DNA of 64,000 nucleotides from Polyangiaceae bacterium (GTDB lineage Bacteria > Myxococcota_A > Polyangia > Polyangiales > Polyangiaceae), in assembly GCA_020846005.1 (NCBI GenBank), contig JADLEQ010000035.1, forward strand, positions 1-64,000, in the 5' to 3' direction. Positions 1 through 64,000 of this stretch are shown here, in pieces; position 1 is the stretch's first letter, and every line of letters begins with the position of its first letter. A model generated the notes under the pieces. That model had not been told where the DNA came from. It saw nothing but the letters and a program-made list of their open reading frames with translations, and did no database searches. Made by a program: the position numbers and the translations under genes.

Positions 1-168
1 ACTCTTCGCCGGGCGGGGCGTGAGGTCGACCACGTTGGCGAGCACGTGGACCTCGCGATGGTAGGTGGCGGCCACGAGCGCCCAGGCTTCGTCGAAGCGT
101 TCGCTCTGGTCCCAGCCGCGCATGGTCGGAATGGCCTGCGCCCCGTGCGCGCCCCAGCGCATGCCGCT
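1..168 (-). pseudogene. C-terminal fragment of an ISKra4-like transposase
   Basis: Read on the minus strand, this stretch gives an open peptide that runs off the left window edge. It contains SGMRWGAHGAQAIPTMRG followed by SERFDEAWALVAATYHREV. This resembles the C-terminal tail of ISKra4-group transposases (an S/G-x-R-W motif, then a GAQAI.. LR segment and a DxAW motif). Upstream of about 170 the same frame degenerates into Arg/Pro/Ala-rich sequence with no family resemblance, so only the tail survives. It could also be a genomic gene carrying a similar motif; the family call is from memory of the motif pattern. Confidence 0.42.
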
Positions 169-336
169 TCGCCGCGAGGGCGAGCTCCGGGCGGGTCGAG
201 GTGGCGCGCGCAGCGCAGCGCTGAGCACGAAGCGTCGACGGTCGTGCGGCCTGCCGCGAGAGCGCCCGCGACTCCGGCGACCGGCCGTGCGGCGTCCCGC
301 CGGCCGGGCTGACATCGTGCCCTCCTGGTGCGGGGC

Positions 337-609
337 TCACGGCGCGCGGGCACACCGGCGCTGGTCGTGGCTCTCGCGGTGGCGCGGGCTGTGCAGCGCG
401 GGATCCCAGCGACGCTCATCCTGGATCCGGCGCTGGCCCCACGATGGGTCCTCGCGCTTCAGCGTCACGCTCGGCTCGATCACCTTCGCGTCGACCGGCG
501 GCCGCCGCCCGTGGTGGACGAGCCGGCGGCTCGACCGGAGGCGCGTCGCCCAGCGGCGCAGCGGTGGCGTCTGGGCCGCGACGTAGCGGCGCCGGAACAT
601 CGCGGCGCG
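337..609 (-). pseudogene. Remnant of an IS3/IS481-type integrase-core transposase
   Basis: The minus-strand reading holds RRPPVDAKVIEPSVTLKRED followed by PSWGQRRIQDE. This matches the region just before the DDE core in IS3/IS481-type transposases, where a 'L.L..ENP.WGYRRI.GEL' motif is typical. After QDE the alignment continues in a different frame (VAGIPR.. ATVRAT-like), so a frameshift has broken the gene. No DDE catalytic residues and no terminal inverted repeats are visible. It lies next to the ISKra4-like remnant, which supports a decayed mobile-element patch. Confidence 0.35.
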
Positions 610-738
610 GCGCGTGAGCAGGCACGGGAACACCGGACCGGCGCGAGCGCCCCCGCGCGACGCGATGCCCTGGATCGACGCGGCCGCGCGGGATACGCAG
701 GGCGCGAGCACGGGTGCGGAAGGGATGCGACGGGGCGC

Positions 739-1069
739 CTGCGCGCGTTCTACGATGACTGCGCTCAGGCGCAGCAATCCCTGAACCTTCCGCTGCGCAC
801 GAGCCGTCCCGTCGCCGGACGCGGCGACGACCTCCTGCTCCGCGAGCTCGACTGCGCCGTGCTCCACTTCGGCCTCGAGACGCTGGATCGGACCGCCGGC
901 GCAGGCAAAGGCTACGACCAGACCGTCAGGGGCGTGTTCGTCGAGGCATCCGAGGCCTATCCCCGGGGCCGCGATCCGAGGGAGCACGCACGTCCAGGTC
1001 GCCGTCCGCGATGAGCGGTGCATCCTGAGTTACTTCGTCCGGACGAACCATACTGAGGAGGAGCAGTGA
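739..1069 (+). pseudogene. Hypothetical gene broken by a frameshift near 960
   Basis: Two protein-like pieces lie in adjacent frames. The first reads LRAFYDDCAQAQQSLNLPL... to GVFVEASEAY. The second, one frame over, begins after a CCCCGGGG run at 961-968 with PGAAIRGSTHVQVAVRD and ends ...SYFVRTNHTEEEQ at the stop 1067-1069. Joined, they look like one protein of about 110 residues or more; the start is not identifiable (739 is only where protein-like sequence begins in the first frame). The stop overlaps the GTG of the next gene as GTGA, a sign of former translational coupling. I do not recognise the family. A homopolymer sequencing error is an alternative to a real frameshift. Confidence 0.4.
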
Positions 1070-1634
1070 CGAACCCGCCTCGATGGCCGCACGCTGACGC
1101 CCACCGCCGGGCGAGCGAGGACCTCCGAAGCCACGGCCCTGAGCGGCAGCGAGAGCGCATGCGCGCGGCCGGGGTGGTCGGGGTCACGACTCGACTCGGC
1201 GACGAGCTGCGCGTCGTCGGGCGGCTCGGCACCCGGCGGTACGGCATCGTCGTCGGCGCCGACCAGGCGGGGCACGGGCGCGTACACGTCGCGCACGACG
1301 ACGGCGCCGGCGGGGTGGTCGAGGCGCTCGACGTGTTCGCTGCAGGTCGGCGGGTCGAGCTGATCCAGCGCGCTCTCCCTGGACGCGAATACGACGTCGC
1401 CGCGCACGCCATGGCCCGCCGGGGCTGCGCTTCGCCATCAGCAGCTTCGGCGTCGGGGCCGTTGGAGCGCCGCCAGCGACCGCACCGCCTCCGAGCGTTG
1501 GGCCCGCGCTGCTCGGTGCACTCCTGGCAGGTGCCGGCCTCGCTGCGCTCGCGGTGGCTCTCTCCGAGGACCGTGAGTGGGACGAGAACATCGGGCGCTA
1601 CCGCGACGCCCGCGGGGAGTTCGCGGCCGGGTAG
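1066..1634 (+). pseudogene. Degenerate LRAT-like (NlpC/P60-fold) protein, frameshifted
   Basis: The GTG at 1066 has a strong Shine-Dalgarno (GAGGAGGA, 1055-1062) and overlaps the upstream stop. The frame reads GDELRVVGRLGTRRYGIVVG ... VVEALDVFAAGRRVELIQRA. This resembles lecithin-retinol-acyltransferase-like domains (GD.I.V.. HyGIyvG ... sl.eF..G..i). Around 1410-1440 the reading shifts by one frame into a tail with a hydrophobic helix (ALLGALLAGAGLAALAVAL) and ends ..DARGEFAAG at 1632-1634. The position of the family's catalytic His (HyGI) is Arg here, and no NCEHF cysteine motif is found, so any enzyme would be inactive. The family assignment is tentative. Confidence 0.42.
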
Positions 1635-1704
1635 GGCGTGGAGTCTCCCGCCACCCGCTCCACGCGTGCTCCTACACCTCGGCTGACTCGCGACCGCCCA
1701 CGCG

Positions 1705-1887
1705 CTAGAGGGCGACGCTGGCGCCGACGACCGCGCCGGCGAGCGGCGGCGCGGCCAGGCAGGACGCGCCGCGGCTCAGCAGCTCCTGCACAGCGGCGAG
1801 CGTACGGTCGCGGCCGCCGGCGGTCACCGCCAGCACGCGCGGGGCGCGGAGGGCACCCTGCGAGCGGTACGGAACGTCCGCTACCAC
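1705..1887 (-). CDS. Short hypothetical protein, possibly a gene 3' fragment
   Basis: A GTG-started minus-strand frame of about 60 residues reads VADVPYRSQGALRAPRVLAV and ends LAGAVVGASVAL. Its composition is protein-like, with a hydrophobic C-terminus, and the frame stays open some way upstream without a convincing start. It sits downstream of the methyltransferase gene on the same strand. I do not recognise a family; it may be the 3' end of a decayed gene in the mobile-element patch rather than a functional small protein. Confidence 0.25.
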   Translation of the reverse strand: MVADVPYRSQGALRAPRVLAVTAGGRDRTLAAVQELLSRGASCLAAPPLAGAVVGASVAL

Positions 1888-2024
1888 GGTCGCTGCACCC
1901 GCCGAGTCGGCTCGCCTCGTCTGGCGACACGGCGCCGGGCCGCCGCCCTGCGGTCCTCACGCGGTCGCAGCGTCCGCGCGCTGCGTCGCGCCGCCGCCCG
2001 CGCCGCCGGATCCCCGCTCGCCGC

Positions 2025-2846
2025 TCAGTCCACTCGCCGCGCGCCCGCGCAGCCGACGACGACGCTCAGCTCGAACTTCGTCTCCGACCAGTAGCGATCG
2101 ATCGCCTCGCGCACGTACTCGAGGGGCTTCTTCAGATCGTGGCCCGCCATGCTGCGCCGGATCTCCGGCAGGATCAGCAGACGCGAGGACGGATCCTCGA
2201 AGAACGCGCGGCCGCTGTCGAAGGAGAGCGACATCGGGCGGAGCTCCACGTCTACGTCCTCGAGGCCGACGCCCTCGAGCTCCTCGGACAGCGACTCGAT
2301 CGTCGGGCGCAGCCCCCACGCGAGGTCGACGGCCTTCCCGAGGTCGCCGTCGTCGAACTTCAACGCGTACTCGCGCAGCAGGTCGGCGATCTCGACGAAC
2401 GAGCCGCGCATGGGGAGCGCCACGAGCGCTTGGCCCCCGGCGTAGAGCAGGCCGGCCATCTCGTTCAGCAGCTCGCCGCGCTCGTCCAGGTCGCCGATGG
2501 GGTGCAGCGCTACCACGTGGGAGAAGCTCTGGCCGTCGAGCGGGCTCGGCAGCTCCGTCACCTCCAGGTACTGCAGGTCGGCGTTCGACATCGCCGCCTT
2601 GTTCCGAGCCAGGTCGAGGGCCTCCGGGGAGCAGTCGATGCCGACGAGCGACGCGGTGCCGAGGAAGCGGACGAGGTCGGCGTCGAGGTAGCCCGTCCGG
2701 CAGCCGAGGTGCGCGATGCGACCCTCCGGGCACGGGAGCAGCATCTCGAGCGCCAGGTTCCCGAAGAGCGAGAGGTATCGCGGGACGACGAACGTCTCGA
2801 CCACCGCCACGTCGGCCGGCGAGAGCACCTCGGTGGGGAAAGTCAC
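2025..2846 (-). CDS. Class I SAM-dependent methyltransferase
   Basis: Predicted cytosolic methyltransferase of 273 residues. The SAM-binding signature is visible as IAHLGCRTGYLDADL (motif I; the glycine-rich loop reads HLGCRTG) at about residues 43-57, followed by LVGIDCSPEALDLAR (acidic residue of motif II). Then come the LQYLEVTELPSPL segment and a FSHVVALHPIGDLD motif IV-like strand. The C-terminal part contains an extended acidic region (EELEGVGLEDVDVELRP) typical of substrate-binding additions. The substrate cannot be read from sequence. The ATG at 2846 is the natural start, with sequence matching the fold from the N-terminus. It is transcribed away from the divergent M23 peptidase gene. 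Confidence 0.8.
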   Translation of the reverse strand: MTFPTEVLSPADVAVVETFVVPRYLSLFGNLALEMLLPCPEGRIAHLGCRTGYLDADLVRFLGTASLVGIDCSPEALDLARNKAAMSNADLQYLEVTELPSPLDGQSFSHVVALHPIGDLDERGELLNEMAGLLYAGGQALVALPMRGSFVEIADLLREYALKFDDGDLGKAVDLAWGLRPTIESLSEELEGVGLEDVDVELRPMSLSFDSGRAFFEDPSSRLLILPEIRRSMAGHDLKKPLEYVREAIDRYWSETKFELSVVVGCAGARRVD

Positions 2847-2959
2847 GGCGTGCCTCAGTTATCGAAGCGACCGCGCGGGATCAACCGCCTGGGCGCAACT
2901 CGCAGGCGCCGGCGCCGCGCGCCGTGCGCGCCCGCCTCGGGCAGCGTACGCTCGCGGGC

Positions 2960-3787
2960 GTGGACCCCGTCGCGCGCGTGGCGCTCTGGCTCGGCGCGAT
3001 CGCCGCGCTCTCGGCGCTCGCCCGGCCCGCGCCCGACGCGCCCGACGGCGCGAGCTCCCCGCGCGCGGCGGCCTCCGGCCCGGGGCAGCCCCTGGTCGCC
3101 GCCTGCGGGCCGGGCACCCTCCCGGACGACGGCGTGTGCATCCCCGTACCGAGGCTCGGCGTGGGCGCCCCCGAGCTCGAGGCGGCCGAGGGCTCGCACC
3201 GTGATGCGTCGGGCCGCACGCGGACGTACGAGCACATCCCCCGCAGGCCCGAGCGCCCCGACGACTACCGCCGCTATCGCTTCCCGGTGCCGCTGCTGCC
3301 CGGGCAGTCCTTCGTGAGCAGCGGCTACGATCTGCACCTCCCCGGCTCCAATCAGCGGCAGGGGCTGGGGTTCTCCACGGTCGGGCACGGCGGCGTCGAT
3401 GTGGCGCAGGCGCGCGGCACCGAGGTGCGCGCCGTCGCCCTCGAGGGGCAAGAGGGGGACGCCGAGGTGGTCTTCACGGGGGAGCTCTTCGGCGCCTCGG
3501 TGGTCACCCTCCACGCCGTGCGCGCGGCGGGGCGGGTACGGGAGTACGTGGTGATCCACGGCCACCTGGAGGCCGCGGCGCCGGGCCTCCTGCCGGGGAC
3601 GCCCGTGCGCGAGGGGACGCTCCTCGGCAGCGTCGGGGACACCGGCAGCCCCGGGATCGTGCATCTGCACCTCGAGGTGCGACAGGTGCGCGAGAAGGTC
3701 GCGATCCGGAGCGTCGCCGGCGGGGCGCTCGCGCGGAGCGAGCACTCCGTCGTCTGCGATCCGCGCAACGTGCTCCCGCTGCGTTGA
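2960..3787 (+). CDS. M23-family (LytM) peptidase, exported
   Basis: Exported peptidase-like protein of about 275 residues, expected to cut peptidoglycan cross-links. The GTG at 2960 is preferred over one at 2924 because it begins a signal-peptide-like stretch (VARVALWLGAIAALSALA). The zinc-site motifs of the family are present: GHGGVDVAQ (HxxxD) in the middle and HLHLEV (HxH) near the end, plus a VIHGHLE strand before it. The middle of the protein also has an ACGPGTLPDDGVCIPV disulphide-like pair. All metal ligands seem intact, so it may be active rather than a degenerate LytM regulator. It ends 17 bp from the convergent von Willebrand lipoprotein gene. Confidence 0.78.
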   Translation: MDPVARVALWLGAIAALSALARPAPDAPDGASSPRAAASGPGQPLVAACGPGTLPDDGVCIPVPRLGVGAPELEAAEGSHRDASGRTRTYEHIPRRPERPDDYRRYRFPVPLLPGQSFVSSGYDLHLPGSNQRQGLGFSTVGHGGVDVAQARGTEVRAVALEGQEGDAEVVFTGELFGASVVTLHAVRAAGRVREYVVIHGHLEAAAPGLLPGTPVREGTLLGSVGDTGSPGIVHLHLEVRQVREKVAIRSVAGGALARSEHSVVCDPRNVLPLR

Positions 3788-3804
3788 GCCCGCGCGCGCT
3801 CGGA

Positions 3805-6174
3805 CTACCAGGCCTCGATCGGCTCCAGCGCGGAGCCCGGGCACGACAGCAGCAGCGTCGAGCCGGGGGCCGGGAGCGAGGACTCCGCCGTGGAGACGAA
3901 ATGCAACCTGCGGCGCCGCTCCGGCGCGCAGTCCTGCACGAGCGGGCCCTCCTCCACGTAGCACCACCCCGGCCTCGCGAGCTCCGGGGACGGCTCCGTC
4001 TGGCAGGGTGCGTAGTCTCTGGACGACGCCGGCGTGAGCTCACACACGCAGAGCGCGCCGCACGACCCCGTCTCGGCGTGCACCGCCACGCGCGCGGCCT
4101 CGGTGGCCGCCGCGCCCGCCGGGGCGCGGCCGGGCTCGTCGCACCCGCAGGCGCCCCCCTCCTCGCGCCACCGGACCTCGTGCACCGCGCACGCCGACCT
4201 CCCCGTCACCGGATCCACGGGGAGCGCGCGCGGCAGGCACCACGGCGCGAGCACCTCCCGCGCGCGCTCGGCGAGCGCGTCGAACGCCGGCCCGAGCCCG
4301 TACCCCGCTGCGGTCGGCTCGCCGGTGAGCACCTTGGGGCAGATCGAGGCGACCACCGCCTGGTCGCCGAGGTCGCGGAGCAGCGCGAGGGGACGGGTGC
4401 CCGGGTACGCCCCGGACCGGACCTGCACCGCCGTGCCAGCCTCACAGAGGGGGCGCGTGGCGGTCGCCGGCAGCCCGGGCCGGCAGGCGCAGAGGCCGGG
4501 CGCCGTCGTGCAGTCGCGGGGCGTAGGCAGCGGGAACGTGCACGCGTACTGCAGATCGTCGTGGCCGGCGATCTCGTACTCGTTGCCGTTGATGGGGTTG
4601 GTGACGCCGGGGGGCGTCGTCGTCACCTCGGGCACGAGGGGGTGCGGGATCGGCTGGCCATCGTCGAGCCGCTGGTCCCACGTCTCGCGCAGGAACGGAT
4701 CCGAGGGGGGCACGCCGCGCGCCGGATCGCCGACCAAGACGTCCCAGCGCCCGCGCGCCTCGAGCTCGGACGCGCTGAGGTACGTGAGCCCCGGGCCGGC
4801 CAGCGAGGCGTCGTCCGCGAGGTCCTGCCACGGCACGCCGACGACCCCAGCGAAGAACACGCGCCCCGGATCGCGCGGGCTCCCGCCTCCTGCGCTCGCG
4901 CCGAGGAGGAGCGGGTTCGGCACCGAGAGTCCCACCAGGTCGGCGCAGTCCGCCCGAGCGTCGAACGGGAGCCCCAGCGCGTCACGCCGGCGCCGCTCAC
5001 CCCGACACGAGCAGTCGGCGTCGCCGTACGGCGACGCCGGACAGAGGCGAAGATCCTTCAGCCCGGCCACGTAGCGGCCCACCGGATGCAGGAGTTCGAT
5101 CCCGAAGCGGCGCTGCTGATCGAAGCACCGCAGCGCGACCTGATCCTCGGCGGCCGAGAGGGGTCCGCGCGCGCACTCGGAGTCCTGGTCGAGGGGCGCG
5201 CAGCCCTCGGGCACGACCGCCTCGGCGTCGATGCAGAACCGGCAGCACGGGCTGTTCGGATCCGTCGCGCACGCGGCGGTCGCGCGCCCGAGCATCGGCT
5301 CGTTCGAGCCGATGACCCAGGCCAACCCGGAGTCGCGCAGGGAGCAGTCGTTCTCGTCCGTCAGCATGGCGATGAGGACGAGCGAGTCCGGCCGCAGGAA
5401 GGCGGCGCGCTGCGCGAGGACGACGTCGTCGAGGACGGGCTGCCCCGCGGCGTCGCGCTCGCGGTCCGTGATCCCCTCCGTCGTCCGGATCACGGCCCGC
5501 GGCGGCGCTGGATCGACCAGGAACCGGTACCACGCCTCGAGGGGAGCCTCGTACCCGCACCCGTCCGCGCCCGCGCCGAGGACGTGCGCGCGCAGGTCGG
5601 CGGCGAAGGCGGCCGGATCCGGCTGGGCACCCGCGCCCCACGCGAGGAAGCCCGCGCCGCCGGGATCGGGGAGCCCGGCTCGGACCGCGGGGACGAGCCG
5701 GCCGTGGTCGTCCCCTCCCCCGGTGCTCCCCGTGCCGGGGCAGATGTCGCCGCCCGCCGAGCCGAGGCTCGAGGTGATCACCCCGACGTGGAGATCGCGG
5801 ATGGGCGGGAACTGCCGTGACTGCCCCGCGGGGCACGTACCCCCGGACCCTCCCGGAGCCGGCCCGGTGACGGTGCCCTCGGCGTCGACGCACGGCGGAT
5901 CGACCAGACGCTGGACGAGGCGTGGCACGGCGTCCGCGAGCAGGGGCTGCTTGTCCTGCATCCCGAGGGAGTCGTCGACCACCAGGAGCAGGTCGGCGCG
6001 CTCGACGCGCTGCGGATCCACGAACGGCACCGGCTCCGTCGGCCCCTCGCACGTCCAGTCGTCGCCCTGCTGGCGGTCGACGGGATCGCCGCCGCCGCAC
6101 GCGCCGGCGAGCCAGAGGCTCGCTCCCACCCCGCCGGCCCACGCCGTCCGGCTCCGTCGGCTCGCTCGTCTCAT
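3805..6174 (-). CDS. von Willebrand factor A-like lipoprotein, paralogue 1
   Basis: Large surface lipoprotein of about 789 residues. The ATG at 6174 is chosen because a GAGGAGAT Shine-Dalgarno lies about 8 nt upstream and the signal peptide ends in the lipobox LAGAC; a longer in-frame start at 6240 would put 22 residues before it. The N-terminal vWA-like domain reads LLLVVDDSLGMQDKQPLL, then GVITSSLG, and IAMLTDENDCSL. The later half shares cysteine-rich blocks with the two paralogues downstream (SPCCRFC, SPYGDADCSC, GVPWQDLA, WCYVEEGPLV). The metal site reads DxSxG here instead of DxSxS, so metal-dependent adhesion may be impaired. Its ligand is unknown. The family appears characteristic of myxobacteria. 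Confidence 0.75.
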   Translation of the reverse strand: MRRASRRSRTAWAGGVGASLWLAGACGGGDPVDRQQGDDWTCEGPTEPVPFVDPQRVERADLLLVVDDSLGMQDKQPLLADAVPRLVQRLVDPPCVDAEGTVTGPAPGGSGGTCPAGQSRQFPPIRDLHVGVITSSLGSAGGDICPGTGSTGGGDDHGRLVPAVRAGLPDPGGAGFLAWGAGAQPDPAAFAADLRAHVLGAGADGCGYEAPLEAWYRFLVDPAPPRAVIRTTEGITDRERDAAGQPVLDDVVLAQRAAFLRPDSLVLIAMLTDENDCSLRDSGLAWVIGSNEPMLGRATAACATDPNSPCCRFCIDAEAVVPEGCAPLDQDSECARGPLSAAEDQVALRCFDQQRRFGIELLHPVGRYVAGLKDLRLCPASPYGDADCSCRGERRRRDALGLPFDARADCADLVGLSVPNPLLLGASAGGGSPRDPGRVFFAGVVGVPWQDLADDASLAGPGLTYLSASELEARGRWDVLVGDPARGVPPSDPFLRETWDQRLDDGQPIPHPLVPEVTTTPPGVTNPINGNEYEIAGHDDLQYACTFPLPTPRDCTTAPGLCACRPGLPATATRPLCEAGTAVQVRSGAYPGTRPLALLRDLGDQAVVASICPKVLTGEPTAAGYGLGPAFDALAERAREVLAPWCLPRALPVDPVTGRSACAVHEVRWREEGGACGCDEPGRAPAGAAATEAARVAVHAETGSCGALCVCELTPASSRDYAPCQTEPSPELARPGWCYVEEGPLVQDCAPERRRRLHFVSTAESSLPAPGSTLLLSCPGSALEPIEAW

Positions 6175-6250
6175 CTCTGGGATCTCCTCGCCGGGGCTCG
6201 ACCGTCGTCCATAGTGCCCTACCCACCCGAGCGCGTTCAAGCCGGCGCGC

Positions 6251-8722
6251 CTAGTCGCTCGCCGCGCCCGTGGACAGGCCCGCGCCGAGGCAGGCCAACG
6301 TCAACACCGCGCCCGGGCGCGGCGTGGGCGTCGCCTCGGTGCCGACGAACCTGAGGAGTCGCCGCTCCGTGGCCGGGCACTCCGCCACCAGCGGGCCCTC
6401 CTCGAGGTAGCACCAGGCGACCTCATCCTGCACCGGGCGCGGATCGGTGGCGCACGCCTCCCGCGCCGCCGCGGACGGAGTGGGGAGTTCACACACGCAG
6501 AGATCCTCGCAGCCCCCGCGGGGCGTGCCGCCGCACTGACCCGTCGCCCGGAGCTGGCGTCGCACTGCCGCGGCGACGGCGTCGCTGGCGGGCGCCCGCC
6601 CTTCGACCCCGCACGAGCAGCGCTCGTCCTCGGCCGGAGCCCACGACTCGGCGATGCGACACGCGACCTCCCCGGTGGCGGGATCGATCTGCAGCTTCCG
6701 CGGCAGGCATTTCGCGTAGAGCCTGTCCTTCAGCCGCTCGACCAGCCCGTCGAGCGCAGGGGTGTACCCGAACCCCGGATCGTCCGGGGAGCCGGTGGCG
6801 TCCTTGGGGCAGATGGAAGCGACGATGGCGTTGTCGCCGAGGTCGCGGAGCACGTTCAGCACGCGCAGCCCCGGGTAGGCCTTCGCCCGCGTCTGGAGCG
6901 TGGTGCCGCCCTCGCACAGCGGCTTGGTCGGCGTGGACGGGTTGCCGGCCTTGCAGTCGCAGCCCCCGGTGGCGGTCGCGCAGTCGCGCGGCTCGGCGAG
7001 CGGGTAGACACACGCGTACTGCAGGTCGTCGCGGTTCGGGACCTCATACTCGGTGCCGTTCACCGCGTTGGGGGTGCCGCCCGGCGGGACCGTCGCGAGC
7101 CCGGGGAGGAGGGGATGGGCGACCGGGGCCCCGCCGGCGAGGCGGGGGTCGATGTGCTCCACCATGAAGGGATCGGTGGGGTAGCGGCCCTCCGCCGGCT
7201 CTCCGAGGATCACGTCCCAGCGATCCATCGCGTGGAGCTGGCGCGCGGTGAGATAGGTGAGCCCCGGCCCGGAGAGCGAGGCCTCCGTCGCGATGTCCTG
7301 CCACGGGACGCCCACGATCCCAGCCATGTAGACGTTCGCCGGGTCGCGAGGCCGCGCCGCGCCGTGACCGGTGAGGTCGCTGAAGAGCGGGTTGGGGACC
7401 GCCTCCCCCACCCTCGCGCTGCAGTCGCTGGCCTCGTCGAAGGGCAGACACAGCGCCGCCCGCCGAGCCCGCTCCGCGCTGCAGTCGCAGTCCGCGTCCC
7501 CGTACGGCGAGCCCGGGCACAGCTCGTGAACTCGGAGCGCCGTCACGTAGCGGCTCACGGGGTGGCGCAGGTCGAGCCCGAAGCGCCGTCGCTGATCGAA
7601 GCAGCGCGCGTTGCGCCGATCCTCGGCCACGCCGAGGGCGCCCTTCCGGCACTCCGGGTCGTCCGCGAGCGCCCCGCACCCCTCCGGCGGCGCCGACTCC
7701 ACCGTCCCGCAGCTCCGGCAGCACGGGCTGTTCGGGTCGGACGCGCACGCCGCCGTGCCGCGGGGGACGCCGCCCTCCTCCTGACCCACGAGCCAGGAGA
7801 GGCCCGGGACGGCCAGCGAGCAGTCGTTCTCGTCCGTCAACAGCACGATCGCGACCAGCGAGTCCGGCCGCAGGAACGCCGCGCGCTGCGCGATCACGGC
7901 CTCGTCCACGCGCGGGTTCCCCGCCTCGTCCCGCTCCACGTCGGTGGTCGATCTCGCGGTCTTCACCGCGCGTAGCGGCGGCGCCGGGTCGACCAGGAAC
8001 CGGTACCACGCCTCGAGCGGCGCCTCGTACCCGCACCCCCCCTCGCCCACGGCCAGGACCTGCGCGCGGACCGCCGCCTCGAGATCGCTCGTGGCGGCGA
8101 TGCCGCCGGCGTCCGGCGCCCAGGTGAGGAACTCCGTCCACGCCACGCCCGCGGGCATGGGGTACGCGCCGTTCGGGTCGGGCGGCGGGCGCACCGCGCC
8201 GATGAGCCGCCCCCGATCGTCCTCCTCCGCCGACGTGTCGCAGACCTCGCCACCGTAGCCCCCGAGGCTGGAGGAGATCACGCCGACGTGGAGGTCGCGC
8301 ACCGCCTGGAACTCCCTCGCGCCGCTCGGGCACGGGACGCGCGGATCGGCGGGGGTGTCGCCGAGATCACGGCCCTCGGCGTCGACGCACCGGGGCGCCA
8401 CCAGCCGCCGCACGAGGCCGGGGACGGCGCGGGCCAGCAGCGCCTGTTTGTCCGCCATCGAGATCGAGTTGTCGACCACGAGGAGCAGGTCGAGGCGCGG
8501 GACCTCGGAGCGCGGGATCTGCTCGACGATGACGTTCGTCGTCTTCGGCGACGAGCCGACGACGGGGCGGTCGAGGCACGCGGCGCCACCGCCGAGCGGC
8601 GCGGCGACCAGCGCGCCCGCGGTGAGCGCGGCCCGGGCGAGGCGCGACGAGCGGCGCGATGAGCGGCGCGACCTGGAGCGAGACGAGCGGGGGGACGGGC
8701 TACGGAGCGGGGAGGGGGACAT
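6251..8722 (-). CDS. von Willebrand factor A-like lipoprotein, paralogue 2
   Basis: Second tandem copy, about 823 residues from the ATG at 8722 (GGAGG just upstream). The open frame extends to 8815, but that leader is Arg-rich and unlike a protein start. The N-terminus is unusually Arg/Ser-rich (RSPSPRSSRSRSRRSSRRSS) before a hydrophobic segment ending GGGAAC, the likely lipobox Cys. The vWA-like domain has LLLVVDNSISMADKQALL, an intact DxSxS, and IVLLTDENDCSL. The shared cysteine blocks follow (SPCCRSC, SPYGDADCDC, GVPWQDIA, QYACVYPL, WCYLEEGPLV). It is separated from paralogue 1 by 76 bp, so the two are probably co-transcribed; the function is inferred to be surface adhesion or sensing. Confidence 0.76.
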   Translation of the reverse strand: MSPSPLRSPSPRSSRSRSRRSSRRSSRLARAALTAGALVAAPLGGGAACLDRPVVGSSPKTTNVIVEQIPRSEVPRLDLLLVVDNSISMADKQALLARAVPGLVRRLVAPRCVDAEGRDLGDTPADPRVPCPSGAREFQAVRDLHVGVISSSLGGYGGEVCDTSAEEDDRGRLIGAVRPPPDPNGAYPMPAGVAWTEFLTWAPDAGGIAATSDLEAAVRAQVLAVGEGGCGYEAPLEAWYRFLVDPAPPLRAVKTARSTTDVERDEAGNPRVDEAVIAQRAAFLRPDSLVAIVLLTDENDCSLAVPGLSWLVGQEEGGVPRGTAACASDPNSPCCRSCGTVESAPPEGCGALADDPECRKGALGVAEDRRNARCFDQRRRFGLDLRHPVSRYVTALRVHELCPGSPYGDADCDCSAERARRAALCLPFDEASDCSARVGEAVPNPLFSDLTGHGAARPRDPANVYMAGIVGVPWQDIATEASLSGPGLTYLTARQLHAMDRWDVILGEPAEGRYPTDPFMVEHIDPRLAGGAPVAHPLLPGLATVPPGGTPNAVNGTEYEVPNRDDLQYACVYPLAEPRDCATATGGCDCKAGNPSTPTKPLCEGGTTLQTRAKAYPGLRVLNVLRDLGDNAIVASICPKDATGSPDDPGFGYTPALDGLVERLKDRLYAKCLPRKLQIDPATGEVACRIAESWAPAEDERCSCGVEGRAPASDAVAAAVRRQLRATGQCGGTPRGGCEDLCVCELPTPSAAAREACATDPRPVQDEVAWCYLEEGPLVAECPATERRLLRFVGTEATPTPRPGAVLTLACLGAGLSTGAASD

Positions 8723-8849
8723 GGGACCTCCGGGGGTGGGTACCCTCCGCCAGCGCAACGGGCGTGCCGCCCCCAGGGGCCGCTCGCGCGCGCGTCGTGA
8801 CGCCGCGCTCGCCAACGACGTTGCCGAACCGCGGCTCGGCGGCGCCCGC

Positions 8850-8859
8850 GCGTTGGCGC
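8850..8859. promoter_or_regulatory. GCGTTGGCGC half-site upstream of von Willebrand paralogue 2
   Basis: The decamer GCGTTGGCGC lies in the gap between the response regulator gene and paralogue 2. It is identical to one arm of the perfect palindrome at 12272-12292, upstream of paralogue 3. Both precede genes of the same family, so it could be an operator half-site. Only a short GC-rich match supports this. Confidence 0.25.
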
Positions 8860-8920
8860 CCGGCGCTCGCCGGGACGGCGCGCCCCGAGGGGCCCCCAGC
8901 CGGCGCCCGGGCTGCCGCGC

Positions 8921-9610
8921 CTAGGGGACGAGCTTGTAGCCGAAGCCGTAGACGGTGAGGATGTGCTCGGGCTCGTTGGGGTGGCGCTCGAGCTTCTTGC
9001 GCAGCTTCACGATGAAGTTGTCGATGCTGCGGTTCGTGGGGCTGGCCTCCACGCCCCAGATCTTGTTCAGGATCTCCTCGCGGCCCACCGGCTGCCCCTG
9101 CCGCTCGTAGAGGAGGCGCAGCAGCTCCACCTCGTAGAACGACAGCGCCTCGGGCTTGGCGCCGTCACGCTGCAGCGTCTGGGCCGCGACGTTCACCGTC
9201 GACCGGCCCACGCGGAAGGTCGCCACGTCTCCCGTGCGCGACGCGCGGCGGAAGATGGCGCGGAGCCTCGCCACGAGCTCCCCGACGCCAAACGGCTTGG
9301 TGACGTAGTCGTCCGCCCCTGCGTCGAGGCCGCGGATCTTGTCCGCCTCCTGGCTCCTGGCGGTGAGCATGATCACGGGCACGAACGGGCTCACGCGGCG
9401 CAGCTCCTCACACACCTGGTAGCCGTTCACGTCCGGCAGCATGAGATCGAGCACCACCGCGTCCGGCTTCTCCAGCCGGAAGGCAGCGACGCCCTCCTTG
9501 CCCGTCGAGGCCGTCACCACGCGGAACCCCTCGAACTCGAGCGCGTCCCGCAGGCCGAGCACGATGTGGGGCTCGTCGTCGACGACCAGGATCGTCCGCT
9601 TCGCTTCCAT
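8921..9610 (-). CDS. OmpR/PhoB-family response regulator
   Basis: Two-domain response regulator of 229 residues. The receiver domain (about 1-120) has the acidic pair VVDDEPH, the phosphoacceptor strand AVVLDLMLPD, the IMLTAR Thr strand and DDYVTKPF with the conserved Lys. The C-terminal winged-helix domain (about 130-229) has ALSFYEVELLRLL, a recognition helix region TNRSIDNFIVKLRKKL and the closing VYGFGYKLV hairpin. No sensor kinase gene is adjacent. It lies inside the run of von Willebrand lipoprotein genes, on the same strand, 90 bp downstream of paralogue 3, so it may regulate or be co-expressed with them. All catalytic positions seem intact. Confidence 0.92.
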   Translation of the reverse strand: MEAKRTILVVDDEPHIVLGLRDALEFEGFRVVTASTGKEGVAAFRLEKPDAVVLDLMLPDVNGYQVCEELRRVSPFVPVIMLTARSQEADKIRGLDAGADDYVTKPFGVGELVARLRAIFRRASRTGDVATFRVGRSTVNVAAQTLQRDGAKPEALSFYEVELLRLLYERQGQPVGREEILNKIWGVEASPTNRSIDNFIVKLRKKLERHPNEPEHILTVYGFGYKLVP

Positions 9611-9700
9611 CGGGCTACGCGAGGATCGCGCGATCCAGGCCCGGGACGCAACCGCGGGCCGCCCGGACGGCTACCCGCGGCGCTCCGAGACGGGCGGGGC

Positions 9701-12121
9701 TCAGCCGCCGTCCGGCGCGCCGGAGCCGGTCGTGGAGAACGCCGCGCCCAGGCACGCGATCGACATGATGGCGCCCGTCCGGGGCGTCGGCGTCGCGGCC
9801 GTGCCCACGAAGCGGAGCAGCCGCCGCTCGGTCGCCGGGCACTGATCGACGAGCGGACCCTCCTCGATGTAGCACCACGCGACCTCCGACTGCACCGGGT
9901 TCGGGTCCGTCTCGCAGGCGGCGCGCGCCGCCTCGCCCGGCGGCGGGAGCTCGCACAGGCAGAGGTCGTCGCAGCTCGCCGCCGCCGTGCCGCACTGGCC
10001 CGTCGCCTTGAGCTGCTTGCGCACGGCGGCCGCGACCTTCGAGTCGGCGTCCACGCGGCCCTCGATCGCGCAGGTGCAGCCGCCGCCCGCGGCCGGGAAG
10101 GTGGCCTCCACGATCTTGCAGGAGACGTTGCCCGTCACCGGATCCGTCTCGAGCTTGCGCGGGAGGCACTTCACGTTGAGGGCCTCCTTCAGCCGGTTGA
10201 TGATGGCGGAGACGGCCGGCGTGTAGCCGTAGCTCGGGTCGGTCTCGGCGCCGGTCGCGTTCTTCGGGCAGATCGAGGCGACGATCGCGTTCTCGCCGAA
10301 GTCGCGGAGCACGTTCAGGATGCGCAGGCCCGGGTAGCCCTTGGCCTTCGTCTGGACGGTGGTGCCGCCCTGGCACAGCGGCTTGGTCGGCGTCGACGGC
10401 TTGCCCGCCTTGCAGTCGCACCCGCCGGTCTCCGACTCGCAGTCACGCGACGCGGCGAGGTCGTAGACGCACGCGTACTGCAGGTCGTCGTTCAGCGGGA
10501 TGTCGTACTCGTTGCCGTTGATCGGGTTCGTCGTGCCCGGCGGCGTCGTCGTCACGCCGGGGAGGAAGGGGTGCGCCACCGGCGCGCCACCCGCCAGCCG
10601 CTGCGCGACCGTCTCGTTCATGAACGGATCCTGCGGCGGCACGCCCAGGGTCGGCTCGCCCAGGATGGTGTCCCAGCGGCCCGCCGCCTGCAGCTCGGCG
10701 GCCGTCATGTAGGTGAGCCCGGACCCGGTGAGCGACGCCTCCGTCGCGATGTCCTGCCACGGCACGCCGACGATGCCGGCCAGGAAGACGAGGCCCGGAT
10801 CCCGAGGCGTGGTGATGCCCTGGCCCGTCAGATCGGTGAAGAGCGGGTTCGGGATCGGACCCCCGACCCGCGCCGAGCAATCACCGCCCTGGTCGAAGGG
10901 GATGCCCAGCAGCTCGCGCCGGCGCTTCTCGCCACGGCAGTTGCAGTCCGCGTCGCCGTACGGCGAGTTGGGGCAGAGCTGGAGGTCCTTGAGCGCCGCC
11001 ACGTAGCGGTTGGTGGGGTGGAGGAAGTCGAGCCCGAACCGCCGCTTCTGCTCGTAGCAGCGGAGGTTCGCGGTGTCCTCGGGCGTGGTGTAGCTGCCCT
11101 TCCTGCACTCACCGTCGTCGGCGATAGCGACGCAGCCTGCCGGTGGTGCCGTCTCTCCAACCGCGCAGCTCCGACAGCAAGGGCTGTTGGGATCCTGGGC
11201 ACAAGCGGCGGTCCCGCGGGGCATCAACAGCGTCGACGGCGAGGTCGTCACGAGCCAGGAGAAACCGTAGTCGACGATGGAACAGTCGTTCTCGTCCGTG
11301 AGCATGATGACGGCCACTAGCGAGTCCGGGCGGAGGAAGGCCGCGCGCTGCGCGAGGAGAGTCTGGTTCAGCACCACCGCCCCGTTGGCGTCGAGCACCG
11401 GCTCGGTGCGGCCCTGCGCGTTCTTCGCCACGTCCTGCGGGGGCGCCGGATCGATGAGGAACCGGTACCAGGCCTCAAGCGACGCCTCGTAGCCGCAGCC
11501 CGTCTCGCCGGTGGCGGTTACGTGGGCGGCAAAATCGCTGATCAGCGTCGTCGAGTTGTCCGTCCCCCCGATGCCCGGCCCCCAGAACAGGAAGCCTTGG
11601 TTCTGGTGGCTAGACAGTGGTGGCATCCAGCCCGGCCGCAGTGTGCCGATGAGTTGGCCCTTGTCGTCCTCGTCAGCCTCGTCATCACAGAGGTCGCCGC
11701 CGTGCCCGCCCAAACTGGAGGAGACGATGCCGATGTGGATGTCGTTGAGCGGGCGGAACTCGCGCGTGCCGCTCGGGCACGGCGCCGCCGGGTCGGTGGG
11801 CGTGTTGCCGAGGTCGTTGCCGTCCTGGTCCACGCAGATCGGGTTCACCAGCCGGCTCGCGAGCACGGGGACGGCCTTCGCGAGCAGGGCTTGCTTGTCC
11901 GCCATCGAGATCGAGTTGTCGATCATGAAGAGCAGGTCGATCCGCTCGACCGCCGTCTGCCGGATCTGATCGACGAACACGTTGCTCGTGCGCGGCGTGG
12001 AGCCCTCGACGGGGCGGTCCAGGCAGGCGGTGCCGGCGGCGAGGGCCGGGACCACCAGCGCAGCGGCGGCGACACCGGAGCGGAACACGCGACGGAACAA
12101 GCTCGAACGCGAGGCTGACAT
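9701..12121 (-). CDS. von Willebrand factor A-like lipoprotein, paralogue 3
   Basis: Third copy, 806 residues, the best preserved of the set. The signal peptide (RVFRSGVAAAALVVPALAAG) ends at the lipobox-like AAGTAC. The vWA-like domain reads DLLFMIDNSISMADKQALL with an intact DxSxS, then GIVSSSLGG and VIMLTDENDCSI. Cysteine blocks shared with the other two paralogues follow: SPCCRSC, SPYGDADCNC, GIVGVPWQDIA, QYACVYDL, GGCDCKAGKPSTPTKPLC and WCYIEEGPLVDQC. Copies 2 and 3 share more of these blocks (for example the CDCKAG and NVLRD segments) than either does with copy 1, suggesting a more recent duplication. The ATG at 12121 has a GGAGTC-like Shine-Dalgarno. Confidence 0.77.
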   Translation of the reverse strand: MSASRSSLFRRVFRSGVAAAALVVPALAAGTACLDRPVEGSTPRTSNVFVDQIRQTAVERIDLLFMIDNSISMADKQALLAKAVPVLASRLVNPICVDQDGNDLGNTPTDPAAPCPSGTREFRPLNDIHIGIVSSSLGGHGGDLCDDEADEDDKGQLIGTLRPGWMPPLSSHQNQGFLFWGPGIGGTDNSTTLISDFAAHVTATGETGCGYEASLEAWYRFLIDPAPPQDVAKNAQGRTEPVLDANGAVVLNQTLLAQRAAFLRPDSLVAVIMLTDENDCSIVDYGFSWLVTTSPSTLLMPRGTAACAQDPNSPCCRSCAVGETAPPAGCVAIADDGECRKGSYTTPEDTANLRCYEQKRRFGLDFLHPTNRYVAALKDLQLCPNSPYGDADCNCRGEKRRRELLGIPFDQGGDCSARVGGPIPNPLFTDLTGQGITTPRDPGLVFLAGIVGVPWQDIATEASLTGSGLTYMTAAELQAAGRWDTILGEPTLGVPPQDPFMNETVAQRLAGGAPVAHPFLPGVTTTPPGTTNPINGNEYDIPLNDDLQYACVYDLAASRDCESETGGCDCKAGKPSTPTKPLCQGGTTVQTKAKGYPGLRILNVLRDFGENAIVASICPKNATGAETDPSYGYTPAVSAIINRLKEALNVKCLPRKLETDPVTGNVSCKIVEATFPAAGGGCTCAIEGRVDADSKVAAAVRKQLKATGQCGTAAASCDDLCLCELPPPGEAARAACETDPNPVQSEVAWCYIEEGPLVDQCPATERRLLRFVGTAATPTPRTGAIMSIACLGAAFSTTGSGAPDGG

Positions 12122-12690
12122 GGGTGACTCCAGGGGCGCGGGGCGGCTAACGCTACGCGTAGGCTGGCGCGGATGTCAACGGGGCACGCGCGCCAAGCTG
12201 CCGCGCAAGCAATAAACGGGCCGGCGCGCCGCGCGGCTCCGCCGCCCGTGCCTTGCGGCGCCCTGCCAACTGCGTTGGCGCAGCGCCAACGCTGTCGTCG
12301 ATAGGGGAGCGCGGAAGCCGGCGCAATCCCGACGGGACCGGCTTCCGATGTCGCCGCGGTCCCGCCGCAGACACCTCGCGCCCCGCCTCACCCGTCGCCA
12401 GCGCGGACTCGAGCGGCGGCGCGCCTCCGCGCCGCTCCACGTTCCCACCGACGAGCACTTCCGCGATACGGCCGAGCGCGCAGCAGCGCGAACGCGGCGC
12501 ACGGCCCATCGACGTCCCCGGCCTCGGGGCGTCGGCGCCTGCGCGGAAGGCCCATGCCCTACGCGTCTGCGGCGGCGCTGTCTCCAAGCGGCACTCGCTC
12601 GGGTCCCGACTCGGCCTCATGACCGGGAGACCTCGGCCAACGCGCACCCAACGCTCACCCTCCCCCCCGCTGCATGATAGCGTCCCGGGC
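12122..12690. other. Divergent intergenic region upstream of paralogue 3
   Basis: About 570 bp between the divergent starts of paralogue 3 (minus) and the degenerate response regulator (plus). It holds the 21-bp palindrome annotated separately and a TAGCGT hexamer at 12678-12683 just before the ATG at 12691. Long open frames cross it on both strands, but their translations are Arg/Pro/Ala-rich and unlike proteins. I see no RNA gene or clear -35/-10 pair here. Confidence 0.4.
12272..12292. promoter_or_regulatory. Perfect 10-1-10 palindrome, candidate operator
   Basis: The left arm GCGTTGGCGC (12272-12281) and right arm GCGCCAACGC (12283-12292) are exact reverse complements around a single A. 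The left arm recurs upstream of paralogue 2 at 8850-8859. Position in a divergent promoter region fits a dimeric regulator binding site; a short hairpin in RNA is the alternative. The regulator is unknown, though the OmpR-type regulator at 8921-9610 is the nearest candidate. Confidence 0.4.
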
Positions 12691-13503
12691 ATGAGCTTGG
12701 CGGGCACGCTCTTGGTGGTCACCCCCGACCCCCACGATCCGTTCCTCGTCGCCACCTCGAGCACCGGGCTCTGGCACGTGGCAGTGACGCGCGGCTCCCC
12801 GTGTTCGCTGCTGGGGACGGTGGGCCGCATCGGGCTCAGCGAGTACTCGGCGTTGGCAGTGTCGACAGGCGCCGCGCCGAAAAAGCTCCCGGGCTCGGAT
12901 CTCTTGGACGCCATCGCCTCGCTCCGGAGAGAAGCGGAGACCGTTCCGATCATTGCCGTCTGCCACGGCGACGCCGGCTTGGCTCGGGATGCCCTTTGGG
13001 TCGGGGCGGATGATTCCATTCTTGACGTTTCCGCCGTCGCAGATGTGCAGGCGCGCGTCTACGCGCTCTTCAGGAGGCGTCATCACACCCCTCCGACAGG
13101 AACCCTGCTCGCGAATCGCGACAACGTGAGGCGTCTTCTCCCGGAAACCGCCCCGCGTGCCCAACTCGACCTGCTGGCGCTGCTCTACGCCCGGCGCGCG
13201 ACATGGGTCTCTCGCCACGAAATACAAACTCACGTCCTGCGGGCTGCGGCGTCATCGACCTCGGGGAACCATCGTTGGCATGTGCATCGGCTGCGGCACC
13301 TCCTCGGCACAGCGGCGCTGTGTATCCACAACGACTCCCGTTGGGGATACATGTACTCGGAGAGCAAGTGCGGCAGACCGACATGCAAGGCATGCTCGCC
13401 CCGCTCTCCGCTCTCGGCACCGTGTCCGTGCCCCTGCGAGGCAGGGCCTGGTGGGGCGCAACCGGGCGTCGGTCGTCCGGGTAGGCGCATCGGAGGTGCT
13501 TGA
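12691..13503 (+). CDS. Degenerate response regulator with OmpR-type DNA-binding domain
   Basis: Protein of 270 residues. The first ~130 residues look like a worn receiver domain: LAGTLLVVTPDPHDPFLVA at the start and VPIIAVCHGDAG ... VGADDSILDVS later. The expected phosphoacceptor Asp is not found (the region reads EYSALAVSTGA). The C-terminal half resembles the Trans_reg_C winged helix: AQLDLLALLYARRATWVSRHE, HVHRLRHLLG and the closing SRWGYMYSES. A short Cys/Pro-rich tail follows (TCKACSPRS). The ATG at 12691 is chosen because the receiver-like sequence starts there; it has no Shine-Dalgarno and a TAGCGT hexamer seven bases upstream. It probably acts without phosphorylation. Confidence 0.6.
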   Translation: MSLAGTLLVVTPDPHDPFLVATSSTGLWHVAVTRGSPCSLLGTVGRIGLSEYSALAVSTGAAPKKLPGSDLLDAIASLRREAETVPIIAVCHGDAGLARDALWVGADDSILDVSAVADVQARVYALFRRRHHTPPTGTLLANRDNVRRLLPETAPRAQLDLLALLYARRATWVSRHEIQTHVLRAAASSTSGNHRWHVHRLRHLLGTAALCIHNDSRWGYMYSESKCGRPTCKACSPRSPLSAPCPCPCEAGPGGAQPGVGRPGRRIGGA

Positions 13504-13885
13504 CTCCAACGCGATCCGAAGGCACCGAGGCCCGAAGCCGACACCCGACGCGCGTACGGCCTCGGCGTGAGTTCGCGCTGCCGCTGAAGCCGACATTTCT
13601 GGGGGTGTAGGACTCGAGCCGTCGGCTTGGCGGTCGTTGTGGCACCCACCGCGCCAGAGGTGAAACGGACGAGATGCGGGCCGGAGTGCAGACAAGCCTC
13701 CGACCTGCGTCGGGGGACTGGGGCACTCCACCGCCAACGAGAAGACAACGCGAATCCCCCACGAGACGACGCTAGCATCACCCACGCGACCACGTAACGC
13801 TAGAAAACATGGGCTCGCGACCTCTTGGCCGCACCATGGGCCCCACTCCTCGGCCCCTCGATAGATGGGGCTCTAAGGGCGAGTG
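13504..13885. other. Intergenic region, no gene recognised
   Basis: Several overlapping minus-strand open frames cover this stretch, but they disagree with each other, lack ribosome binding sites and show no recognisable domain. The base composition is less extreme in G+C than the flanking genes. Nothing else is seen until the octamer repeats at 13886. Confidence 0.35.
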
Positions 13886-13917
13886 ACCGACACACCGACA
13901 CACCGACACACCGACAC
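13886..13917 (+). repeat. Four tandem copies of ACCGACAC
   Basis: The octamer ACCGACAC occurs four times without a mismatch, and the array ends directly against the AGGAA Shine-Dalgarno (13918-13922) of the lipoprotein gene at 13929. Copy-number change would alter the leader length but not the protein. Slippage-prone repeats at this position can tune expression. Confidence 0.8.
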
Positions 13918-13928
13918 AGGAACCGCAT

Positions 13929-14576
13929 ATGAAACTACTTGCCACCGTTCGACTCATCCTCGTCGCAGCACCCGCCATCACAGCGTGCGTCGCATTCGAA
14001 CCCGAAGGGGGGCACGACACCGAGTCGGTAGCCACGATGGAGGAACCGCTGGGCGAGTCTGCGTGCTCCACCGTTGGCGGCTATACGTACAGCGGTTCGA
14101 GCAACAATGGGAAGACCCAGATCATGCCGGCCGACCCGGCGTGCGGGGCCACCCACACGGGAGGAACGACGCCAACGAACAGCTATACGAACGCGGGGTG
14201 CTCGAACCAGTACGTAAGCGAGGTAACAAATACGTATAACCGCACATTCACGCCATATGTCTATTGGGCAGATACGGCTCCTACTACTCAGGCAGCATGT
14301 GAAACGTCGTGGCGGTACATGACTGTTTGGATGCGCAACTTCGTGTACCCAGTGGGCTACGTGTGGCAGAAGCACAACAACCAGGACTACTCTTCTCGCG
14401 GTCAATGGGTCACCTATGGTGGTGTCGGGTATTGCAGATTCCCCGATTTCGGCCCCGGAGAGGTCACAGCCGGCGCCGGTACCAGCGCGGTACGAGTAGT
14501 GGGGGCGTCGCACGGCTTCCTGTTCATCAAGACCAAGCACTCCGCCGGGTTGAGGCACGGTCCGCCACCCTGCTGA
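13929..14576 (+). CDS. Orphan secreted lipoprotein of unknown function
   Basis: Predicted lipoprotein of 215 residues. A basic start (MKLLATVRL) and hydrophobic stretch lead to the lipobox AITAC, and AGGAA lies upstream of the ATG. The mature part is rich in Tyr, Thr, Ser, Asn and Gly (GGYTYSGSSNNGKTQ, NTYNRTFTPYVYWAD) and has several Cys that could pair. No known domain is recognised. Base composition and codon choice are clearly less GC-biased than the neighbouring genes, with many A/T-ending codons, suggesting recent acquisition or weak codon selection. The octamer array just upstream may modulate its expression. It converges on uvrC. Confidence 0.65.
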   Translation: MKLLATVRLILVAAPAITACVAFEPEGGHDTESVATMEEPLGESACSTVGGYTYSGSSNNGKTQIMPADPACGATHTGGTTPTNSYTNAGCSNQYVSEVTNTYNRTFTPYVYWADTAPTTQAACETSWRYMTVWMRNFVYPVGYVWQKHNNQDYSSRGQWVTYGGVGYCRFPDFGPGEVTAGAGTSAVRVVGASHGFLFIKTKHSAGLRHGPPPC

Positions 14577-14752
14577 GAGCGGCAACGCGTGGGCCGACGG
14601 GCGCGGACGCCTCGATTCCGCGACGCACAAGTCAGTGTGGGGGCGCGGCCGGGTTCCGGGTCAGAGGGCTCCGCCAACTGCCCGCGCATCGCACAAGCGG
14701 ACCTCCGATCCGCTGGCGTCGGCGTCCGCCCGCAGAACGTCCGCATCGACGC

Positions 14753-16804
14753 TCACCCTCGCCCGGACGCCTCTCCGCCGGCGCCCGCCGGGGAGGCGCC
14801 CTGCTCGATCGCGGGCGCCGCCGGGTCGCCGTCCCCGTCCCGCTCCGCGAGCGCGGCCCGGAGCGCGGCGACCTGCGCGCGCGACACGCCCTTCACTGCG
14901 AGGAGCGCCTCGTCCGTGGCCGCGGCGACCGCCGCCACGCCGCCGAACGTCCGCAGCAGCAGGGCCCGCGTCTTCGGTCCGATGCCCGGGATGGAGTCGA
15001 GCGTGCTCGTGAACCGCCGGGCCCTGCCCTTGCGCACGCGGAGGAGGTTGGCGAAGCGGTGGGCCTCGTCCCGCGCGTGCGCGAGCACGCGGAGCTCCGG
15101 GCTCTTCGGGCGGAGCGCGATCGGGTTCTTCTGGCCCGGCAGGTACACGCGATCGACGACGCGCTCGCCGGCGCGCGTCTCGCGCTCCTTCGCCAGCCCT
15201 ACGATCGCGAGGCCGTGCAGCCCGAGATCGCCCGCCGCCGCGAGGGCGACGGCGAGCTGCCCGCGCCCGCCGTCGACCACGAAGAGGTCGGGGAGGCGCC
15301 CCTCGACCGCCGGGGGCTCGGGCGGCGGCGCGCCCTCCGCCGCGCCGTCCACGGATACCGATGCCCCGTCCGGCCCCACCTCCTCCCCCCCGCTGGCCGC
15401 GGCCAGGCCGCGGCGAAACCGCCGCCCGAGCACCTCGGCCAGCGCCGCGTAGTCGTCCCCGTCCCGCACCGAGCGGACGTGGTAGCCCCGGTAGCCGGCC
15501 TTCGCGGGCTCGCCGTTCTCGAAGCACACCACCGCCGCCACCGCGTCCTCGCCGCCGAGATGCGAGACGTCGACGCACTCGATCCGCCGCGGGAGCACCG
15601 GGAGCCGGAGGCGCGCCTGGAGGCGCGCGAGCTTCGCCTCCACGTCGTCCGCCACCCGGCGCTTCTCGCGGAAGGCGTGGGCGGCGTTCTCCTGCGCGAG
15701 CTCGAGCAGGCGGCGGCGCGGGCCCCGCGCCGGGGCGAGGAGCGCGCAGCGCGAGCGGCGCTCGCCGCGGGCGTCCTGCTGCGCCGCGCGGCGCTCGGAC
15801 AACCACTCGGCCACGCCGGCGGCCGCGTCCGGCAGCACGGAGACGAGGATCTCGTCCGGCACGCGGGCGGGCCGCGCGCCGTCCTCGGCGTAGCGCTCGC
15901 GGAGCAGCGCGGCGACGAGCTCGTCCTCCGGGAGCTCGACGCCGGCGCTGCCGAACGTCGCGATCTCCACGACGCGCCCGGCGCGGAGCTCGAGCACCGC
16001 CGTCTCCACGCGGTCCCCCTCGCGGTAGACGCCGATTACGTCCTGGTCGGCGTCCGTCACCGCCACGACCCGCTGCGTCTCACGCAGGTGGCGGACGGCG
16101 GCGAGCTGATCGCGGAGCTGCGCCGCGCGCTCGAACTCGAACGCCGCCGCCGCCGCCTTCATCCTCGCCTCGAGCTCGCTCGTCAGCTCGTCGTGTCGCC
16201 CCTCGAGGAACAACCCGACGTCCCGGACCTGCGCGGCGTACCGCGCCGGGTCCACGTCGAGCACGCACGGCGCGAGGCAGCGCCCGATCTGGTGCTGGAT
16301 GCACGGCCTCCGGCGCGCGCGGAGCTCGCGATCGGTGCAGGTGCGGAGCTGGAAGTGCCGCTCGACCAGGTGCAGCGTGCGCCTGGCCGCCGTCGCCGAC
16401 GGGTACGGCCCGAAGTACCGGGCGCCGTCGCGGGCCGGGCGGCGCGTCAGCTCGAGCCGCGGGAACGGGTGCTCCGCCGACAGCCGCAGGCTGAGGAATT
16501 CCTTGTCGTCGCGCAGCTTCACGTTGAAGCGCGGGGTGAGCTCCTTGATCAGGCTGTTCTCGAGGATCGCCGCCTCCTTCTCGTTGGCGGTGACGACCGT
16601 CTCCACGTCCGCCACGAGCTCGTCGACCCGCGCCGTGAACGCGCGCTCGTCCCGCGCCCCGTCCGCGAAGTAGCTGCGCACCCGCGAGCGCAGGCTCTTC
16701 GCCTTCCCGACGTAGAGGACGCGCCCGGCCGCGTCTCGGAAGAGGTAGCAGCCGGGCGCGGCGGGGAGCTCGGCGAGCTTCTGGGCGAGGGCTTCGCCGG
16801 GCAT
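14753..16804 (-). CDS. uvrC: Excinuclease ABC subunit C (UvrC)
   Basis: Nucleotide excision repair endonuclease that makes both incisions at damage marked by UvrA/UvrB. The 683-residue length is within the normal range. The N-terminal GIY-YIG domain (about 12-95) reads APGCYLFRDAAGRVLYVGKA with SLRSRVRSYF. A UVR segment (EFERAAQLRDQL) follows near 220, and an RNase H-like C-terminal nuclease has CVDVSHLGGEDAV, FVVDGGRGQLAVA and DEAHRFAN with the expected acidic and His residues. A helix-hairpin-helix (SIPGIGPKTRALLL) closes the protein, followed by an Ala/Gly/Pro-rich tail of about 30 residues. An acidic/Pro-rich insertion (about residues 485-510) splits the nuclease domain. Confidence 0.96.
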   Translation of the reverse strand: MPGEALAQKLAELPAAPGCYLFRDAAGRVLYVGKAKSLRSRVRSYFADGARDERAFTARVDELVADVETVVTANEKEAAILENSLIKELTPRFNVKLRDDKEFLSLRLSAEHPFPRLELTRRPARDGARYFGPYPSATAARRTLHLVERHFQLRTCTDRELRARRRPCIQHQIGRCLAPCVLDVDPARYAAQVRDVGLFLEGRHDELTSELEARMKAAAAAFEFERAAQLRDQLAAVRHLRETQRVVAVTDADQDVIGVYREGDRVETAVLELRAGRVVEIATFGSAGVELPEDELVAALLRERYAEDGARPARVPDEILVSVLPDAAAGVAEWLSERRAAQQDARGERRSRCALLAPARGPRRRLLELAQENAAHAFREKRRVADDVEAKLARLQARLRLPVLPRRIECVDVSHLGGEDAVAAVVCFENGEPAKAGYRGYHVRSVRDGDDYAALAEVLGRRFRRGLAAASGGEEVGPDGASVSVDGAAEGAPPPEPPAVEGRLPDLFVVDGGRGQLAVALAAAGDLGLHGLAIVGLAKERETRAGERVVDRVYLPGQKNPIALRPKSPELRVLAHARDEAHRFANLLRVRKGRARRFTSTLDSIPGIGPKTRALLLRTFGGVAAVAAATDEALLAVKGVSRAQVAALRAALAERDGDGDPAAPAIEQGASPAGAGGEASGRG

Positions 16805-16862
16805 GGGGCGCCGGGCAATCTAGCAGGGCGATCCCCGACCGCGCCGCTGCTACACCCCCGGC

Positions 16863-18452
16863 ATGCCCGCCCTCCTCGCCCGCGCCCGGGCGCTCCACGA
16901 CCGGGTGGTCCGACTCGGCGCGCGGCGCCGCGCCGCGCTCGCGATCGGCATCGCGGCGCTCGCCGGGCTCGCGCTCGGCCTCGTCCTGGTGCCGCGGGTG
17001 GCCGGCCCCGGGGAGACGGAGCCGGCGCCGCCGGTGACGCTGCTCGGCGAGCCGCTGCCGCTCGGGGACGGCGCCCGCGACGAGGCGCTCGCGCGGGTGC
17101 GCCGCTGGGTCGCCCGCCGCGTCGTGCTCGAGCTCCCCGACGACCAGCGCGAGGAGGTGCCGCTCGGGCGCCTCGGCGCCGAGATCGATCTGGTGCGGCT
17201 GCACGCCCTCGTCCGCGACGCCGCCGACCCGACGAGCGCGCTGCGCCGCGTCCACGCGGCGCGCGGCGGCGGCCCGCTGGCGCTGCCCGTCCCGGTGTCG
17301 CTCGGGACGGAGGCGGCCATCGCCGAGCTGCTCGTGCTCAAGGATCGTCACGACCGCACGCCGGTCGACGCGCGGCTCGACCTCGAGAAGAAGCAGCTCG
17401 TGCCCGAGGTCGTCGGGCGCCTGCTCGACGTGGACGCGACGCTCCTCGCGCTCCGGCGCGCCGTCACGAGCGGCGAGCCGCGCGCCGCGGCGGTGTTCGT
17501 CGAGCGGGCGCCGCGCCGCCGCGCGAGCGAGCTCGCGAACGTGGACCCGAACGGCGTGCTCGGCTGGTTCGAGACGCCGTACGACCGGAGCGAGCGCTAC
17601 GCCGCCCGCACGTTCAACCTCCGCCTGGCGGCGAGCAAGCTCGACGGCTGGGTGCTGCTCCCGGGCGAGCTCCTCGAGTTCAACACCGTCGTCGGGCCGC
17701 GCGACGAGGCGAACGGCTACAAGGTCGCGCCGGTGATCGCGCAGGGCGAGCTGGTCGACGGCATCGGCGGGGGGACCTGCCAGATCTCCGGCACGCTGCA
17801 CGGCGCCGCGCTCTTCGCCGGGCTCGAGATCGTGCAGCGTGTCCCCCACACGCGGCCGAGCTCGTACATCAAGATGGGCCTCGACGCGACGGTCGTCTAC
17901 CCGACGATCGACTTCAAGGTGAGGAACCCCTTCCCCTTCCCGGTCGTCATCCACGAGACGGTGAAGAGCGGGGTGGTGCGTGCGGAGATCCTCGGCCCGG
18001 CGCGGACGCGGACGGTGACGCTCATCCGCCGCATCGAGGCGGCGGTGCCGTACGAGCAGGTCGAGCGCGAGGACGACTCGCTCCCGGAGGGGGCGCGCGT
18101 GCTCGCCCAGCGCGGCGTCCCGGGCTTCAAGGTGCGCCGCTACCGCATCGTGCGGGACGGGGATCACGCCGTCCGCGAGCGGTGGCACGATGTCTACCCG
18201 CCGACGGCCCAGATCGTGCGCGTGGGCACCGGCAAGGCCGAACGCGAGGGCAAGCGCGCGGCGGACGACTCCCACGGCGAGTACGTGGCCGACGAGCTGC
18301 TCGTCCTGACGCAGACGCCTGGCTCCACGAGGTTCCAGGAGCAGCGGGAGCCGGGGACGTACGGCAAGCCGGGGTGGACCAAGGAGGCGGGCATGCCGTT
18401 CTGGGAGCGGACGGAGGCAGGCGCCGGGGAACCGAAGGAAGACGGCGGTTGA
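16863..18452 (+). CDS. VanW-family membrane-anchored protein
   Basis: Protein of 529 residues with one N-terminal membrane segment (AALAIGIAALAGLALGLVLV) and a large extracytoplasmic part. Residues about 60-230 resemble the peptidoglycan-binding-4-like region often found before VanW domains. The VanW domain follows at about 235-370: NLRLAASKLDGWVLLPGELL, FNTVVGPR, IGGGTCQISGTLHGAALFAG and VVYPTIDFKVRNPFPFPVVI. VanW was named from vancomycin-resistance clusters, but its reaction is unknown, so a cell-wall role is inference. The C-terminus adds a charged region. The ATG at 16863 lies close to the divergent uvrC start at 16804, so the two share a short promoter region. Confidence 0.88.
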   Translation: MPALLARARALHDRVVRLGARRRAALAIGIAALAGLALGLVLVPRVAGPGETEPAPPVTLLGEPLPLGDGARDEALARVRRWVARRVVLELPDDQREEVPLGRLGAEIDLVRLHALVRDAADPTSALRRVHAARGGGPLALPVPVSLGTEAAIAELLVLKDRHDRTPVDARLDLEKKQLVPEVVGRLLDVDATLLALRRAVTSGEPRAAAVFVERAPRRRASELANVDPNGVLGWFETPYDRSERYAARTFNLRLAASKLDGWVLLPGELLEFNTVVGPRDEANGYKVAPVIAQGELVDGIGGGTCQISGTLHGAALFAGLEIVQRVPHTRPSSYIKMGLDATVVYPTIDFKVRNPFPFPVVIHETVKSGVVRAEILGPARTRTVTLIRRIEAAVPYEQVEREDDSLPEGARVLAQRGVPGFKVRRYRIVRDGDHAVRERWHDVYPPTAQIVRVGTGKAEREGKRAADDSHGEYVADELLVLTQTPGSTRFQEQREPGTYGKPGWTKEAGMPFWERTEAGAGEPKEDGG

Positions 18453-18478
18453 CCGCTCGCGCCGGCGCGGCGTAGCCT
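18449..18478 (+). promoter_or_regulatory. Promoter of the small lipoprotein gene (near-leaderless)
   Basis: TTGACC (18449-18454) and TAGCCT (18473-18478) are separated by 18 bp. The -10 element ends six bases before the ATG at 18485, so the transcript probably starts at or next to the start codon, which has no Shine-Dalgarno. The -35 box overlaps the stop codon of the VanW-family gene. Confidence 0.5.
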
Positions 18479-18484
18479 GCCGTC

Positions 18485-18844
<360 letters not shown>

Positions 18845-18853
18845 ACGTGCGCC

Positions 18854-19357
18854 ATGTGGCGCATCGGGCCGCGGCTCTATCTCGGTGACTACGACGCGGG
18901 GGCGGCGGCGCTCGCGGGCGCGGCCCGCCTGGTCGAGCCGGAGAGCGTCGCGCGCCCGTTCGCCGGGGTGATCTCGCTCTGCCCGGTGCCGCTGTTCGAC
19001 GACGACCCGCGCGTCCACGCGCCGCAGGATCCGTTCACGGAGTGGCTCGAGGTCCCGATCGAGGACGGTGGCGCCGGAGAGACGGAGTTCGAGCTGATGC
19101 TCGAGGTCGCGCTCCCGTTCGCGACGCGCCAGCTCGCGCGAGGCAACCTGCTCGTCCACTGCGCGGCGGGGATGTCGCGGAGCGTGAGCACGATCGCCGC
19201 GGTGCTGTGCGAGCGAGGCGCGCGCCCCGAGGAGGCGTTCGCCCAGATCGCTCGGCGCAAGGCCGCGGCGCTCGGCGCGCCGCCCGAGCTGGCGCAGGAT
19301 CTGATCGCGCCTGCCGCCGAGTTCCGCGCGGTGCTCGCGCGTCGCTACGGCCGGTGA
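18854..19357 (+). CDS. Dual-specificity protein phosphatase-like protein
   Basis: Cytosolic phosphatase-like protein of 167 residues. The catalytic P-loop is VHCAAGMSRSVSTIAA (HCxxGxSRS; Cys103, Arg109), matching cysteine-dependent dual-specificity phosphatases. The N-terminus (MWRIGPRLYLGDYDAG) matches the usual start of DSP domains, and a WLEVPIEDGG segment supplies an Asp in the general-acid position. The fold is complete from start to stop. The substrate is unknown; in myxobacteria, which have many Ser/Thr kinases, a phosphoprotein is plausible. It ends ten bases from a convergent gene. Confidence 0.85.
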   Translation: MWRIGPRLYLGDYDAGAAALAGAARLVEPESVARPFAGVISLCPVPLFDDDPRVHAPQDPFTEWLEVPIEDGGAGETEFELMLEVALPFATRQLARGNLLVHCAAGMSRSVSTIAAVLCERGARPEEAFAQIARRKAAALGAPPELAQDLIAPAAEFRAVLARRYGR

Positions 19358-19367
19358 CCTCGGCCCC

Positions 19368-20498
19368 TCACTGCGGCTTGCGCAGCTCGTTCGCGCGGCG
19401 GAGGCCCTCGCGGCCGTCGCGCGGGCAGTCGATCGCGGCCTCGGCGTAGTGATCCCAGCTCGAGGGCTGCACGCTCAGCGTGTACTTGCCCTCCTTCGCC
19501 GGGCAATACATCACGCGGAGCTCGCGCCCCGGCGGGGGCACGGGGAGGACGAAGCCATCGGGATCGGTGAGGCTCGCCTGGAGCCGGACGTCCTCGTACT
19601 GGCTGGCGAGGACGGCGTTCAGGCACGGCGCGTTCGCCTTGGACGTGAACGTGAAGGTCTGCTTGCCCCGCTGCACCGTCGGCTGCGCGACCACGTAGTT
19701 GCAGCCGGCCTTGAACAGCTCATCGAGCCTCGCCTTCGCCCGCGCGACGCCGTTCGTCGCCGGATCGTCGACCTTGCTGCGCGCCCCGCCCTCGGCCGGC
19801 TTGCGCGCGCACTCGAGCGCGGCGACCGTGAACGGCTCGCCTCCCGGCGAGGTGATCTCGAAGGCGTGGTTCGCCGTCTCTTCGGCGCACAGGCGGTAGT
19901 CGATGACGGGCGCCGCGGGGGGCACGGGGGTGCGCAGCGCGACCTGCGGCGTCGTGTAGCGCAGCGTGAGCGGCGCGGACGCCGACGTACCGAGCACGTG
20001 CACGCAGTGATCCCCGGCCACCATGTCGAGCGACACGACGCCCGACTCCCCGGCGCCGTGCGCGGCGGGCTGCACCAGGATGCGGTCGCAGGCGTCCTTG
20101 GCGCGCATCGCGGCGATGCGCTCGAGCATCGCGGCGTGGCCGTTGCGCGTCGGATCCGTCGCCGCGACGCGCGACTCGCCCGCGCGGAACACGAGGACCA
20201 GGACTCCGGCGCCCATCACCGCGAGCACGAGCAGCGCGGCGCCGATCCCGAGCGCGACCTTGATCGTCCGCGCGCGCGTCGCCTGGGCCCGCTCCGCCGA
20301 CCGCGCGGCCTCGGCGCGCTCGCGGAGCTGGAGCTCGTGCTGGCGTTGCCGCGCCTGGATCAGCTCGGGCGGGAGCACGTTGTCCGTGCCGCAGTACGGG
20401 CAGTCGACGTGGAACGCGCTCGGATCCGCGGGGAGCTCGAGCGTATGCCCGCAGCGAACACAGACGAACGCGCGCACGCCCTGGGGCCTGGGGATCAC
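19368..20498 (-). CDS. Zinc-ribbon protein with one membrane helix
   Basis: Protein of 376 residues starting at GTG 20498, chosen because the zinc ribbon begins within ten residues; the open frame upstream is Arg/Gly-rich and unlike a protein. Order of parts: a zinc ribbon (CVRCGHTLELP ... CPYCGTDNVLP), a charged coiled-coil-like helix (RQRQHELQLRERAEAARS), one transmembrane helix (ALGIGAALLVLAVMGAGVLVLVF, about residues 84-106), then a large extracytoplasmic region. That region holds two or more repeats of a Cys-containing beta-sandwich-like unit (for example DHCVHVLGTSASAPLTLRY and APCLNAVLASQYEDVRL). No catalytic motif is recognised. It may sense or bind a ligand at the envelope. Confidence 0.68.
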   Translation of the reverse strand: MIPRPQGVRAFVCVRCGHTLELPADPSAFHVDCPYCGTDNVLPPELIQARQRQHELQLRERAEAARSAERAQATRARTIKVALGIGAALLVLAVMGAGVLVLVFRAGESRVAATDPTRNGHAAMLERIAAMRAKDACDRILVQPAAHGAGESGVVSLDMVAGDHCVHVLGTSASAPLTLRYTTPQVALRTPVPPAAPVIDYRLCAEETANHAFEITSPGGEPFTVAALECARKPAEGGARSKVDDPATNGVARAKARLDELFKAGCNYVVAQPTVQRGKQTFTFTSKANAPCLNAVLASQYEDVRLQASLTDPDGFVLPVPPPGRELRVMYCPAKEGKYTLSVQPSSWDHYAEAAIDCPRDGREGLRRANELRKPQ

Positions 20499-20692
20499 GG
20501 GGCGTGAACATACGCCGACCGAGGCCGCCCGCCGACCCCGCTGGCCCCCGCGCCGCGCCGGTCCGGGCGACCGTCCGGCCCCGCTTGACGGCCTCCCCCG
20601 GGCGGGGGAGAACCGCCGCGCCGCCTGGGGCGGCCCGAGGCTCAGCGGCACGTCTTGCCGCCGAGCAAATGTCGTAACCCATCGTAATTCCA

Positions 20693-21349
20693 ATGGAAAA
20701 GACACCCTCCGAGGCCAAGGACACCGAGCACGCCCCCCGCGCGGTCGACTGGGAGAACCCCCGCGTCGCGTCGATCCTGGCGGCCGCCGCCAAGTGCTTC
20801 GCCGAGAACGGCTTCAGCGCGACCACGCTGGCCGAGATCGGCAAGGAGCTCGGGCTGCGCAAGAGCATCGTCCACTACTACTTCGCCAGCAAGGGCGCCC
20901 TCATCCACGAGGTGCAGAGCTACGCGTACCACCGCTACCTCGACCAGGTGCGGGCGTCGCTCGGCGCCGCGGAGGGCTCGCAGACGAAGCGCGCGCTCTC
21001 GGCGATGCGGTCGCTCCGCGAGACGATCCGCAAGAACCCGGCCGCGACGGCGCTGAACATCGAGGTGTGGTCCGCCTCTCGCCGCGACCCGGAGCTCAAG
21101 CGCCGCTCGGCGGGGCTACAGAAGGACGCGCGCAAGCTGATCGGCGAGGGCATCGCCGAGGTGCTCGGCGCCGACGCGTCCAAGATCCCGCAGCTCGAGG
21201 GGCTGACGACGCTCCTGCTCGCCGTGCTGAACGGCCTGGCGATCGCGGAGTACGTCGAGGGGGACGACGCGAAGACGAACGAGGCCTTCGAGGTCTTCCT
21301 GTTCGTCGTCCGAGCCGGGTTGAAGGCGGTCCTCTCGGGCGGCGAGTGA
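20693..21349 (+). CDS. TetR-family transcriptional regulator
   Basis: Regulator of 218 residues. The N-terminal helix-turn-helix domain reads RVASILAAAAKCFAENGFSA, then TTLAEIGKELGLRKSIVHYYF with SKGALIHEV, the full TetR pattern at about residues 24-75. The C-terminal ligand-binding region is all-helical and not assignable to a subfamily. The stop (TGA 21347-21349) overlaps the GTG of the subtilase gene, so the regulator and protease are translationally coupled. Autoregulation of this operon would be typical, but no operator is evident in the short upstream gap. Confidence 0.9.
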   Translation: MEKTPSEAKDTEHAPRAVDWENPRVASILAAAAKCFAENGFSATTLAEIGKELGLRKSIVHYYFASKGALIHEVQSYAYHRYLDQVRASLGAAEGSQTKRALSAMRSLRETIRKNPAATALNIEVWSASRRDPELKRRSAGLQKDARKLIGEGIAEVLGADASKIPQLEGLTTLLLAVLNGLAIAEYVEGDDAKTNEAFEVFLFVVRAGLKAVLSGGE

Positions 21350-24300
21350 GCGCGCCCCGGCGCGCGTCTCTCGGGGGGAGTCTCGAGCCGCGCGCCCGCT
21401 CGTGGTGCGCGGCGATCGGGGGCGCGCTCGTCCTGGCGGCGGCGTGCTCCACGATGCCGGGGGACGGTACGCCCGGGGCGCGGCGCGCGGAGGCCGCGAC
21501 GCGCGCCGCCGAGCCCCCGCGCGGCGCGGCGGACGCGATCGCGACCTGGTACCTCCGGCTCGAGGGGCCGTCAGCGGTCGAGTCCTCGCGAGGCGCCGCG
21601 TCGGCCGCGGCGCAGGCGCGCGCGTCGCGGGTGCGCGTGCGCGAGCTCGAGGCGCTCCACACCGAGCTCGGCGAGCCGGTCGCGGCCGCAGGCGGCGAGG
21701 TGGTCGCGACGCTCTCGCGAACGACGAACGCGCTGGTCGTCCTCGCGCCGGCGAGCGCGGCCCGGCGCCTGGCCGCGATCGCGGGCGTGCGCCACGTCGA
21801 GCGGGCTCCGGTCTACAGCCGGACGCTGCTCAGCGCGGTGCCCGTGACCGGTGCGCCCCGGCTCTGGGCGCGGTCGTCCCCGCTCACTGGGCGGGGCGTA
21901 CGCGTCGGCATCATCGACAGCGGCATCGACTACACGCACGCGGACTTCGGCGGCGCAGGCACCACGTCCGCGTACGACGCCAACGATCCGGACGTGGTCG
22001 AGCCCGGGACGTTCCCGACGGCGCGCGTCGTCGGCGGCTGGGATTTCGTCGGGGACACGTACGGCGAGACGGACTTCAACCCGCGGCCCGACGCCGATCC
22101 GCTCGACTGCGTGCGCGGCGAGAGCCAGCAGGTCGCGGGCGGCCACGGCACGCACGTCGCCGGCATCGCCGCGGGCCAGGGCGTGACGGCCGCCGGGAGC
22201 GCCTACGCGGGCCCGTACGCGGCGAGCCTGGATCCGGCGGCGTTCCGCGTCGGACCCGGCGTGGCGCCGGAGGCCTCGCTCTACGCGCTGAAGATCTTCG
22301 GCTGCTCGGGCGGCACCTCGATGCTCGGAGCCGCGCTCGAGCGCGCGGCGGACCCAAACGAAGACGGCGACCTCTCCGATCGGCTGGACGTGGTCAACGC
22401 GTCGCTCGGCGTCGCGTACGGGCTCGCGAGCACGGGCGAGGCGGAGCAGGTCCGCGCGCTCACGGAGCTCGGCACGCTGGTGGTCGTCGCCGCCGGCAAT
22501 GACGGCGACGCGACGTTCTCCGTCGGCTCGCCGGCGGTGTACCCGGAGGCGCTGGCCGTCGCCGCGAGCACGGACGCCGCGCTGTTGACGCTCTCGGTGG
22601 TGGCGCCTGCGGCGGCGGTGGCGAGCTTCGCTGCGGCGGAGGGCGGCTTCACCACGCGCCTGGCGACGTCCGGCCCGATCGAGGCGCCGCTGGTCGCGGC
22701 GGAACCCGCGCTCGGGTGCGCGACGCTGACGAACGCGTCCGCCCTCGCCGGCAAGGTGGCGCTCGTCGATCGCGGGACGTGCTCGTTCCAGAACAAGATT
22801 CAGCGGCTGGTGGCGGCGGGCGCAGTCGCCGCGGTGGTCGTCGACAACGAGGACTCGCCGCTGCCGTTCGCGATGGGGGGCGGGGATCCGGGCTCGGTGC
22901 CGATCCCCGGCGTGATGATCCGTCAGGCCGACGGCGCCGCGCTCCGCGCAGCGCTCTCCCAGGGCCTCGTGGTCCGGCTCGACCCCGCCGTGCCGTTCGC
23001 GGGCGGCGGCGCGGAGCAGCTCGCGCCGTTCAGCTCCCGAGGGCCGGCGGCGGAGGGCTGGATCGCCAAGCCCGAGATCGCGGCTCCCGGCGCCGCGATC
23101 GACTCCGCGCGCGTCGGCTCGGGCGGAGAGCCCCGGAGCTCCCAGGGTACGAGCATGGCGTGTCCGGTCGTCACCGGCGCGGCCGCGCTGCTCCGACAGG
23201 CGCGCCCCGGGCTCGATCCGCTCGACGCGAAGGCCCTCCTCGTGGGCGCCGCGACGCCGCTCTTCGACGACAGCGGGCAGCCGTACACGGCGTCCCTGGT
23301 GGGAGCGGGCCGGGTGGACGTGGAGCGCGCGGTGGACCTCGCGGTGAGCGCGCGGGCGGCGAGCGGCTCCACGGTGCCGTCCTTCGGCATGGTGTGGGCG
23401 AGCGAGGACCAGCGCGAGACGCGCGAGGTGGTCGTCGAGAACCACGGCGCCGCGCCGGTGACGCTCGCGACCTCGGCCGCGGCGACGTACCCGATCCCGG
23501 GCGTCACCGTCTCGGTGACGCCGGCGACCATCACCCTCGCCCCCGGCGCGACGGCGACGCTGTCGCTCGAGGTCGAGATCCACCCGGCCGAGCTCCCCCC
23601 CCACGCGCCGGACCCGGTCACACCCGCGACGTCGGGCTTCGGCCAGCCGCGGCACTTCCTCCGCGAGGCGAGCGGCGTGCTCCGCCTGGAGGGTGCCGGC
23701 AACGCGCTCGCCCTGCCCTACTCGCTGTTCGTGCGCGCGGGCGCCGAGCGGCGGGGCGTCGCCGGCGCCTGCCCCACCCGCGACGCGACCGGCGCGGTGG
23801 TGCTGGAGCTGGAGGGGCCGAGCGCCACCGCTTCGCCGGTCACGAGCGTGTTCGCGCTCGGCGTGACGAGCCCCCGCCGCGCGAGCTCCGACACCGATCC
23901 GGAGGCCGCGGCGAGCGACGTGCTCGCCACCGGCGTGGCGACGGACGCCCTCACCGTCGGCTTCACCGAAGGCAGCGTCCACTTCGCCGTCGCGGTCGCT
24001 GGCTCGTGGACGACGCCGGCGCTCGGCCAGCTCGGCCGCCTCGGCGTGGGGATCGACGCGGGCGCGGACGGCACCCGCGATTTCGTGCTCGAGCTCGAGC
24101 CGCTCACCTCAGAGGGGCCGTACGCCGACTCCCTCGTCGCCGTCGCGTACGACGCGCGGACGGACGAGCCGACGGCGTCTCGCAGGTACGTCAACCTGCT
24201 CAACGCCGAGCTGCTCGACTCGGCGCCGTTCGGCAGCTCGGTGCTGGTGATGAGCGCGTTCCTGCGCGACCTCGGCGTGACGGAGGCGGCGCCCGTCCTC

Positions 24301-25032
24301 TCGTGGTCAGCGTTCGCGCGCGGGCGTGACACGTTCAGCGAGTCGGACACCACCGATGAGGTGGTCGTCGACCTCTCGCGGCCCACCGTCGACGCGACGC
24401 CCTACGGGCTCGAGGGGCGGCCGGTGTTCGTCGGTCCGGGGCCGGTGCGCTTCGACGCGCCCGCCGGCGGGCTCCCCCCGCTCCTCCTGCTGCATCACAC
24501 CAACCTCGCGGGGCTCCGGCACGAGGTGCTCGAGTTCACCGAGGGCGACCTCGGCCTGGAGGCGTTCGCGCCGCCGCGCGCGACGGCGGGCGAGGCCACG
24601 ACCATCACGCTGGCGATCGTGAATCGCGGCGCGACGCCGCGCGAAGACGTCGCCGTCGAGATCGCGGTGGACGGCGGGACGCTCGTCGGCGCGACCAGCC
24701 CGCGCGGCGGCTGCGACGAGGCGCGCTGCGCGCTCGGCGATCTCGCGCCGGGCGCGCGCGCCACCGTCTCGGTGACGGCCCTGCCGCGGGACGCGGGCCC
24801 GCTCCGGCTCGACGCGCGGCTCGTCGCGAGCGGCTGCGAGGCGACGCCCGCAGATGACCGCGCGCAGGTGGAGCTCGCCGTCGAGCGCGCCGGCGCCGCG
24901 GCGCTCTCGGGCGGCTGCGCGTGCCGCACGACCGGCGCGCGCGGCACGGGGGCGCTCGGGCTCCTCGGGTGGATCGCGGCGGGCGCGCTCGGCGCGCGGC
25001 GCCGCTGGCGGGCGAGGCACGATCGACGATGA
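21346..25032 (+). CDS. Secreted S8 subtilisin-like protease with PA insert and MYXO-CTERM-like tail
   Basis: Large exported serine protease, 1228 residues from the GTG at 21346 that overlaps the TetR stop. The N-terminus has a lipobox-like LVLAAACS. A propeptide-like inhibitor region precedes the catalytic domain, whose triad reads Asp191 (GIIDSGIDYTHADF), His267 (GGHGTHVAGI) and Ser603 (SQGTSMACPV). A protease-associated (PA) insert lies at about 455-550 (GKVALVDRGTCSF, VPIPGVMI). The region after 640 has beta-sandwich and Fn3-like segments. The last ~40 residues (CACRTTGARGTG, hydrophobic helix, RRRWRARHDRR) form a MYXO-CTERM-like sorting tail. Having both an N-terminal lipobox and a C-terminal sorting tail is odd. 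Confidence 0.92.
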   Translation: MSAPRRASLGGSLEPRARSWCAAIGGALVLAAACSTMPGDGTPGARRAEAATRAAEPPRGAADAIATWYLRLEGPSAVESSRGAASAAAQARASRVRVRELEALHTELGEPVAAAGGEVVATLSRTTNALVVLAPASAARRLAAIAGVRHVERAPVYSRTLLSAVPVTGAPRLWARSSPLTGRGVRVGIIDSGIDYTHADFGGAGTTSAYDANDPDVVEPGTFPTARVVGGWDFVGDTYGETDFNPRPDADPLDCVRGESQQVAGGHGTHVAGIAAGQGVTAAGSAYAGPYAASLDPAAFRVGPGVAPEASLYALKIFGCSGGTSMLGAALERAADPNEDGDLSDRLDVVNASLGVAYGLASTGEAEQVRALTELGTLVVVAAGNDGDATFSVGSPAVYPEALAVAASTDAALLTLSVVAPAAAVASFAAAEGGFTTRLATSGPIEAPLVAAEPALGCATLTNASALAGKVALVDRGTCSFQNKIQRLVAAGAVAAVVVDNEDSPLPFAMGGGDPGSVPIPGVMIRQADGAALRAALSQGLVVRLDPAVPFAGGGAEQLAPFSSRGPAAEGWIAKPEIAAPGAAIDSARVGSGGEPRSSQGTSMACPVVTGAAALLRQARPGLDPLDAKALLVGAATPLFDDSGQPYTASLVGAGRVDVERAVDLAVSARAASGSTVPSFGMVWASEDQRETREVVVENHGAAPVTLATSAAATYPIPGVTVSVTPATITLAPGATATLSLEVEIHPAELPPHAPDPVTPATSGFGQPRHFLREASGVLRLEGAGNALALPYSLFVRAGAERRGVAGACPTRDATGAVVLELEGPSATASPVTSVFALGVTSPRRASSDTDPEAAASDVLATGVATDALTVGFTEGSVHFAVAVAGSWTTPALGQLGRLGVGIDAGADGTRDFVLELEPLTSEGPYADSLVAVAYDARTDEPTASRRYVNLLNAELLDSAPFGSSVLVMSAFLRDLGVTEAAPVLSWSAFARGRDTFSESDTTDEVVVDLSRPTVDATPYGLEGRPVFVGPGPVRFDAPAGGLPPLLLLHHTNLAGLRHEVLEFTEGDLGLEAFAPPRATAGEATTITLAIVNRGATPREDVAVEIAVDGGTLVGATSPRGGCDEARCALGDLAPGARATVSVTALPRDAGPLRLDARLVASGCEATPADDRAQVELAVERAGAAALSGGCACRTTGARGTGALGLLGWIAAGALGARRRWRARHDRR

Positions 25033-25472
25033 AGACCATCTACACCGACGGCGCGTGCCGCGGGAACCCGGGCCCCGGCGGGTGGGCGTGGCTCTGCACG
25101 AGCGGCGCGCTCGGGAGCGGCGCGGAGCCCCACACCACGAACCAGCGCATGGAGATCCGCGCCGCGCTCGAGGCGCTGCGCGCGAACGACGGCCCGGTCG
25201 AGATCGTGAGCGACTCGGCGTACGTCGTGAAGTGTTTCAACGACCGGTGGTGGCCGGGGTGGGTGAAGCGCGGCTGGAAGAACAGCAAGGGCGAGCCGGT
25301 CGCGAACCGCGATCTATGGGAGCCGCTGATTGCGCTGGTGAACGCGCGACCCGGCGTGCGCTTCCGCTGGGTGAAGGGCCACGGCGGCGATCCGTTCAAC
25401 GACCGCGTGGACCGGCTCGCGGTCGAGGCGGCGGAGTCGCAACGGGGACGGAGCGAGCCGCGCCCGGCCTGA
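25029..25472 (+). CDS. rnhA: Ribonuclease HI
   Basis: Ribonuclease that cuts the RNA strand of RNA-DNA hybrids, 147 residues, close to the E. coli enzyme in length. The four carboxylates are present: Asp7 (YTDGACRGNPGPGG), Glu42 (NQRMEIRAAL), Asp62 (SDSAYVVK) and Asp128 (NDRVDRLA), with the flexible-loop His118 (KGHGGD). The basic protrusion (WPGWVKRGWKNSKG) matches the handle of the E. coli type. The ATG overlaps the subtilase stop as ATGA, which is unexpected for a housekeeping gene following a secreted protease and implies coupling. The overlap also sets the start. Confidence 0.95.
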   Translation: MKTIYTDGACRGNPGPGGWAWLCTSGALGSGAEPHTTNQRMEIRAALEALRANDGPVEIVSDSAYVVKCFNDRWWPGWVKRGWKNSKGEPVANRDLWEPLIALVNARPGVRFRWVKGHGGDPFNDRVDRLAVEAAESQRGRSEPRPA

Positions 25473-25493
25473 GCGCGCGGCCCCCGGCGCCCC

Positions 25494-25844
25494 CTACTCC
25501 ACGCCGTGCGTGCGGCGGAACTCGTGGCACTGCGGACACCCGGGCGGGAAGTCCCGGCAGGTCGTGCCGCGCAGCTCGTAGATCGAGCAGGCACGCGGGT
25601 TCTTCCGGGTCCCCAGGTGGACACAGGCGCCGTCCTCTCGCGAGGCAAACCCGCGCTCGCCGAAGTGGCCCGGCACCACGAGCTCGACGAGATCGTAGCG
25701 ACCGACCGCCGCCCAGCGCGCGATGTCCTCGGCCGGCACGAGGATTCGCCCGTCGCTCGCCTCGAGGCAGCACACGCCGCAGGTGAGGCAGTCCGGCACG
25801 GCGGAGGGCTCGGGGTGAGCCGGCGGAGGGTCGACTCGGGTCAC
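25494..25844 (-). CDS. YkgJ-family cysteine cluster protein
   Basis: Small protein of 116 residues with the family's clustered cysteines: CLTCGVCCLEASDG near the N-terminus, CVHLG in the middle, RACSIYELRGTTCRDFPPGC and PQCHEFR at the C-terminus. These are thought to bind zinc or an iron-sulphur cluster. The role is poorly known. A GTG start at 25844 is used. A TAGGCT hexamer lies nine bases upstream on the minus strand, consistent with a near-leaderless transcript. It converges on rnhA. Confidence 0.82.
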   Translation of the reverse strand: MTRVDPPPAHPEPSAVPDCLTCGVCCLEASDGRILVPAEDIARWAAVGRYDLVELVVPGHFGERGFASREDGACVHLGTRKNPRACSIYELRGTTCRDFPPGCPQCHEFRRTHGVE

Positions 25845-26134
25845 GCGAGCGGTAGCCTAACGCGGGCGCGGCTGGGCGTGACGGCCGCGGCGCTGGCGCT
25901 GGCCACGCCGCTCCGGGCGGCTCGCGCAGGCGCGGCCGTGGGGACGGCCGTCGGCTCCTCGATGCCGTACCTCCTCCACCCGCGCGTAGAGTCGGCGCGG
26001 CCCGGCGTGGCCGCCACGCCGACGCGCGCCCCCGGAGGCTGAAGCGTGAGCGCGACGTTCCCCCTGTGACGCGCCGCGGGGCGCACCGCGCGGAGCTCGC
26101 TGCGCCGGCGCCTACCGTCTGGTAGAGAGCGGCC
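25845..26134. other. Intergenic region between divergent genes
   Basis: About 290 bp between the YkgJ-like gene and the EamA exporter. Reading frames here are Arg/Ala/Pro-rich and carry no motif. A TAGGCT hexamer near 25853-25858 (read on the minus strand) could be the -10 of the YkgJ-like gene. Nothing else is recognised. Confidence 0.35.
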
Positions 26135-27034
26135 GTGCCGACGCTCGAGCCCGCGGCTGGCCACGCAGCGTTCCGCGCGCGGCTCGCGCTCGTCGCCGCC
26201 GCGGTGTGCTTCTCGACGGGCGGCGCCGCGATCAAGGCCACCTCGCTCACCGCGTTCCAGGTCGCGGGGCTCCGCTCCCTGATCGCCGCGGTCGCGGTCG
26301 CCGTGCTGCTGCCCGGAGCGCTGCGCGGGATCACGCTGCGATCGGCCGCGATCGGCGCGGGCTACGCGTTCACGCTGATCCTGTTCGTGAGCGGCAACAA
26401 GCTCACCACGGCCGCGAACACCATCTTCCTCCAATCTACGGCGCCGCTCTGGGTGCTCCTCGCGAGCCCGGCGCTGCTCGGCGAGAGCTTGCGCAGGAGC
26501 GACGTGGCGTTCCTCGCGCTCGCGGCGCTCGGGCTCGGGTGCTTCTTCGTGGGCGTGGAGCCCCCGCGGGTGACGGCGCCGGATCCGCTCACCGGGAACG
26601 TGCTGGCGACGGCGTCCGGCGTCACCTGGGCGCTCACCATCATGGGACTCCGGTGGCTCGGGTCGCGCGCGGGGGCGCGCCCCGGCGAGGCGGGCGGCGC
26701 GGTGGTGGTCGGCAACTTGGTGGCCTTCGGGCTCTGCCTGCCGTGGACCTTCCCGCTCGCGGCGACGGTGGCCGACTGGGGTGTCCTCCTCTTCCTCGGG
26801 GTGTTCCAGATCGGGCTCGCGTACGCGCTGATGACGCGAGGCCTGGCCGGGGTCCGGGCGCTCGAGGCGTCGCTGCTGCTGCTGGTGGAGCCGGTGCTGA
26901 ATCCCGTCTGGGCCTTCCTCCTCCACCGCGAGGTGCCCGGGTCGTGGGCGATCGCGGGGGCGGTCCTGGTCATCGCCGGCACCAGCGGCCGGGCCGCGGC
27001 GGAGGCCCTCTCCCGCCGGCGCGGCGCAGGCTGA
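26135..27034 (+). CDS. EamA/DMT-superfamily permease
   Basis: Inner-membrane transporter of 299 residues in the drug/metabolite family, typically ten helices made of two repeated EamA halves. The first repeat includes LVAAAVCFSTGGAAIKATSL and GLRSLIAAVAVAVLLPGALR. The second begins at ATASGVTWALTIMGLRWLGS and ends SWAIAGAVLVIAGTSGRAA. A pore-helix-like ASLLLLVEPVLNPVWAFLL with conserved Glu-Pro is visible. The substrate is unknown; relatives export amino acids, nucleosides or metabolites. The start codon is GTG at 26135, with the first membrane helix shortly after. It stands alone, upstream of the tRNA. Confidence 0.87.
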   Translation: MPTLEPAAGHAAFRARLALVAAAVCFSTGGAAIKATSLTAFQVAGLRSLIAAVAVAVLLPGALRGITLRSAAIGAGYAFTLILFVSGNKLTTAANTIFLQSTAPLWVLLASPALLGESLRRSDVAFLALAALGLGCFFVGVEPPRVTAPDPLTGNVLATASGVTWALTIMGLRWLGSRAGARPGEAGGAVVVGNLVAFGLCLPWTFPLAATVADWGVLLFLGVFQIGLAYALMTRGLAGVRALEASLLLLVEPVLNPVWAFLLHREVPGSWAIAGAVLVIAGTSGRAAAEALSRRRGAG

Positions 27035-27121
27035 GGGTCACCTCCAGGCCCGGCCGGGCGAGCTCTCTTGGCCGGGTCCCGGGCGCCCTCGCGCGCCGGC
27101 CGGCGCGCCGCCGCCGCCGCC

Positions 27122-27150
27122 TTGACAGCTCACGGTGCGGCGCGTATGTG
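27122..27150 (+). promoter_or_regulatory. Sigma-70-type promoter of tRNA-Gly
   Basis: A full-consensus -35 TTGACA (27122-27127) and a -10-like TATGTG (27145-27150) are 17 bp apart. The tRNA starts 13 bases after the -10, so the transcript would have only a short leader. Confidence 0.65.
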
Positions 27151-27161
27151 TTCCGGCCCGC

Positions 27162-27234
<73 letters not shown>

Positions 27235-27251
27235 CGATGTTGGAGGGGAGG

Positions 27252-27328
27252 GGCTGACGGCAGCCCCTCCCCCAGCCATTCGGCTGGGGGCCCCTCCCGC
27301 CAGGCTCCGCGCGGGGCCCCAGCCCCGC
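27252..27328 (+). repeat. 77-bp structured repeat, copy A
   Basis: First of two copies that differ by a single base over 77 bp (second copy 27423-27499). It contains three self-complementary stretches: GGGGCTG-ACGG-CAGCCCC (27250-27267), a CCCAGCC/GGCTGGG hairpin and GCGGGGC-CCCA-GCCCCGC at the end. It sits 17 bp after the tRNA. It could be a dispersed REP-like element, a set of terminators or both. Confidence 0.75.
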
Positions 27329-27422
27329 CGGGTCACCCACCGGTCGCGCTCGGACGGAAGGGGGGCGCCGTGCCCTCCGGTCAGGGGGCGCCCCGGTGAT
27401 CGCGCACCGGTTCGTGGGGAGC

Positions 27423-27499
27423 GGCTGACGGCAGCCCCTCCCCCCGCCATTCGGCTGGGGGCCCCTCCCGCCAGGCTCCGCGCGGGGCCCCAGCCCCGC
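27423..27499 (+). repeat. 77-bp structured repeat, copy B
   Basis: Second copy of the 77-bp repeat, 94 bp downstream of copy A in the same orientation. The only difference is A to C in the middle hairpin, which turns the CCCAGCC arm into CCCCGCC and weakens that stem. It ends 22 bp before the stop of the minus-strand lipoprotein gene. Minus-strand reading frames across both copies give the same Gly/Pro/Arg-rich peptide twice, a by-product of the repeat. Confidence 0.75.
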
Positions 27500-27521
27500 G
27501 CCGGACGGTGGTCGAGCGCCG

Positions 27522-28625
27522 CTACGAGCCCGCGCCCGCCGCGCCCGCCGCGCCCGCCGCACCCCCGCTGCCCCCGGCGCCCCCGGCGGAGACGATCCCG
27601 TAGCGCGTGTCGATGCAGCGCTTGCCCATCGGGGTATCCAGGCACGTCCTGTTCGGCTGCGCGCACGCCGCGCTCGCGCAGTCGTCCGGGGTGTAGCAGA
27701 AGCCGCGCGTCGTCGGCGCCGGATCGAGGCCTCCGCAGTACATCCCGAGCTCCGGTAGACAGTCGGCGTGCGTGTCGCACGCTGGCATGCAGAAGGACGC
27801 GTCGCCCGGTCCGCGCACGCTGGGGTAGAAGTAGCCGCAGAGGCCGGAGTCCGGGCCGCCACATTGCGTCGTCGTCTCCGGTGAGCCGATCGCGCACGGC
27901 CGGCTGCACATCCCCGCAGGCCCCGTGCCCGGCTGCGCGAGCGACGAGAAGTCGAGACAAAGCCCCAGGCAGCGGTTCGGAGCGGCCGGGTCGCACGCGC
28001 TGCCGACAGGGAGTCGACTCGTCGGGTCCGGGAGGGTCTCCTTGCACGTCCCGTCGAGCGGACCGCACAGGAGGGGTGCCGGGCAGTCGGCGTCCGAGCC
28101 GCACCAGGGCACGCACGCGAACTCGCTGGGCTCGAAATAGGCCGCGCCGGGGCGGTCGTTGCCCGCGCTGCACACGACGTCGTTGCGACCCTGGCACTTG
28201 CCCTCGGGGAGCGCCTCGTACCAGCTTCCGGGCGTCCGCTCGCAGCCGAGGAGGCACCTGCCCTGGGCGCCCAGCGAGACGTTGCGGGCGCACAGCGCCC
28301 CGGGGACGATCGCGGCGCAGTCTGCGTCCTCCTCGCACGGCTCCGAGCAATAGCCATGGGCCGGTCCCCCTCGGAACACTGGGTCCTGGACCTCCGGGCC
28401 GTAGCAGCGGAGCGAGCCGCAGTCGGTGTCGACGCTGCAGGTAGCGCCCAGCTCGACGCCCGCCGCGCCGCTCGCTCCCGCGGCGCCGGCCGCGCCGCCC
28501 GCGGCGTCCCCGAGCCCGGAGTCAGCGGCGCCGGCGCCGCCGTTGCCCGCGCCGCTGGCAGACTCCTCGCCCCCGCAGGACCACACGACCACGAGCGCGA
28601 CGAGCGACCACGGCGAGGACTTCAT
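27522..28625 (-). CDS. Cys-rich secreted lipoprotein
   Basis: Lipoprotein of 367 residues. The signal (SSPWSLVALVVVWSCGG) ends at the Cys of WSCGG. A Gly/Ala-rich linker (GAGNGGAGAADSGLGDAAGG..) leads to a long region with more than 25 cysteines in repeated short motifs such as CSVDTDCGSLRC, CEEDADCAAIVPGALC, CGSDADCPAPLLC and CDTHADCLPEL. These resemble the 'DxDC' Cys-rich modules of myxobacterial surface proteins. The C-terminus is again a Gly/Ala linker (AGGAGGSGGAAGAAGAAGAG). It probably lies on the outer surface as a disulphide-rich chain. No catalytic motif is seen. Confidence 0.7.
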   Translation of the reverse strand: MKSSPWSLVALVVVWSCGGEESASGAGNGGAGAADSGLGDAAGGAAGAAGASGAAGVELGATCSVDTDCGSLRCYGPEVQDPVFRGGPAHGYCSEPCEEDADCAAIVPGALCARNVSLGAQGRCLLGCERTPGSWYEALPEGKCQGRNDVVCSAGNDRPGAAYFEPSEFACVPWCGSDADCPAPLLCGPLDGTCKETLPDPTSRLPVGSACDPAAPNRCLGLCLDFSSLAQPGTGPAGMCSRPCAIGSPETTTQCGGPDSGLCGYFYPSVRGPGDASFCMPACDTHADCLPELGMYCGGLDPAPTTRGFCYTPDDCASAACAQPNRTCLDTPMGKRCIDTRYGIVSAGGAGGSGGAAGAAGAAGAGS

Positions 28626-28636
28626 GGTGCGCTGGC

Positions 28637-28658
28637 TGGCGCGCCGGCGGGCGCGCCA
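28637..28658 (-). terminator. Strong hairpin downstream of the phosphoesterase gene
   Basis: TGGCGCGCC and GGCGCGCCA (nine-base perfect arms) flank GGCG. It lies between the stop of the phosphoesterase gene and the start of the lipoprotein gene, both on the minus strand. No T-rich tract follows, so classic intrinsic termination is uncertain. Confidence 0.4.
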
Positions 28659-28732
28659 TCAATCCAAAAGAGCGATGCGCGACGCCGACCCCCGCGCCGA
28701 CCCCGACGGGGGCAGCCCAGCGCGCGGCCGCC

Positions 28733-29407
28733 TCAGAACACCTCCGCCCACGAGTCGAGCCGCACCGTCTCGGCCGGGCGGAAGCGCCCGCCCTCTGCCC
28801 AGTCGAAGAACGCGGCGCTCTCGGCGGCGAAGTCCACCACCGCGACGCAGGGGGAGTCCCCCGGGAGGAGCGTGCCGGCGTTCACGATCGTCAATGACCC
28901 GACCCGGCGCACGAGCCGTTCGTGGGTGTGGCCGTTCAAGACCCACGCGTGACGACCCGCGGCGAGCAGCGCCTGGAGCTCCGCGTTCGCGGCGAGCCGG
29001 TCGGCACCGTCGTCTGCCTTGACGCAGGCCATGTCGTTCTCGCCCAGGCCGTGGCAGAGGAGCGCGAGCCCGGCGGCCGTCTCGAGCTCCCTGGTGCGGG
29101 GGAGCGAGCGGAGGAAGCGCGCCGCGTCGTCGCTCAGCTCAGCGAGGCGCGTCGCGTGCGGGAGGTCGCGGATCGTGTCGCCGAGCGCCCAGCGGTCGTG
29201 GTTCCCCGCGACCGCGATGAAGTCGTGCTCCTCCAGCAGCTCGCAGGTGCGCGTCGCGTCGCCGTCGCCGTCGAGGATGTCGCCCACCTGCAGCAGGGCG
29301 TCCACGCCCTGCGCCCGCAGGAAGGAGACGGCGCTCGCGAGCGCTCCCGCCTGGCAGTGAGCGTCGCCCACCAGCCCGACTCGTCGCAGCGGGGCGCGCG
29401 GCTTCAC
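28733..29407 (-). CDS. Calcineurin-like metallophosphoesterase
   Basis: Cytosolic phosphoesterase of 224 residues, GTG start at 29407. The metal-binding motifs are complete: GLVGDAHCQ (D-x-H), LLQVGDILDGDGD (GDxxD), VAVAGNHDRWA (GNHD), LLCHGLGEND and WVLNGHTHERL (GHTH). Size and motif spacing fit the YfcE/MJ0936-like small phosphodiesterases. The substrate is not evident. The gene follows the HxsB-like radical SAM gene on the same strand with a gap of 94 bp, so the two may share a transcript. Confidence 0.86.
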   Translation of the reverse strand: MKPRAPLRRVGLVGDAHCQAGALASAVSFLRAQGVDALLQVGDILDGDGDATRTCELLEEHDFIAVAGNHDRWALGDTIRDLPHATRLAELSDDAARFLRSLPRTRELETAAGLALLCHGLGENDMACVKADDGADRLAANAELQALLAAGRHAWVLNGHTHERLVRRVGSLTIVNAGTLLPGDSPCVAVVDFAAESAAFFDWAEGGRFRPAETVRLDSWAEVF

Positions 29408-29501
29408 GCGCCGGCTCGTACCATGACCGCCTCGCACCGCCCACGGGCGGGCTCTCGCCGCCGGGCCTGGCGCCCCGCGGAGAAGCGGCGCGCGCGCCCG
29501 C

Positions 29502-31013
29502 TCACGACCCCATCGCCGCCGTCTGGAGGAAGTGCGCCCGCTCGCGCACCGTCGTCCAACGACGGAAGATGTCCAGCGTCGCCTCGTCCGCCTCGGCGAG
29601 CCGCCGGAAGAGATCGTCCTGGATCCCCTTGTGGACGGCGCAGATGTGGCTCTCGCGCATGCGCCCCTGGAGGCTGCCGAGCGTCTTGTAGCTGTGCTCC
29701 GGCTTGGCGCCGCAGTACGGCGCGTACGTGCACGCCACACAGTCCGGCTGTACGTCGAGCAAGGACGCCACGAGCATCGCGCGCACCGTGTCGTGCAGCA
29801 TGAGCTCGCGGTAGCGCGAGGTCGCGACATCACCGATGCGGAACGTCTCGTCGCCCTGCTCGCGGAGCATGCGTCCCTCGTCGCTGGTGTAGATCCCGCC
29901 GTCGTAGTTGTAGGTGAGCTGCCCGATGCCCGCGCCGCCGGGGCTCCGGATGTCGAGGAAGTTCGGATCCGTGCCCGTCAGGATCTTGGTGAGGAAGATG
30001 GACGCGTAGCGTTCCATGACCTGCACCCCCTGGCGGTTCAGCTCGAGGATGTAGTCGAGCGCCTGGGAGTAGAACCGCATGTAGCGAGCGCGCTCGTACT
30101 CGACTTTGTCGTGCGTGCGATCCATGAACCCGAAAGGGTCGAGCGGCCGGAGGAAGATCGAGCGGCAGCCGAGGCCGACGTAGGTGTCCACGATCTCCCG
30201 CGGCAGGTCGAGCGCGGGGCGGGTCGTCGTGAGCAGGGCCTCGACATGATAGAGCACGGGATCGAGCCCGAGCTCGACGTAGCGCTGGTTGATGCGCTCG
30301 ATCCAGCGCGCGGCCACGCGGTAGGAGTTGTCGCCCACCAGCACGCGCTGCTTGTTGTGCAGGTTCTCCGGGCCGTCGATGCTGGTGCAGATCTGCACCT
30401 TGTTCTGGATGAGGAACTCGAGCTTCTCCTCGGTCATCAAGGAGAGGTTCGTCACCATCGTGAACTCGAGCTCCTTGCCGAACGCGCGGTTTCTCTCGAT
30501 GCCGTACTTCACGACGTGCTCCACGATCGGGAAGTTGGCGAGCGGCTCGCCTCCCTGGAACTCGATCGTGATCCGGGGCGAGGTGCTGGAGAGCGCCAGG
30601 TCGACGCTCCTCTCGGCCGTCTCGCGTGACATGTCCGTGTCCACGCGGTCCATCTCGGCGCGGCTGGCGTGGCAGTAGACGCAGGTCTCGTTGCAGCGCA
30701 GGGTGACCACGAAGATATGGAGGAGGGGCCCCCAGTCGAGGAACCTCTGCCGCTCGAGCAAGCGCGCGCGGAGATCGCCCGCGTGGACGCGATCGCGGAG
30801 GAACCGTCGCTCCGCGAGGCGCGGCTCGAGGCCCGCCGGCAGCTCGCCCCGGTACAGCGCGGCGAACTCCTCCTCCGTCACGAACAGCCAGTCGCCGAAG
30901 TAGGAGGTGAGCAGCACCTTGCCGCCGATCGCGCGGAAGCGGAACGGGACCAGGCGGCCGGGGCTCTTCGGGGACCGGGCGAGGGCGCTCAGCTGCTGCA
31001 TGGCGGGGAGCAT
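29502..31013 (-). CDS. HxsB-like radical SAM/SPASM maturase
   Basis: Radical SAM enzyme of 503 residues from the ATG at 31013 (another ATG lies four codons later). The N-terminus VPFRFRAIGGKVLLTSYFGD with WLFVTEEEFAALYRGEL matches the leader domain of His-Xaa-Ser-system maturase HxsB. The cluster-binding motif is CNETCVYC (Cys107, 111, 114), followed by IEFQGGEPLAN (GGEP) and QICTSIDGPENLHN. The C-terminal SPASM region has CVACTYAPYCGAKP near residue 424 and a final HICAVHKGI. Such enzymes modify ribosomal peptides, but no HxsA substrate, HxsC or HxsD is seen nearby. The pathway assignment rests on this family's known partners, not on local context. Confidence 0.78.
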   Translation of the reverse strand: MLPAMQQLSALARSPKSPGRLVPFRFRAIGGKVLLTSYFGDWLFVTEEEFAALYRGELPAGLEPRLAERRFLRDRVHAGDLRARLLERQRFLDWGPLLHIFVVTLRCNETCVYCHASRAEMDRVDTDMSRETAERSVDLALSSTSPRITIEFQGGEPLANFPIVEHVVKYGIERNRAFGKELEFTMVTNLSLMTEEKLEFLIQNKVQICTSIDGPENLHNKQRVLVGDNSYRVAARWIERINQRYVELGLDPVLYHVEALLTTTRPALDLPREIVDTYVGLGCRSIFLRPLDPFGFMDRTHDKVEYERARYMRFYSQALDYILELNRQGVQVMERYASIFLTKILTGTDPNFLDIRSPGGAGIGQLTYNYDGGIYTSDEGRMLREQGDETFRIGDVATSRYRELMLHDTVRAMLVASLLDVQPDCVACTYAPYCGAKPEHSYKTLGSLQGRMRESHICAVHKGIQDDLFRRLAEADEATLDIFRRWTTVRERAHFLQTAAMGS

Positions 31014-31090
31014 GGTACCCGTGAATTGGGGTGGCCAGGCCTCCGCGGTGGCTTGCTCGGTGCGGCCGCGGGGTGACATGCTCCGCCGCG

Positions 31091-32215
31091 ATGAGCGAGC
31101 CAGGCGCCGCAGTGGATGACGTGCCGCGCTTCGCCCTCTCGGAGCTGCTCCGGCCCGAGCTCTCCGAGCTCCGCCCCTACGCCCCGGCGCAGGGCGACTT
31201 CGCCGTCCGCCTCGACGCCAACGAGGCGCCTCCGCTGCTGTCCGTCGAGGCCCGGGAGCGCCTCGCCGCCGCCGCGGCCGCCACCGCCTGGGAGCGCTAC
31301 CCGGACGCGACGGCGCACCGGCTCCGGGAGGCGATCGCCCGCCGAGCGGGGGTCGAGCCCGATCGGGTGCTCGTGGGGACGGGCAGCGACGAGGTCATCT
31401 GTACGCTGTTGACGGCGCTCGCGCGCCCGCGGGGCCGGCACGGGAGCGCCGCGGTCGTCACGACTACGCCCACCTTCGTGATGTACCGCGCGAGCGCGCG
31501 CGCCCGCGGCCTGCGGGTCGTCGAGGTACCGCTCGACGCGGCGTGGCACCCGAGCCTCCCGGCGCTCGAGCGCGCGATCGAGCTCGCGGCGCCGAACCTC
31601 GTGTTCCTCGCGAGCCCGAACAACCCGACGGGCACGGTCGCCTCACGCGAGACGCTCGCGGCGCTGGCCGAGCTGGCCCGCGGCGCGCTGCTCGTCGTCG
31701 ACGAGGCGTACGTCGACTACGCGAGCGGCGACGCTCGCGACCTGCTCGAGTCGCACGAGAACGTCGCGCTCCTGCGGACGCTCAGCAAGGTCGGCTTCGC
31801 GGCGCTGCGGGTCGGCTGGCTCCTCGGGCGGCCCGAGCTGGTGCACGAGCTCGACAAGGTGCGCCCGCCCTACGATCTCCCCACGGTGTCGCAGGAGCTC
31901 GCTCGCGTCGCGCTCGACGAGCTCTCCGGCGAGATCTCGCGGGTCGTCGCCCACGTGGTCGAGGAGCGGGCGCGGCTCGAGCGCGCGCTCGCGGCGCTGC
32001 CGGGGGTCGTGGTCACGCCAAGCCACGCCAACTTCGTCTGGCTCCGCACCGAGCGACCCGCGAGCGAGCTCTACGCGGCGCTGGCCGCGCGCGGCGTGCT
32101 CGTGCGCAGCTTCCACGCCCGCGGCGGGCGACTCGCGCATCAGCTCCGCGTGACGGTGGGGACCCGCGACGAGGACGACGCCTTCCTCTCCGCCTTCTCC
32201 GAGCTCCTCCGGTGA
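31091..32215 (+). CDS. hisC: Histidinol-phosphate aminotransferase
   Basis: PLP enzyme of 374 residues that converts imidazole acetol phosphate to histidinol phosphate. The fold-type I signs are clear: RLDANEAPPLL and YPDATAHRLREAIA at the start, GTGSDEVICTLL, FLASPNNPTGTVASRETLAA, VVDEAYVDYA (Asp for the pyridine nitrogen) and LRTLSKVGFAALRVGWLLG with the Schiff-base Lys233. The C-terminus HANFVWLRT .. VLVRSFHARGG .. LRVTVG fits HisC. The ATG at 31091 gives a normal length. It is not next to other his genes; a related aromatic aminotransferase role is possible. Its stop overlaps the start of the TPR lipoprotein gene (GTGA). Confidence 0.9.
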   Translation: MSEPGAAVDDVPRFALSELLRPELSELRPYAPAQGDFAVRLDANEAPPLLSVEARERLAAAAAATAWERYPDATAHRLREAIARRAGVEPDRVLVGTGSDEVICTLLTALARPRGRHGSAAVVTTTPTFVMYRASARARGLRVVEVPLDAAWHPSLPALERAIELAAPNLVFLASPNNPTGTVASRETLAALAELARGALLVVDEAYVDYASGDARDLLESHENVALLRTLSKVGFAALRVGWLLGRPELVHELDKVRPPYDLPTVSQELARVALDELSGEISRVVAHVVEERARLERALAALPGVVVTPSHANFVWLRTERPASELYAALAARGVLVRSFHARGGRLAHQLRVTVGTRDEDDAFLSAFSELLR

Positions 32216-33339
32216 GCGCCGCGGCGCGCGATCCGAGCGGGGCTCGGCGCCGGCCCGGTCGGCCGGCGGCCCTCGTGACCCTCGCCGGGGTGCTCGCAGC
32301 GACCACGGGCTGTGCGGCATCCCTGTGGTCGGTGGAGCGCACGCACGAGGGCCAGCCGCTCCCCGATCGCTACATCGACGAGCGCGCCTATGCGCTCTAC
32401 GCGAAGGCCGCGCTCGCCGAAGCCCAAGGCGACCGTCAGGCCGCGCTCGAGCTCTACGCGCTCGCGCTCGAGGAGGATCCCGACGCGCCCGAGATCCTCG
32501 TCCGGCTGGCGGCGCTCGCGTGCGGGGCCTCACCCGCGCGCGCGGAGGCGCTCTTCCGCCGGGCCGCCCGCGACGCCCCCGAGTGGGCCGGGGTGCCGCA
32601 CGAGCGCGCGCGCTGTCGCCTCGCGCGCGGCGAGCTCGCGGGCGCCACCGCCGACGCGGAGCGCGCGCTGGCGCTCGACCCGCGCTCGATCGAAATCGCA
32701 CTCTCGCTGGCCGAGATCCACGAGCGGGCCGGGCGGGCCGCGTTGGCGGGCGACCACCTGGACGCGATCGTCACGCAGTGGCCGCACGTGCGCTCGACGT
32801 GGGAGGCGCTCCTCGCGTTCGCCGAGCGCCGGGACGATCCGGCGCGCCGGGTCCGCGCGCGCGCCGCGCTGCTCGCGGTCGGTCGTCGCGCGACGCGCGC
32901 GCCCGCGGAGGCGACGCCGCTCGACGCTGTGGACCAGGCCACCGGAGCGGACGAGCTCGCGACGGCGGCCCGCCAGGCGCGCCTGCACCCCGCCGTGGCC
33001 GCGCTCCGCGCCGCGGCGCTCGGGCACCACGAGGCCGCGCTCGCGGTGGCCGAGCGCGTGCTCGGCGCCGACCCGACGAACGGCGACGCCTGGGTGGCGC
33101 GGATGCTCGCGGCGGAGGGGCTCGGCGATCGCGCGAGGCTCGGCGCGGCGGCGATCGCGGACGTGGAGCTCGTCGCGCCGGGGCCGCTCGGCGCCCGGCT
33201 GCTCACCGAGCTGCTCGCGCGCCGGATCTCCCCAGAGGCGGCGCGCGCGTGGCGCGACGCAGCGGCCGCGCTGCCCCCCGCCGCCGATCCGCTCGAGCGC
33301 GAGATCGACGCGCGCCTCGCCGCCGCGCTGGGCTCCTGA
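32212..33339 (+). CDS. TPR-repeat lipoprotein
   Basis: Lipoprotein of 375 residues, GTG start overlapping the hisC stop. The signal (PAALVTLAGVLAATTGCAAS) ends at the lipobox ATTGC. Tetratricopeptide-like helix pairs follow: AYALYAKAALAEAQGDRQAA, LELYALALEEDPDAPEILVR, GATADAERALALDPRSIEI and ALAVAERVLGADPTNGDAW. Ala-rich helices make up the rest. It is probably a periplasmic or outer-membrane scaffold. The overlap with a histidine-biosynthesis gene is odd and may only reflect compact gene packing. Confidence 0.8.
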   Translation: MSAAARDPSGARRRPGRPAALVTLAGVLAATTGCAASLWSVERTHEGQPLPDRYIDERAYALYAKAALAEAQGDRQAALELYALALEEDPDAPEILVRLAALACGASPARAEALFRRAARDAPEWAGVPHERARCRLARGELAGATADAERALALDPRSIEIALSLAEIHERAGRAALAGDHLDAIVTQWPHVRSTWEALLAFAERRDDPARRVRARAALLAVGRRATRAPAEATPLDAVDQATGADELATAARQARLHPAVAALRAAALGHHEAALAVAERVLGADPTNGDAWVARMLAAEGLGDRARLGAAAIADVELVAPGPLGARLLTELLARRISPEAARAWRDAAAALPPAADPLEREIDARLAAALGS

Positions 33340-33378
33340 GCTGGGGTCTCGCGGCCGCCTCGGGCCGCGCGCGGAGGT

Positions 33379-34311
33379 TCACCGCGCTCGCGGCGGGGCG
33401 GAGGCGGCGCCCGGGCTCGCCGCGCTGCTCGCGGACGCCGACGGCGGCGGCGCGGCAGGGGGCGGCGCCGCGTGGAGCTCCAGCTCCTGCTCGACCTCGG
33501 CGCCCTCCTTCACCTCGATGGTCCGCTCCACGGTCTGGAGCGTCGCCGGCAGCAGCGCGCTCAGCCGCAGCGTCCCCGGAGGCACGCCGCGGATCTCGAA
33601 CCGGCCGTCCAGGCCGGTCACGGCGGCGGTCGCGTAGCGGAGCACGAACACGTCCCCCCGCAGGAAGGGCAACGCGTGATCGCTCAACGTGAAGCGGCCG
33701 ACGTGATCCGGATAGAGCCCGACGGGATCGCCGTTCGGCAGCGCCACCAACATCACGCCCTCGCGCGCGCCGAGGAGGCGCGGCATGTACGGCCGGGTGC
33801 CACGCGCGGCGACGTCGATGCGCTGGCCGAACACCGCCGCGACCGTCCGCTTCTCGAAGGCGCACTCGCGCACGACGACGCGGACCGCCGGCGCGGCCGC
33901 GGGCACGAAGGCGTCGTACCCCGTCACGGCGACGAGCACGTCGGCCAGCGCGCGCCCCGCGCCCTCGCGGAAGAGCTTCTCGTACTGGGCGCGCCCGGCG
34001 ACACAGTCGTCGGTGATCTTGGCGAGCACGCGCGGATCTGCTGGCGGCGACTCCGGCCCGATGGCGCGCACCACGCCACGCACGACGGCTCCCCGCCCCC
34101 CATACGGAGCGGCGCCCGTCGGGTTGACCTCCTTCGCGATCACCTCCGGCGAGACCGGGAACGGCGCGGGGCCGGCGCTCGCGCTCGCGCTCGCAGAGGC
34201 GCTCGCCGAGGCAGCACCATCCGTCCCGCCGCTCCGGCAGCCCACGAGGAGAGCCACCAGGAGCGCCGCGCACCTGGAGCGCCCCGCGGGTTCAGTCAGA
34301 GCGGAATCCAT
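33379..34311 (-). CDS. Lipoprotein with carboxypeptidase-regulatory-like domain
   Basis: Lipoprotein of 310 residues, ATG at 34311. The signal (CAALLVALLVGC) ends at VGC. An Ala/Ser dipeptide run (ASASASASASASAG) links to a first globular region (GRGAVVRGVVRAIGPESPPA, DDCVAGRAQYEKLF), then an all-beta part (GVMLVALPNGDPVGLY, LRGDVFVLRYATAAVTG). This is followed by a CarboxypepD_reg-like fold: GLDGRFEIRGVPPGTLRLSA. The tail is Pro/Ala/Ser-rich. The layout resembles surface proteins that present a copper- or sugar-binding cupredoxin-like module, but no metal ligands are certain. It is divergent from the DUF4352 lipoproteins. Confidence 0.66.
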   Translation of the reverse strand: MDSALTEPAGRSRCAALLVALLVGCRSGGTDGAASASASASASASAGPAPFPVSPEVIAKEVNPTGAAPYGGRGAVVRGVVRAIGPESPPADPRVLAKITDDCVAGRAQYEKLFREGAGRALADVLVAVTGYDAFVPAAAPAVRVVVRECAFEKRTVAAVFGQRIDVAARGTRPYMPRLLGAREGVMLVALPNGDPVGLYPDHVGRFTLSDHALPFLRGDVFVLRYATAAVTGLDGRFEIRGVPPGTLRLSALLPATLQTVERTIEVKEGAEVEQELELHAAPPPAAPPPSASASSAASPGAASAPPRAR

Positions 34312-34461
34312 GATCACCTGGGAGCGCCGCGGAGGCGAGGCCCGTCTTGGCAGCCCGGGCGACAGGCGGCAAGGGCGGCCGCGACGGTGGCCGCGATTCC
34401 TGCCGCGCGAGATCTCCGATAGAGTGCTGCCCCTGGTCGCCCTGGGAAGAAAGGTACGCCC

Positions 34462-35043
34462 GTGATGAACACTCCGAAGCCCTGGACCGTCGTCTGCTGC
34501 GCCACGCTGGTGGTCGGCTCGCTGCTGGCTTGCAAGAAGAAGTCCGCACCGGCCCCGACGGTCGAGACGGCGCCGAACGCGGGCACGCCGTCGCCCACCC
34601 CGGCGGCCCCCACGGGCGCGGCCGCGCCGGACCTGAGCGCGAAGACGTTCGCCGTCGGCGACACCGCGGACGCCGGGGAGTTCAAGCTCACGCTGGACAA
34701 CGTGAAGGAGTGCAAGCCGAACCCGTACTACCGCCCCGAGAAGGATCACATCTGGCTCGGCGTGGAGCTCGCCTTCGAGGGCAACTCGGACAAGCAGGTG
34801 ATGCCGCTCACGATCTACATGAAGGTCCTCGACAAGGAGGGGACGGTCATGAAGCAGCAGTACATCGGCTCCAAGGCGTGCGAGCCGCGCTTCAACTCCT
34901 CCGCCGCGCTCGGCAAGGGCGAGAAGGCCAAGGGCTGGCTGATGTTCGAGGTGCCGAAGACGGCCTCCGGCCTGAAGTTCCAGTATTCGCCGCAGAACTT
35001 CATGGGCAAGACGCAGACGCTGAAGTTCGACCTCGGTCGGTGA
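34462..35043 (+). CDS. DUF4352-family lipoprotein 1
   Basis: Lipoprotein of 193 residues. The signal (TVVCCATLVVGSLLACKKK) ends at the lipobox LLAC. A Pro/Ala/Thr linker follows, then a DUF4352-like (telomeric-repeat-binding-like immunoglobulin) fold: TFAVGDTADAGEFKLTLDNV, DHIWLGVELAFEGNSDKQV, KGWLMFEVPKTASGLKFQYS. This fold is a common extracytoplasmic beta-sandwich of unknown ligand. Its stop overlaps the next gene (GTGA), which encodes a similar domain, so the pair looks like a tandem duplication. A weak TTCCTG/TAGAGT pair at 34397-34425 may be its promoter. Confidence 0.78.
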   Translation: MMNTPKPWTVVCCATLVVGSLLACKKKSAPAPTVETAPNAGTPSPTPAAPTGAAAPDLSAKTFAVGDTADAGEFKLTLDNVKECKPNPYYRPEKDHIWLGVELAFEGNSDKQVMPLTIYMKVLDKEGTVMKQQYIGSKACEPRFNSSAALGKGEKAKGWLMFEVPKTASGLKFQYSPQNFMGKTQTLKFDLGR

Positions 35044-35639
35044 CGGGCGCCAGCGACTCGCGCGCGTCGCGGCGGGCGCTCCCCCGGGGGGGCGCCCGCT
35101 TCGTCATTTGGGGGCTCGCGGCGATCGCGGCGGCGGCCGGCTGCCGCAAGCGGTCCACCGCCGGCCCCACCGACGCGGCCCCGCCGGCCGCGTCGGTGGC
35201 CGCGGGAGCCGCGCGCTCGCTGGAGTTGCCGCCACCGGAGCTGCCCGCGGAGGCGAAGCGCATCGGGGAGCGCGCCGAGGCCCGCGACTACGTCCTCGTC
35301 GTCCGTGAGGTGCGCGAGTGCCCGGCCCCCGCCGCCTTCCCGGGCCGACCCGGCACCGTCCGCCTCGGCCTGCGCCTCGAGCTCGAGGCCACCGGACGCG
35401 GCGACATCCCGGTGAACCCGTTCCACGCCAACGTCGTCGACGGCGCGGCTGAGCGCTACCCCGCGTCGTTCGGCGGGTGCACCCCGGAGCTCCGCGCGGA
35501 GCAGCTCGCGCCCGGCGCGCGCGCCGCCGGCTTCGTCCACTTCGACCTCCCGCACGGGGCGACCGATCTCACGCTCGAGTACGCGCCGTTCGTGCTGGGC
35601 GCCGGCCGGCAGGCGCTCCGCGTCCGACTCGACCGCTGA
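35040..35639 (+). CDS. DUF4352-like lipoprotein 2
   Basis: Lipoprotein of 199 residues, GTG start overlapping the previous stop. The signal (FVIWGLAAIAAAAGCRKR) ends at AAAGC. After an Ala/Pro linker the beta-sandwich echoes its neighbour: ARDYVLVVREVRECPAPAAF, TVRLGLRLELEATGRGDI, AAGFVHFDLPHGATDLTLEY. The shared 'VREC/VKEC' segment and the matching block order suggest duplication, though overall similarity looks modest. It converges on nuoN. Confidence 0.7.
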   Translation: MTGASDSRASRRALPRGGARFVIWGLAAIAAAAGCRKRSTAGPTDAAPPAASVAAGAARSLELPPPELPAEAKRIGERAEARDYVLVVREVRECPAPAAFPGRPGTVRLGLRLELEATGRGDIPVNPFHANVVDGAAERYPASFGGCTPELRAEQLAPGARAAGFVHFDLPHGATDLTLEYAPFVLGAGRQALRVRLDR

Positions 35640-35664
35640 CCCGAGCGCGCGGGGGCGAGCGGTG

Positions 35665-37197
35665 TCAGCGCGCCGTGAGCGCCGCGCCGCTCGCCATGTC
35701 GAGCGTGAAGCCCGGCGCCATCCCAAGCAGCAGCACGAAGATCGCCGCCGCGACCAGCGCCGTCGCGACGAAGCCGGAGCGCATCGTGACGGCGCGCGGC
35801 GCGCCCGGCGCCGGCTCGCGCATGTACAGGTAGACCATCACGCGCAGGTAGTAATACGCGCCGATCACGCTGTTCACGAGGCCGAGGATCGCGAGCGTGT
35901 AGAGCCCGGAGTCGATCGCGGTGCGGAAGACGTACAGCTTGCCGAAGAAGCCGGCCGTCGGCGGCAGCCCCGCCAGCGAGAAGAGGAAGAGCGAGAACGC
36001 CAGCGCCGCGGCGGGGTGCCGCTTCCCCACGCCGGCCAGATCCTCGTAGCTCACCGCCTCCGCGCCACGGCTGCCGCAGAGGATGAGCGCGCCGAACGCG
36101 CCCGCGGTGCTGACGGTGTAGGCGAGCAGGTAGAACGCCACGGCGCTCACCGCCTCGGGCGAGCGCATCGCCGCCACCACGCCCACCAGCGCGTACCCGG
36201 CGTGCGCGATCGACGAGTACGCGAGCATCCGCTTGACGGACTCCTGCCGCCCGGCGACGAGGTTCGCGACCGTCATGCTGAGGACGGCCAGCACCGCCAG
36301 CGCCGGCGGCCAGCCCGCGCCCCAGCTCGCCAGGCGCTCGTCGCCGAAGCCGACCAGCAACACGCGGAGCAGGACCGCGAACGCGGCGCTCTTCACCGCG
36401 ACCGCCATGTAGGTCGCGGCCGGGGTCGGCGCGCCCTCGTAGGCGTCCGGCGTCCACTGGTGGAACGGGACGGCGCTCACCTTGAACGCCAGCCCGACGA
36501 GCACGAGGACGAGCGAAATCAGGATCTTCCCGGCGGAGACCGTGCTGCCGGGCGATCCGATCGAGCGGACCGCCGCGCCGATGCCGGCGAGATCGGTGTG
36601 GCCGGTGGCGCCGTAGAGCAGCGCGAGCCCGAAGAGCATGATCGCCGCGGCGAAGCTCCCGAGCAAGAAATACTTGAGCGCCGCCTCCGCCGCGCGCGGG
36701 CTGCCCCGCCTCAGGCCGATCAGGCTGTAGACGCCGAGCGACATCGTCTCGAGCGCGACGAACAGCGTCAGCAGATCGCCCGCGGCCGACAGCGCCATCG
36801 CCCCGACGGTCGAGAGCAGGAGCAGCGGGAAGAACTCGCTCCGGTCGATCCCGTGCTCCGGAAGGTACCCGCCGGCGAGGAGCGCGGCGAGCGCCCCGCC
36901 GACACAGAGCGTGAACGAGAAGAAGAGGGTGAACTTGTCGATCACGAGGTGGGGCGCCACCTGGGTGAGCTCGGGGAGCGACTCGGGGCCGGCGACCCAC
37001 ACGGCGACGCTCAGCACGGCGCCGATCACGAGGATGACGGCCGCCCCGAGCGCCAGCTCCCCGGCGCGGCCCGCGCCGGCGTCCGTCGTCTCGACGCCCG
37101 GCGCCACGTTCGGCTTGCCGAACGCCTCCGCGAGCATGAGCAGCAGCGCGCCGACGCCCACGGCGAGAAACGGCGACAGCCCGAACAGGAGGTTCAC
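35665..37197 (-). CDS. nuoN: NADH-quinone oxidoreductase subunit N
   Basis: Antiporter-like membrane subunit of respiratory complex I, 510 residues and about 14 membrane helices. Motifs of the Nqo/Mrp antiporter family are seen: FALETMSLGVYSLIG region (LFVALETMSLGVYSL, conserved Glu), RRGSPRAAEAALKYFLLGSF with the Lys, KVSAVPFHQWTPDAYEGAP and RMLAYSSIAHAGYALVG. It is the last gene of the nuo block; its GTG start overlaps the nuoM stop (GTGA). Length is normal. Confidence 0.95.
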   Translation of the reverse strand: MNLLFGLSPFLAVGVGALLLMLAEAFGKPNVAPGVETTDAGAGRAGELALGAAVILVIGAVLSVAVWVAGPESLPELTQVAPHLVIDKFTLFFSFTLCVGGALAALLAGGYLPEHGIDRSEFFPLLLLSTVGAMALSAAGDLLTLFVALETMSLGVYSLIGLRRGSPRAAEAALKYFLLGSFAAAIMLFGLALLYGATGHTDLAGIGAAVRSIGSPGSTVSAGKILISLVLVLVGLAFKVSAVPFHQWTPDAYEGAPTPAATYMAVAVKSAAFAVLLRVLLVGFGDERLASWGAGWPPALAVLAVLSMTVANLVAGRQESVKRMLAYSSIAHAGYALVGVVAAMRSPEAVSAVAFYLLAYTVSTAGAFGALILCGSRGAEAVSYEDLAGVGKRHPAAALAFSLFLFSLAGLPPTAGFFGKLYVFRTAIDSGLYTLAILGLVNSVIGAYYYLRVMVYLYMREPAPGAPRAVTMRSGFVATALVAAAIFVLLLGMAPGFTLDMASGAALTAR

Positions 37198-39062
37198 TGC
37201 GGCGCTCCTTGCGCGGCGGGCGCGGACGCGGGCGCCGTCGCCGCGGCGAGCTTGGCGGCCTCGGCCTCCCGCTCCTCCGGCGACTTCGGGTAGCCGCGCT
37301 CGAGCGGACCGCCGCGCCGATCACGGAGCCGGGCCGTCGTCGCGTGCTCGGGGAGCTCCTGGTGCGCCAGGCGCCCCTCCCGGTACCGCTCGAGGACGGC
37401 GTCCACCGAGTCGTGCATGCGGTCCGTCAGGATGCGGGGGAAGAGCCCCAGCACGAAGATGAGCGCGACGAGCGGCGCGAGCGCGATCGTCTCTCGGGCG
37501 CTGAGGTCGGGGAGGTGCGCGTTCTTCGGGTTCGTCACCGGCCCGAAGAACACCTTCTGCACCACGCTCAGCATGTAGACGGCGGCGAGGATGACGCCGA
37601 ACGCGGCCGCGACGCCCTGCATCTGGGCGTTCGACCCGAGCGTCATCGAGGTGAACGTCCCCAGGATGACCATGAACTCGCCGACGAAGCCGTTCGTCCC
37701 CGGGACGCCGATGCTCGCCATCGTCACGAGGACGAAGACCGCCGTGTAGATGGGCATGGGCCGCGCGAGGCCGCCGAATTCCCGCACCATGCGCGTGTGG
37801 CGCCGATCGTAGATGACGCCGACCAGGAGGAAGAGGGCGCCCGTCGCGATGCCGTGGTTGATCATCACGAGGATCGCCCCCTCGACGCCCGCGCGCGTCC
37901 CCGCGAAGAGGCCGAGCATCACGAAGCCGAGGTGGGCGACGGACGAGTAGGCGACGAGGCGCTTGATGTCGTCCTGCTTCCAGGCGCAGAGGGCGCCGTA
38001 GAGGATGCCGCCGAAGATGGCGACGGAGGCGAGGGTCGCCGCGGCGCCCCAGGCCGGGCCCCCGAACATCCCCATACAGAAGCGCAGGTAGCCGTACGTC
38101 CCGAGCTTGAGCAGGACCGCCGCCAGCAGGATGGAGCCGCCCGTCGGCGCCTGGACGTGCGCGTCCGGCAGCCAGGTGTGGAGCGGGAACATCGGCACCT
38201 TGATCGCGAACGCGAGCAGGAAGGCGCCGAAGCAGAGCCAGGCAGCCGTCTTCGGCAGGACGAGGCGGCTGAGCGCGAGGTAGTCGAAGGTGAGGTAACC
38301 GGCGACCTCGCGGTGCGACCACACGAGGTACAGGATCGCGGCCAGCATGAGGACGCTGCCCGCCATCGTGTACAGGAAGAACTTGTACGCCGCCTTGATC
38401 CGCTCGACGCCGCCCCACACTCCGATCAGGAGCAGCATGGGGACGAGCATGAGCTCCCAGAACACGTAGAAGAGGAAGAGGTCGAGCGCGACGAAGGCGC
38501 CGAGCATCCCGCCCTGGAGGAGGAGGAACGAGAAGCAGAGATCCTTCACCCTCGTCTTCAGCGACCCGAAGGAGACGAACGCCGCGATCGGCGTGGTGAA
38601 GGTCGTGAGCAGGACGAGCCACAGGCTGATGCCGTCGATCGCCACGTGGTACCGGATGCCGAACGAGGGCAACCAGTCGGCGATGAACTGGAAGTGCCAG
38701 CCGCGCTCCGGGCTCGCGCGCAGGAGGAACAGCGACGCCACCAGGTCGAGGACCAGGATCCCGAGGGTGAACCTGCGGAGCAGCGTCGGGGACTGCCGCG
38801 GCAGGAACAAGATCGCCGCCGCGCCCACCAGCGGCAGGAAGACGATCACGTTCAGCAGGTGAGGCCACTCCAGGGCCGGGCTCGGAGCGGGAGCCGGCGC
38901 GGCGCCCGGCCAGAGGCCACGGACGAGGGCGAGCGCGAGCGCCGCCGTCAAGCCCAGCGCGGCTCGCTCGGCCCAGCCGGAGCGGCGCGGCAGGAGCGCG
39001 CCGGCGGCGAGCGCCGCGAGGTACGGTGCCAGCTCGAACACGGCGCGGACGGCGGGGCTCAC
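37194..39062 (-). CDS. nuoM: NADH-quinone oxidoreductase subunit M, extended
   Basis: Antiporter-like proton-pumping subunit of complex I, 622 residues against about 500-510 usually. The core is typical: YVFWELMLVPMLLLIGVWGG with the conserved Glu, AYKFFLYTMAGSVLML, IKVPMFPLHTWLPDAHVQAP, DDIKRLVAYSSVAHLGFVML and GVPGTNGFVGEFMV. Additions are an N-terminal pair of hydrophobic helices (ELAPYLAALAAGALL, GLTAALALALVRGLWPG) and a soluble charged C-terminal tail of about 75 residues ending APASAPAAQGAPQ. The start overlaps the nuoL stop (39059-39062). Confidence 0.94.
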   Translation of the reverse strand: MSPAVRAVFELAPYLAALAAGALLPRRSGWAERAALGLTAALALALVRGLWPGAAPAPAPSPALEWPHLLNVIVFLPLVGAAAILFLPRQSPTLLRRFTLGILVLDLVASLFLLRASPERGWHFQFIADWLPSFGIRYHVAIDGISLWLVLLTTFTTPIAAFVSFGSLKTRVKDLCFSFLLLQGGMLGAFVALDLFLFYVFWELMLVPMLLLIGVWGGVERIKAAYKFFLYTMAGSVLMLAAILYLVWSHREVAGYLTFDYLALSRLVLPKTAAWLCFGAFLLAFAIKVPMFPLHTWLPDAHVQAPTGGSILLAAVLLKLGTYGYLRFCMGMFGGPAWGAAATLASVAIFGGILYGALCAWKQDDIKRLVAYSSVAHLGFVMLGLFAGTRAGVEGAILVMINHGIATGALFLLVGVIYDRRHTRMVREFGGLARPMPIYTAVFVLVTMASIGVPGTNGFVGEFMVILGTFTSMTLGSNAQMQGVAAAFGVILAAVYMLSVVQKVFFGPVTNPKNAHLPDLSARETIALAPLVALIFVLGLFPRILTDRMHDSVDAVLERYREGRLAHQELPEHATTARLRDRRGGPLERGYPKSPEEREAEAAKLAAATAPASAPAAQGAPQ

Positions 39063-41812
39063 CGAGCACCTCCTGGCGACGGCGCCGCAACGCCCGGAGC
39101 GGGGACGGGGCCGCCCGGCGCAGCGCCACGCGGAGCCGGCATCCCGCCGCCCGGCACCGGGAAGGACGGGGGCACCCGGAGCGCGCTACCGAGCGGACCC
39201 GGGAACGCTCCAGACGGGATGGGTCGCGGCGCGACCTGCCCCTCGAGCCGCCCGTCAGCGCCACGGTTGATCTCGATGGTCGTCGCGCCGCCGGGGCCCG
39301 ATCGATCGGGGCGCGGCCGCTCGAGCAGGAGCGTGCGCTCCTCCACTCGACCAAACGCGTTCTCCACCGCGAGCTTCACCGTGCGGGATGTGCCCACCTC
39401 CAGGCTGAGCTCGACCTTCGCCTGTGCGCCGAACTCGTCGCTCGCCCAGGAGCCGTCCTCGGCGGTCGCCCACCGGTAACGGTACCCGAGCCCGGGCGCC
39501 GCGGAGACGACGTAGCGACCCTCGTCGTGGTTCGCCTCGACCTTCGCCTGGGCGTGCGGCGCGGTGAAGAACCACCCGAGCCCCGCCATCCCGACCACCA
39601 TGAGCGCCGCGTACGCGTGGGTGCGGCCCGTCTGCGCGAGGCGGAGCGCCGCGCCCCCGCCGGCGACGAGCAGGGCGGTCAGCTTTGCCAGCAGGCCGTC
39701 CACCACCCACTTGTCGAACCAGACGGCGAACTCCGCGAGCGCGTCGACCGCGCCGAGGAACGTCTCCTCGTAGAGCTCGTCGATGCGCCACTTCTCGTAG
39801 ACGAGCTGGTGCAGGCCGGGGACGCGCTCGGCGAGCGCTCGCATCGGCTCGCCGCCGCGCGCGACGTACGCCCACCATGCCCCGCCGACGCCGGCGGCGA
39901 ACGCGAGCAGGCCCGGCACCAGCAGCGGCAGCTCCAGCGCCTTCGAGTTCTCCTTGACGACGATCGCCTTCTCGACACCCTGGAAGACGGGCTCGAGCCA
40001 CGTATCGAGGAGGTGGGAGTGGAAGAGCGCGTGGGCGTTGAGCGCGCCCGCCACCACCGCCAACGCCCCGAGCACGACGAGCGGCAGCGTCATCTGCCAC
40101 GGGCTCTCGTGCGGCTCCGGGCCCTCGCGTCCGGCGGCGCCGTGGCCCGGCTCGTCGTGCGCGTGCTCGTCGTGCGCGTGCTCGTCGTGCGCGTCGTCGC
40201 CGTGGCCGTGCGCCGCCTTCCATCCCGGGACCACCGTCCACCCGCGGAAGTCGCCGAGGAACGTCCCGACGATGAGGCGGGTCATGTAGAAGGCCGTCAT
40301 CGTCGCCGCCGCGACGCCCATGACGAACAGCGTGATCGGCGCCCACTCCGGCCAGGTGAAGAGCTCCACCGACCGGCCGCCCACCATCATGCTGCCGCCG
40401 AGCGGGGCCTGAGGGCTGGAGGTGAACGCCTTGAAGAGGATCTCGTCCTTGGAGAAGAAGCCGCTCGTCAGCGGGAAGCCCACGATCGCCGCCCAGGCCG
40501 CCGCGAACGTCACGAAGGTGACCGGCATGAACTTGCGCAGGCCGCCCATGTTGCGCATGTCCTGCGACGCCTCGGTGCCGTGGATCCGCGCGTGCATCGC
40601 GTGGATCACGGAGCCGGCGCCGAGGAACAAGCACGCCTTGAAGAACGCGTGCGTCAGCACGTGGAAGAACCCGGCGCTGAACGCGCCGACGCCGGCCCCC
40701 AGGAACATGAAGCCGAGCTGGCTCACCGTGGAGTAGGCGAGCACCTTCTTGATGTCGTTCTGGACGAGCGCGATCGTCGCCGCGAAGAGCGCGGTGAGCG
40801 CGCCGACGAAGGCCACGGCGAACATGGCCGCGGGCGTCAGCACGAACACCCCGGAGAGGCGGCACACCAGGTAGACGCCGGCGGTCACCATCGTGGCGGC
40901 GTGGATCAGCGCGCTCACGGGGGTCGGGCCGGCCATGGCGTCGGGCAGCCAGACGTAGAGCGGGATCTGCGCGCTCTTCCCCGCGGCGCCGAGCAAGAGC
41001 GCGAGGCCCACCATCGTCGCGCCGGTGGCGTAGCGCGGTGCGTTCAGCCACGCCGCGGCGCTGTCTGGGAGCAGCGAGGCGAGCGGGACGTGGGTCCCGA
41101 TGGGCCACACCTGCTTCGGGACGAGCAGGTTGTGGGCGGCCGCGTCGATGCCACGCCAATCGAGCGCGCCGCAGTGATAGACGAGCAGCCCCATCGCGAC
41201 GAGGAGGCCGAAGTCCCCCACCCGGTTCGCGATGAAGGCCTTCTTTCCCGCGGCGGCGTTGGCGTCCTCGTGGAACCAGAAGCCGATGAGGAGGTACGAG
41301 CAGAGGCCCACGCCCTCCCAGCCGACGAACAGCACCGGCAGCGAGTCCCCGAGCACCAGGACCAGCATGCTGAAGACGAAGAGGTTCAGGTACGCGAAGA
41401 ACCGGTGGTAGCCGGCGTCCGCCTCCATGTACTTCGTCGAGTAGAGGTGGATCAGGAAGCCGACCCCGGTGATCACGAGGATCATCGTGCCGCTCAGCGG
41501 GTCCACCGAGAGATCGAAGGCGATCGGGACGTCGGGGCCGTCGAGCCGGCTCGACACCCGCATCCACTCCCAGCCCTGCCACACGAAGCGAGGCGCCTGC
41601 TCGGCCGCGCGCGCCCCGCGGAGCGCGACGAAGGTCGCGACCGACGCGAGGAACGACAGCCCGACGCTCGAGAGCGCCATCAGCGTCACCGCCTCCTTGC
41701 CGAGGCGCTTGCCGAACACTCCGTTGACGAACGCGCCGACGAGCGGCAGCCCCACGATCACCGCGAGCAGCGCGAAATCGTTCGGCGGGAACACCGTGGC
41801 GAGCGGATTCAT
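39059..41812 (-). CDS. nuoL: NADH-quinone oxidoreductase subunit L with soluble C-terminal extension
   Basis: Distal proton-pumping subunit of complex I, 917 residues against roughly 610-700 usually. The core has FLIHLYSTKYM, VLFVGWEGVGLCSYLLIGFW, KVLAYSTVSQLGFMFLGAG, PLYVWLPDAMAGPTPVSALI and TSGFFSKDEIL. Two features are unusual. A His/Asp-rich loop (DEHAHDEHAHDE, about residues 535-557) is encoded by a 15-bp repeat. After the last membrane helix (GMAGLGWFFTAP, about 740-755) comes a soluble tail of about 160 residues. The tail has a small beta-domain (SAAPGLGYRYRW, VELSLEVGTSRTVKLAVENA) and a Pro/Gly-rich end. Fusion to a bridging or surface module is inferred. Confidence 0.93.
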   Translation of the reverse strand: MNPLATVFPPNDFALLAVIVGLPLVGAFVNGVFGKRLGKEAVTLMALSSVGLSFLASVATFVALRGARAAEQAPRFVWQGWEWMRVSSRLDGPDVPIAFDLSVDPLSGTMILVITGVGFLIHLYSTKYMEADAGYHRFFAYLNLFVFSMLVLVLGDSLPVLFVGWEGVGLCSYLLIGFWFHEDANAAAGKKAFIANRVGDFGLLVAMGLLVYHCGALDWRGIDAAAHNLLVPKQVWPIGTHVPLASLLPDSAAAWLNAPRYATGATMVGLALLLGAAGKSAQIPLYVWLPDAMAGPTPVSALIHAATMVTAGVYLVCRLSGVFVLTPAAMFAVAFVGALTALFAATIALVQNDIKKVLAYSTVSQLGFMFLGAGVGAFSAGFFHVLTHAFFKACLFLGAGSVIHAMHARIHGTEASQDMRNMGGLRKFMPVTFVTFAAAWAAIVGFPLTSGFFSKDEILFKAFTSSPQAPLGGSMMVGGRSVELFTWPEWAPITLFVMGVAAATMTAFYMTRLIVGTFLGDFRGWTVVPGWKAAHGHGDDAHDEHAHDEHAHDEPGHGAAGREGPEPHESPWQMTLPLVVLGALAVVAGALNAHALFHSHLLDTWLEPVFQGVEKAIVVKENSKALELPLLVPGLLAFAAGVGGAWWAYVARGGEPMRALAERVPGLHQLVYEKWRIDELYEETFLGAVDALAEFAVWFDKWVVDGLLAKLTALLVAGGGAALRLAQTGRTHAYAALMVVGMAGLGWFFTAPHAQAKVEANHDEGRYVVSAAPGLGYRYRWATAEDGSWASDEFGAQAKVELSLEVGTSRTVKLAVENAFGRVEERTLLLERPRPDRSGPGGATTIEINRGADGRLEGQVAPRPIPSGAFPGPLGSALRVPPSFPVPGGGMPAPRGAAPGGPVPAPGVAAPSPGGAR
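40151..40195 (-). repeat. 15-bp repeat, three copies, inside nuoL
   Basis: CTCGTCGTGCGCGTG occurs at 40151-40165 and 40166-40180, and once more at 40181-40195 with the last base changed. Read on the coding strand it specifies tandem Asp-Glu-His-Ala-His units in a loop of NuoL. The in-frame unit could expand or contract without a frameshift. Confidence 0.8.
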
Positions 41813-41815
41813 GCC

Positions 41816-42133
41816 TCAGTGCCTCAGGGTGTCGGCCACGTCGCCGTCGACGGTGCCGCGGAGCCGGTAGAACGCCAGGATGATCGCCAGGCCGACCGCC
41901 ACCTCGGCGGCGGCGACGGCGATGACGAAGAACGCGAACGTCTGACCCGTCGATCCCGCGCCCTGCTCGCGATCGTAGGCGACCAGGGCGAGGTTCACGG
42001 CGTTGAGCATCAGCTCGATGCTCATCAGCTGTACCAGGACGTTGCGTCGTACGAGGAAGCCGACGCAGCCGATCCCGAAGATCAGGGTGGCGACGAGCAC
42101 GTAGTGCTCGAGGACGTGACCGAAGGCGCTCAT
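41816..42133 (-). CDS. nuoK: NADH-quinone oxidoreductase subunit K
   Basis: Small three-helix complex I subunit, 105 residues, normal length. The helices are HYVLVATLIFGIGCVGFLV, VQLMSIELMLNAVNLALVAY with the conserved Glu (IELMLNAVNL), and FAFFVIAVAAAEVAVGLAII with the second Glu. The ATG at 42133 overlaps the nuoJ stop. The gap to nuoL is three bases. Confidence 0.95.
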   Translation of the reverse strand: MSAFGHVLEHYVLVATLIFGIGCVGFLVRRNVLVQLMSIELMLNAVNLALVAYDREQGAGSTGQTFAFFVIAVAAAEVAVGLAIILAFYRLRGTVDGDVADTLRH

Positions 42134-42744
42134 CGCGCCACCTCGTCGTCTACCGTGCGCGCGTCGCGCGGGTGGATGGCCCCGCCAAAGAGCCGACGCG
42201 TCGCGCCCACCGACGCTGGACGCTCGCTCGGCTTCGTCGCCCGGCTCCGTGCGATCGCGATCGCCCCGACCGCCGCGACGATGAGCAGCGCCGTGGAGAG
42301 CTCGAACGGCACCAGCGCGCGACCGAACACGTCCCCACCGACGGCCTCGATCGTGCCGTGACCGGGCGGGGCCGCGCGGAACCGCTGCGGAGTCGACACC
42401 CGGGCGAGCAGCACCGCGCCACCCAGCAACAGCACGCTGACGAGCGGGGCAGCGATCCAGCGGGCCCACGACCCGGGGCGCTTGCCGCCGTCGGCGCCGT
42501 GCGCGTCTGGCCCGAGCAGCATGATCACGAAGACGAACAGCACGACGACCGCGCCCGCGTACACGATGAGCTGGATGGCCGCGAGGAACTGCGCCGAGAG
42601 CTGGACGTACATCCCGGCGATCCCGACGATCGTCGCGAGCAGGCCCATCGCACCCCGGATGGGGTTCCGCGCAGAGATGGTCGCGAGCGCGCCCAGCACC
42701 GCGACCACCGCGCACACGCCGAAGAAGTAGCCGCCAGGGGTCAT
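42130..42744 (-). CDS. nuoJ: NADH-quinone oxidoreductase subunit J
   Basis: Membrane subunit of complex I, 204 residues. The first four helices are recognisable: YFFGVCAVVAVLGALATISA, NPIRGAMGLLATIVGIAGMY, AQFLAAIQLIVYAGAVVVLF with VFVIMLL, and APLVSVLLLGGAVLLA. After the last helix (ALLIVAAVGAIAIARSR) a charged tail of about 40 residues follows. The ATG at 42744 overlaps the stop of nuoF (ATGA), although nuoG, H and I normally lie between them. Confidence 0.94.
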   Translation of the reverse strand: MTPGGYFFGVCAVVAVLGALATISARNPIRGAMGLLATIVGIAGMYVQLSAQFLAAIQLIVYAGAVVVLFVFVIMLLGPDAHGADGGKRPGSWARWIAAPLVSVLLLGGAVLLARVSTPQRFRAAPPGHGTIEAVGGDVFGRALVPFELSTALLIVAAVGAIAIARSRATKPSERPASVGATRRLFGGAIHPRDARTVDDEVAR

Positions 42745-44087
42745 GCCTCGAGCGTCCTCGTCTGCGACTTGCCGCCCGTCCGCACGTAGTCCTCGAACGC
42801 GGGCCGGAACTTGCTCACGAAGGACAGCATCGGCTGCGCGGCGCCGTCGCCGAAGGCGCAGATGGTGTTCCCCGTGATGTTGCTCGCGATCTCGGTGATC
42901 TGATCGAGCTCGTCGAGCGTGGCCGTCCCGTGGACGACCTTGTCGAGGATGCGCTCGATCCACCCGCAGCCCTCGCGGCAGGGGGTGCACTGCCCGCACG
43001 ACTCGTGCTTGTAGAACTTGATCAGGTTGTGCGTGGCGAGCACCGGGTCCACCGCGTCGCTCAGCACGATCGCGCAGCAGGTGCCGAGCATGCTCCCCGC
43101 GGAGCGGAAGGTGTCGACGCCGAGCGGGAGGTCGAGCAGGCTCTTGCCCTGCCACGGGGCGAAGCGGTCGTCCTTGGGCAGCGAGACGATCTCGTCCGCG
43201 CGATGGACGGGGCAGGAGGACCCTCCGGGGATCACCGCGAGGAGCTCTCGACCGCCGAGGATGCCGCCGCCGAGCTCGTAGATGAGCTCGCGGAGCGTCA
43301 AGCCGACGGCGCACTCGTAGATGCCGGGGCGCTCGACGTGGCCGCTCACGCCGAAGAGCCTCACGCCGCCGTCGTTCAGCGGATGGAGCTCCGAGAGCTG
43401 GCTGAACGCGTCGCCACCGAGCTCGAAGACGGTCGGCGCGATGGCGATCGTCTCGACGTTGTTCACCGTCGTCGGGCAGCCGAAGGCGCCGACCTGCGCG
43501 GGGAACGGAGGCTTGAGCCGGGGCTCGCCGCGCCGACCCTCGAGGGAATTGAGGAGCGCCGTCTCCTCGCCGCAGATGTAAGCGCCCGCCCCAGTGTGGA
43601 CGTAGACCTCGACGGGGTAGTCGACGCCGAACGGGCGCGCGCCGAGGTACCCCTTCGCGCGAGCCTCCTCGATGGCGCCCCACAGCCGCGCCTTCGCGAG
43701 GTGGAGCTCGTCGCGGACGAAGATGTACGCCGCGTTGGCGCCGATGCCGCGGCACCCGATCACGCAGCCCTCGACGAGCGCGTGCGGGTTCTGCTCCATG
43801 ATCGTGCGATCTTTGAACGTCCCGGGCTCGCCCTCGTCGGCGTTCACCACGAGGTAGTGGGGCTTCTTGCTCTCCTTGGGCATGAAGCTCCACTTGGTGC
43901 CGGCGTCGAACCCGGCGCCGCCGCGGCCGCGGATGTGCGCCTTCTTCATCTCCTCGACGACCGCCTCACGCGACATGCCGAGCGCCTTCTTCGCGCTCTT
44001 GTACCCGCCGCCAGCCTCGTACGTCGCGAGCGACCAGCCCTCCGGCTTGCCGTAGTTCTTGGAGAGGTACTCGGTGCGCTTGATCAT
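42741..44087 (-). CDS. nuoF: NADH-quinone oxidoreductase subunit F
   Basis: NADH- and FMN-binding 51-kDa-type subunit of complex I, 448 residues, normal length. Motifs: RGRGGAGFDAGTKWSFMP (NADH), VVNADEGEPGTFKDR (FMN), TGAGAYICGEETALLNSLEG, and the [4Fe-4S] N3 site ESCGQCTPCREG (three Cys) plus the fourth Cys in TGNTICAFGDGAA. The ATG at 44087 begins MIKRTEYLSKNYGKP, typical of the family. It follows nuoE after 26 bp. Confidence 0.96.
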   Translation of the reverse strand: MIKRTEYLSKNYGKPEGWSLATYEAGGGYKSAKKALGMSREAVVEEMKKAHIRGRGGAGFDAGTKWSFMPKESKKPHYLVVNADEGEPGTFKDRTIMEQNPHALVEGCVIGCRGIGANAAYIFVRDELHLAKARLWGAIEEARAKGYLGARPFGVDYPVEVYVHTGAGAYICGEETALLNSLEGRRGEPRLKPPFPAQVGAFGCPTTVNNVETIAIAPTVFELGGDAFSQLSELHPLNDGGVRLFGVSGHVERPGIYECAVGLTLRELIYELGGGILGGRELLAVIPGGSSCPVHRADEIVSLPKDDRFAPWQGKSLLDLPLGVDTFRSAGSMLGTCCAIVLSDAVDPVLATHNLIKFYKHESCGQCTPCREGCGWIERILDKVVHGTATLDELDQITEIASNITGNTICAFGDGAAQPMLSFVSKFRPAFEDYVRTGGKSQTRTLEA

Positions 44088-44113
44088 CGGAGGGGTCCGC
44101 GCGGAGCGTCGGC

Positions 44114-44596
44114 TCAGTCGGCCAGGAGCCGATCGAGGATCTCGTCCACCCGGGCGGGGGTGAGGCCCTCGTGGTACGTCTTGTCGACCTGCATCACCGG
44201 CCCCGAGCCGCACGAGGCGAGGCACTCGGCGGTCCGGAGCGTGATCTTGCCGTCCTTCGTCGTCTCGCCGGAGCGGATGCCGAGCTTCTTCTCGCAGTGC
44301 TCGAGCAGGCTCCCGCTGCCGCGGAGCGCGCACGACAGCGTGCGGCACACCCAGACCTGGTGCTTCCCTGGGCGCTCCTCGTTGAAGAGGGAGTAGAAGG
44401 TCACCACGCCCTTCACGTGGGCGGGGCTCAGCCCGAGGCGCGTCGCGACGAACTGGATGACCTCGTCGCTCACCCAGCCGTGGTTCGCGTCCTGGCAGAG
44501 GTGCAGCGTGGGGATGCACGCCGCCATCGCGTTGGGGTAGCGGGCCCGGATTCGCTCGAGCTCGCGCTCTAGCTCGTCGCTGAGGGCGAAAGGCAT
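44114..44596 (-). CDS. nuoE: NADH-quinone oxidoreductase subunit E
   Basis: Thioredoxin-like [2Fe-2S] subunit of complex I, 160 residues, normal length. The N1a ligands are Cys84 and Cys89 (VCRTLSCALRG) and Cys125 and Cys129 (ECLASCGSGP). The start MPFALSDELERELERIRARY and the VTFYSLFNEERPG segment fit the family. It is the first gene of this nuo block; the ATG at 44596 is the only start giving the correct N-terminus. The upstream divergent region presumably carries the promoter for the whole block. Confidence 0.95.
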   Translation of the reverse strand: MPFALSDELERELERIRARYPNAMAACIPTLHLCQDANHGWVSDEVIQFVATRLGLSPAHVKGVVTFYSLFNEERPGKHQVWVCRTLSCALRGSGSLLEHCEKKLGIRSGETTKDGKITLRTAECLASCGSGPVMQVDKTYHEGLTPARVDEILDRLLAD

Positions 44597-44780
44597 GGCT
44601 GGCAAGCGATCTCGGATGGGGCTCCGCGGCGCTGCGCGGGTCCCGGCCGCCACGGCGAGCGAACCGTAGTGAGCGCCAAAGCCGGGTGTCAAGGGCGCTC
44701 CGCGGGGATCGCTTCCCGCGAGCCCCGGCCCTTGTGAACCGCGCCGAGGCGTGCTTAGGCTCCCGCCCGCCCGGTAATCC

Positions 44781-44801
44781 GACCCCTCGTGGCGAGGGGT
44801 C
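44781..44801. promoter_or_regulatory. Perfect 9-3-9 palindrome upstream of the zinc-ribbon gene
   Basis: GACCCCTCG (44781-44789) and CGAGGGGTC (44793-44801) are exact reverse complements around TGG. It lies in the 246-bp divergent gap between nuoE and the zinc-ribbon gene, 42 bp before the GTG at 44843. It could be an operator for either gene or a leader hairpin. Confidence 0.4.
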
Positions 44802-44842
44802 ACTTCCTCGCGTGCGAGCGCGGGGGCCCTGGGAGGTGAAGC

Positions 44843-45958
44843 GTGTTTTGCCCGAACTGCGGAACGCAGAATCCCGACACCGCGACCACGTGCACGAAGT
44901 GCGGCTTCGCCCTGAAGGGCGCCGCGGCGCCCAAGTTCAAGGGCACGATGCTCATGATGAACGCGCCGCCGAACCTCGGCGCGGGTGCGCCCGGCGCGCC
45001 GCCAGCCCCCGCCGCGCCGGGAGCGCCCGCGCGTCCGGTGATGAAGGGCACGATGATCGGCGTCGCCCCGCCGTCCCCAGGCGCGGTCGCGCCGCCCGCG
45101 CCGATGGCTCCCCCGGAGCCGCCGCCGCCCGCGCCGGCGCCGCCCGCCGATTTCGGGGCTCCTCCGCCTGGATTCGGAGCGCCTCCGCCCGGGTTCGGCG
45201 CCCCCCCACCTGCCGCGCCGCAGCACGCTGGTCCGCCGCCCGGGATGAACCCGCTCGGCGCGACGGTCGCGGCCGACCCGGGGATGATGGCAGGGTTCGG
45301 CATGGGTCCCGGCGGTCCGCCGCCGGCCGCGCCGCCGCCGCCCGCTGGCTTCCCGCCGCCGGGCGGTGATCCCGGCTTCGGCGGTCCTCCGGCCGGCTTC
45401 GGGGGTCCCCCCCCGGGCGGTCCTCCCGGCGGCTTCGGCGGTCCCCCTCCGGGCGGGCCCCCCGGCGGCTTCGGCGGTCCCCCTCCGGGCGGGCCCCCCG
45501 GCGGCTTCGGTGGTCCACCACCCGGGGGCCCGGCCCCCGGCGGCTTCGGCGGCCCCGGCATGGGCGCCCCGCCCGGCGCGATGATGCCGATGGGCGGCGC
45601 GCCGATGGCGGCCCCGGTGGGCGCGCACGGCCCCATCGGCCAGGAGCGGAACCCGATCATGACCCTCCTCATCGGGATGGTCTGCGGTTTCTACCTCATG
45701 TACTGGCTGTGGCTTTCGCTGAACGAGCTGAAGGCGTTCCGTCAGAAGGACGACATCAACCCGATCCTCTACCTGCTCCTGTTCATCGTGTTCGTGTGGG
45801 GCCTGCCGGAGAAGGTGTACGAGGCCAAGGTGATGGCCGGCATCCCCAACCCGGAGAAGCCGAACGCCATCATGTACTTCCTGCTCAGCCCGTACTTCCT
45901 CACCAACGATCTGAACGAGATCTGGGCGGCTGCACGCGCCCGCCAGGGTGGCGGCTGA
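44843..45958 (+). CDS. Zinc-ribbon, Pro/Gly-repeat membrane protein (DUF4234-like C-terminus)
   Basis: Protein of 371 residues, GTG start with a GGGAGG Shine-Dalgarno. The N-terminus is a zinc ribbon (FCPNCGTQNPDTATTCTKCG). Two KGTMxxxAPP repeats follow (KFKGTMLMMNAPP, VMKGTMIGVAPP), then about 190 residues of Pro/Gly-rich repeats built on a 12-residue unit (GGFGGPPPGGPP). The C-terminal ~115 residues have two or three membrane helices: TLLIGMVCGFYLMYWLWLSL and LYLLLFIVFVWGLPEKVY, then a helix-rich end (SPYFLTNDLNEIWAAARA). The C-terminal part resembles DUF4234. The repeat may be a flexible cytosolic linker. Overlap of its 3' end with the DUF2752 start suggests one transcript. Confidence 0.7.
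   Translation: MFCPNCGTQNPDTATTCTKCGFALKGAAAPKFKGTMLMMNAPPNLGAGAPGAPPAPAAPGAPARPVMKGTMIGVAPPSPGAVAPPAPMAPPEPPPPAPAPPADFGAPPPGFGAPPPGFGAPPPAAPQHAGPPPGMNPLGATVAADPGMMAGFGMGPGGPPPAAPPPPAGFPPPGGDPGFGGPPAGFGGPPPGGPPGGFGGPPPGGPPGGFGGPPPGGPPGGFGGPPPGGPAPGGFGGPGMGAPPGAMMPMGGAPMAAPVGAHGPIGQERNPIMTLLIGMVCGFYLMYWLWLSLNELKAFRQKDDINPILYLLLFIVFVWGLPEKVYEAKVMAGIPNPEKPNAIMYFLLSPYFLTNDLNEIWAAARARQGGG
45392..45535 (+). repeat. 36-bp tandem repeat, four units
   Basis: Four 36-bp units lie in frame inside the zinc-ribbon membrane protein gene. Units 2 (45428-45463) and 3 (45464-45499) are identical; units 1 and 4 have several changes. Each encodes a GGFGGPPPGGPP-like 12-residue block. Near-identity at the DNA level implies recent expansion. 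Confidence 0.75.
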
Positions 45959-46403
45959 GCTGAGCGCGAGGCCCGCGGCCTCGAGCCCGGCAGGCGACGG
46001 AGGTTGGCTCCGTCGCCTGGCCGTGGCCACCGTGGTCGGGGGCGCGCTCGCGGCGATGCTGCTCGCGGGGCTGCCCGGTTGCCCCACGGCGACGATCGCC
46101 GGCATCCCCTGCCCCGGCTGCGGGCTGACACGCGCGAGCTGGGCGGTGCTCCGCGGCGATCTCGCCGAGGCGCACCGCCTGCACCCGCTCGTGCTGATCG
46201 TGACGCCGCTCTACCTCGGCTTCCTCGCGTACGCCGCGCTCGACTACGTGCGCGGCGAGGCCACGCGCCCCCGGTCCCCCCGCGCCGCGCGCGCGTTGAG
46301 CGCGGCGGCGATGACGGTCCTCGTGCTGCTGCTCGTCGTGTGGCTCGCGCGCTTCGCCGGGTTCTTCGGCGGTCCGGTGCCCGTGCAGCGCGCGTGGTCC
46401 TGA
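45948..46403 (+). CDS. DUF2752-family membrane protein
   Basis: Small membrane protein of 151 residues. The family signature is GIPCPGCGLTRASWAVLRGD (CPxCGxTRA) followed by helices LVLIVTPLYLGFLAYAAL and AAMTVLVLLLVVWLARFAG; an N-terminal helix (AVATVVGGALAAMLLAGLPG) precedes them. Function is unknown; relatives are found near envelope or secretion genes. The GTG at 45948 overlaps the end of the upstream gene. It converges on ychF. Confidence 0.86.
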   Translation: MAAELSARPAASSPAGDGGWLRRLAVATVVGGALAAMLLAGLPGCPTATIAGIPCPGCGLTRASWAVLRGDLAEAHRLHPLVLIVTPLYLGFLAYAALDYVRGEATRPRSPRAARALSAAAMTVLVLLLVVWLARFAGFFGGPVPVQRAWS

Positions 46404-46407
46404 GCTC

Positions 46408-46428
46408 GGGCCGCTCGCGGCGCGGCCC
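46408..46428. terminator. Hairpin between convergent DUF2752 and ychF genes
   Basis: GGGCCGC and GCGGCCC arms of seven bases flank TCGCGGC, starting five bases after the DUF2752 stop. No T tract follows on either strand, so it could serve as a bidirectional stop only with help from Rho. Confidence 0.35.
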
Positions 46429-46458
46429 CGCGACGCCCGGCAGGCGCCCGACGGACGC

Positions 46459-47565
46459 TCAGACGTTGAAGCGGAAGTGCATCACGTCGCCGTCGCGCAC
46501 TACGTAGTCCTTGCCCTCGATGGCGAGCTTGCCCGCCTCGCGGCACTTCGCCTCCGTCCGCAGGCGGACCAGATCCTCCCACCAGATCACCTCGGCCTTG
46601 ATGAAGCCGCGCTCGAAGTCCGTGTGGATGACCCCCGCGGCCTGCGGGGCCGTCCACCCCCGGCGGATCGTCCACGCGCGCGTCTCCTTGGGCCCACAGG
46701 TAAAGTACGTGACCAGGCCGAGCAGCTCGTAGCCGGCGCGGACCACGCCGTGCAGGCCCGGCTCCTTCAACCCGGCGCTCGCGAGGAACTCGGGGCGATC
46801 TGCCGGATCCAGATCGGCGATCTGCTCCTCGAGCGCGGCGCAGATCGGCACCACCTGGGCCCCCTCGCCCGCCGCGTGCGCCACGAGCGCCCGGTAGTGC
46901 GGGTTGGAGCCGACGTCGGCGAGCGAGGCCTCGTCGACGTTCGCCACGAAGAAGCATGGCTTCGCGGTGAGGAGCGAGAGCTCGCGCAGGAGCTCGCGCT
47001 CGGGCGCCTGGAGCTCGCCGGGCAGCGAGCGCGCGGTGCGCCCGGTGTCGAGGTGAGCCGCCAGGCGCTCGCACAGCTCGAGGGCGAGCTTCTCCTTCGC
47101 GTCTCCGCCCTTGCTCGCCTTCTTCGCGCGGTCGACCCGCTTCTGCACCGTCTCGAGATCTTTCAGGATGAGTTCGGTCTCGATGGTGCCGACGTCGGAC
47201 ACCGGATCCACTCGACCCTCTACGTGCGTGACGTTCTCGTCCTCGAAGCAGCGCACGACGTGCGCCACGGCGTCGACCTCGCGGATGTGGCCGAGGAACT
47301 GGTTCCCGAGGCCTTCGCCCTGGCTCGCGCCGCGTACCAGCCCCGCGATGTCGACGAAGCGGATGGTGGCCGGGAGCGTCTTCTCCGAAGGATGGAGCGC
47401 CGCCAGCGCCTCGAGGCGCGGGTCCGGGACGGGTACCACGCCGACGTTCGGCTCGATGGTGCAGAACGGGAAGTTCGCAGCCTCCGCCTTCGCGCTCGAG
47501 AGCGAGTTGAAGAGCGTGCTCTTGCCGACGTTCGGCAGCCCGACGATTCCACACGCGAAGCCCAT
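46459..47565 (-). CDS. ychF: Redox-regulated GTPase/ATPase YchF
   Basis: Conserved Obg-related P-loop NTPase of 368 residues, normal length. G1 is GIVGLPNVGKSTLFNSLSSA, G2/G3 include FPFCTIEPNVGVVPVPDPRL and IRFVDIAGLVRGASQGEGLG, and the C-terminal TGS-like domain has TYFTCGPKETRAWTIRRGW with GVIHTDFERGFIKAEV and DGDVMHFRFNV. The family prefers ATP and acts on ribosomes and stress responses. The ATG at 47565 begins MGFACGIVGLPNVGK exactly at the family start. It is divergent from the acyl-CoA dehydrogenase pair. Confidence 0.96.
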   Translation of the reverse strand: MGFACGIVGLPNVGKSTLFNSLSSAKAEAANFPFCTIEPNVGVVPVPDPRLEALAALHPSEKTLPATIRFVDIAGLVRGASQGEGLGNQFLGHIREVDAVAHVVRCFEDENVTHVEGRVDPVSDVGTIETELILKDLETVQKRVDRAKKASKGGDAKEKLALELCERLAAHLDTGRTARSLPGELQAPERELLRELSLLTAKPCFFVANVDEASLADVGSNPHYRALVAHAAGEGAQVVPICAALEEQIADLDPADRPEFLASAGLKEPGLHGVVRAGYELLGLVTYFTCGPKETRAWTIRRGWTAPQAAGVIHTDFERGFIKAEVIWWEDLVRLRTEAKCREAGKLAIEGKDYVVRDGDVMHFRFNV

Positions 47566-47719
47566 GGCCGGCGCGTTATGCCACGTCGCGGCCGGAGCGC
47601 GAGCGGCCTCGTGGCGCCGCCCGGCGCCGCCCGGCCGCGCCCGCAGGCCGCCCCCGGCGCGGCGGCGATTGACGGGCGGCGGGGGCCGGCGCATGAGCCG
47701 GTCTCCGAGGTCGACGCCC

Positions 47720-48901
47720 ATGGACATGTCCTACAGCCCCGAGCACGTCGCCTTCCGCGAGGAGGTGCGCGAGTGGATCCAGGCCGCCATGCCGGAGCAC
47801 CTCCGCGCGAAGGCGGAGGTCGACGCAGCGTTCGCGCACGCAGACGTGATGGAGTGGCACCGCATCCTGGCCGCGAAGGGGTGGGCCGCGCCCCACTGGC
47901 CCGTCGAGCACGGCGGGACGGGGTGGGACACCACGCGCCGCTTCATCTTCAACGAGGAGCTAGAGCTCGCAGGCGCCCCGCCGCTCAGCCCGTTCGGCTT
48001 GAACATGGTGGGGCCGCTCCTGATCCAGTTCGCCAACGACTGGCAGAAGCAGCGCTTCCTCCCGAAGATCCTCGCGGGCGAGGAGGTCTGGTGTCAGGGA
48101 TACAGCGAGCCGAACGCCGGGAGCGATCTGGCCTCGCTGCAGCTCCGCGCGGACACGGCCGCGGACGGAGGCTTCGTCCTGAACGGGCAGAAGACCTGGA
48201 CGACCTACGCGCAGTACGCGCACTGGATCTTCCTGCTCGCGCGCACCGATCCCAACGTGAAGAAGCAGCAGGGGATCAGCTTCCTGCTGTGCGACATGCG
48301 CACGCCGGGCGTCACGGTGAAGCCGTTCCTCACCACGGGCGGCACGCCGGCGTTCTGCGAGACGTGGTTCGAGAACGTCAGCGTCCCCCGGGAGAACCTG
48401 GTCGGCGAGCTGAACCAGGGGTGGACCTACGCGAAGGCGCTGCTCGGGCACGAGCGCACGCTGGTCTCCGGCGTCGGGATCTCGGCGCGGACGCTCCTGC
48501 GCACGAAGCGGATCGCCCGCGACAAGCTCGTCGACGGCCGGCCCCTGCTCGAGGATCCGACGTTCCGGGCCAAGATCGCGCGCGTCGAGATCGAGCTCGA
48601 GGCGCTGCGGATGGTCGTCTACCGGACGGTCGCGGCGGCGCAGCTCGGGCACGCGCCCGGCGCCGAGTCGAGCATCCTCAAGCTGCGCGGGACGGAGATC
48701 CAGCAGGCGTGCTTCGACCTCGCCATGGAGGTCATGGGGCACGACTCCCTCTCGTGGTTCAACCGCGACGGCGTCGTCTCCGCGCGCGAGCAGTCGGTCG
48801 CGTCGAGCTTCAATTACATTAGAGCAGCGACGATCTACGCCGGCTCGAACGAGATCCAGAAGAACATCATCGCCAAGTACATTCTCGGGCTGCCGGGTTG
48901 A
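47720..48901 (+). CDS. Acyl-CoA dehydrogenase 1
   Basis: FAD-dependent acyl-CoA dehydrogenase of 393 residues. The order is typical: N-terminal helices (HVAFREEVREWIQAAMPEHL), middle beta-domain (CQGYSEPNAGSDLASLQLRA and FVLNGQKTWTTYAQYAHWIF), and the C-terminal FAD and tetramer region (GTEIQQACFDLAMEVMGHDS, IRAATIYAGSNEIQKNIIAK). Catalytic base residues are not assigned. The ATG at 47720 precedes MDMSYSPEHVAFREEV and has no strong Shine-Dalgarno. The neighbouring second gene is a paralogous subunit, 12 bp downstream. Confidence 0.9.
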   Translation: MDMSYSPEHVAFREEVREWIQAAMPEHLRAKAEVDAAFAHADVMEWHRILAAKGWAAPHWPVEHGGTGWDTTRRFIFNEELELAGAPPLSPFGLNMVGPLLIQFANDWQKQRFLPKILAGEEVWCQGYSEPNAGSDLASLQLRADTAADGGFVLNGQKTWTTYAQYAHWIFLLARTDPNVKKQQGISFLLCDMRTPGVTVKPFLTTGGTPAFCETWFENVSVPRENLVGELNQGWTYAKALLGHERTLVSGVGISARTLLRTKRIARDKLVDGRPLLEDPTFRAKIARVEIELEALRMVVYRTVAAAQLGHAPGAESSILKLRGTEIQQACFDLAMEVMGHDSLSWFNRDGVVSAREQSVASSFNYIRAATIYAGSNEIQKNIIAKYILGLPG

Positions 48902-48913
48902 GGAGACGCCACG

Positions 48914-50065
48914 ATGGACTTCGAGCTTTCTGCTGACGAGAAGCTGCTCGTCGAGACCGTCCAGAGCTTCACGAAGAAGGACTCCCCCGTCGAGCGCTTC
49001 CGCCGGCTGCGCGGGACGGAGCTCGGGTGGGAGCGCGCCACGTGGAAGCAGATGGGCGAGCTCGGCTGGCTCGGCGTCTCGTTCCCGGAGTCCGCCGGCG
49101 GCGCCGGGCTGGGCTTCGTCGCCGCCGGCCTCGTGCTGGAGCAGCTCGGCGCGACCCTGGTGCCGGAGCCGTTCCTCTCGTCGGTCGTCCTCGCGGGGAC
49201 GCCGCTCGCCGCCGCCGGCACCCCCGAGCAGCACGAGCGCTTCCTGGCGCCGCTCATCGCCGGCGACACGGCGCTCGCGCTCGCGCACGTCGAGGCGCAG
49301 AGCCGTCACGACTCCGCGAGCGTGTCGACGCGCGCGACGCGCGCCGGCGCCGCGTGGCGGCTCACGGGGCGCAAGCGCTGGGTGCTCGACGGCCACGGCG
49401 CGGACCACCTGCTGGTCTCCGCGCGGACGGGCGGCTCGGAGCGCGAGCGGGACGGCGTGTCGCTGTTCGTGGTGGACGCCGCCCAACCCGGCGTGAGGCT
49501 CGAGCGCGTCGACTGCATGGACGGCCACAAGGCGGCGCTCGTCGAGCTGGACGGCGTCGAGGTGGACGCCACGCGGCTCGTCGGGCCCGAGGGCGGCGGC
49601 GCCGCGATCCTCGACCTGGCGCTCGACCACGCGGCCGCGGGCGCCTGCGCGGAGGGTGCCGGGCTACTCGCGCGCGCGCTCGACATGACGCGCGAGTACC
49701 TGATGCAGCGCAAGCAGTTCGGCGCGGCGATCGGCAGTTTCCAGGCGCTCCAGCACCGCGCGGTCGACATGTTCGTCGAGGTCGAGCTGTGCAAGAGCGC
49801 CGCGCTGTTGGCGATGATCAAGGTGAGCGACCCGAGCGGCGCGGAGCGGATGCGCGCGGTCAGCGCCGCCAAGGCCCAGCTAGCGCGGGGCGGCGCGTTC
49901 GTCGTCCGCCAGGCGACGCAGCTCCACGGCGGGATCGGCGTCACCGACGAGCACGACATCGGGCTCTACTTCAAGCGACACCAGGTGCTGGCGGCGCTCT
50001 TCGGCGATTTCGAGCACCACGTGGCGCGCTACGCGAGCCTCCCGTCGTTCGACGCCCACGTCTGA
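48914..50065 (+). CDS. Acyl-CoA dehydrogenase 2
   Basis: Partner acyl-CoA dehydrogenase, 383 residues. FDFELSADEKLLVETVQSFT-like start, GELGWLGVSFPESAGGAGLG, VARVEAQSRHDSA in the middle and the C-terminal MQRKQFGAAIGSFQALQHRA, QLHGGIGVTDEHDIGLYFKR. The middle domain is less canonical than in the first gene. In actinobacterial and myxobacterial steroid or fatty-acid degradation, such pairs form alpha2beta2 enzymes with one degenerate subunit; that role here is inferred. AGGAG lies just upstream of the ATG. Its 3' end meets the 45-bp repeats. Confidence 0.88.
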   Translation: MDFELSADEKLLVETVQSFTKKDSPVERFRRLRGTELGWERATWKQMGELGWLGVSFPESAGGAGLGFVAAGLVLEQLGATLVPEPFLSSVVLAGTPLAAAGTPEQHERFLAPLIAGDTALALAHVEAQSRHDSASVSTRATRAGAAWRLTGRKRWVLDGHGADHLLVSARTGGSERERDGVSLFVVDAAQPGVRLERVDCMDGHKAALVELDGVEVDATRLVGPEGGGAAILDLALDHAAAGACAEGAGLLARALDMTREYLMQRKQFGAAIGSFQALQHRAVDMFVEVELCKSAALLAMIKVSDPSGAERMRAVSAAKAQLARGGAFVVRQATQLHGGIGVTDEHDIGLYFKRHQVLAALFGDFEHHVARYASLPSFDAHV

Positions 50066-50067
50066 GC

Positions 50068-50202
50068 GCGCCGCAGCGCCGCGCGGGCTCAACGCGCGGC
50101 GATCCGCGCGAAGCGCCGCAGCGCCGCGCGGGCTCAACGCGCGGCGATCCGCGCGAAGCGCCGCAGCGCCGCGCGGGCTCAACGGGCGGCGATCCGCGCG
50201 AA
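50068..50202. repeat. 45-bp tandem repeat, three copies, between convergent genes
   Basis: Units at 50068-50112 and 50113-50157 are identical; the third (50158-50202) differs by one base (C to G). Each contains CCGCGCG-GGCTCAA-CGCGCGG, a hairpin that the third copy weakens. Read on the minus strand, every unit encodes ...RFARIAAR or a near match then a stop; in the third copy this is the true C-terminus and stop of the glutamine amidotransferase gene. The first two copies therefore duplicate that gene's 3' end. A partial fourth unit begins at 50203 inside the coding region. Confidence 0.85.
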
Positions 50203-50877
50203 GCGCCGCAGCACGCCGGCGCCCCACGGCGCGTCGCGCGCCGCCTCGCGCAGGCGCTCCCAGTCGAGCCCGTGCGCCTCGATCCGCTGGCGCCGCGCCT
50301 CGACGTAGGCGGCGATCGCGGCGCCGTCGAGCTCCGGGTGGAACTGGACGCCGAGCGCGCGCGGCCCGAACCGCACCACCGCGTGGGGCTCGAGCGCCGT
50401 GCGCGCGAGCACGCGCGCGCCGGGCGGGAGCCGCGCGACCGAGTCGAGGTGCGTCATGCTGGCGAGCGTCGGCCGCTCACCGGGCGGGAACAGCTCGTCG
50501 TCCACGAGCACCTCGACCTCGACGGTGCCCACCTCGTAGCCGCGCGGGTTCGGGCTGACGTGGCCGCCGAGCGCCTGGCCGAGGAGCTGGTGCCCGAAGC
50601 AGATCCCGAGCACGGCGACCTCCCCGCTCACCAGGTCGCGCAGCCACGCCTCGCTCGCCAGCATCCACGGCGCGCGCTCGGTGACGCTGGACGCGGACCC
50701 CGTGACGATCACGCCCGCCAGGTCGCGTGCGGCCGGGAGACGTGACGCGGCGCGGGCGTCGACCTCCATCCACGGGCCATCCCAGGCCGCCCCGACCGTC
50801 TCGCGCACGAGCGCGGCGAAGTCCCCGCGCGCCGCCCGCACGCCCTCGACCGGGTCGCCCGTCACCAGCACGCACAT
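50179..50877 (-). CDS. Class I glutamine amidotransferase-like protein
   Basis: Glutaminase-type protein of 232 residues. The triad is Cys93 (LGICFGHQLLG), His180 and Glu182 (GVQFHPELDG). The N-terminus MCVLVTGDPVEGVRAARGDF and the segment GVIVTGSASSVTERAPWM fit the GMP-synthase-like stand-alone group (GuaA N-terminal or YfeJ-like). The product is unknown. ATG 50877 is preferred; a GTG three codons earlier is possible. Its C-terminus and stop lie in the third copy of the 45-bp repeat. It is divergent from the epimerase gene. Confidence 0.85.
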   Translation of the reverse strand: MCVLVTGDPVEGVRAARGDFAALVRETVGAAWDGPWMEVDARAASRLPAARDLAGVIVTGSASSVTERAPWMLASEAWLRDLVSGEVAVLGICFGHQLLGQALGGHVSPNPRGYEVGTVEVEVLVDDELFPPGERPTLASMTHLDSVARLPPGARVLARTALEPHAVVRFGPRALGVQFHPELDGAAIAAYVEARRQRIEAHGLDWERLREAARDAPWGAGVLRRFARIAAR

Positions 50878-50951
50878 CGGCCGCACGTCGCGCCACCGAT
50901 AGCACCGGGCCGATGCGGCCGCCCGACGTTCGCCAGGCCCCCGCGCCGCGC

Positions 50952-50979
50952 TTGACGCGGCGACGCCTCGGCGGATACG
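50952..50979 (+). promoter_or_regulatory. Promoter of the dipeptide epimerase-like gene (short leader)
   Basis: TTGACG (50952-50957) and GATACG (50974-50979) are 16 bp apart. The ATG at 50990 is only ten bases after the -10, and the spacer before it (CGAGCGGGGG) is not a convincing Shine-Dalgarno, so the leader would be very short. Confidence 0.4.
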
Positions 50980-50989
50980 CGAGCGGGGG

Positions 50990-52093
50990 ATGCCGCTCAT
51001 CGCCCGCGTGCAGGCACGACCGCTCGACGTCGAGCTCATCGAGCCCTTCGGCATCGCGACCGGGGCACAGACGCGCGCGGCCAACGTCCTCGTCCGCGTG
51101 GAGCTCGACGACGGCACGGCGGGGCTCGGCGAGGCCGCACCGTTCCCCGCGGTGAGCGGCGAGACGCAGTCGCTCGCGCTCGCCGAGGTCGCGAGGGTGG
51201 CGCCCGCGCTGACCGGCGCGCGCGCCTCGCGCTGGCGCGCGCTCGCCCGGCAGCTGGACGAGCTCGGGCCGTGCGCGAGCGCGCGCTGCGCGATCGAGAC
51301 GGCCGTGGCCGACGCGCTGGCGCGGCGCGCTGGCGCGTCCCTGTGGGAGCTGTTCGGCGGCGCCGAGGCTTCCCTCGTCACGGATCTCACGGTGACGACC
51401 GGCGGCGTCGAGGCCGCCGAGCGCGCCGCGCGCGCGGCCGCGGCGAAGGGCTTCGCCACGATCAAGGTGAAGGTCGGCGGCGCGCCGTTCGATGAGGACG
51501 TGCGACGCCTGCGCGCCATCGCGGGCGCCGCGCCCGCCGCGCGCCTGCTCCTCGACGCGAACGCGGCGCTCGAGGCGAGCGTCGCCGTGGCGCTGGTCGC
51601 GAGCCTCGGCGCCGAACGGCGCCGCGTCGTGCTGTTCGAGCAGCCGACCGCTGCAGCCGATCTCGAGGGCCTGCGGCGTGTCCGCGAGGCCGGCCTCCGC
51701 GTCGCCGCGGACGAGAGCGCCCGGAGCCCGGAGAGCGTCCGCGCCCTGGCGCGCGAGCGGGCGGTCGACACGGTGAACCTGAAGATCATGAAATCGGGCC
51801 TGTTCGGCGCGCTGGAGATGGCGGCGTGCGCGCGGGCGCTCGGGCTCGGCCTGATGATCGGGGGCATGGTCGAGACGCGCCTGGCGATGACGGTGTCGGC
51901 GTGCCTCGCAGGCGGGCTCGGTGGCTTCGAGGAGATCGATCTGGACACGCCGTTCTTCCTCGGCGACGACGGCCTGACCGGCGGTTTCGCCGTCACTGGA
52001 TCGACGCTGCGGCTGGACACGCTCGGGCGTGGGCACGGCGTCGACGAGCGCCCTGGCGGCCCGGAGTTCGCCCCGACCGTCGGGGAGTGGTAG
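50990..52093 (+). CDS. Enolase-superfamily protein, dipeptide epimerase-like
   Basis: Enzyme of 367 residues in the muconate-lactonising subgroup of the enolase superfamily. Residues: Lys159 and Lys161 (FATIKVKVGG), Asp189 (RLLLDANAAL), Glu217 (VLFEQPT), Asp241 (VAADESARSP) and Lys265/Lys268 (VNLKIMKSG). The capping domain and the FEEIDLDTPFFLGDDGLTG segment fit L-Ala-D/L-Glu (dipeptide) epimerases, which recycle murein peptides. Specificity cannot be fixed by eye; o-succinylbenzoate synthase or a racemase is possible. The next gene, a secreted protein, starts 13 bp downstream. Confidence 0.82.
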   Translation: MPLIARVQARPLDVELIEPFGIATGAQTRAANVLVRVELDDGTAGLGEAAPFPAVSGETQSLALAEVARVAPALTGARASRWRALARQLDELGPCASARCAIETAVADALARRAGASLWELFGGAEASLVTDLTVTTGGVEAAERAARAAAAKGFATIKVKVGGAPFDEDVRRLRAIAGAAPAARLLLDANAALEASVAVALVASLGAERRRVVLFEQPTAAADLEGLRRVREAGLRVAADESARSPESVRALARERAVDTVNLKIMKSGLFGALEMAACARALGLGLMIGGMVETRLAMTVSACLAGGLGGFEEIDLDTPFFLGDDGLTGGFAVTGSTLRLDTLGRGHGVDERPGGPEFAPTVGEW

Positions 52094-52105
52094 CGCGAGA
52101 GCGCC

Positions 52106-52912
52106 GTGGTGCCCGTCCCGTCCCCGACCCGGCTCGCTCTCCCGGCGGGCGCGATGGCCGCGGTCGTGGGGCTCGCGCTCGTGGCGCCGTCCCTGGAGGC
52201 CAGGCCGGGCTGCCCGGCGGAGATGGCCAACATGAAGGTGGGGTTCTGCGTGGATCGCTGGGAGGCGTCGCTCGAGCAGCTCGACGCGAAGGGACGCACC
52301 GCGGGTCGCCACTCGCCCTTCCAGCCGGTGGCGGGCCAGCGCGTCCGCGCGCGAAGTCGCGCCGGGCTCGTGCCGCAGGCCCACGTGAGCCAGCGAGAGG
52401 CGGCGGCGGCGTGCGCCGAGGCCGGCAAGCGCCTGTGCACCGATTCGGAGTGGCAGCGGGCCTGCCGGGGGCCCCGGCCCACCCGGTACCCCTACGGCGA
52501 CGAGCACCGAGACGGCCGGTGCAACGATCGCGGCGTCTCGCCGCTGCTCTCGGTGTTCGGCCCCGACGCCCCGGAGCTCTACGGGTTCGAGAAGATGAAC
52601 GACCCGCGGCTGAACCGCGTGCCGGGGTCGCTGGCGCGCACCGGGGCCTTCAAGCGGTGCCGCTCCGCGTACGGCGTGCACGACATGGTGGGGAACCTCC
52701 ACGAGTGGACGGCCGACCCGGCCGGGACGTTCCGCGGAGGCTACTACCTGGACACCGTCCAGCACGGAGAGGGGTGCGCCTACGTGACGACCGGCCACGA
52801 CACGACCTACCGGGACTACTCGATCGGCTTCCGCTGCTGCCGGGATGTCGCGCCGGCCCGGCCGCCGAAGGCGCGGGAGGCGAGCCCGGCGCCTCGCCGG
52901 TCGAAGGGGTGA
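52106..52912 (+). CDS. Secreted SUMF1/FGE-fold protein without catalytic Cys pair
   Basis: Exported protein of 268 residues with a signal peptide (LALPAGAMAAVVGLALVAPS). It has the formylglycine-generating-enzyme-like fold: FCVDRWEASLEQL, AHVSQREAAAACAEAGKRLC, DSEWQRACRG, YGVHDMVGNLHEWTAD and YSIGFRCCRD. In true enzymes the segment before GFR holds two reactive Cys in a CHxxYC arrangement. Here it reads GEGCAYVTTGHDTTYRDY with only one Cys and different spacing, so it is probably a non-catalytic ligand-binding relative. Several Cys likely form disulphides. Start GTG 52106 (52109 also possible). Confidence 0.76.
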   Translation: MVPVPSPTRLALPAGAMAAVVGLALVAPSLEARPGCPAEMANMKVGFCVDRWEASLEQLDAKGRTAGRHSPFQPVAGQRVRARSRAGLVPQAHVSQREAAAACAEAGKRLCTDSEWQRACRGPRPTRYPYGDEHRDGRCNDRGVSPLLSVFGPDAPELYGFEKMNDPRLNRVPGSLARTGAFKRCRSAYGVHDMVGNLHEWTADPAGTFRGGYYLDTVQHGEGCAYVTTGHDTTYRDYSIGFRCCRDVAPARPPKAREASPAPRRSKG

Positions 52913-52944
52913 CCGACCACCGGCCCCCGGGCGGGGGAGGTCGG
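52913..52944 (+). terminator. Hairpin immediately after the SUMF1-fold gene
   Basis: An outer stem CCGACC/GGTCGG (52913-52918 with 52939-52944) and an inner CCCCC/GGGGG stem begin right at the stop codon (TGA 52910-52912). There is a bulge between the stems and no T tract, so termination is likely but not certain. Confidence 0.45.
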
Positions 52945-53103
52945 AGGGCGGGGCGGCCGGCGCGCCGGCGCTCGCCAGTCACGACGTCGTGCTAAGGCGA
53001 CGACGCCCTACTCCACGCCCAGCTCGTCGGCGGCACTTCCGGCGGGGCATCGCCGCCCCCATGAAACGTCCGTCGCGAGCGGGCCGAGTCCCGGAATCAG
53101 CAC

Positions 53104-53817
53104 ATGAAGCTCGTAGAGTGGCTCAAGAACTTGATGGTCAGCTTCGGCGCGGCATGGGTCATGTGGCTCATGATCGGCCTGAGCGTCATCAGCGTGGCGA
53201 TCATGCTCGAGCGGGCGTGGTTCTTCTGGTCGCTGCGCGATGACATCGCGGCGCTGGCCGCCAAGCTCCGGGACTTGTTGCGCAGCGACGACCGCGACGG
53301 CGCCCGCAAGCTCCTCGAGGGGTCGCCGAGCGCGGAGGCCGCCGTGGTCGTCGCCGGGCTGCTCGAGGCCGACCGCGGCGCCAAGTCGGCGAAGGAGGCC
53401 ATGGAGGGCGCCAAGGCGCTCCAGCGCATGAAGCTCGAGCGGCGCCTCGCGTACCTGGGCACGCTCGGCAACAACGCGCCGTTCATCGGGCTGTTCGGGA
53501 CGGTCATCGGCGTCGTCCAGGCGTTCGACGAGCTCGGGAAGCAGAGCGTAGGCGCCGCTGCGGCCAGCGCGACCGCCGCCCCGCAGGCGGTCATGGCGGC
53601 CATCGCCGAGGCGCTCGTCGCCACGGCCGTCGGCATCGGCGTCGCGATCCCGGCGGTGCTCATGTACAACGTCTTTCAGCGCATGACGCGCGCGACGCTC
53701 GCGAACACCGAGGCGCTGAGCGGCGTGCTGCTCGCCAGCCTCCTCGCCGAGGAGCCCGCGCGGCCGGCGGTCGGCGGCCGCCGACCGGCCCAGAGCGACC
53801 CCGCGAGCGAGGACTGA
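53104..53817 (+). CDS. MotA/TolQ/ExbB proton-channel family protein
   Basis: Inner-membrane component of a proton-driven energy-transducing complex, 237 residues. The first helix is WVMWLMIGLSVISVAIMLER, then a cytosolic loop with two helix-turn segments, and the channel helices NAPFIGLFGTVIGVVQAFDEL and AIAEALVATAVGIGVAIPAV. These are the conserved ExbB/TolQ/MotA core. It starts a three-gene set with the TolR/ExbD-like and TonB-like genes, so either TolQ or ExbB is possible; myxobacteria also use such sets for gliding and other envelope motors. Downstream gene is three bases away. Confidence 0.92.
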   Translation: MKLVEWLKNLMVSFGAAWVMWLMIGLSVISVAIMLERAWFFWSLRDDIAALAAKLRDLLRSDDRDGARKLLEGSPSAEAAVVVAGLLEADRGAKSAKEAMEGAKALQRMKLERRLAYLGTLGNNAPFIGLFGTVIGVVQAFDELGKQSVGAAAASATAAPQAVMAAIAEALVATAVGIGVAIPAVLMYNVFQRMTRATLANTEALSGVLLASLLAEEPARPAVGGRRPAQSDPASED

Positions 53818-53820
53818 GCC

Positions 53821-54267
53821 GTGGGCGCCTCGGCGAACAACGACGACGACGGCCTGATCAGCGGCATCAACGTCACGCCGCTCGTCGACATCGTCCTCGT
53901 GCTGCTCATCATCTTCATGGTGACGGCGCGCATCATCCACAACCAAGGCCTCATGATGGACCTGCCGAAGGCGGCCAGCGGCGAGGACGTGCAGACCGTC
54001 TTCTCCGTCGAGCTCAGCGCCGACGGCAAGACGGTGGTCGACAGCAAGCCCACCGCGGACGACGACGCCATCCGTGGGCTCGCGCAGGCCGCCAAGGCCA
54101 AGAACAAGGACATCCGCGCGGTAATCCGGGCCGATCGCAAGGTCGAGCACGGGCGCGTGATCCACGTCCTCGACCTGTTGAAGCGCGCAGGGATCGCCAA
54201 GATCGCCTTCGCCGTCTCGCCGATGCCCGAGGGGGCTGCCGTCCCCGTCGAGGCCGCCCCTCGCTGA
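53821..54267 (+). CDS. ExbD/TolR-family protein
   Basis: Partner of the proton channel, 148 residues, GTG start. A short cytosolic N-terminus (NNDDDGLISGINVTPLVDIV) leads to one membrane helix with the conserved Asp of the family (NVTPLVDIVLVLLIIFMVTA), then a periplasmic domain (KAASGEDVQTVFSVELSADG, VIRADRKVEHGRVIHVLDLL, GIAKIAFAVSPM). All core residues seem present. It is directly coupled to the preceding gene. Confidence 0.93.
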   Translation: MGASANNDDDGLISGINVTPLVDIVLVLLIIFMVTARIIHNQGLMMDLPKAASGEDVQTVFSVELSADGKTVVDSKPTADDDAIRGLAQAAKAKNKDIRAVIRADRKVEHGRVIHVLDLLKRAGIAKIAFAVSPMPEGAAVPVEAAPR

Positions 54268-54296
54268 GCGCTCCCTCCTCCCGCCCCTACCCCGCC

Positions 54297-55175
54297 GTGA
54301 CCACCGCCCTCGAGCCCCACCTCGCCCCTCGGGCGGCGGAGCCCTTCGCGGCGGTGCTGTCGTTGGGCGACCGCTCGGCGTCCATCGGCGCGCGAGTCGG
54401 TTTGCTGCTGGCCGTGGCCTTGCACGGCGCGATCGCCGGGCAAGCCGCCGCGCAGCTGCTCGAGCTCGGGGCCTTCGCGCGCAGCCTCCGCGGCGCCGTG
54501 ATCGAGAGCCTGGCGTACACCGTCGACATCACCCAAGACGAAGCGAAGAAGCCCGAGCCGCCGCCGCCGGAGCCGCCGCCCGAGCCGCCGGTCCCGGAGG
54601 CGCCAGCGCCCGTGGCGCAGCCGGCGGCCCCCCGCGAGGCGGCCGCCGCGCCGCCCGCTCCGGCCGAGGCAGGCAAGGTGTTGACGGCGGACCCGGACCC
54701 GACCGAGCCGGTGGACCTCACCGACCCGGGGTTCGTCCAGGGGACGGGCGATCGCTACGCAGGGGGGACGACGACCTCCGAGGGCACCTCCAAGACGGCC
54801 GTCACCGATCCGGGCGCGCGCAAGGACGGCGTCCCGGGGGGGACGGGCAAGGCCGCGCCGGCGCCGCCCGCCGCCCCGGCCAAGGATCTCTCCCGTGCCC
54901 CGGCACCCCTGGGGGCCGCCGGCGGCTGGGACTGCGGCTTCCCGCCGGAGGCCGACGCCGAGCAGATCGACTTCGCGCGAGTCCAGATCGCCGTCACCGT
55001 GGGCCCCGACGGCCGCGCCAAGTCGGTGAGCGTGCTGAGCGACCCGGGGCACGGCTTCGGCCGGCATGCCCGCCAGTGCGCCCTCCGGAAGAGCTACTCA
55101 CCCGGGCTGGACCGGAGCGGCCAGCCGGCGACCCAGACGACCCCTCCGTTCACCATCCGCTTTCGCCGCCGGTGA
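54297..55175 (+). CDS. TonB-like energy transducer
   Basis: Periplasm-spanning protein of 292 residues, GTG start. The N-terminal region is followed by a membrane helix (ASIGARVGLLLAVALHGAIA), then a long Pro/Ala/Glu linker (PEPPPPEPPPEPPVPEAPAP) typical of TonB. The C-terminal domain is DFARVQIAVTVGPDGRAKSV with SVLSDPGHGFGRHARQCALR and a strand SPGLDRSGQPATQTTPPFTI, matching the TonB C fold. It completes the ExbB-ExbD-TonB-like set and probably contacts outer-membrane transporters. Confidence 0.9.
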   Translation: MTTALEPHLAPRAAEPFAAVLSLGDRSASIGARVGLLLAVALHGAIAGQAAAQLLELGAFARSLRGAVIESLAYTVDITQDEAKKPEPPPPEPPPEPPVPEAPAPVAQPAAPREAAAAPPAPAEAGKVLTADPDPTEPVDLTDPGFVQGTGDRYAGGTTTSEGTSKTAVTDPGARKDGVPGGTGKAAPAPPAAPAKDLSRAPAPLGAAGGWDCGFPPEADAEQIDFARVQIAVTVGPDGRAKSVSVLSDPGHGFGRHARQCALRKSYSPGLDRSGQPATQTTPPFTIRFRRR

Positions 55176-55290
55176 GCGGCGTCCGGCGCGGGCGCGGGGC
55201 GCGCGACCACCCGAGCGCGCTCCCGGGGCCCCGCGGGCTCTGCCCGGCCGAAACCATGCACGCCGCCGGCCGTTCGGATACGCTGTACCC

Positions 55291-55758
55291 GTGAACGATC
55301 GCGTCGAGCGGCTCCGCGGCGTCGAGCTCTTCGCCGGGCTGAAGCCCGAGGCGCTCGAGCTCATCGCGAAGGTGGCGACCGAGGAGGTCCACACCACGGG
55401 GACTACGATCTTCCGCCATGGGGACGCCGGCGACAAGCTCTACGTCATCGTCGAAGGGAAGGTCCGCATCAGCCGCGAGGTGCCCGGCATGGGCGAGGAG
55501 GCGCTCGCGGTGCTCGGGGCCGGGCAGGTGTTCGGGGAGATGGCCCTGCTGGACGAGGCCCCCCGCTCGGCCGACGCCCGCGTACACGAGCGCTGCCGCC
55601 TCCTGGCGCTGCCTAAAGACGCCTTCGACGATCTGCTCTTCCTGCACAAAGATCTCGCCTACGAGGTGCTCTGGAGCATCGTCCGCATGCTGGTCGGCCG
55701 CCTCCGCGAGACCACCGAGAAGCTGACGTTCCTCTCCGTGAGCAACAAGTTCCAGTGA
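55291..55758 (+). CDS. Cyclic-nucleotide-binding domain protein
   Basis: Stand-alone CAP_ED domain of 155 residues, GTG start at 55291 chosen because the domain begins there; the open frame upstream is Arg/Pro-rich. The beta-roll reads LFAGLKPEALELIAKVATEE, TIFRHGDAGDKLYVIVEGKV. The phosphate-binding cassette FGEMALLDEAPRSADARV has the Glu and Arg that contact cyclic nucleotides. No DNA-binding or catalytic domain follows; the C-terminus is a helix. It may act as a small effector or bind a partner. It is followed by a hexamer repeat and lexA. Confidence 0.86.
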   Translation: MNDRVERLRGVELFAGLKPEALELIAKVATEEVHTTGTTIFRHGDAGDKLYVIVEGKVRISREVPGMGEEALAVLGAGQVFGEMALLDEAPRSADARVHERCRLLALPKDAFDDLLFLHKDLAYEVLWSIVRMLVGRLRETTEKLTFLSVSNKFQ

Positions 55759-55767
55759 GCCTCCTCT

Positions 55768-55815
55768 TGGGGCTGGGGCTGGGGCTGGGGCTGGAGCTGG
55801 GGCTGGAGCTGGGGC
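55768..55815 (+). repeat. Eight tandem TGGGGC hexamers upstream of lexA
   Basis: Eight units of TGGGGC run from 55768 to 55815; units 5 and 7 read TGGAGC. The array starts ten bases after the stop of the cyclic-nucleotide-binding gene and ends 39 bp before the -35 of the lexA promoter. It could influence promoter spacing or form a G-rich structure. Confidence 0.85.
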
Positions 55816-55854
55816 GGCGCGCGGTCGGGCGACACCAGACCTTGCCCTGGATAC

Positions 55855-55883
55855 TTGACCGGCACACACCCGTTCAGTAGGGT
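55855..55883 (+). promoter_or_regulatory. lexA promoter with embedded LexA operator candidate
   Basis: TTGACC (55855-55860) and TAGGGT (55878-55883) are 17 bp apart. The spacer and the first -10 base hold GCACACACCCGTTCAGT (55862-55878). This matches the published myxobacterial LexA box, recalled as CTRHAMRYBYGTTCAGS, at 14 of 17 positions including the full GTTCAG. Autoregulation of lexA is expected. The -10 ends nine bases before the ATG. Confidence 0.6.
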
Positions 55884-55892
55884 CGTGCGGCC

Positions 55893-56543
55893 ATGCAGGG
55901 TCTCACGAAGCGGCAGGAGCAGACGCTCACGTTCATCCGTCAGTCGATCGAGGAGCGCGGGTACCCGCCCACGCTGCGGGAGATCGGCGTGTTCATGGGC
56001 ATCCGGTCCACCAACGGGGTGAACGACCACCTGCGGGCGCTGGAGCGCAAGGGGTACCTGCGCCGCGAGGACATGAAGAGCCGCGCGCTCAAGCTGGTCG
56101 AGGCCGAGCCGGCTGCGGGCCGCGGGACGCGGGCCGCCGCGAACGACGACGACCTGCTCGAGATCCCGATCCTGGGGCGGGTCGCCGCGGGCCTGCCGCT
56201 CCTCGCGGAGGAGCACCTGGTGGACACCGTCCGGGTGGACAAGATGCTCGTCCGCGGCGGGAGAGACGTGTTCGGGCTGCGCGTGGCTGGCGACTCGATG
56301 ATCGACGCCGGCATCCTGAGCGGCGATTACGTGTTCGTCCGCCACCAGCCGCACGCCGATCGCGGGGACATCGTGGTCGCGCTCATCGGGGACGAGGCGA
56401 CGGTCAAGTACTACTTCCCGGAGCGGGACTACATCCGGTTCCAGCCGGCCAACGCCCAGATGGCCCCCATCCTGGTCCGGGCGTCGGACTTCAAGCCCAC
56501 GATGCTTCTGGGCAAGGTCGTCGGGCTGTTCCGGCGCCTCTGA
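55893..56543 (+). CDS. lexA: SOS repressor LexA
   Basis: SOS response repressor of 216 residues. The winged-helix DNA-binding domain is at about 1-70 ([40 protein letters not shown]). The self-cleavage site is Ala99-Gly100 (GRVAAG), with catalytic Ser135 ([10 protein letters not shown]) and Lys172 ([10 protein letters not shown]). The C-terminal dimer domain ends VLVRASDF and [14 protein letters not shown]. All functional residues are present. A LexA-box-like sequence in its promoter suggests negative autoregulation. Confidence 0.96.
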
Positions 56544-56727
56544 GCGACCGCGCGCGGCGGCGCCGGCCGTCGGCGGAGCTCCAACGGATCCGGCGCGGAG
56601 GAGCGCACTCGAGGCGGCGGCCCGGCCGCGGCCTCCGTCCTGGCGCGCGTCCCCAGGGCGGCCCCGCGGCCCCGACCTGGATCACCCGGCCGGGAAGATT
56701 CCGCGGGAAAAGACGCGCCGAGCGCGG

Positions 56728-56757
56728 TTGACGCGTTCTCGCCCGGGTTGCTAGCGT
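56728..56757 (+). promoter_or_regulatory. Promoter of the DUF4398/OmpA genes
   Basis: TTGACG (56728-56733) and TAGCGT (56752-56757) are 18 bp apart, 53 bp before the ATG at 56811. The -10 has the same TAGnnT form as the lexA and 18485 promoters. Confidence 0.45.
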
Positions 56758-56810
56758 CCCCCATCGGAACTCGCGGGATGCGGAACCCAACAAATACCCG
56801 AGGCCTCTCG

Positions 56811-57122
56811 ATGCGAACGTGCGGGATTGGCATGGCGACGCTGGCCGGTGGAGCGCTGCTCGCCCTCGGCGGTTGCGGCAACACGCTGTACGCCTTCCAG
56901 GCGAGCTCGGCGTCCTCGAAGCTCGAGGAGGCGCAGGAGCTCGGCGCCGAGAAGCACGCGCCGTACGAGTACTACTACGCGAAGCTCCACCTGGAGAAGG
57001 CGATGACCGAGGCCGCCGAGGCCGACTACGGCGACGCGATCGACCTGGCGGAGGTGAGCGAGGAGTACGCCGACAAGGCGATCCGGCTCGCGCGCGAGGC
57101 GCACTCGGGAGAGGGCCGATGA
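56811..57122 (+). CDS. DUF4398-like envelope lipoprotein
   Basis: Small lipoprotein of 103 residues, ATG 56811 preferred because the signal peptide (GIGMATLAGGALLALGGC) ends at the lipobox LGGC. The mature part is helical: NTLYAFQASSASSKLEEAQE, PYEYYYAKLHLEKAMTEAAE, YGDAIDLAEVSEEYADKAIR. This matches the DUF4398 pattern. Its TGA overlaps the ATG of the OmpA gene (ATGA), so the two are coupled; it probably binds the OmpA-like protein or peptidoglycan layer. Confidence 0.78.
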   Translation: MRTCGIGMATLAGGALLALGGCGNTLYAFQASSASSKLEEAQELGAEKHAPYEYYYAKLHLEKAMTEAAEADYGDAIDLAEVSEEYADKAIRLAREAHSGEGR

Positions 57123-58270
57123 GGCGCGCCGCGCTCGCCGTCGTCACCGGGCTCGCTCTCGCGGTGAGCTGCGCCCAGGCGCCGAAGCTCCGCGGACAGA
57201 TCGAGGGGCTCGAACAGATCACGAAGCAGGCGGCGAAGAACGGCGCCGTGCGCTGCGCGCCGCGGGAGCTGGCCACGGCGCAGAGCCACCTGAAGTTCGC
57301 GCGGATCGAGCTGGAGCAGGGCTTCATCTCCAAGGTGAAGAAGCACCTCTGGTTGGCCGAGCCCAACGCGCACGCCGCCTACTTCCTCTCGCCTCCACAG
57401 TACTGCGCCCCGCGCGGCTTCACGATGGACGAGCCGCCGCCCCCGCCCAAGCCGAAGCCCAAGCCCGCCCCAGGCGATCGCGACGGCGACGGCTACCTCG
57501 ATCCGGAAGACGCCTGCCCGGATGAGCCGGAGAACTACAACTCCTTCAAGGACGACGACGGCTGCCCGGACGATCCGGACACCGACGGCGACGGGATGAC
57601 GGACTCCGTGGACGCGTGCGTCCTCGAGCCGGAGGACAAGGACAGCTATCTCGACGAGGACGGCTGCCCGGAGGTCGACAACGACCTCGACACGCTGCTC
57701 GACGACGTCGACAAGTGCAAGAACGACCCCGAGGACCCGGACGGCTTCGAGGACGACGACGGCTGCCCCGATCCGGACAACGACCGTGACACGGTCGCGG
57801 ACGTGAAGGACCAGTGCCCGAACGAGGCGGGCCCGGCCGACAAGGAGCCGCTCGGCTGCCCGCAGAAGCCCTCGCTCGTCGTGCTGACCGACTGCGAGAT
57901 CAAGATCACGCAGCAGATCCACTTCGAATACAACAAGGACAAGATCCGCCCCGAGAGCTTCCCGGTTCTCGACGCGGTCGTGGACGTGTTGAGCCGCGCT
58001 GCCGACATCAAGCTCGAGGTCCAGGGCCACACGGACAACAAGGGCGGCGCCGCCTACAACAAGAAGCTCTCGGACCGCCGCGCCGCGTCCGTCGTGCGGT
58101 ACCTGGTGAGCAAGGGCATCGACCCGAGCCGCCTCGCCTCGCGCGGGTACGGCATGGAGATGCCCCTCGTACCGAACGACTCGGAGCAGAACCGCGCGCT
58201 GAACCGGCGCGTGCAGTTCGTGCGAACCGAGGGCGGCACCAAGCCCGGTTGCCAGCGCACCGGCGGCTGA
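57119..58270 (+). CDS. OmpA-family protein with thrombospondin type 3 repeats
   Basis: Envelope protein of 383 residues. A lipoprotein-like signal (LAVVTGLALAVSCAQ) is followed by a helical segment, a Pro/Lys linker (PPPPPKPKPKPAP), and Asp-rich TSP3-like calcium-binding repeats (DRDGDGYLDPEDACPDEP, DTDGDGMTDSVDAC, DNDRDTVADVKDQCP). The C-terminal OmpA domain (IHFEYNKDKIRPESFPVLDA, LEVQGHTDNKGGAAYNKKLS, LASRGYGMEMPLVPNDSEQN, NRRVQFVR) has the NxxLSxxRA and D/R peptidoglycan-binding positions. It is likely anchored in the outer membrane and linked to peptidoglycan. Confidence 0.94.
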   Translation: MRRAALAVVTGLALAVSCAQAPKLRGQIEGLEQITKQAAKNGAVRCAPRELATAQSHLKFARIELEQGFISKVKKHLWLAEPNAHAAYFLSPPQYCAPRGFTMDEPPPPPKPKPKPAPGDRDGDGYLDPEDACPDEPENYNSFKDDDGCPDDPDTDGDGMTDSVDACVLEPEDKDSYLDEDGCPEVDNDLDTLLDDVDKCKNDPEDPDGFEDDDGCPDPDNDRDTVADVKDQCPNEAGPADKEPLGCPQKPSLVVLTDCEIKITQQIHFEYNKDKIRPESFPVLDAVVDVLSRAADIKLEVQGHTDNKGGAAYNKKLSDRRAASVVRYLVSKGIDPSRLASRGYGMEMPLVPNDSEQNRALNRRVQFVRTEGGTKPGCQRTGG

Positions 58271-58370
58271 GCCCCGGCCGCCGACGCCTCGCCTCAATCC
58301 TACCGCCTCCGTGGAGGCGGCGACCTTCCCCCACTCGACCCCGACCAACGTCTCGACGGAGGCTGTTTCC

Positions 58371-60233
58371 GTGTTTCGCCGAACCCCCCGCTCTCCCCGC
58401 CTCACCGGCTGGCTCCGCCTCCTGGCGCTGCTCCTCGTCGCCCTCGCCGCAACGTCGGCCGCGGCCCAGAATGCGGGCAAGCGTGACGCCGCCGCCACGA
58501 AGAAGATCGACGAGGCGATCAACGAGCACTACCTCGCGACGAACTTCGACAAGGCCGAGGAGCTGATCACCGGGGTCATCAAGGCCTGCGAGGACCAGTG
58601 CAGCAAGCCCGTCCTCGCGCGAGCGTGGATGTACGTCGGCATCGTCCGCGGCAGCGGTCGAGGCGATCAGGCCGGTGCGAAGGCCGCCTTCCAGACTGCG
58701 ATCGGGCTCGACTCCGGCGTGAAGCTCGACGACGCCATCGCCTCGCCCGAGACGAAGACGACCTTCGCCGAGGTCGGCGGCAGCGGCGGCGCCGCGGGCG
58801 GGGGTAGCGGCGGCGGCGACGGCGGCGGCGGTGGCACCACGACCAAGCCCCCCAAGGGCGAGGACGACGTGGGGAACATGAAGTGCACGCCCGAGTCGCG
58901 CACCATCCAGACGCGCTACCCGGTCCCGATCTCTTGCGTCACCGATGAGGAGGCGACCAAGGCCGAGCTCAAGTACAAGGCCTTCGGCGAGGAGAAGTGG
59001 GAGACGGTGAAGATGAAGAAGAAGGGGGACTTCTTCCAGGCCGAGATCCCCTGCCTCGCGACGCAGCAGGCCGGCGCGCTGAAGATCTACGTGCGGGCCA
59101 AGGACTCGAGCGGTGACACCGTGGACTCCTGGGGCAGCAAGAAGCAGCCGATCGAGTTCACGATCGTGGAGGAGGAGCAGGAGGACGAGCCCGCCTTCCC
59201 CGACAAGGACCCGCCGAAGCGCTGTCAGGAACAGATCTCGGACTGCGGCCAGTGCCCCCCGGGCATGGAAGACTCCCCGATGTGCAGGAAGGCCTGCAAG
59301 GGCGGCGGCGGCGGCGACGGCGCCACCTGCGGCAAGGGGCAGTGGGGCGACGGTTGCGACGGCGACGCCGACTGCGACTGCGCGCTGGCGTGCACGAACG
59401 GCACCTGTGAGGAGCGCCAGTCCTGCGAGAGTGACGCGGACTGCCCCGACGGCGTGGCGTGCGCCGGCGGGAAGTGCGGCGGCACGGGCGACGCCGCCGG
59501 CGGAGGCCCCGCCAAGAAGCTGTGGTTCGGCGTCCACGTCGGGTGGGATCTCGCGCTCGTCGCCGGAGAGGACGTCTGCTCCCAGAAGAGCCAGGCGGAG
59601 AGCGGCTTCGCTTGCTTCGACTCGGCGAACGAGCAGCAGTACCTCGGGGATCCGCAGCCCGGCGTGGCGAACAAGATCGCGGGCGGCTTCGCACCCGGCA
59701 CCCAGCGGTTGATGATCTCCGGCGAGTACCTGATCACGCCGAACATCACCGTCGGGGCGCGGGTCGGGTACGCGTTCGGCGGGGGGCCCAAGGCGGGGAC
59801 GGCGACCTTCCTGCCGTTCCACTTCGAGCCCCGCGCGACCTACTACATCGGCGCCGATCCGCTCGCGCAGGCGGGGCTGCGCCCGTACGTCCACCTCGGC
59901 GGCGGCGTGGCGCAGGTCGACGCGAAGCTCGACGTGAACCTCGTGGACTGCGGCGTGGGCGCGTCGGATCCGAACAGCCCGACCAACGTCGCGAACGGGG
60001 GCGCGTCGTACGCCTGCGTCACCAACGGCACGATCCAGCCAGGCGTGGCCGGCGAGACGAGGAGCCTCGACGCCTACAAGAAGCTCGGGCAGAGCTTCGT
60101 GGCCGCGGGCGGGGGTGGCCAGTACGCCTTCTCGCCGACGACGGCGCTGCAGCTCAACCTCAACTTCATGTACATGCTCCCGACGACGGGCATGGTGTTC
60201 GAGCCCTCGCTCGGCGTCGTCATGGGGTTCTGA
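58371..60233 (+). CDS. Exported protein with repeats, Cys-rich linker and outer-membrane-beta-barrel-like C-terminus
   Basis: Protein of 620 residues; GTG 58371 has a GGAGG eight bases upstream and precedes a signal peptide (LRLLALLLVALAATSAAAQ). The N-terminal ~110 residues are helical and TPR-like (KKIDEAINEHYLATNFDKAE, GAKAAFQTAIGLDSGVKLDD). A Gly-rich linker leads to a beta-domain (AELKYKAFGEEKWETVKMKK, GALKIYVRAKDSSGDTVDSW), then Cys-rich modules (GCDGDADCDCALACTNGTC, SCESDADCPDGVACAG). The C-terminal ~220 residues resemble an outer-membrane barrel (KLWFGVHVGWDLALVAGEDV, ITVGARVGYAFGGGPK, HFEPRATYYIG, ending in Phe). Its role is unknown; it follows the OmpA gene by 100 bp. Confidence 0.72.
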   Translation: MFRRTPRSPRLTGWLRLLALLLVALAATSAAAQNAGKRDAAATKKIDEAINEHYLATNFDKAEELITGVIKACEDQCSKPVLARAWMYVGIVRGSGRGDQAGAKAAFQTAIGLDSGVKLDDAIASPETKTTFAEVGGSGGAAGGGSGGGDGGGGGTTTKPPKGEDDVGNMKCTPESRTIQTRYPVPISCVTDEEATKAELKYKAFGEEKWETVKMKKKGDFFQAEIPCLATQQAGALKIYVRAKDSSGDTVDSWGSKKQPIEFTIVEEEQEDEPAFPDKDPPKRCQEQISDCGQCPPGMEDSPMCRKACKGGGGGDGATCGKGQWGDGCDGDADCDCALACTNGTCEERQSCESDADCPDGVACAGGKCGGTGDAAGGGPAKKLWFGVHVGWDLALVAGEDVCSQKSQAESGFACFDSANEQQYLGDPQPGVANKIAGGFAPGTQRLMISGEYLITPNITVGARVGYAFGGGPKAGTATFLPFHFEPRATYYIGADPLAQAGLRPYVHLGGGVAQVDAKLDVNLVDCGVGASDPNSPTNVANGGASYACVTNGTIQPGVAGETRSLDAYKKLGQSFVAAGGGGQYAFSPTTALQLNLNFMYMLPTTGMVFEPSLGVVMGF

Positions 60234-60262
60234 GCCCCGCGGCGCGAGGGCGTCCTCGCGTC

Positions 60263-60754
60263 TCACCCGGAGTCGGCGCCACGGGCTGCGAGGACGACCG
60301 CGACCCCCACGGGGTACGCGAGGAGCAGCCCCGTCGCCAGGCGGAGCGGCGCCCAGGCGGGTCGCAGCCCCACGCTCTCCGTCGCGACGTCGAGCACCAT
60401 GAGCAGCGCCGCGCCAGCGACCCACGCGCGCAGCGGCCAGGCGCCGAGCCGCGGCTGGAGCGCGAGCGCCCCGAGCCCGAGCCCGAAGTAGATCCCGGCG
60501 CAGCGGGTGCAGACTGCAAGATCGAGCGCGCCCAGCTGGATCGTGCGACCCGGATCTCGATGGCACTGGAACTCGTACCAGCCGTCGAGCAAGTGCGCGA
60601 CCACGGACAGCCCCGGCAGATCGGCGGCGAGCGGCACCCACACGGGACCGAGCCCGACCAGCACGAGCGCCACGCGGACGGCGCCGGCGAGCAGGCGCCA
60701 GAGGCGTTCGTCGCCGCTCGCCCCCCGGGCGGCTCCGGGCGGACCCCCGATCAC
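60263..60754 (-). CDS. DUF2085-family membrane protein
   Basis: Membrane protein of 163 residues, GTG start. The signature CHRDPGRTIQLGALDLAVCT followed by RCAGIYFGLGLGALAL is the DUF2085 motif (CHR.P.RS....LAVC.RC.GIY.G). About four helices are seen, including LLAGAVRVALVLVGLGPVW and ATGLLLAYPVGVAVVLAAR. Function is unknown. It lies four bases after the uracil-DNA glycosylase stop, so the two are probably co-transcribed. Confidence 0.84.
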   Translation of the reverse strand: MIGGPPGAARGASGDERLWRLLAGAVRVALVLVGLGPVWVPLAADLPGLSVVAHLLDGWYEFQCHRDPGRTIQLGALDLAVCTRCAGIYFGLGLGALALQPRLGAWPLRAWVAGAALLMVLDVATESVGLRPAWAPLRLATGLLLAYPVGVAVVLAARGADSG

Positions 60755-60758
60755 GGCG

Positions 60759-61634
60759 CTATGCCTTGCGCTCGGGCACGGGCCGGCCGAGCTGGCGGAG
60801 CACGGCCTGGAGATCGTCCCAGACTGCCCGCTTCGCGCTCGGGGTGCGGAGCAGGTACGCGGGATGGAACGTCGGCATGACGGCGATGCGCCCCTGGTAG
60901 AGCTTCCAGTTGCCGCGGATGCGCGTGATGCTCTCCCCCGTCCCCAGCAGCCCGTGCACGGCTGTGGCGCCCAGCGCGACGATGACCGCCGGCTGCACCA
61001 GCGCGAGCTGGCGCTCCAGGAACCCGCGGCACGCGGCGATCTCCGCCGGCTCGGGCTTCCGGTTACCCGGCGGTCTGCACTTCACGATGTTGCAGACGTA
61101 CACCTCGTCGCGGTCGAGGCCCATGCCCGTGATCATGCGATCGAGGAGCTGACCCGCGGCCCCCACGAACGGGGAGCCGGTCGCGTCCTCGTCGGCGCCT
61201 GGCCCCTCGCCGACGAAGCACAGGCCCGCGCTCCCCGAGCCGCGGGCGAAGACCGTCTGCGTGCGCGTCGACGCGAGCCCGCAGCCGGAACACGCAGCGA
61301 CCTCGCCCTCGAGCGCCTGGAGCCCCTGGCCGCGATCCGACAGCGCGGGCGGCGCGGCACCCGGCGCGGCGCTCACCGGGGGCGGGGAGACCCGGGTGAC
61401 GGGCTTCGCCGCGGCGCGCTGGGGGAGCGCGGCGGCGGGGGCGGCCACCTCGGCGCGCGCGCTCGGCACAGCGGGCGCGGCCGTGGGTTCGCCCGACGCG
61501 GCCGAACGGCGCGCGGCGCTCCGGGGGACGCCCACCGCACCCGACGCGCGCGCCACCTCGAGCCACGCGCCGACCGCGCTCGTGAGACGCCGGAGCTCCT
61601 CGCGCTCGTCCGTGGCCGCCTCGCGCTCGCTCAT
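60759..61634 (-). CDS. Type-4 (UdgA-like) uracil-DNA glycosylase
   Basis: Iron-sulphur uracil-DNA glycosylase of 291 residues. The [4Fe-4S] ligands are Cys115 and Cys118 (ACSGCGLA), Cys186 (IVKCRPP) and Cys202 (IAACRGFL). Catalytic motif A is FVGEGPGADEDATGSPFVG and motif B is VMPTFHPAYLLRTPS. About 95 Ala/Pro-rich residues precede the domain, an unusual linker not seen in the shortest relatives. The protein starts base excision repair of uracil. The stop is followed four bases later by the DUF2085 gene. Confidence 0.93.
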   Translation of the reverse strand: MSEREAATDEREELRRLTSAVGAWLEVARASGAVGVPRSAARRSAASGEPTAAPAVPSARAEVAAPAAALPQRAAAKPVTRVSPPPVSAAPGAAPPALSDRGQGLQALEGEVAACSGCGLASTRTQTVFARGSGSAGLCFVGEGPGADEDATGSPFVGAAGQLLDRMITGMGLDRDEVYVCNIVKCRPPGNRKPEPAEIAACRGFLERQLALVQPAVIVALGATAVHGLLGTGESITRIRGNWKLYQGRIAVMPTFHPAYLLRTPSAKRAVWDDLQAVLRQLGRPVPERKA

Positions 61635-61641
61635 CGGCCGC

Positions 61642-62610
61642 TCAGTGAGCGCCCTCGGCCGCGAGCCACCGCTCCGCGTCGAGCGCGGCCATGCAGCCCG
61701 TCCCCGCCGCCGTGACGGCCTGGCGATAGGTGAAGTCCGCCACGTCGCCGGCGGCGAACACGCCCGGCACGCTGGTGCGAGTCGTGCCCGGATCCACTCG
61801 GATGTAGCCGTTGTCGTGGAGCGCGAGCTGACCCCGAAAGAGCTCTGTCATGGGCGTGTGCCCGATCGCCACGAACATCGCGGCCACCTCGATGGTGCGC
61901 TGCTCGCCCGAGCCGACCCGAGCCAGGCGCAGCCCGGTGACGGTGTCCGCGGCCACGTCGAGCACCTCCTCGACGACGTGGCTCGTCACCACCTCGATCT
62001 TGGGGTTCGCGGCGACCCGCGCCTGCATCGCCTTACTGGCTCGGAACTCCTGCCGCCGGTGGATGAGCGTCACCTTGGAGCAGAGCGCCGCGAGGTAGGC
62101 CGCCTCCTCCATCGCGGTATCTCCGCCCCCGACGACCGCCACCGGCCGGTTGCGGAACAGCGCCCCGTCGCACACCGCGCACGCGCTCACCCCCTTGTTC
62201 TTGAGCTTCTCCTCGCTCTCGAGCCCGAGGTAGTTGGCGCGCGCCCCGGTCGCGACGATGACCGCGCGCGCACGGTGCAGGACGTTGTCGTCCTCGCCCA
62301 CCCACACCTCGAAGGGACGCTTCGCGAGATCGACGCGCATCACGTCCGCCGTCTCGATCTCCGCCCCCTGGTGCGCCGCCTGATCGCGGAACCGCGCCAT
62401 GAGGTCCTGGCCGGTGACCCCCTGCGGGAAGCCCGGGTAGTTCTCGACCTCGGTGGTGAACATCAGCTGCCCGCCGGGCACGAGGCCCCCCGCGCTGAAG
62501 CCCTCGACGACGTACGGCTTCAGGTTGGCGCGCGCGGCGTAGATGGCGGCGGTGAGGCCGGCAGGGCCAGACCCGATGATGAGAAGATCGTGGACGCGCG
62601 GCTCGCTCAT
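61642..62610 (-). CDS. trxB: Thioredoxin-disulphide reductase
   Basis: Flavoprotein of 322 residues that reduces thioredoxin with NADPH. FAD motif LLIIGSGPAGLTAAIYAARA, redox-active Cys144-Ala-Val-Cys147 (SACAVCDGALF), NADPH motif VAVVGGGDTAMEEAAYLA with HRRQEFRAS, and the C-terminal GVFAAGDVADFTYRQAVTAA. All motifs are intact. It stands seven bases upstream of the glycosylase gene on the same strand. Confidence 0.96.
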   Translation of the reverse strand: MSEPRVHDLLIIGSGPAGLTAAIYAARANLKPYVVEGFSAGGLVPGGQLMFTTEVENYPGFPQGVTGQDLMARFRDQAAHQGAEIETADVMRVDLAKRPFEVWVGEDDNVLHRARAVIVATGARANYLGLESEEKLKNKGVSACAVCDGALFRNRPVAVVGGGDTAMEEAAYLAALCSKVTLIHRRQEFRASKAMQARVAANPKIEVVTSHVVEEVLDVAADTVTGLRLARVGSGEQRTIEVAAMFVAIGHTPMTELFRGQLALHDNGYIRVDPGTTRTSVPGVFAAGDVADFTYRQAVTAAGTGCMAALDAERWLAAEGAH

Positions 62611-62660
62611 GGGGCCGTCCTAGCGCCGCAGGACGACGGCCGCCACGGCGGAGGCGCGGA

Positions 62661-64000
62661 TCAGAAGCGGGCGGTCGCGCCCAGCGAGACGAGGTGCGCC
62701 TCCTGGCTCGCCCGACCACCGTTGATGGCGTAGGGCGACCGGAAGGGCGGCGTCGTGACGACCTCGCCAGCCACGACGAGGAGCTTCCCGTTGCCGCCGT
62801 TGTCGGCGTCCTCGAACCCGACGTGGGCGTACGCCGCGTCGAGGTCGACCGGACCGATCCGGTAGGTCGCGCCGACCGACAGACCGAGCCGAGCCGTCGC
62901 GAGCTGGGTGACGTTGAGGTACGCGGGATCCTGAGCGTCCGACTCGTACCAGGCGCCCGCGCGGACCGCGAGCTGCGCCGGGAGGACGACCCAGTCGCCG
63001 CCGAGCCGCACACCGAAGGTGTCGCGGGGCAGCCTCAGCTCCACGTCGTTGTTCTGGGGCACCTCCGAACCGGCGCCTTGCACGACGATCTTCGGCTGCG
63101 CGGGGAACCGCACGGAGACTCGCTCGTGCTCGCTCGTCTGTGTCCACTCGAAGTCGAGCCCGATGTCGAACACGTCATCAGCGAGCGGATCGCGGACGGT
63201 CGCCCCGCCCTCGACGGGCGGCTTCTGGCCGCGCGGCGCGTGGTACCGGGCACCGACGCGCGCGTTCAGCGGGTGCTCGAGCCGGAACCGGCCGAGACCT
63301 TCACCGATGTCACGGCTCTCGGTCACCGTAGGGTTCGGGTTCACGCCCCGCGTGCCGTAGTAGCTCGCCTGGGTCTGCAGATCGATGCGCCCCTGGATGT
63401 CCTGCTGCGCGCGGACGGCCAACCCGACGTCGAGCACGGGCACCGGCGACCAGTGCGCGCCCACGACCACGCCGGGAGTGAACCAGTCGGCGGTGTGGAT
63501 CGTGGCGATGATGTCGCCGTTCGGATCCTCGGGCGCGCACGTGCCGTCCGCCGCGCACGGCGTGACGAGGCTCATCGTGGCTTGGCGCACCTCGAGCTGC
63601 CCCATGCCCCAGATGAAGCCGGCGCCGAGCCGCAGATCGCGGATTGGCTCCCAGGCGACGGCGAAGACGTGGTCGAGCAGGATCCCCTTCTGCTCGAGCA
63701 GCATGTAGCGCTGGGGCGAGGGGATCTGCTGAGCGTAGCCGAACGAGTTGGTGACCTCGACGGTGTCCGGGAACTCGACGCTGCCGTACGAGTTGGGCGG
63801 CGCCACCAGATAGCCGACCGCGAGCGAGGGACCGAGGCGGACCACCGCGCCGAGGGAAGGAAGCGGGGTCGGGGTGGACTCGGTGCAGGTAGGCGTCTTC
63901 GGATACGTGAGCCCCGTGGTCAGCGTCGTGCCCGGCCCCGAGCGGGTGAAGCACGTCTCGTTGAAGACGAGGTGCGAGCCGGCGTAGACGCTCGTCGCCT
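62661..64000 (-). CDS. FadL/OmpP1-like outer membrane protein, partial at the 5' end
   Basis: The reading frame continues unbroken to the window edge (first complete codon at 63998), so the N-terminus is missing; about 446 residues are seen. Beta-barrel features recur: ATSVYAGSHLVFNETCFTR, LGPSLAVGYLVAPPNSYGSV, LRLGAGFIWGMGQLEVRQAT, VVVGAHWSPVPVLDVGLAVR, ARVGARYHAPRG and DTFGVRLGGDWVVLPAQLAVRA. The strand pattern ends LVSLGATARF with a terminal Phe typical of outer-membrane barrels. FadL-type proteins import hydrophobic compounds; specificity is unknown. Some Cys near the N-terminus could form a disulphide loop. Confidence 0.78.
   Translation of the reverse strand, partial: ATSVYAGSHLVFNETCFTRSGPGTTLTTGLTYPKTPTCTESTPTPLPSLGAVVRLGPSLAVGYLVAPPNSYGSVEFPDTVEVTNSFGYAQQIPSPQRYMLLEQKGILLDHVFAVAWEPIRDLRLGAGFIWGMGQLEVRQATMSLVTPCAADGTCAPEDPNGDIIATIHTADWFTPGVVVGAHWSPVPVLDVGLAVRAQQDIQGRIDLQTQASYYGTRGVNPNPTVTESRDIGEGLGRFRLEHPLNARVGARYHAPRGQKPPVEGGATVRDPLADDVFDIGLDFEWTQTSEHERVSVRFPAQPKIVVQGAGSEVPQNNDVELRLPRDTFGVRLGGDWVVLPAQLAVRAGAWYESDAQDPAYLNVTQLATARLGLSVGATYRIGPVDLDAAYAHVGFEDADNGGNGKLLVVAGEVVTTPPFRSPYAINGGRASQEAHLVSLGATARF

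Follow-up and report, generated by a model that had tools for sequence, protein, structure and literature searches.

An AuxI-less HxsB-family radical SAM/SPASM maturase and the dispersed genes of a probable HxsA4-type His-Xaa-Ser system in a Polyangiaceae genome

Radical SAM/SPASM peptide maturases bind the leader of their substrate through an RRE and form a 5'-deoxyadenosyl radical at a CxxxCxxC cluster; whether catalysis needs the SPASM auxiliary clusters is still debated. AuxI can take up the substrate electron, as in SuiB, and a review regards the role of AuxII in SPASM enzymes as unclear (PMC9012708). For the heme synthase AhbD, a CX2CX5CX2C pattern with AuxI ligands at corresponding places has been described (PMC10452713). 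The closest described systems to the one analysed here are canonical HxsABCD (Haft and Basu; TIGR03976-TIGR03979) and its NCBIfam HxsA4/HxsC4/HxsD-like variants (NF038313, NF038332, NF038315). Our literature searches for HxsA, HxsB, HxsC and HxsD returned no experimental study and no HxsB biochemistry, and the substrate assigned to HxsB below is accordingly putative.

The window hxsB gene and its cysteine clusters

The window, meaning the whole 64-kb stretch of contig C35 that was analysed, belongs to a Myxococcota genome of 5.7 Mb (119 contigs, 99% complete) whose closest named relatives are Polyangiaceae MAGs. Gene calls were made by a simple script. An intact open reading frame at 29502-31013 on the minus strand encodes 503 residues, and the frame is open up to 31079 (525 residues). 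The protein matches the HxsB model TIGR03978 over all of its length (model positions 1-466 of 466) and scores 531 bits where the cut-off is 370; the next-best NCBIfam model reaches 115 bits. The preliminary description of this gene as hxsB is thus upheld, the product scoring far higher for HxsB than for other SPASM models. Placement in another SPASM family, which that description had named as counter-evidence, did not emerge: on the tree, HxsBs of myxobacteria group together as a clade opposite canonical HxsB. Orthologues in other genera are 68-72% identical to the window protein.

As originally noted, hxsB is solitary, lying between a metallophosphoesterase gene (Metallophos_2 by Pfam; 28733-29371, minus strand) and a divergent hisC-like aminotransferase gene recognised by sequence (31112-32215, plus strand), and no HxsA, HxsC or HxsD gene was found within the 64-kb window. 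Neither neighbour adjoins hxsB in the nearest relatives, G051 and G111; both were therefore rejected as partners, and the metallophosphoesterase probably stands outside the Hxs system.

The window HxsB was modelled with AlphaFold2 (pLDDT 89). Among solved folds CteB was the closest to the model, with anSME, ChlB and TigE also near. Preceding the barrel is a three-stranded sheet with helices (residues 24-68); the N-terminal elements comprise strands at 24-29, 32-37 and 42-45 and helices at 47-54, 62-68 and 78-88. On the basis of this secondary structure and the whole-length fold match to CteB, the region spanning approximately residues 20-92 (30738-30956, minus strand) is plausibly an RRE-like leader-binding domain. 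The N-terminal leader domain proposed earlier is accordingly plausible as a fold, and leader recognition would be its predicted function.

AuxI and AuxII positions were assigned by sequence alignment with CteB and anSME and from the AhbD ligand pattern. The radical SAM motif C107-x3-C111-x2-C114 (30672-30695, minus strand) is invariant in both of our alignments, A1 and A3. The AuxII ligands C425, C428, C434 and C458 (CX2CX5C...C; 29640-29741, minus strand) are likewise intact; the first three are invariant in A3 and C458 is nearly so, and AuxII ligands occur in every tabulated HxsB save two divergent, cysteine-poor open reading frames. The earlier statement that both cysteine clusters are intact therefore holds for the radical SAM and AuxII ligands but fails for AuxI. 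All three AuxI ligands are absent from the SPASM region (29628-29954, minus strand), where alignment with the AuxI-plus paralogue and CteB places Gly359, Ser377 and Lys437 instead of cysteine. These positions coincide with, or directly adjoin, the cysteines that CteB has in GCGSG, YPC and GGC, the third being one residue off in spacing, and the paralogue encoded on contig C55 has cysteines there (SPC, FTC, CGVC). Measured against a two-cluster SPASM region (three AuxI and four AuxII cysteines), the window HxsB falls short at AuxI, and a Pfam search detected a SPASM domain in the C55 paralogue and none in the window protein.

The idea that AuxI loss is peculiar to the window protein was dropped, as canonical HxsBs show the identical state. 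Seven of the eight canonical plasmid HxsBs compared have no AuxI cysteine and the eighth retains one; the window SPASM cysteines match this canonical state, with AuxII present and AuxI absent. Since the canonical proteins also lack AuxI, its absence here is not damage. Separately, the window HxsB carries two extra cysteines, C209 and C283, which occur in 93/100 and 74/100 myxobacterial HxsBs respectively and are missing from the canonical HxsBs compared. A catalytic or donor function for these residues is possible.

Hxs genes elsewhere in the genome and in relatives

The preliminary description saw no partners for hxsB. This is correct for the 64-kb window but not for the genome, which encodes HxsA4, HxsD, an HxsD-like protein, HxsC-like enzymes and a second HxsB. 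A TIGR03979 (HxsA) profile found no match in the genome; repeat peptides were sought with a DNA pattern for HxS repeats, and this yielded HxsA4 instead, a 101-residue peptide (C54:50495-50800) that ends (HGS)nW and matches NF038313 with 92 bits (cut-off 55). HxsD is encoded at C91:62300-62758 (58 bits, cut-off 50) and is directly followed by the HxsD-like protein (NF038315, 64.8 bits, cut-off 41). The genome search that had been suggested for HxsD and an HxS-repeat peptide hence recovered both above their cut-offs. For HxsC the same search gave a partial answer: several HxsC-like radical SAM enzymes are present, the best at approximately 102 bits and none reaching the cut-off of 267.9. One of them, a radical SAM enzyme that starts MANxGYxQ, is encoded on the window's own contig, 63 kb beyond the window (C35:127177-128388). 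It has HxsC as its best NCBIfam match (102 bits) and is the strongest candidate to take the place of the missing HxsC.

The second HxsB, on C55, is AuxI-plus and scores 534 bits against TIGR03978 compared with 531 for the window copy. It adjoins an HxsC4-like radical SAM enzyme that is the genome's best match to NF038332 (142 bits, cut-off 500). A better HxsB grouped with HxsA, HxsC and HxsD, envisaged earlier as counter-evidence, is consequently present only in part: the C55 copy has an equal score and the HxsC4-like neighbour, but HxsD and HxsA4 lie elsewhere. Altogether the Hxs parts are spread over C35, C54, C55 and C91 and are not clustered. Of the unlinked or undescribed substrate first suggested for the enzyme, the former term most likely applies; the latter does not, as the genome encodes HxsA4 (NF038313).

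Several further genes flank these loci. A methyltransferase-like protein with a CxxC-x6-C-like motif is encoded beside HxsD on C91 (L019:9045-9992), as in the window's family; it resembles genes near HxsB in other families and is a possible further tailoring enzyme. The same locus encodes a protein with a twin-arginine-like signal and no family name (L019:5086-5595; cluster cl4), which recurs beside hxsD in many genomes. On C55, a PA0069/Rv2578c-like radical SAM gene (L018:5978-7147) directly precedes the HxsC4-like and AuxI-plus HxsB genes.

Comparison of gene neighbourhoods, also proposed at the outset, gave different answers for different families. Related families possess a single operon of HxsD, HxsD-like and HxsB followed by the HGS peptide. 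In the window's own family, hxsB, hxsD and hxsA4 occupy separate loci in 6/6 relatives examined, from three genera; two of the six (G111 and G244) additionally contain a second operon that is complete, and in a seventh family member, G191, the Hxs set is linked. In most genomes of this family hxsA4 is found close to hemL, ppdK or glyS, and hxsD has a methyltransferase-like gene and a long gene for a radical SAM protein in its vicinity. These common neighbours, together with the assembly of one dispersed relative (G099) in 5 contigs, indicate that the dispersal is old and shared rather than an effect of assembly.

Unusual HxsBs were encountered in other genomes. Two HxsBs inside HxsD operons, L072:5318-6817 (G191:C199) and L211:6274-7773 (G185:C126), have lost cysteines of the radical SAM motif, with SNG and SCS in place of CCC, and have kept AuxII; each of these genomes has an AuxI-plus HxsB elsewhere. 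They are possibly pseudo-enzymes kept as scaffolds. Two divergent HxsB-like open reading frames of 34-35% identity, L213:7938-9329 (G219:C111) and L217:420-1913 (G247:C509), have no radical SAM cysteines and few or none of the remaining cluster ligands; one is in tandem with a normal HxsB and the other adjoins HxsD.

Co-occurrence was surveyed in 282 genomes of the Myxococcota phylum, using one set for all parts. HxsB was present in 98, HxsD in 100 and HGS repeats, by pattern match, in 101. All of the HxsB genomes (98/98) have HxsD and 94/98 have HGS repeats (Fisher p ~1e-60), although p-values of this order overstate the evidence because related genomes are not independent. The MANxGYxQ enzyme occurs in 96/282 genomes, 92 of which are HxsB genomes (92/98). 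A reversed control of the HGS pattern was nearly always absent, and in G041 the pattern itself matched falsely (HGR, not HGS). Absences within the same family and order, such as those in G006, G032 and G012, obey the same co-occurrence rule.

AuxI-plus and AuxI-minus HxsB copies

Among 123 distinct HxsBs, all three AuxI cysteines are present in 44, none in 49, the middle one only in 26 and other mixtures in 4; the first and third co-vary. The AuxI state changes approximately seven times on the HxsB tree. Exclusion of the SPASM region from the tree left seven changes, at least five of them on supported branches, and a SPASM-only tree minus the three AuxI columns gave five. Descent of the AuxI-plus copies from one ancient paralogue was rejected: those outside the operon do not form one clade (AU p 0.0001). 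Many of these non-operon copies, in six families, have a short, related radical SAM gene of HxsC4-like type as their neighbour.

Both AuxI states occur together in 24/25 genomes with two or three full HxsB copies, a pairing that is suggestive rather than proven. In most two-state genomes it is the AuxI-minus copy that belongs to the HxsD operon, with its AuxI-plus counterpart located elsewhere. G111 has the opposite layout, each copy is part of an operon in G144 and G182, and the window's genome has two solo copies. The window HxsB would then be an operon-type copy that is now outside its operon. Solo copies account for 25/38 AuxI-plus and 8/49 AuxI-minus HxsBs, yet despite these strong raw counts the association between the AuxI-plus state and unlinked position was not significant, owing to too few independent changes. 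The overall pattern suggests parallel, repeated splitting of HxsB into two specialised copies, with perhaps four to six independent splits in genomes that are clustered by family. Somewhat speculatively, such paired paralogues, split independently in several lineages, may each carry out a different radical reaction on the HGS-repeat peptide; AuxI loss would then mark a change of chemistry, such as one from oxidative cross-linking to redox-neutral modification.

Proposed role and comparison with known systems

We consider it probable, with good confidence, that the AuxI-less window HxsB matures the HxsA4 peptide encoded at an unlinked locus, as part of an HxsA4-type His-Xaa-Ser system with dispersed genes. 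Alongside the family, the cysteine pattern and the presence, dispersal and co-occurrence of the Hxs parts observed above, we infer a substrate, a function for the RRE-like domain and roles for HxsD and the two HxsB paralogues as follows. The N-terminal domain would most likely bind the leader of the 101-residue HxsA4, and HxsD and/or the HxsD-like protein would assist the enzyme. The window HxsB would cleave SAM at its CxxxCxxC cluster and abstract hydrogen from amino acids in the (His-Gly-Ser)n core. As the protein possesses the AuxII site and lacks AuxI, the electron of any net oxidation would have to bypass AuxI and exit by another route; the alternative is a redox-neutral step. The AuxI-plus HxsB from C55 probably catalyses another step or modifies another substrate.

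With two HxsBs in the genome, the C55 copy alone could serve HxsA4. The window HxsB would in that case have been released from the Hxs system to act on some other unrecognised, unlinked peptide, leaving the C55 HxsB and the HxsC4-like enzyme to mature HxsA4. The full SPASM cysteines and radical SAM neighbour of the C55 protein are consistent with such a release, as are three genomes (G066, G099 and G276) that have only an AuxI-plus HxsB and nevertheless contain HxsA4 and HxsD. However, G051 has HxsA4 and HxsD with the window-type copy only, the AuxI-minus copy occupies the HxsD operon in most two-copy genomes, and canonical HxsBs are AuxI-minus too; we judge release improbable. Decay of the window gene into a relic, having lost its AuxI ligands, neighbours and function, is very improbable. 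The AuxI ligands and operon context are indeed gone, and the operon copies of G191 and G185 have even lost the radical SAM cysteines, but the window gene retains an intact frame with all its radical SAM and AuxII ligands, its product is 68-72% identical to orthologues in other genera and the AuxI-minus state is shared with canonical HxsB.

The preferred reading, maturation of HxsA4 by the window HxsB, admits a refinement that we advance tentatively, as a real but minority prospect. Both HxsBs may act sequentially on HxsA4, the AuxI-minus enzyme introducing a redox-neutral or first modification and the other an oxidative one that needs AuxI. The presence of one copy of each state in nearly all multi-copy genomes and the repeated splitting of the states argue for this order of events; many genomes, however, have a single HxsB of either state, the multi-copy genomes are phylogenetically clustered, and some second copies (G111, G144, G182 and G244) bring their own HxsD and HGS peptide.

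HxsB offers a natural set of homologues in which AuxII is kept and AuxI has been gained or lost several times, making the role of the AuxI cluster testable; enzymes of both states are often found in one genome together with a highly repetitive candidate substrate. Furthermore, the genes of one peptide-maturation system can be dispersed around a chromosome, so that its maturase seems an orphan and mining for gene clusters would overlook the system. The Hxs parts found here constitute a concrete list for reconstitution.

AhbD resembles the window HxsB in that AuxII is conserved and the AuxI ligands are replaced in some lineages, but its substrate is a tetrapyrrole rather than a peptide, and the available part of the AhbD paper (PMC10452713) makes no mention of paired AuxI-plus and AuxI-minus paralogues. 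CteB, the ranthipeptide/SCIFF maturase (PDB 5wgg) that provides the closest solved fold, shares the N-terminal leader domain, barrel and SPASM region; unlike the window HxsB, it retains AuxI, and the two are approximately 18% identical. With the NCBIfam HxsA4-type variants the genome shares HxsA4 and HxsD-like proteins over their cut-offs; for HxsC4 the highest-scoring protein is the radical SAM enzyme beside the C55 HxsB, but at 142 bits where the cut-off is 500, and the genes here are on several loci. Features in common with canonical HxsABCD are HxsB and HxsD over their cut-offs, the radical SAM and AuxII ligands and an HxS-repeat peptide in the genome. In contrast to the canonical system, the genes are dispersed, the putative substrate is HxsA4 rather than HxsA, no HxsC exceeds its cut-off, an extra HxsD-like protein is present and the myxobacterial HxsBs form a separate clade.
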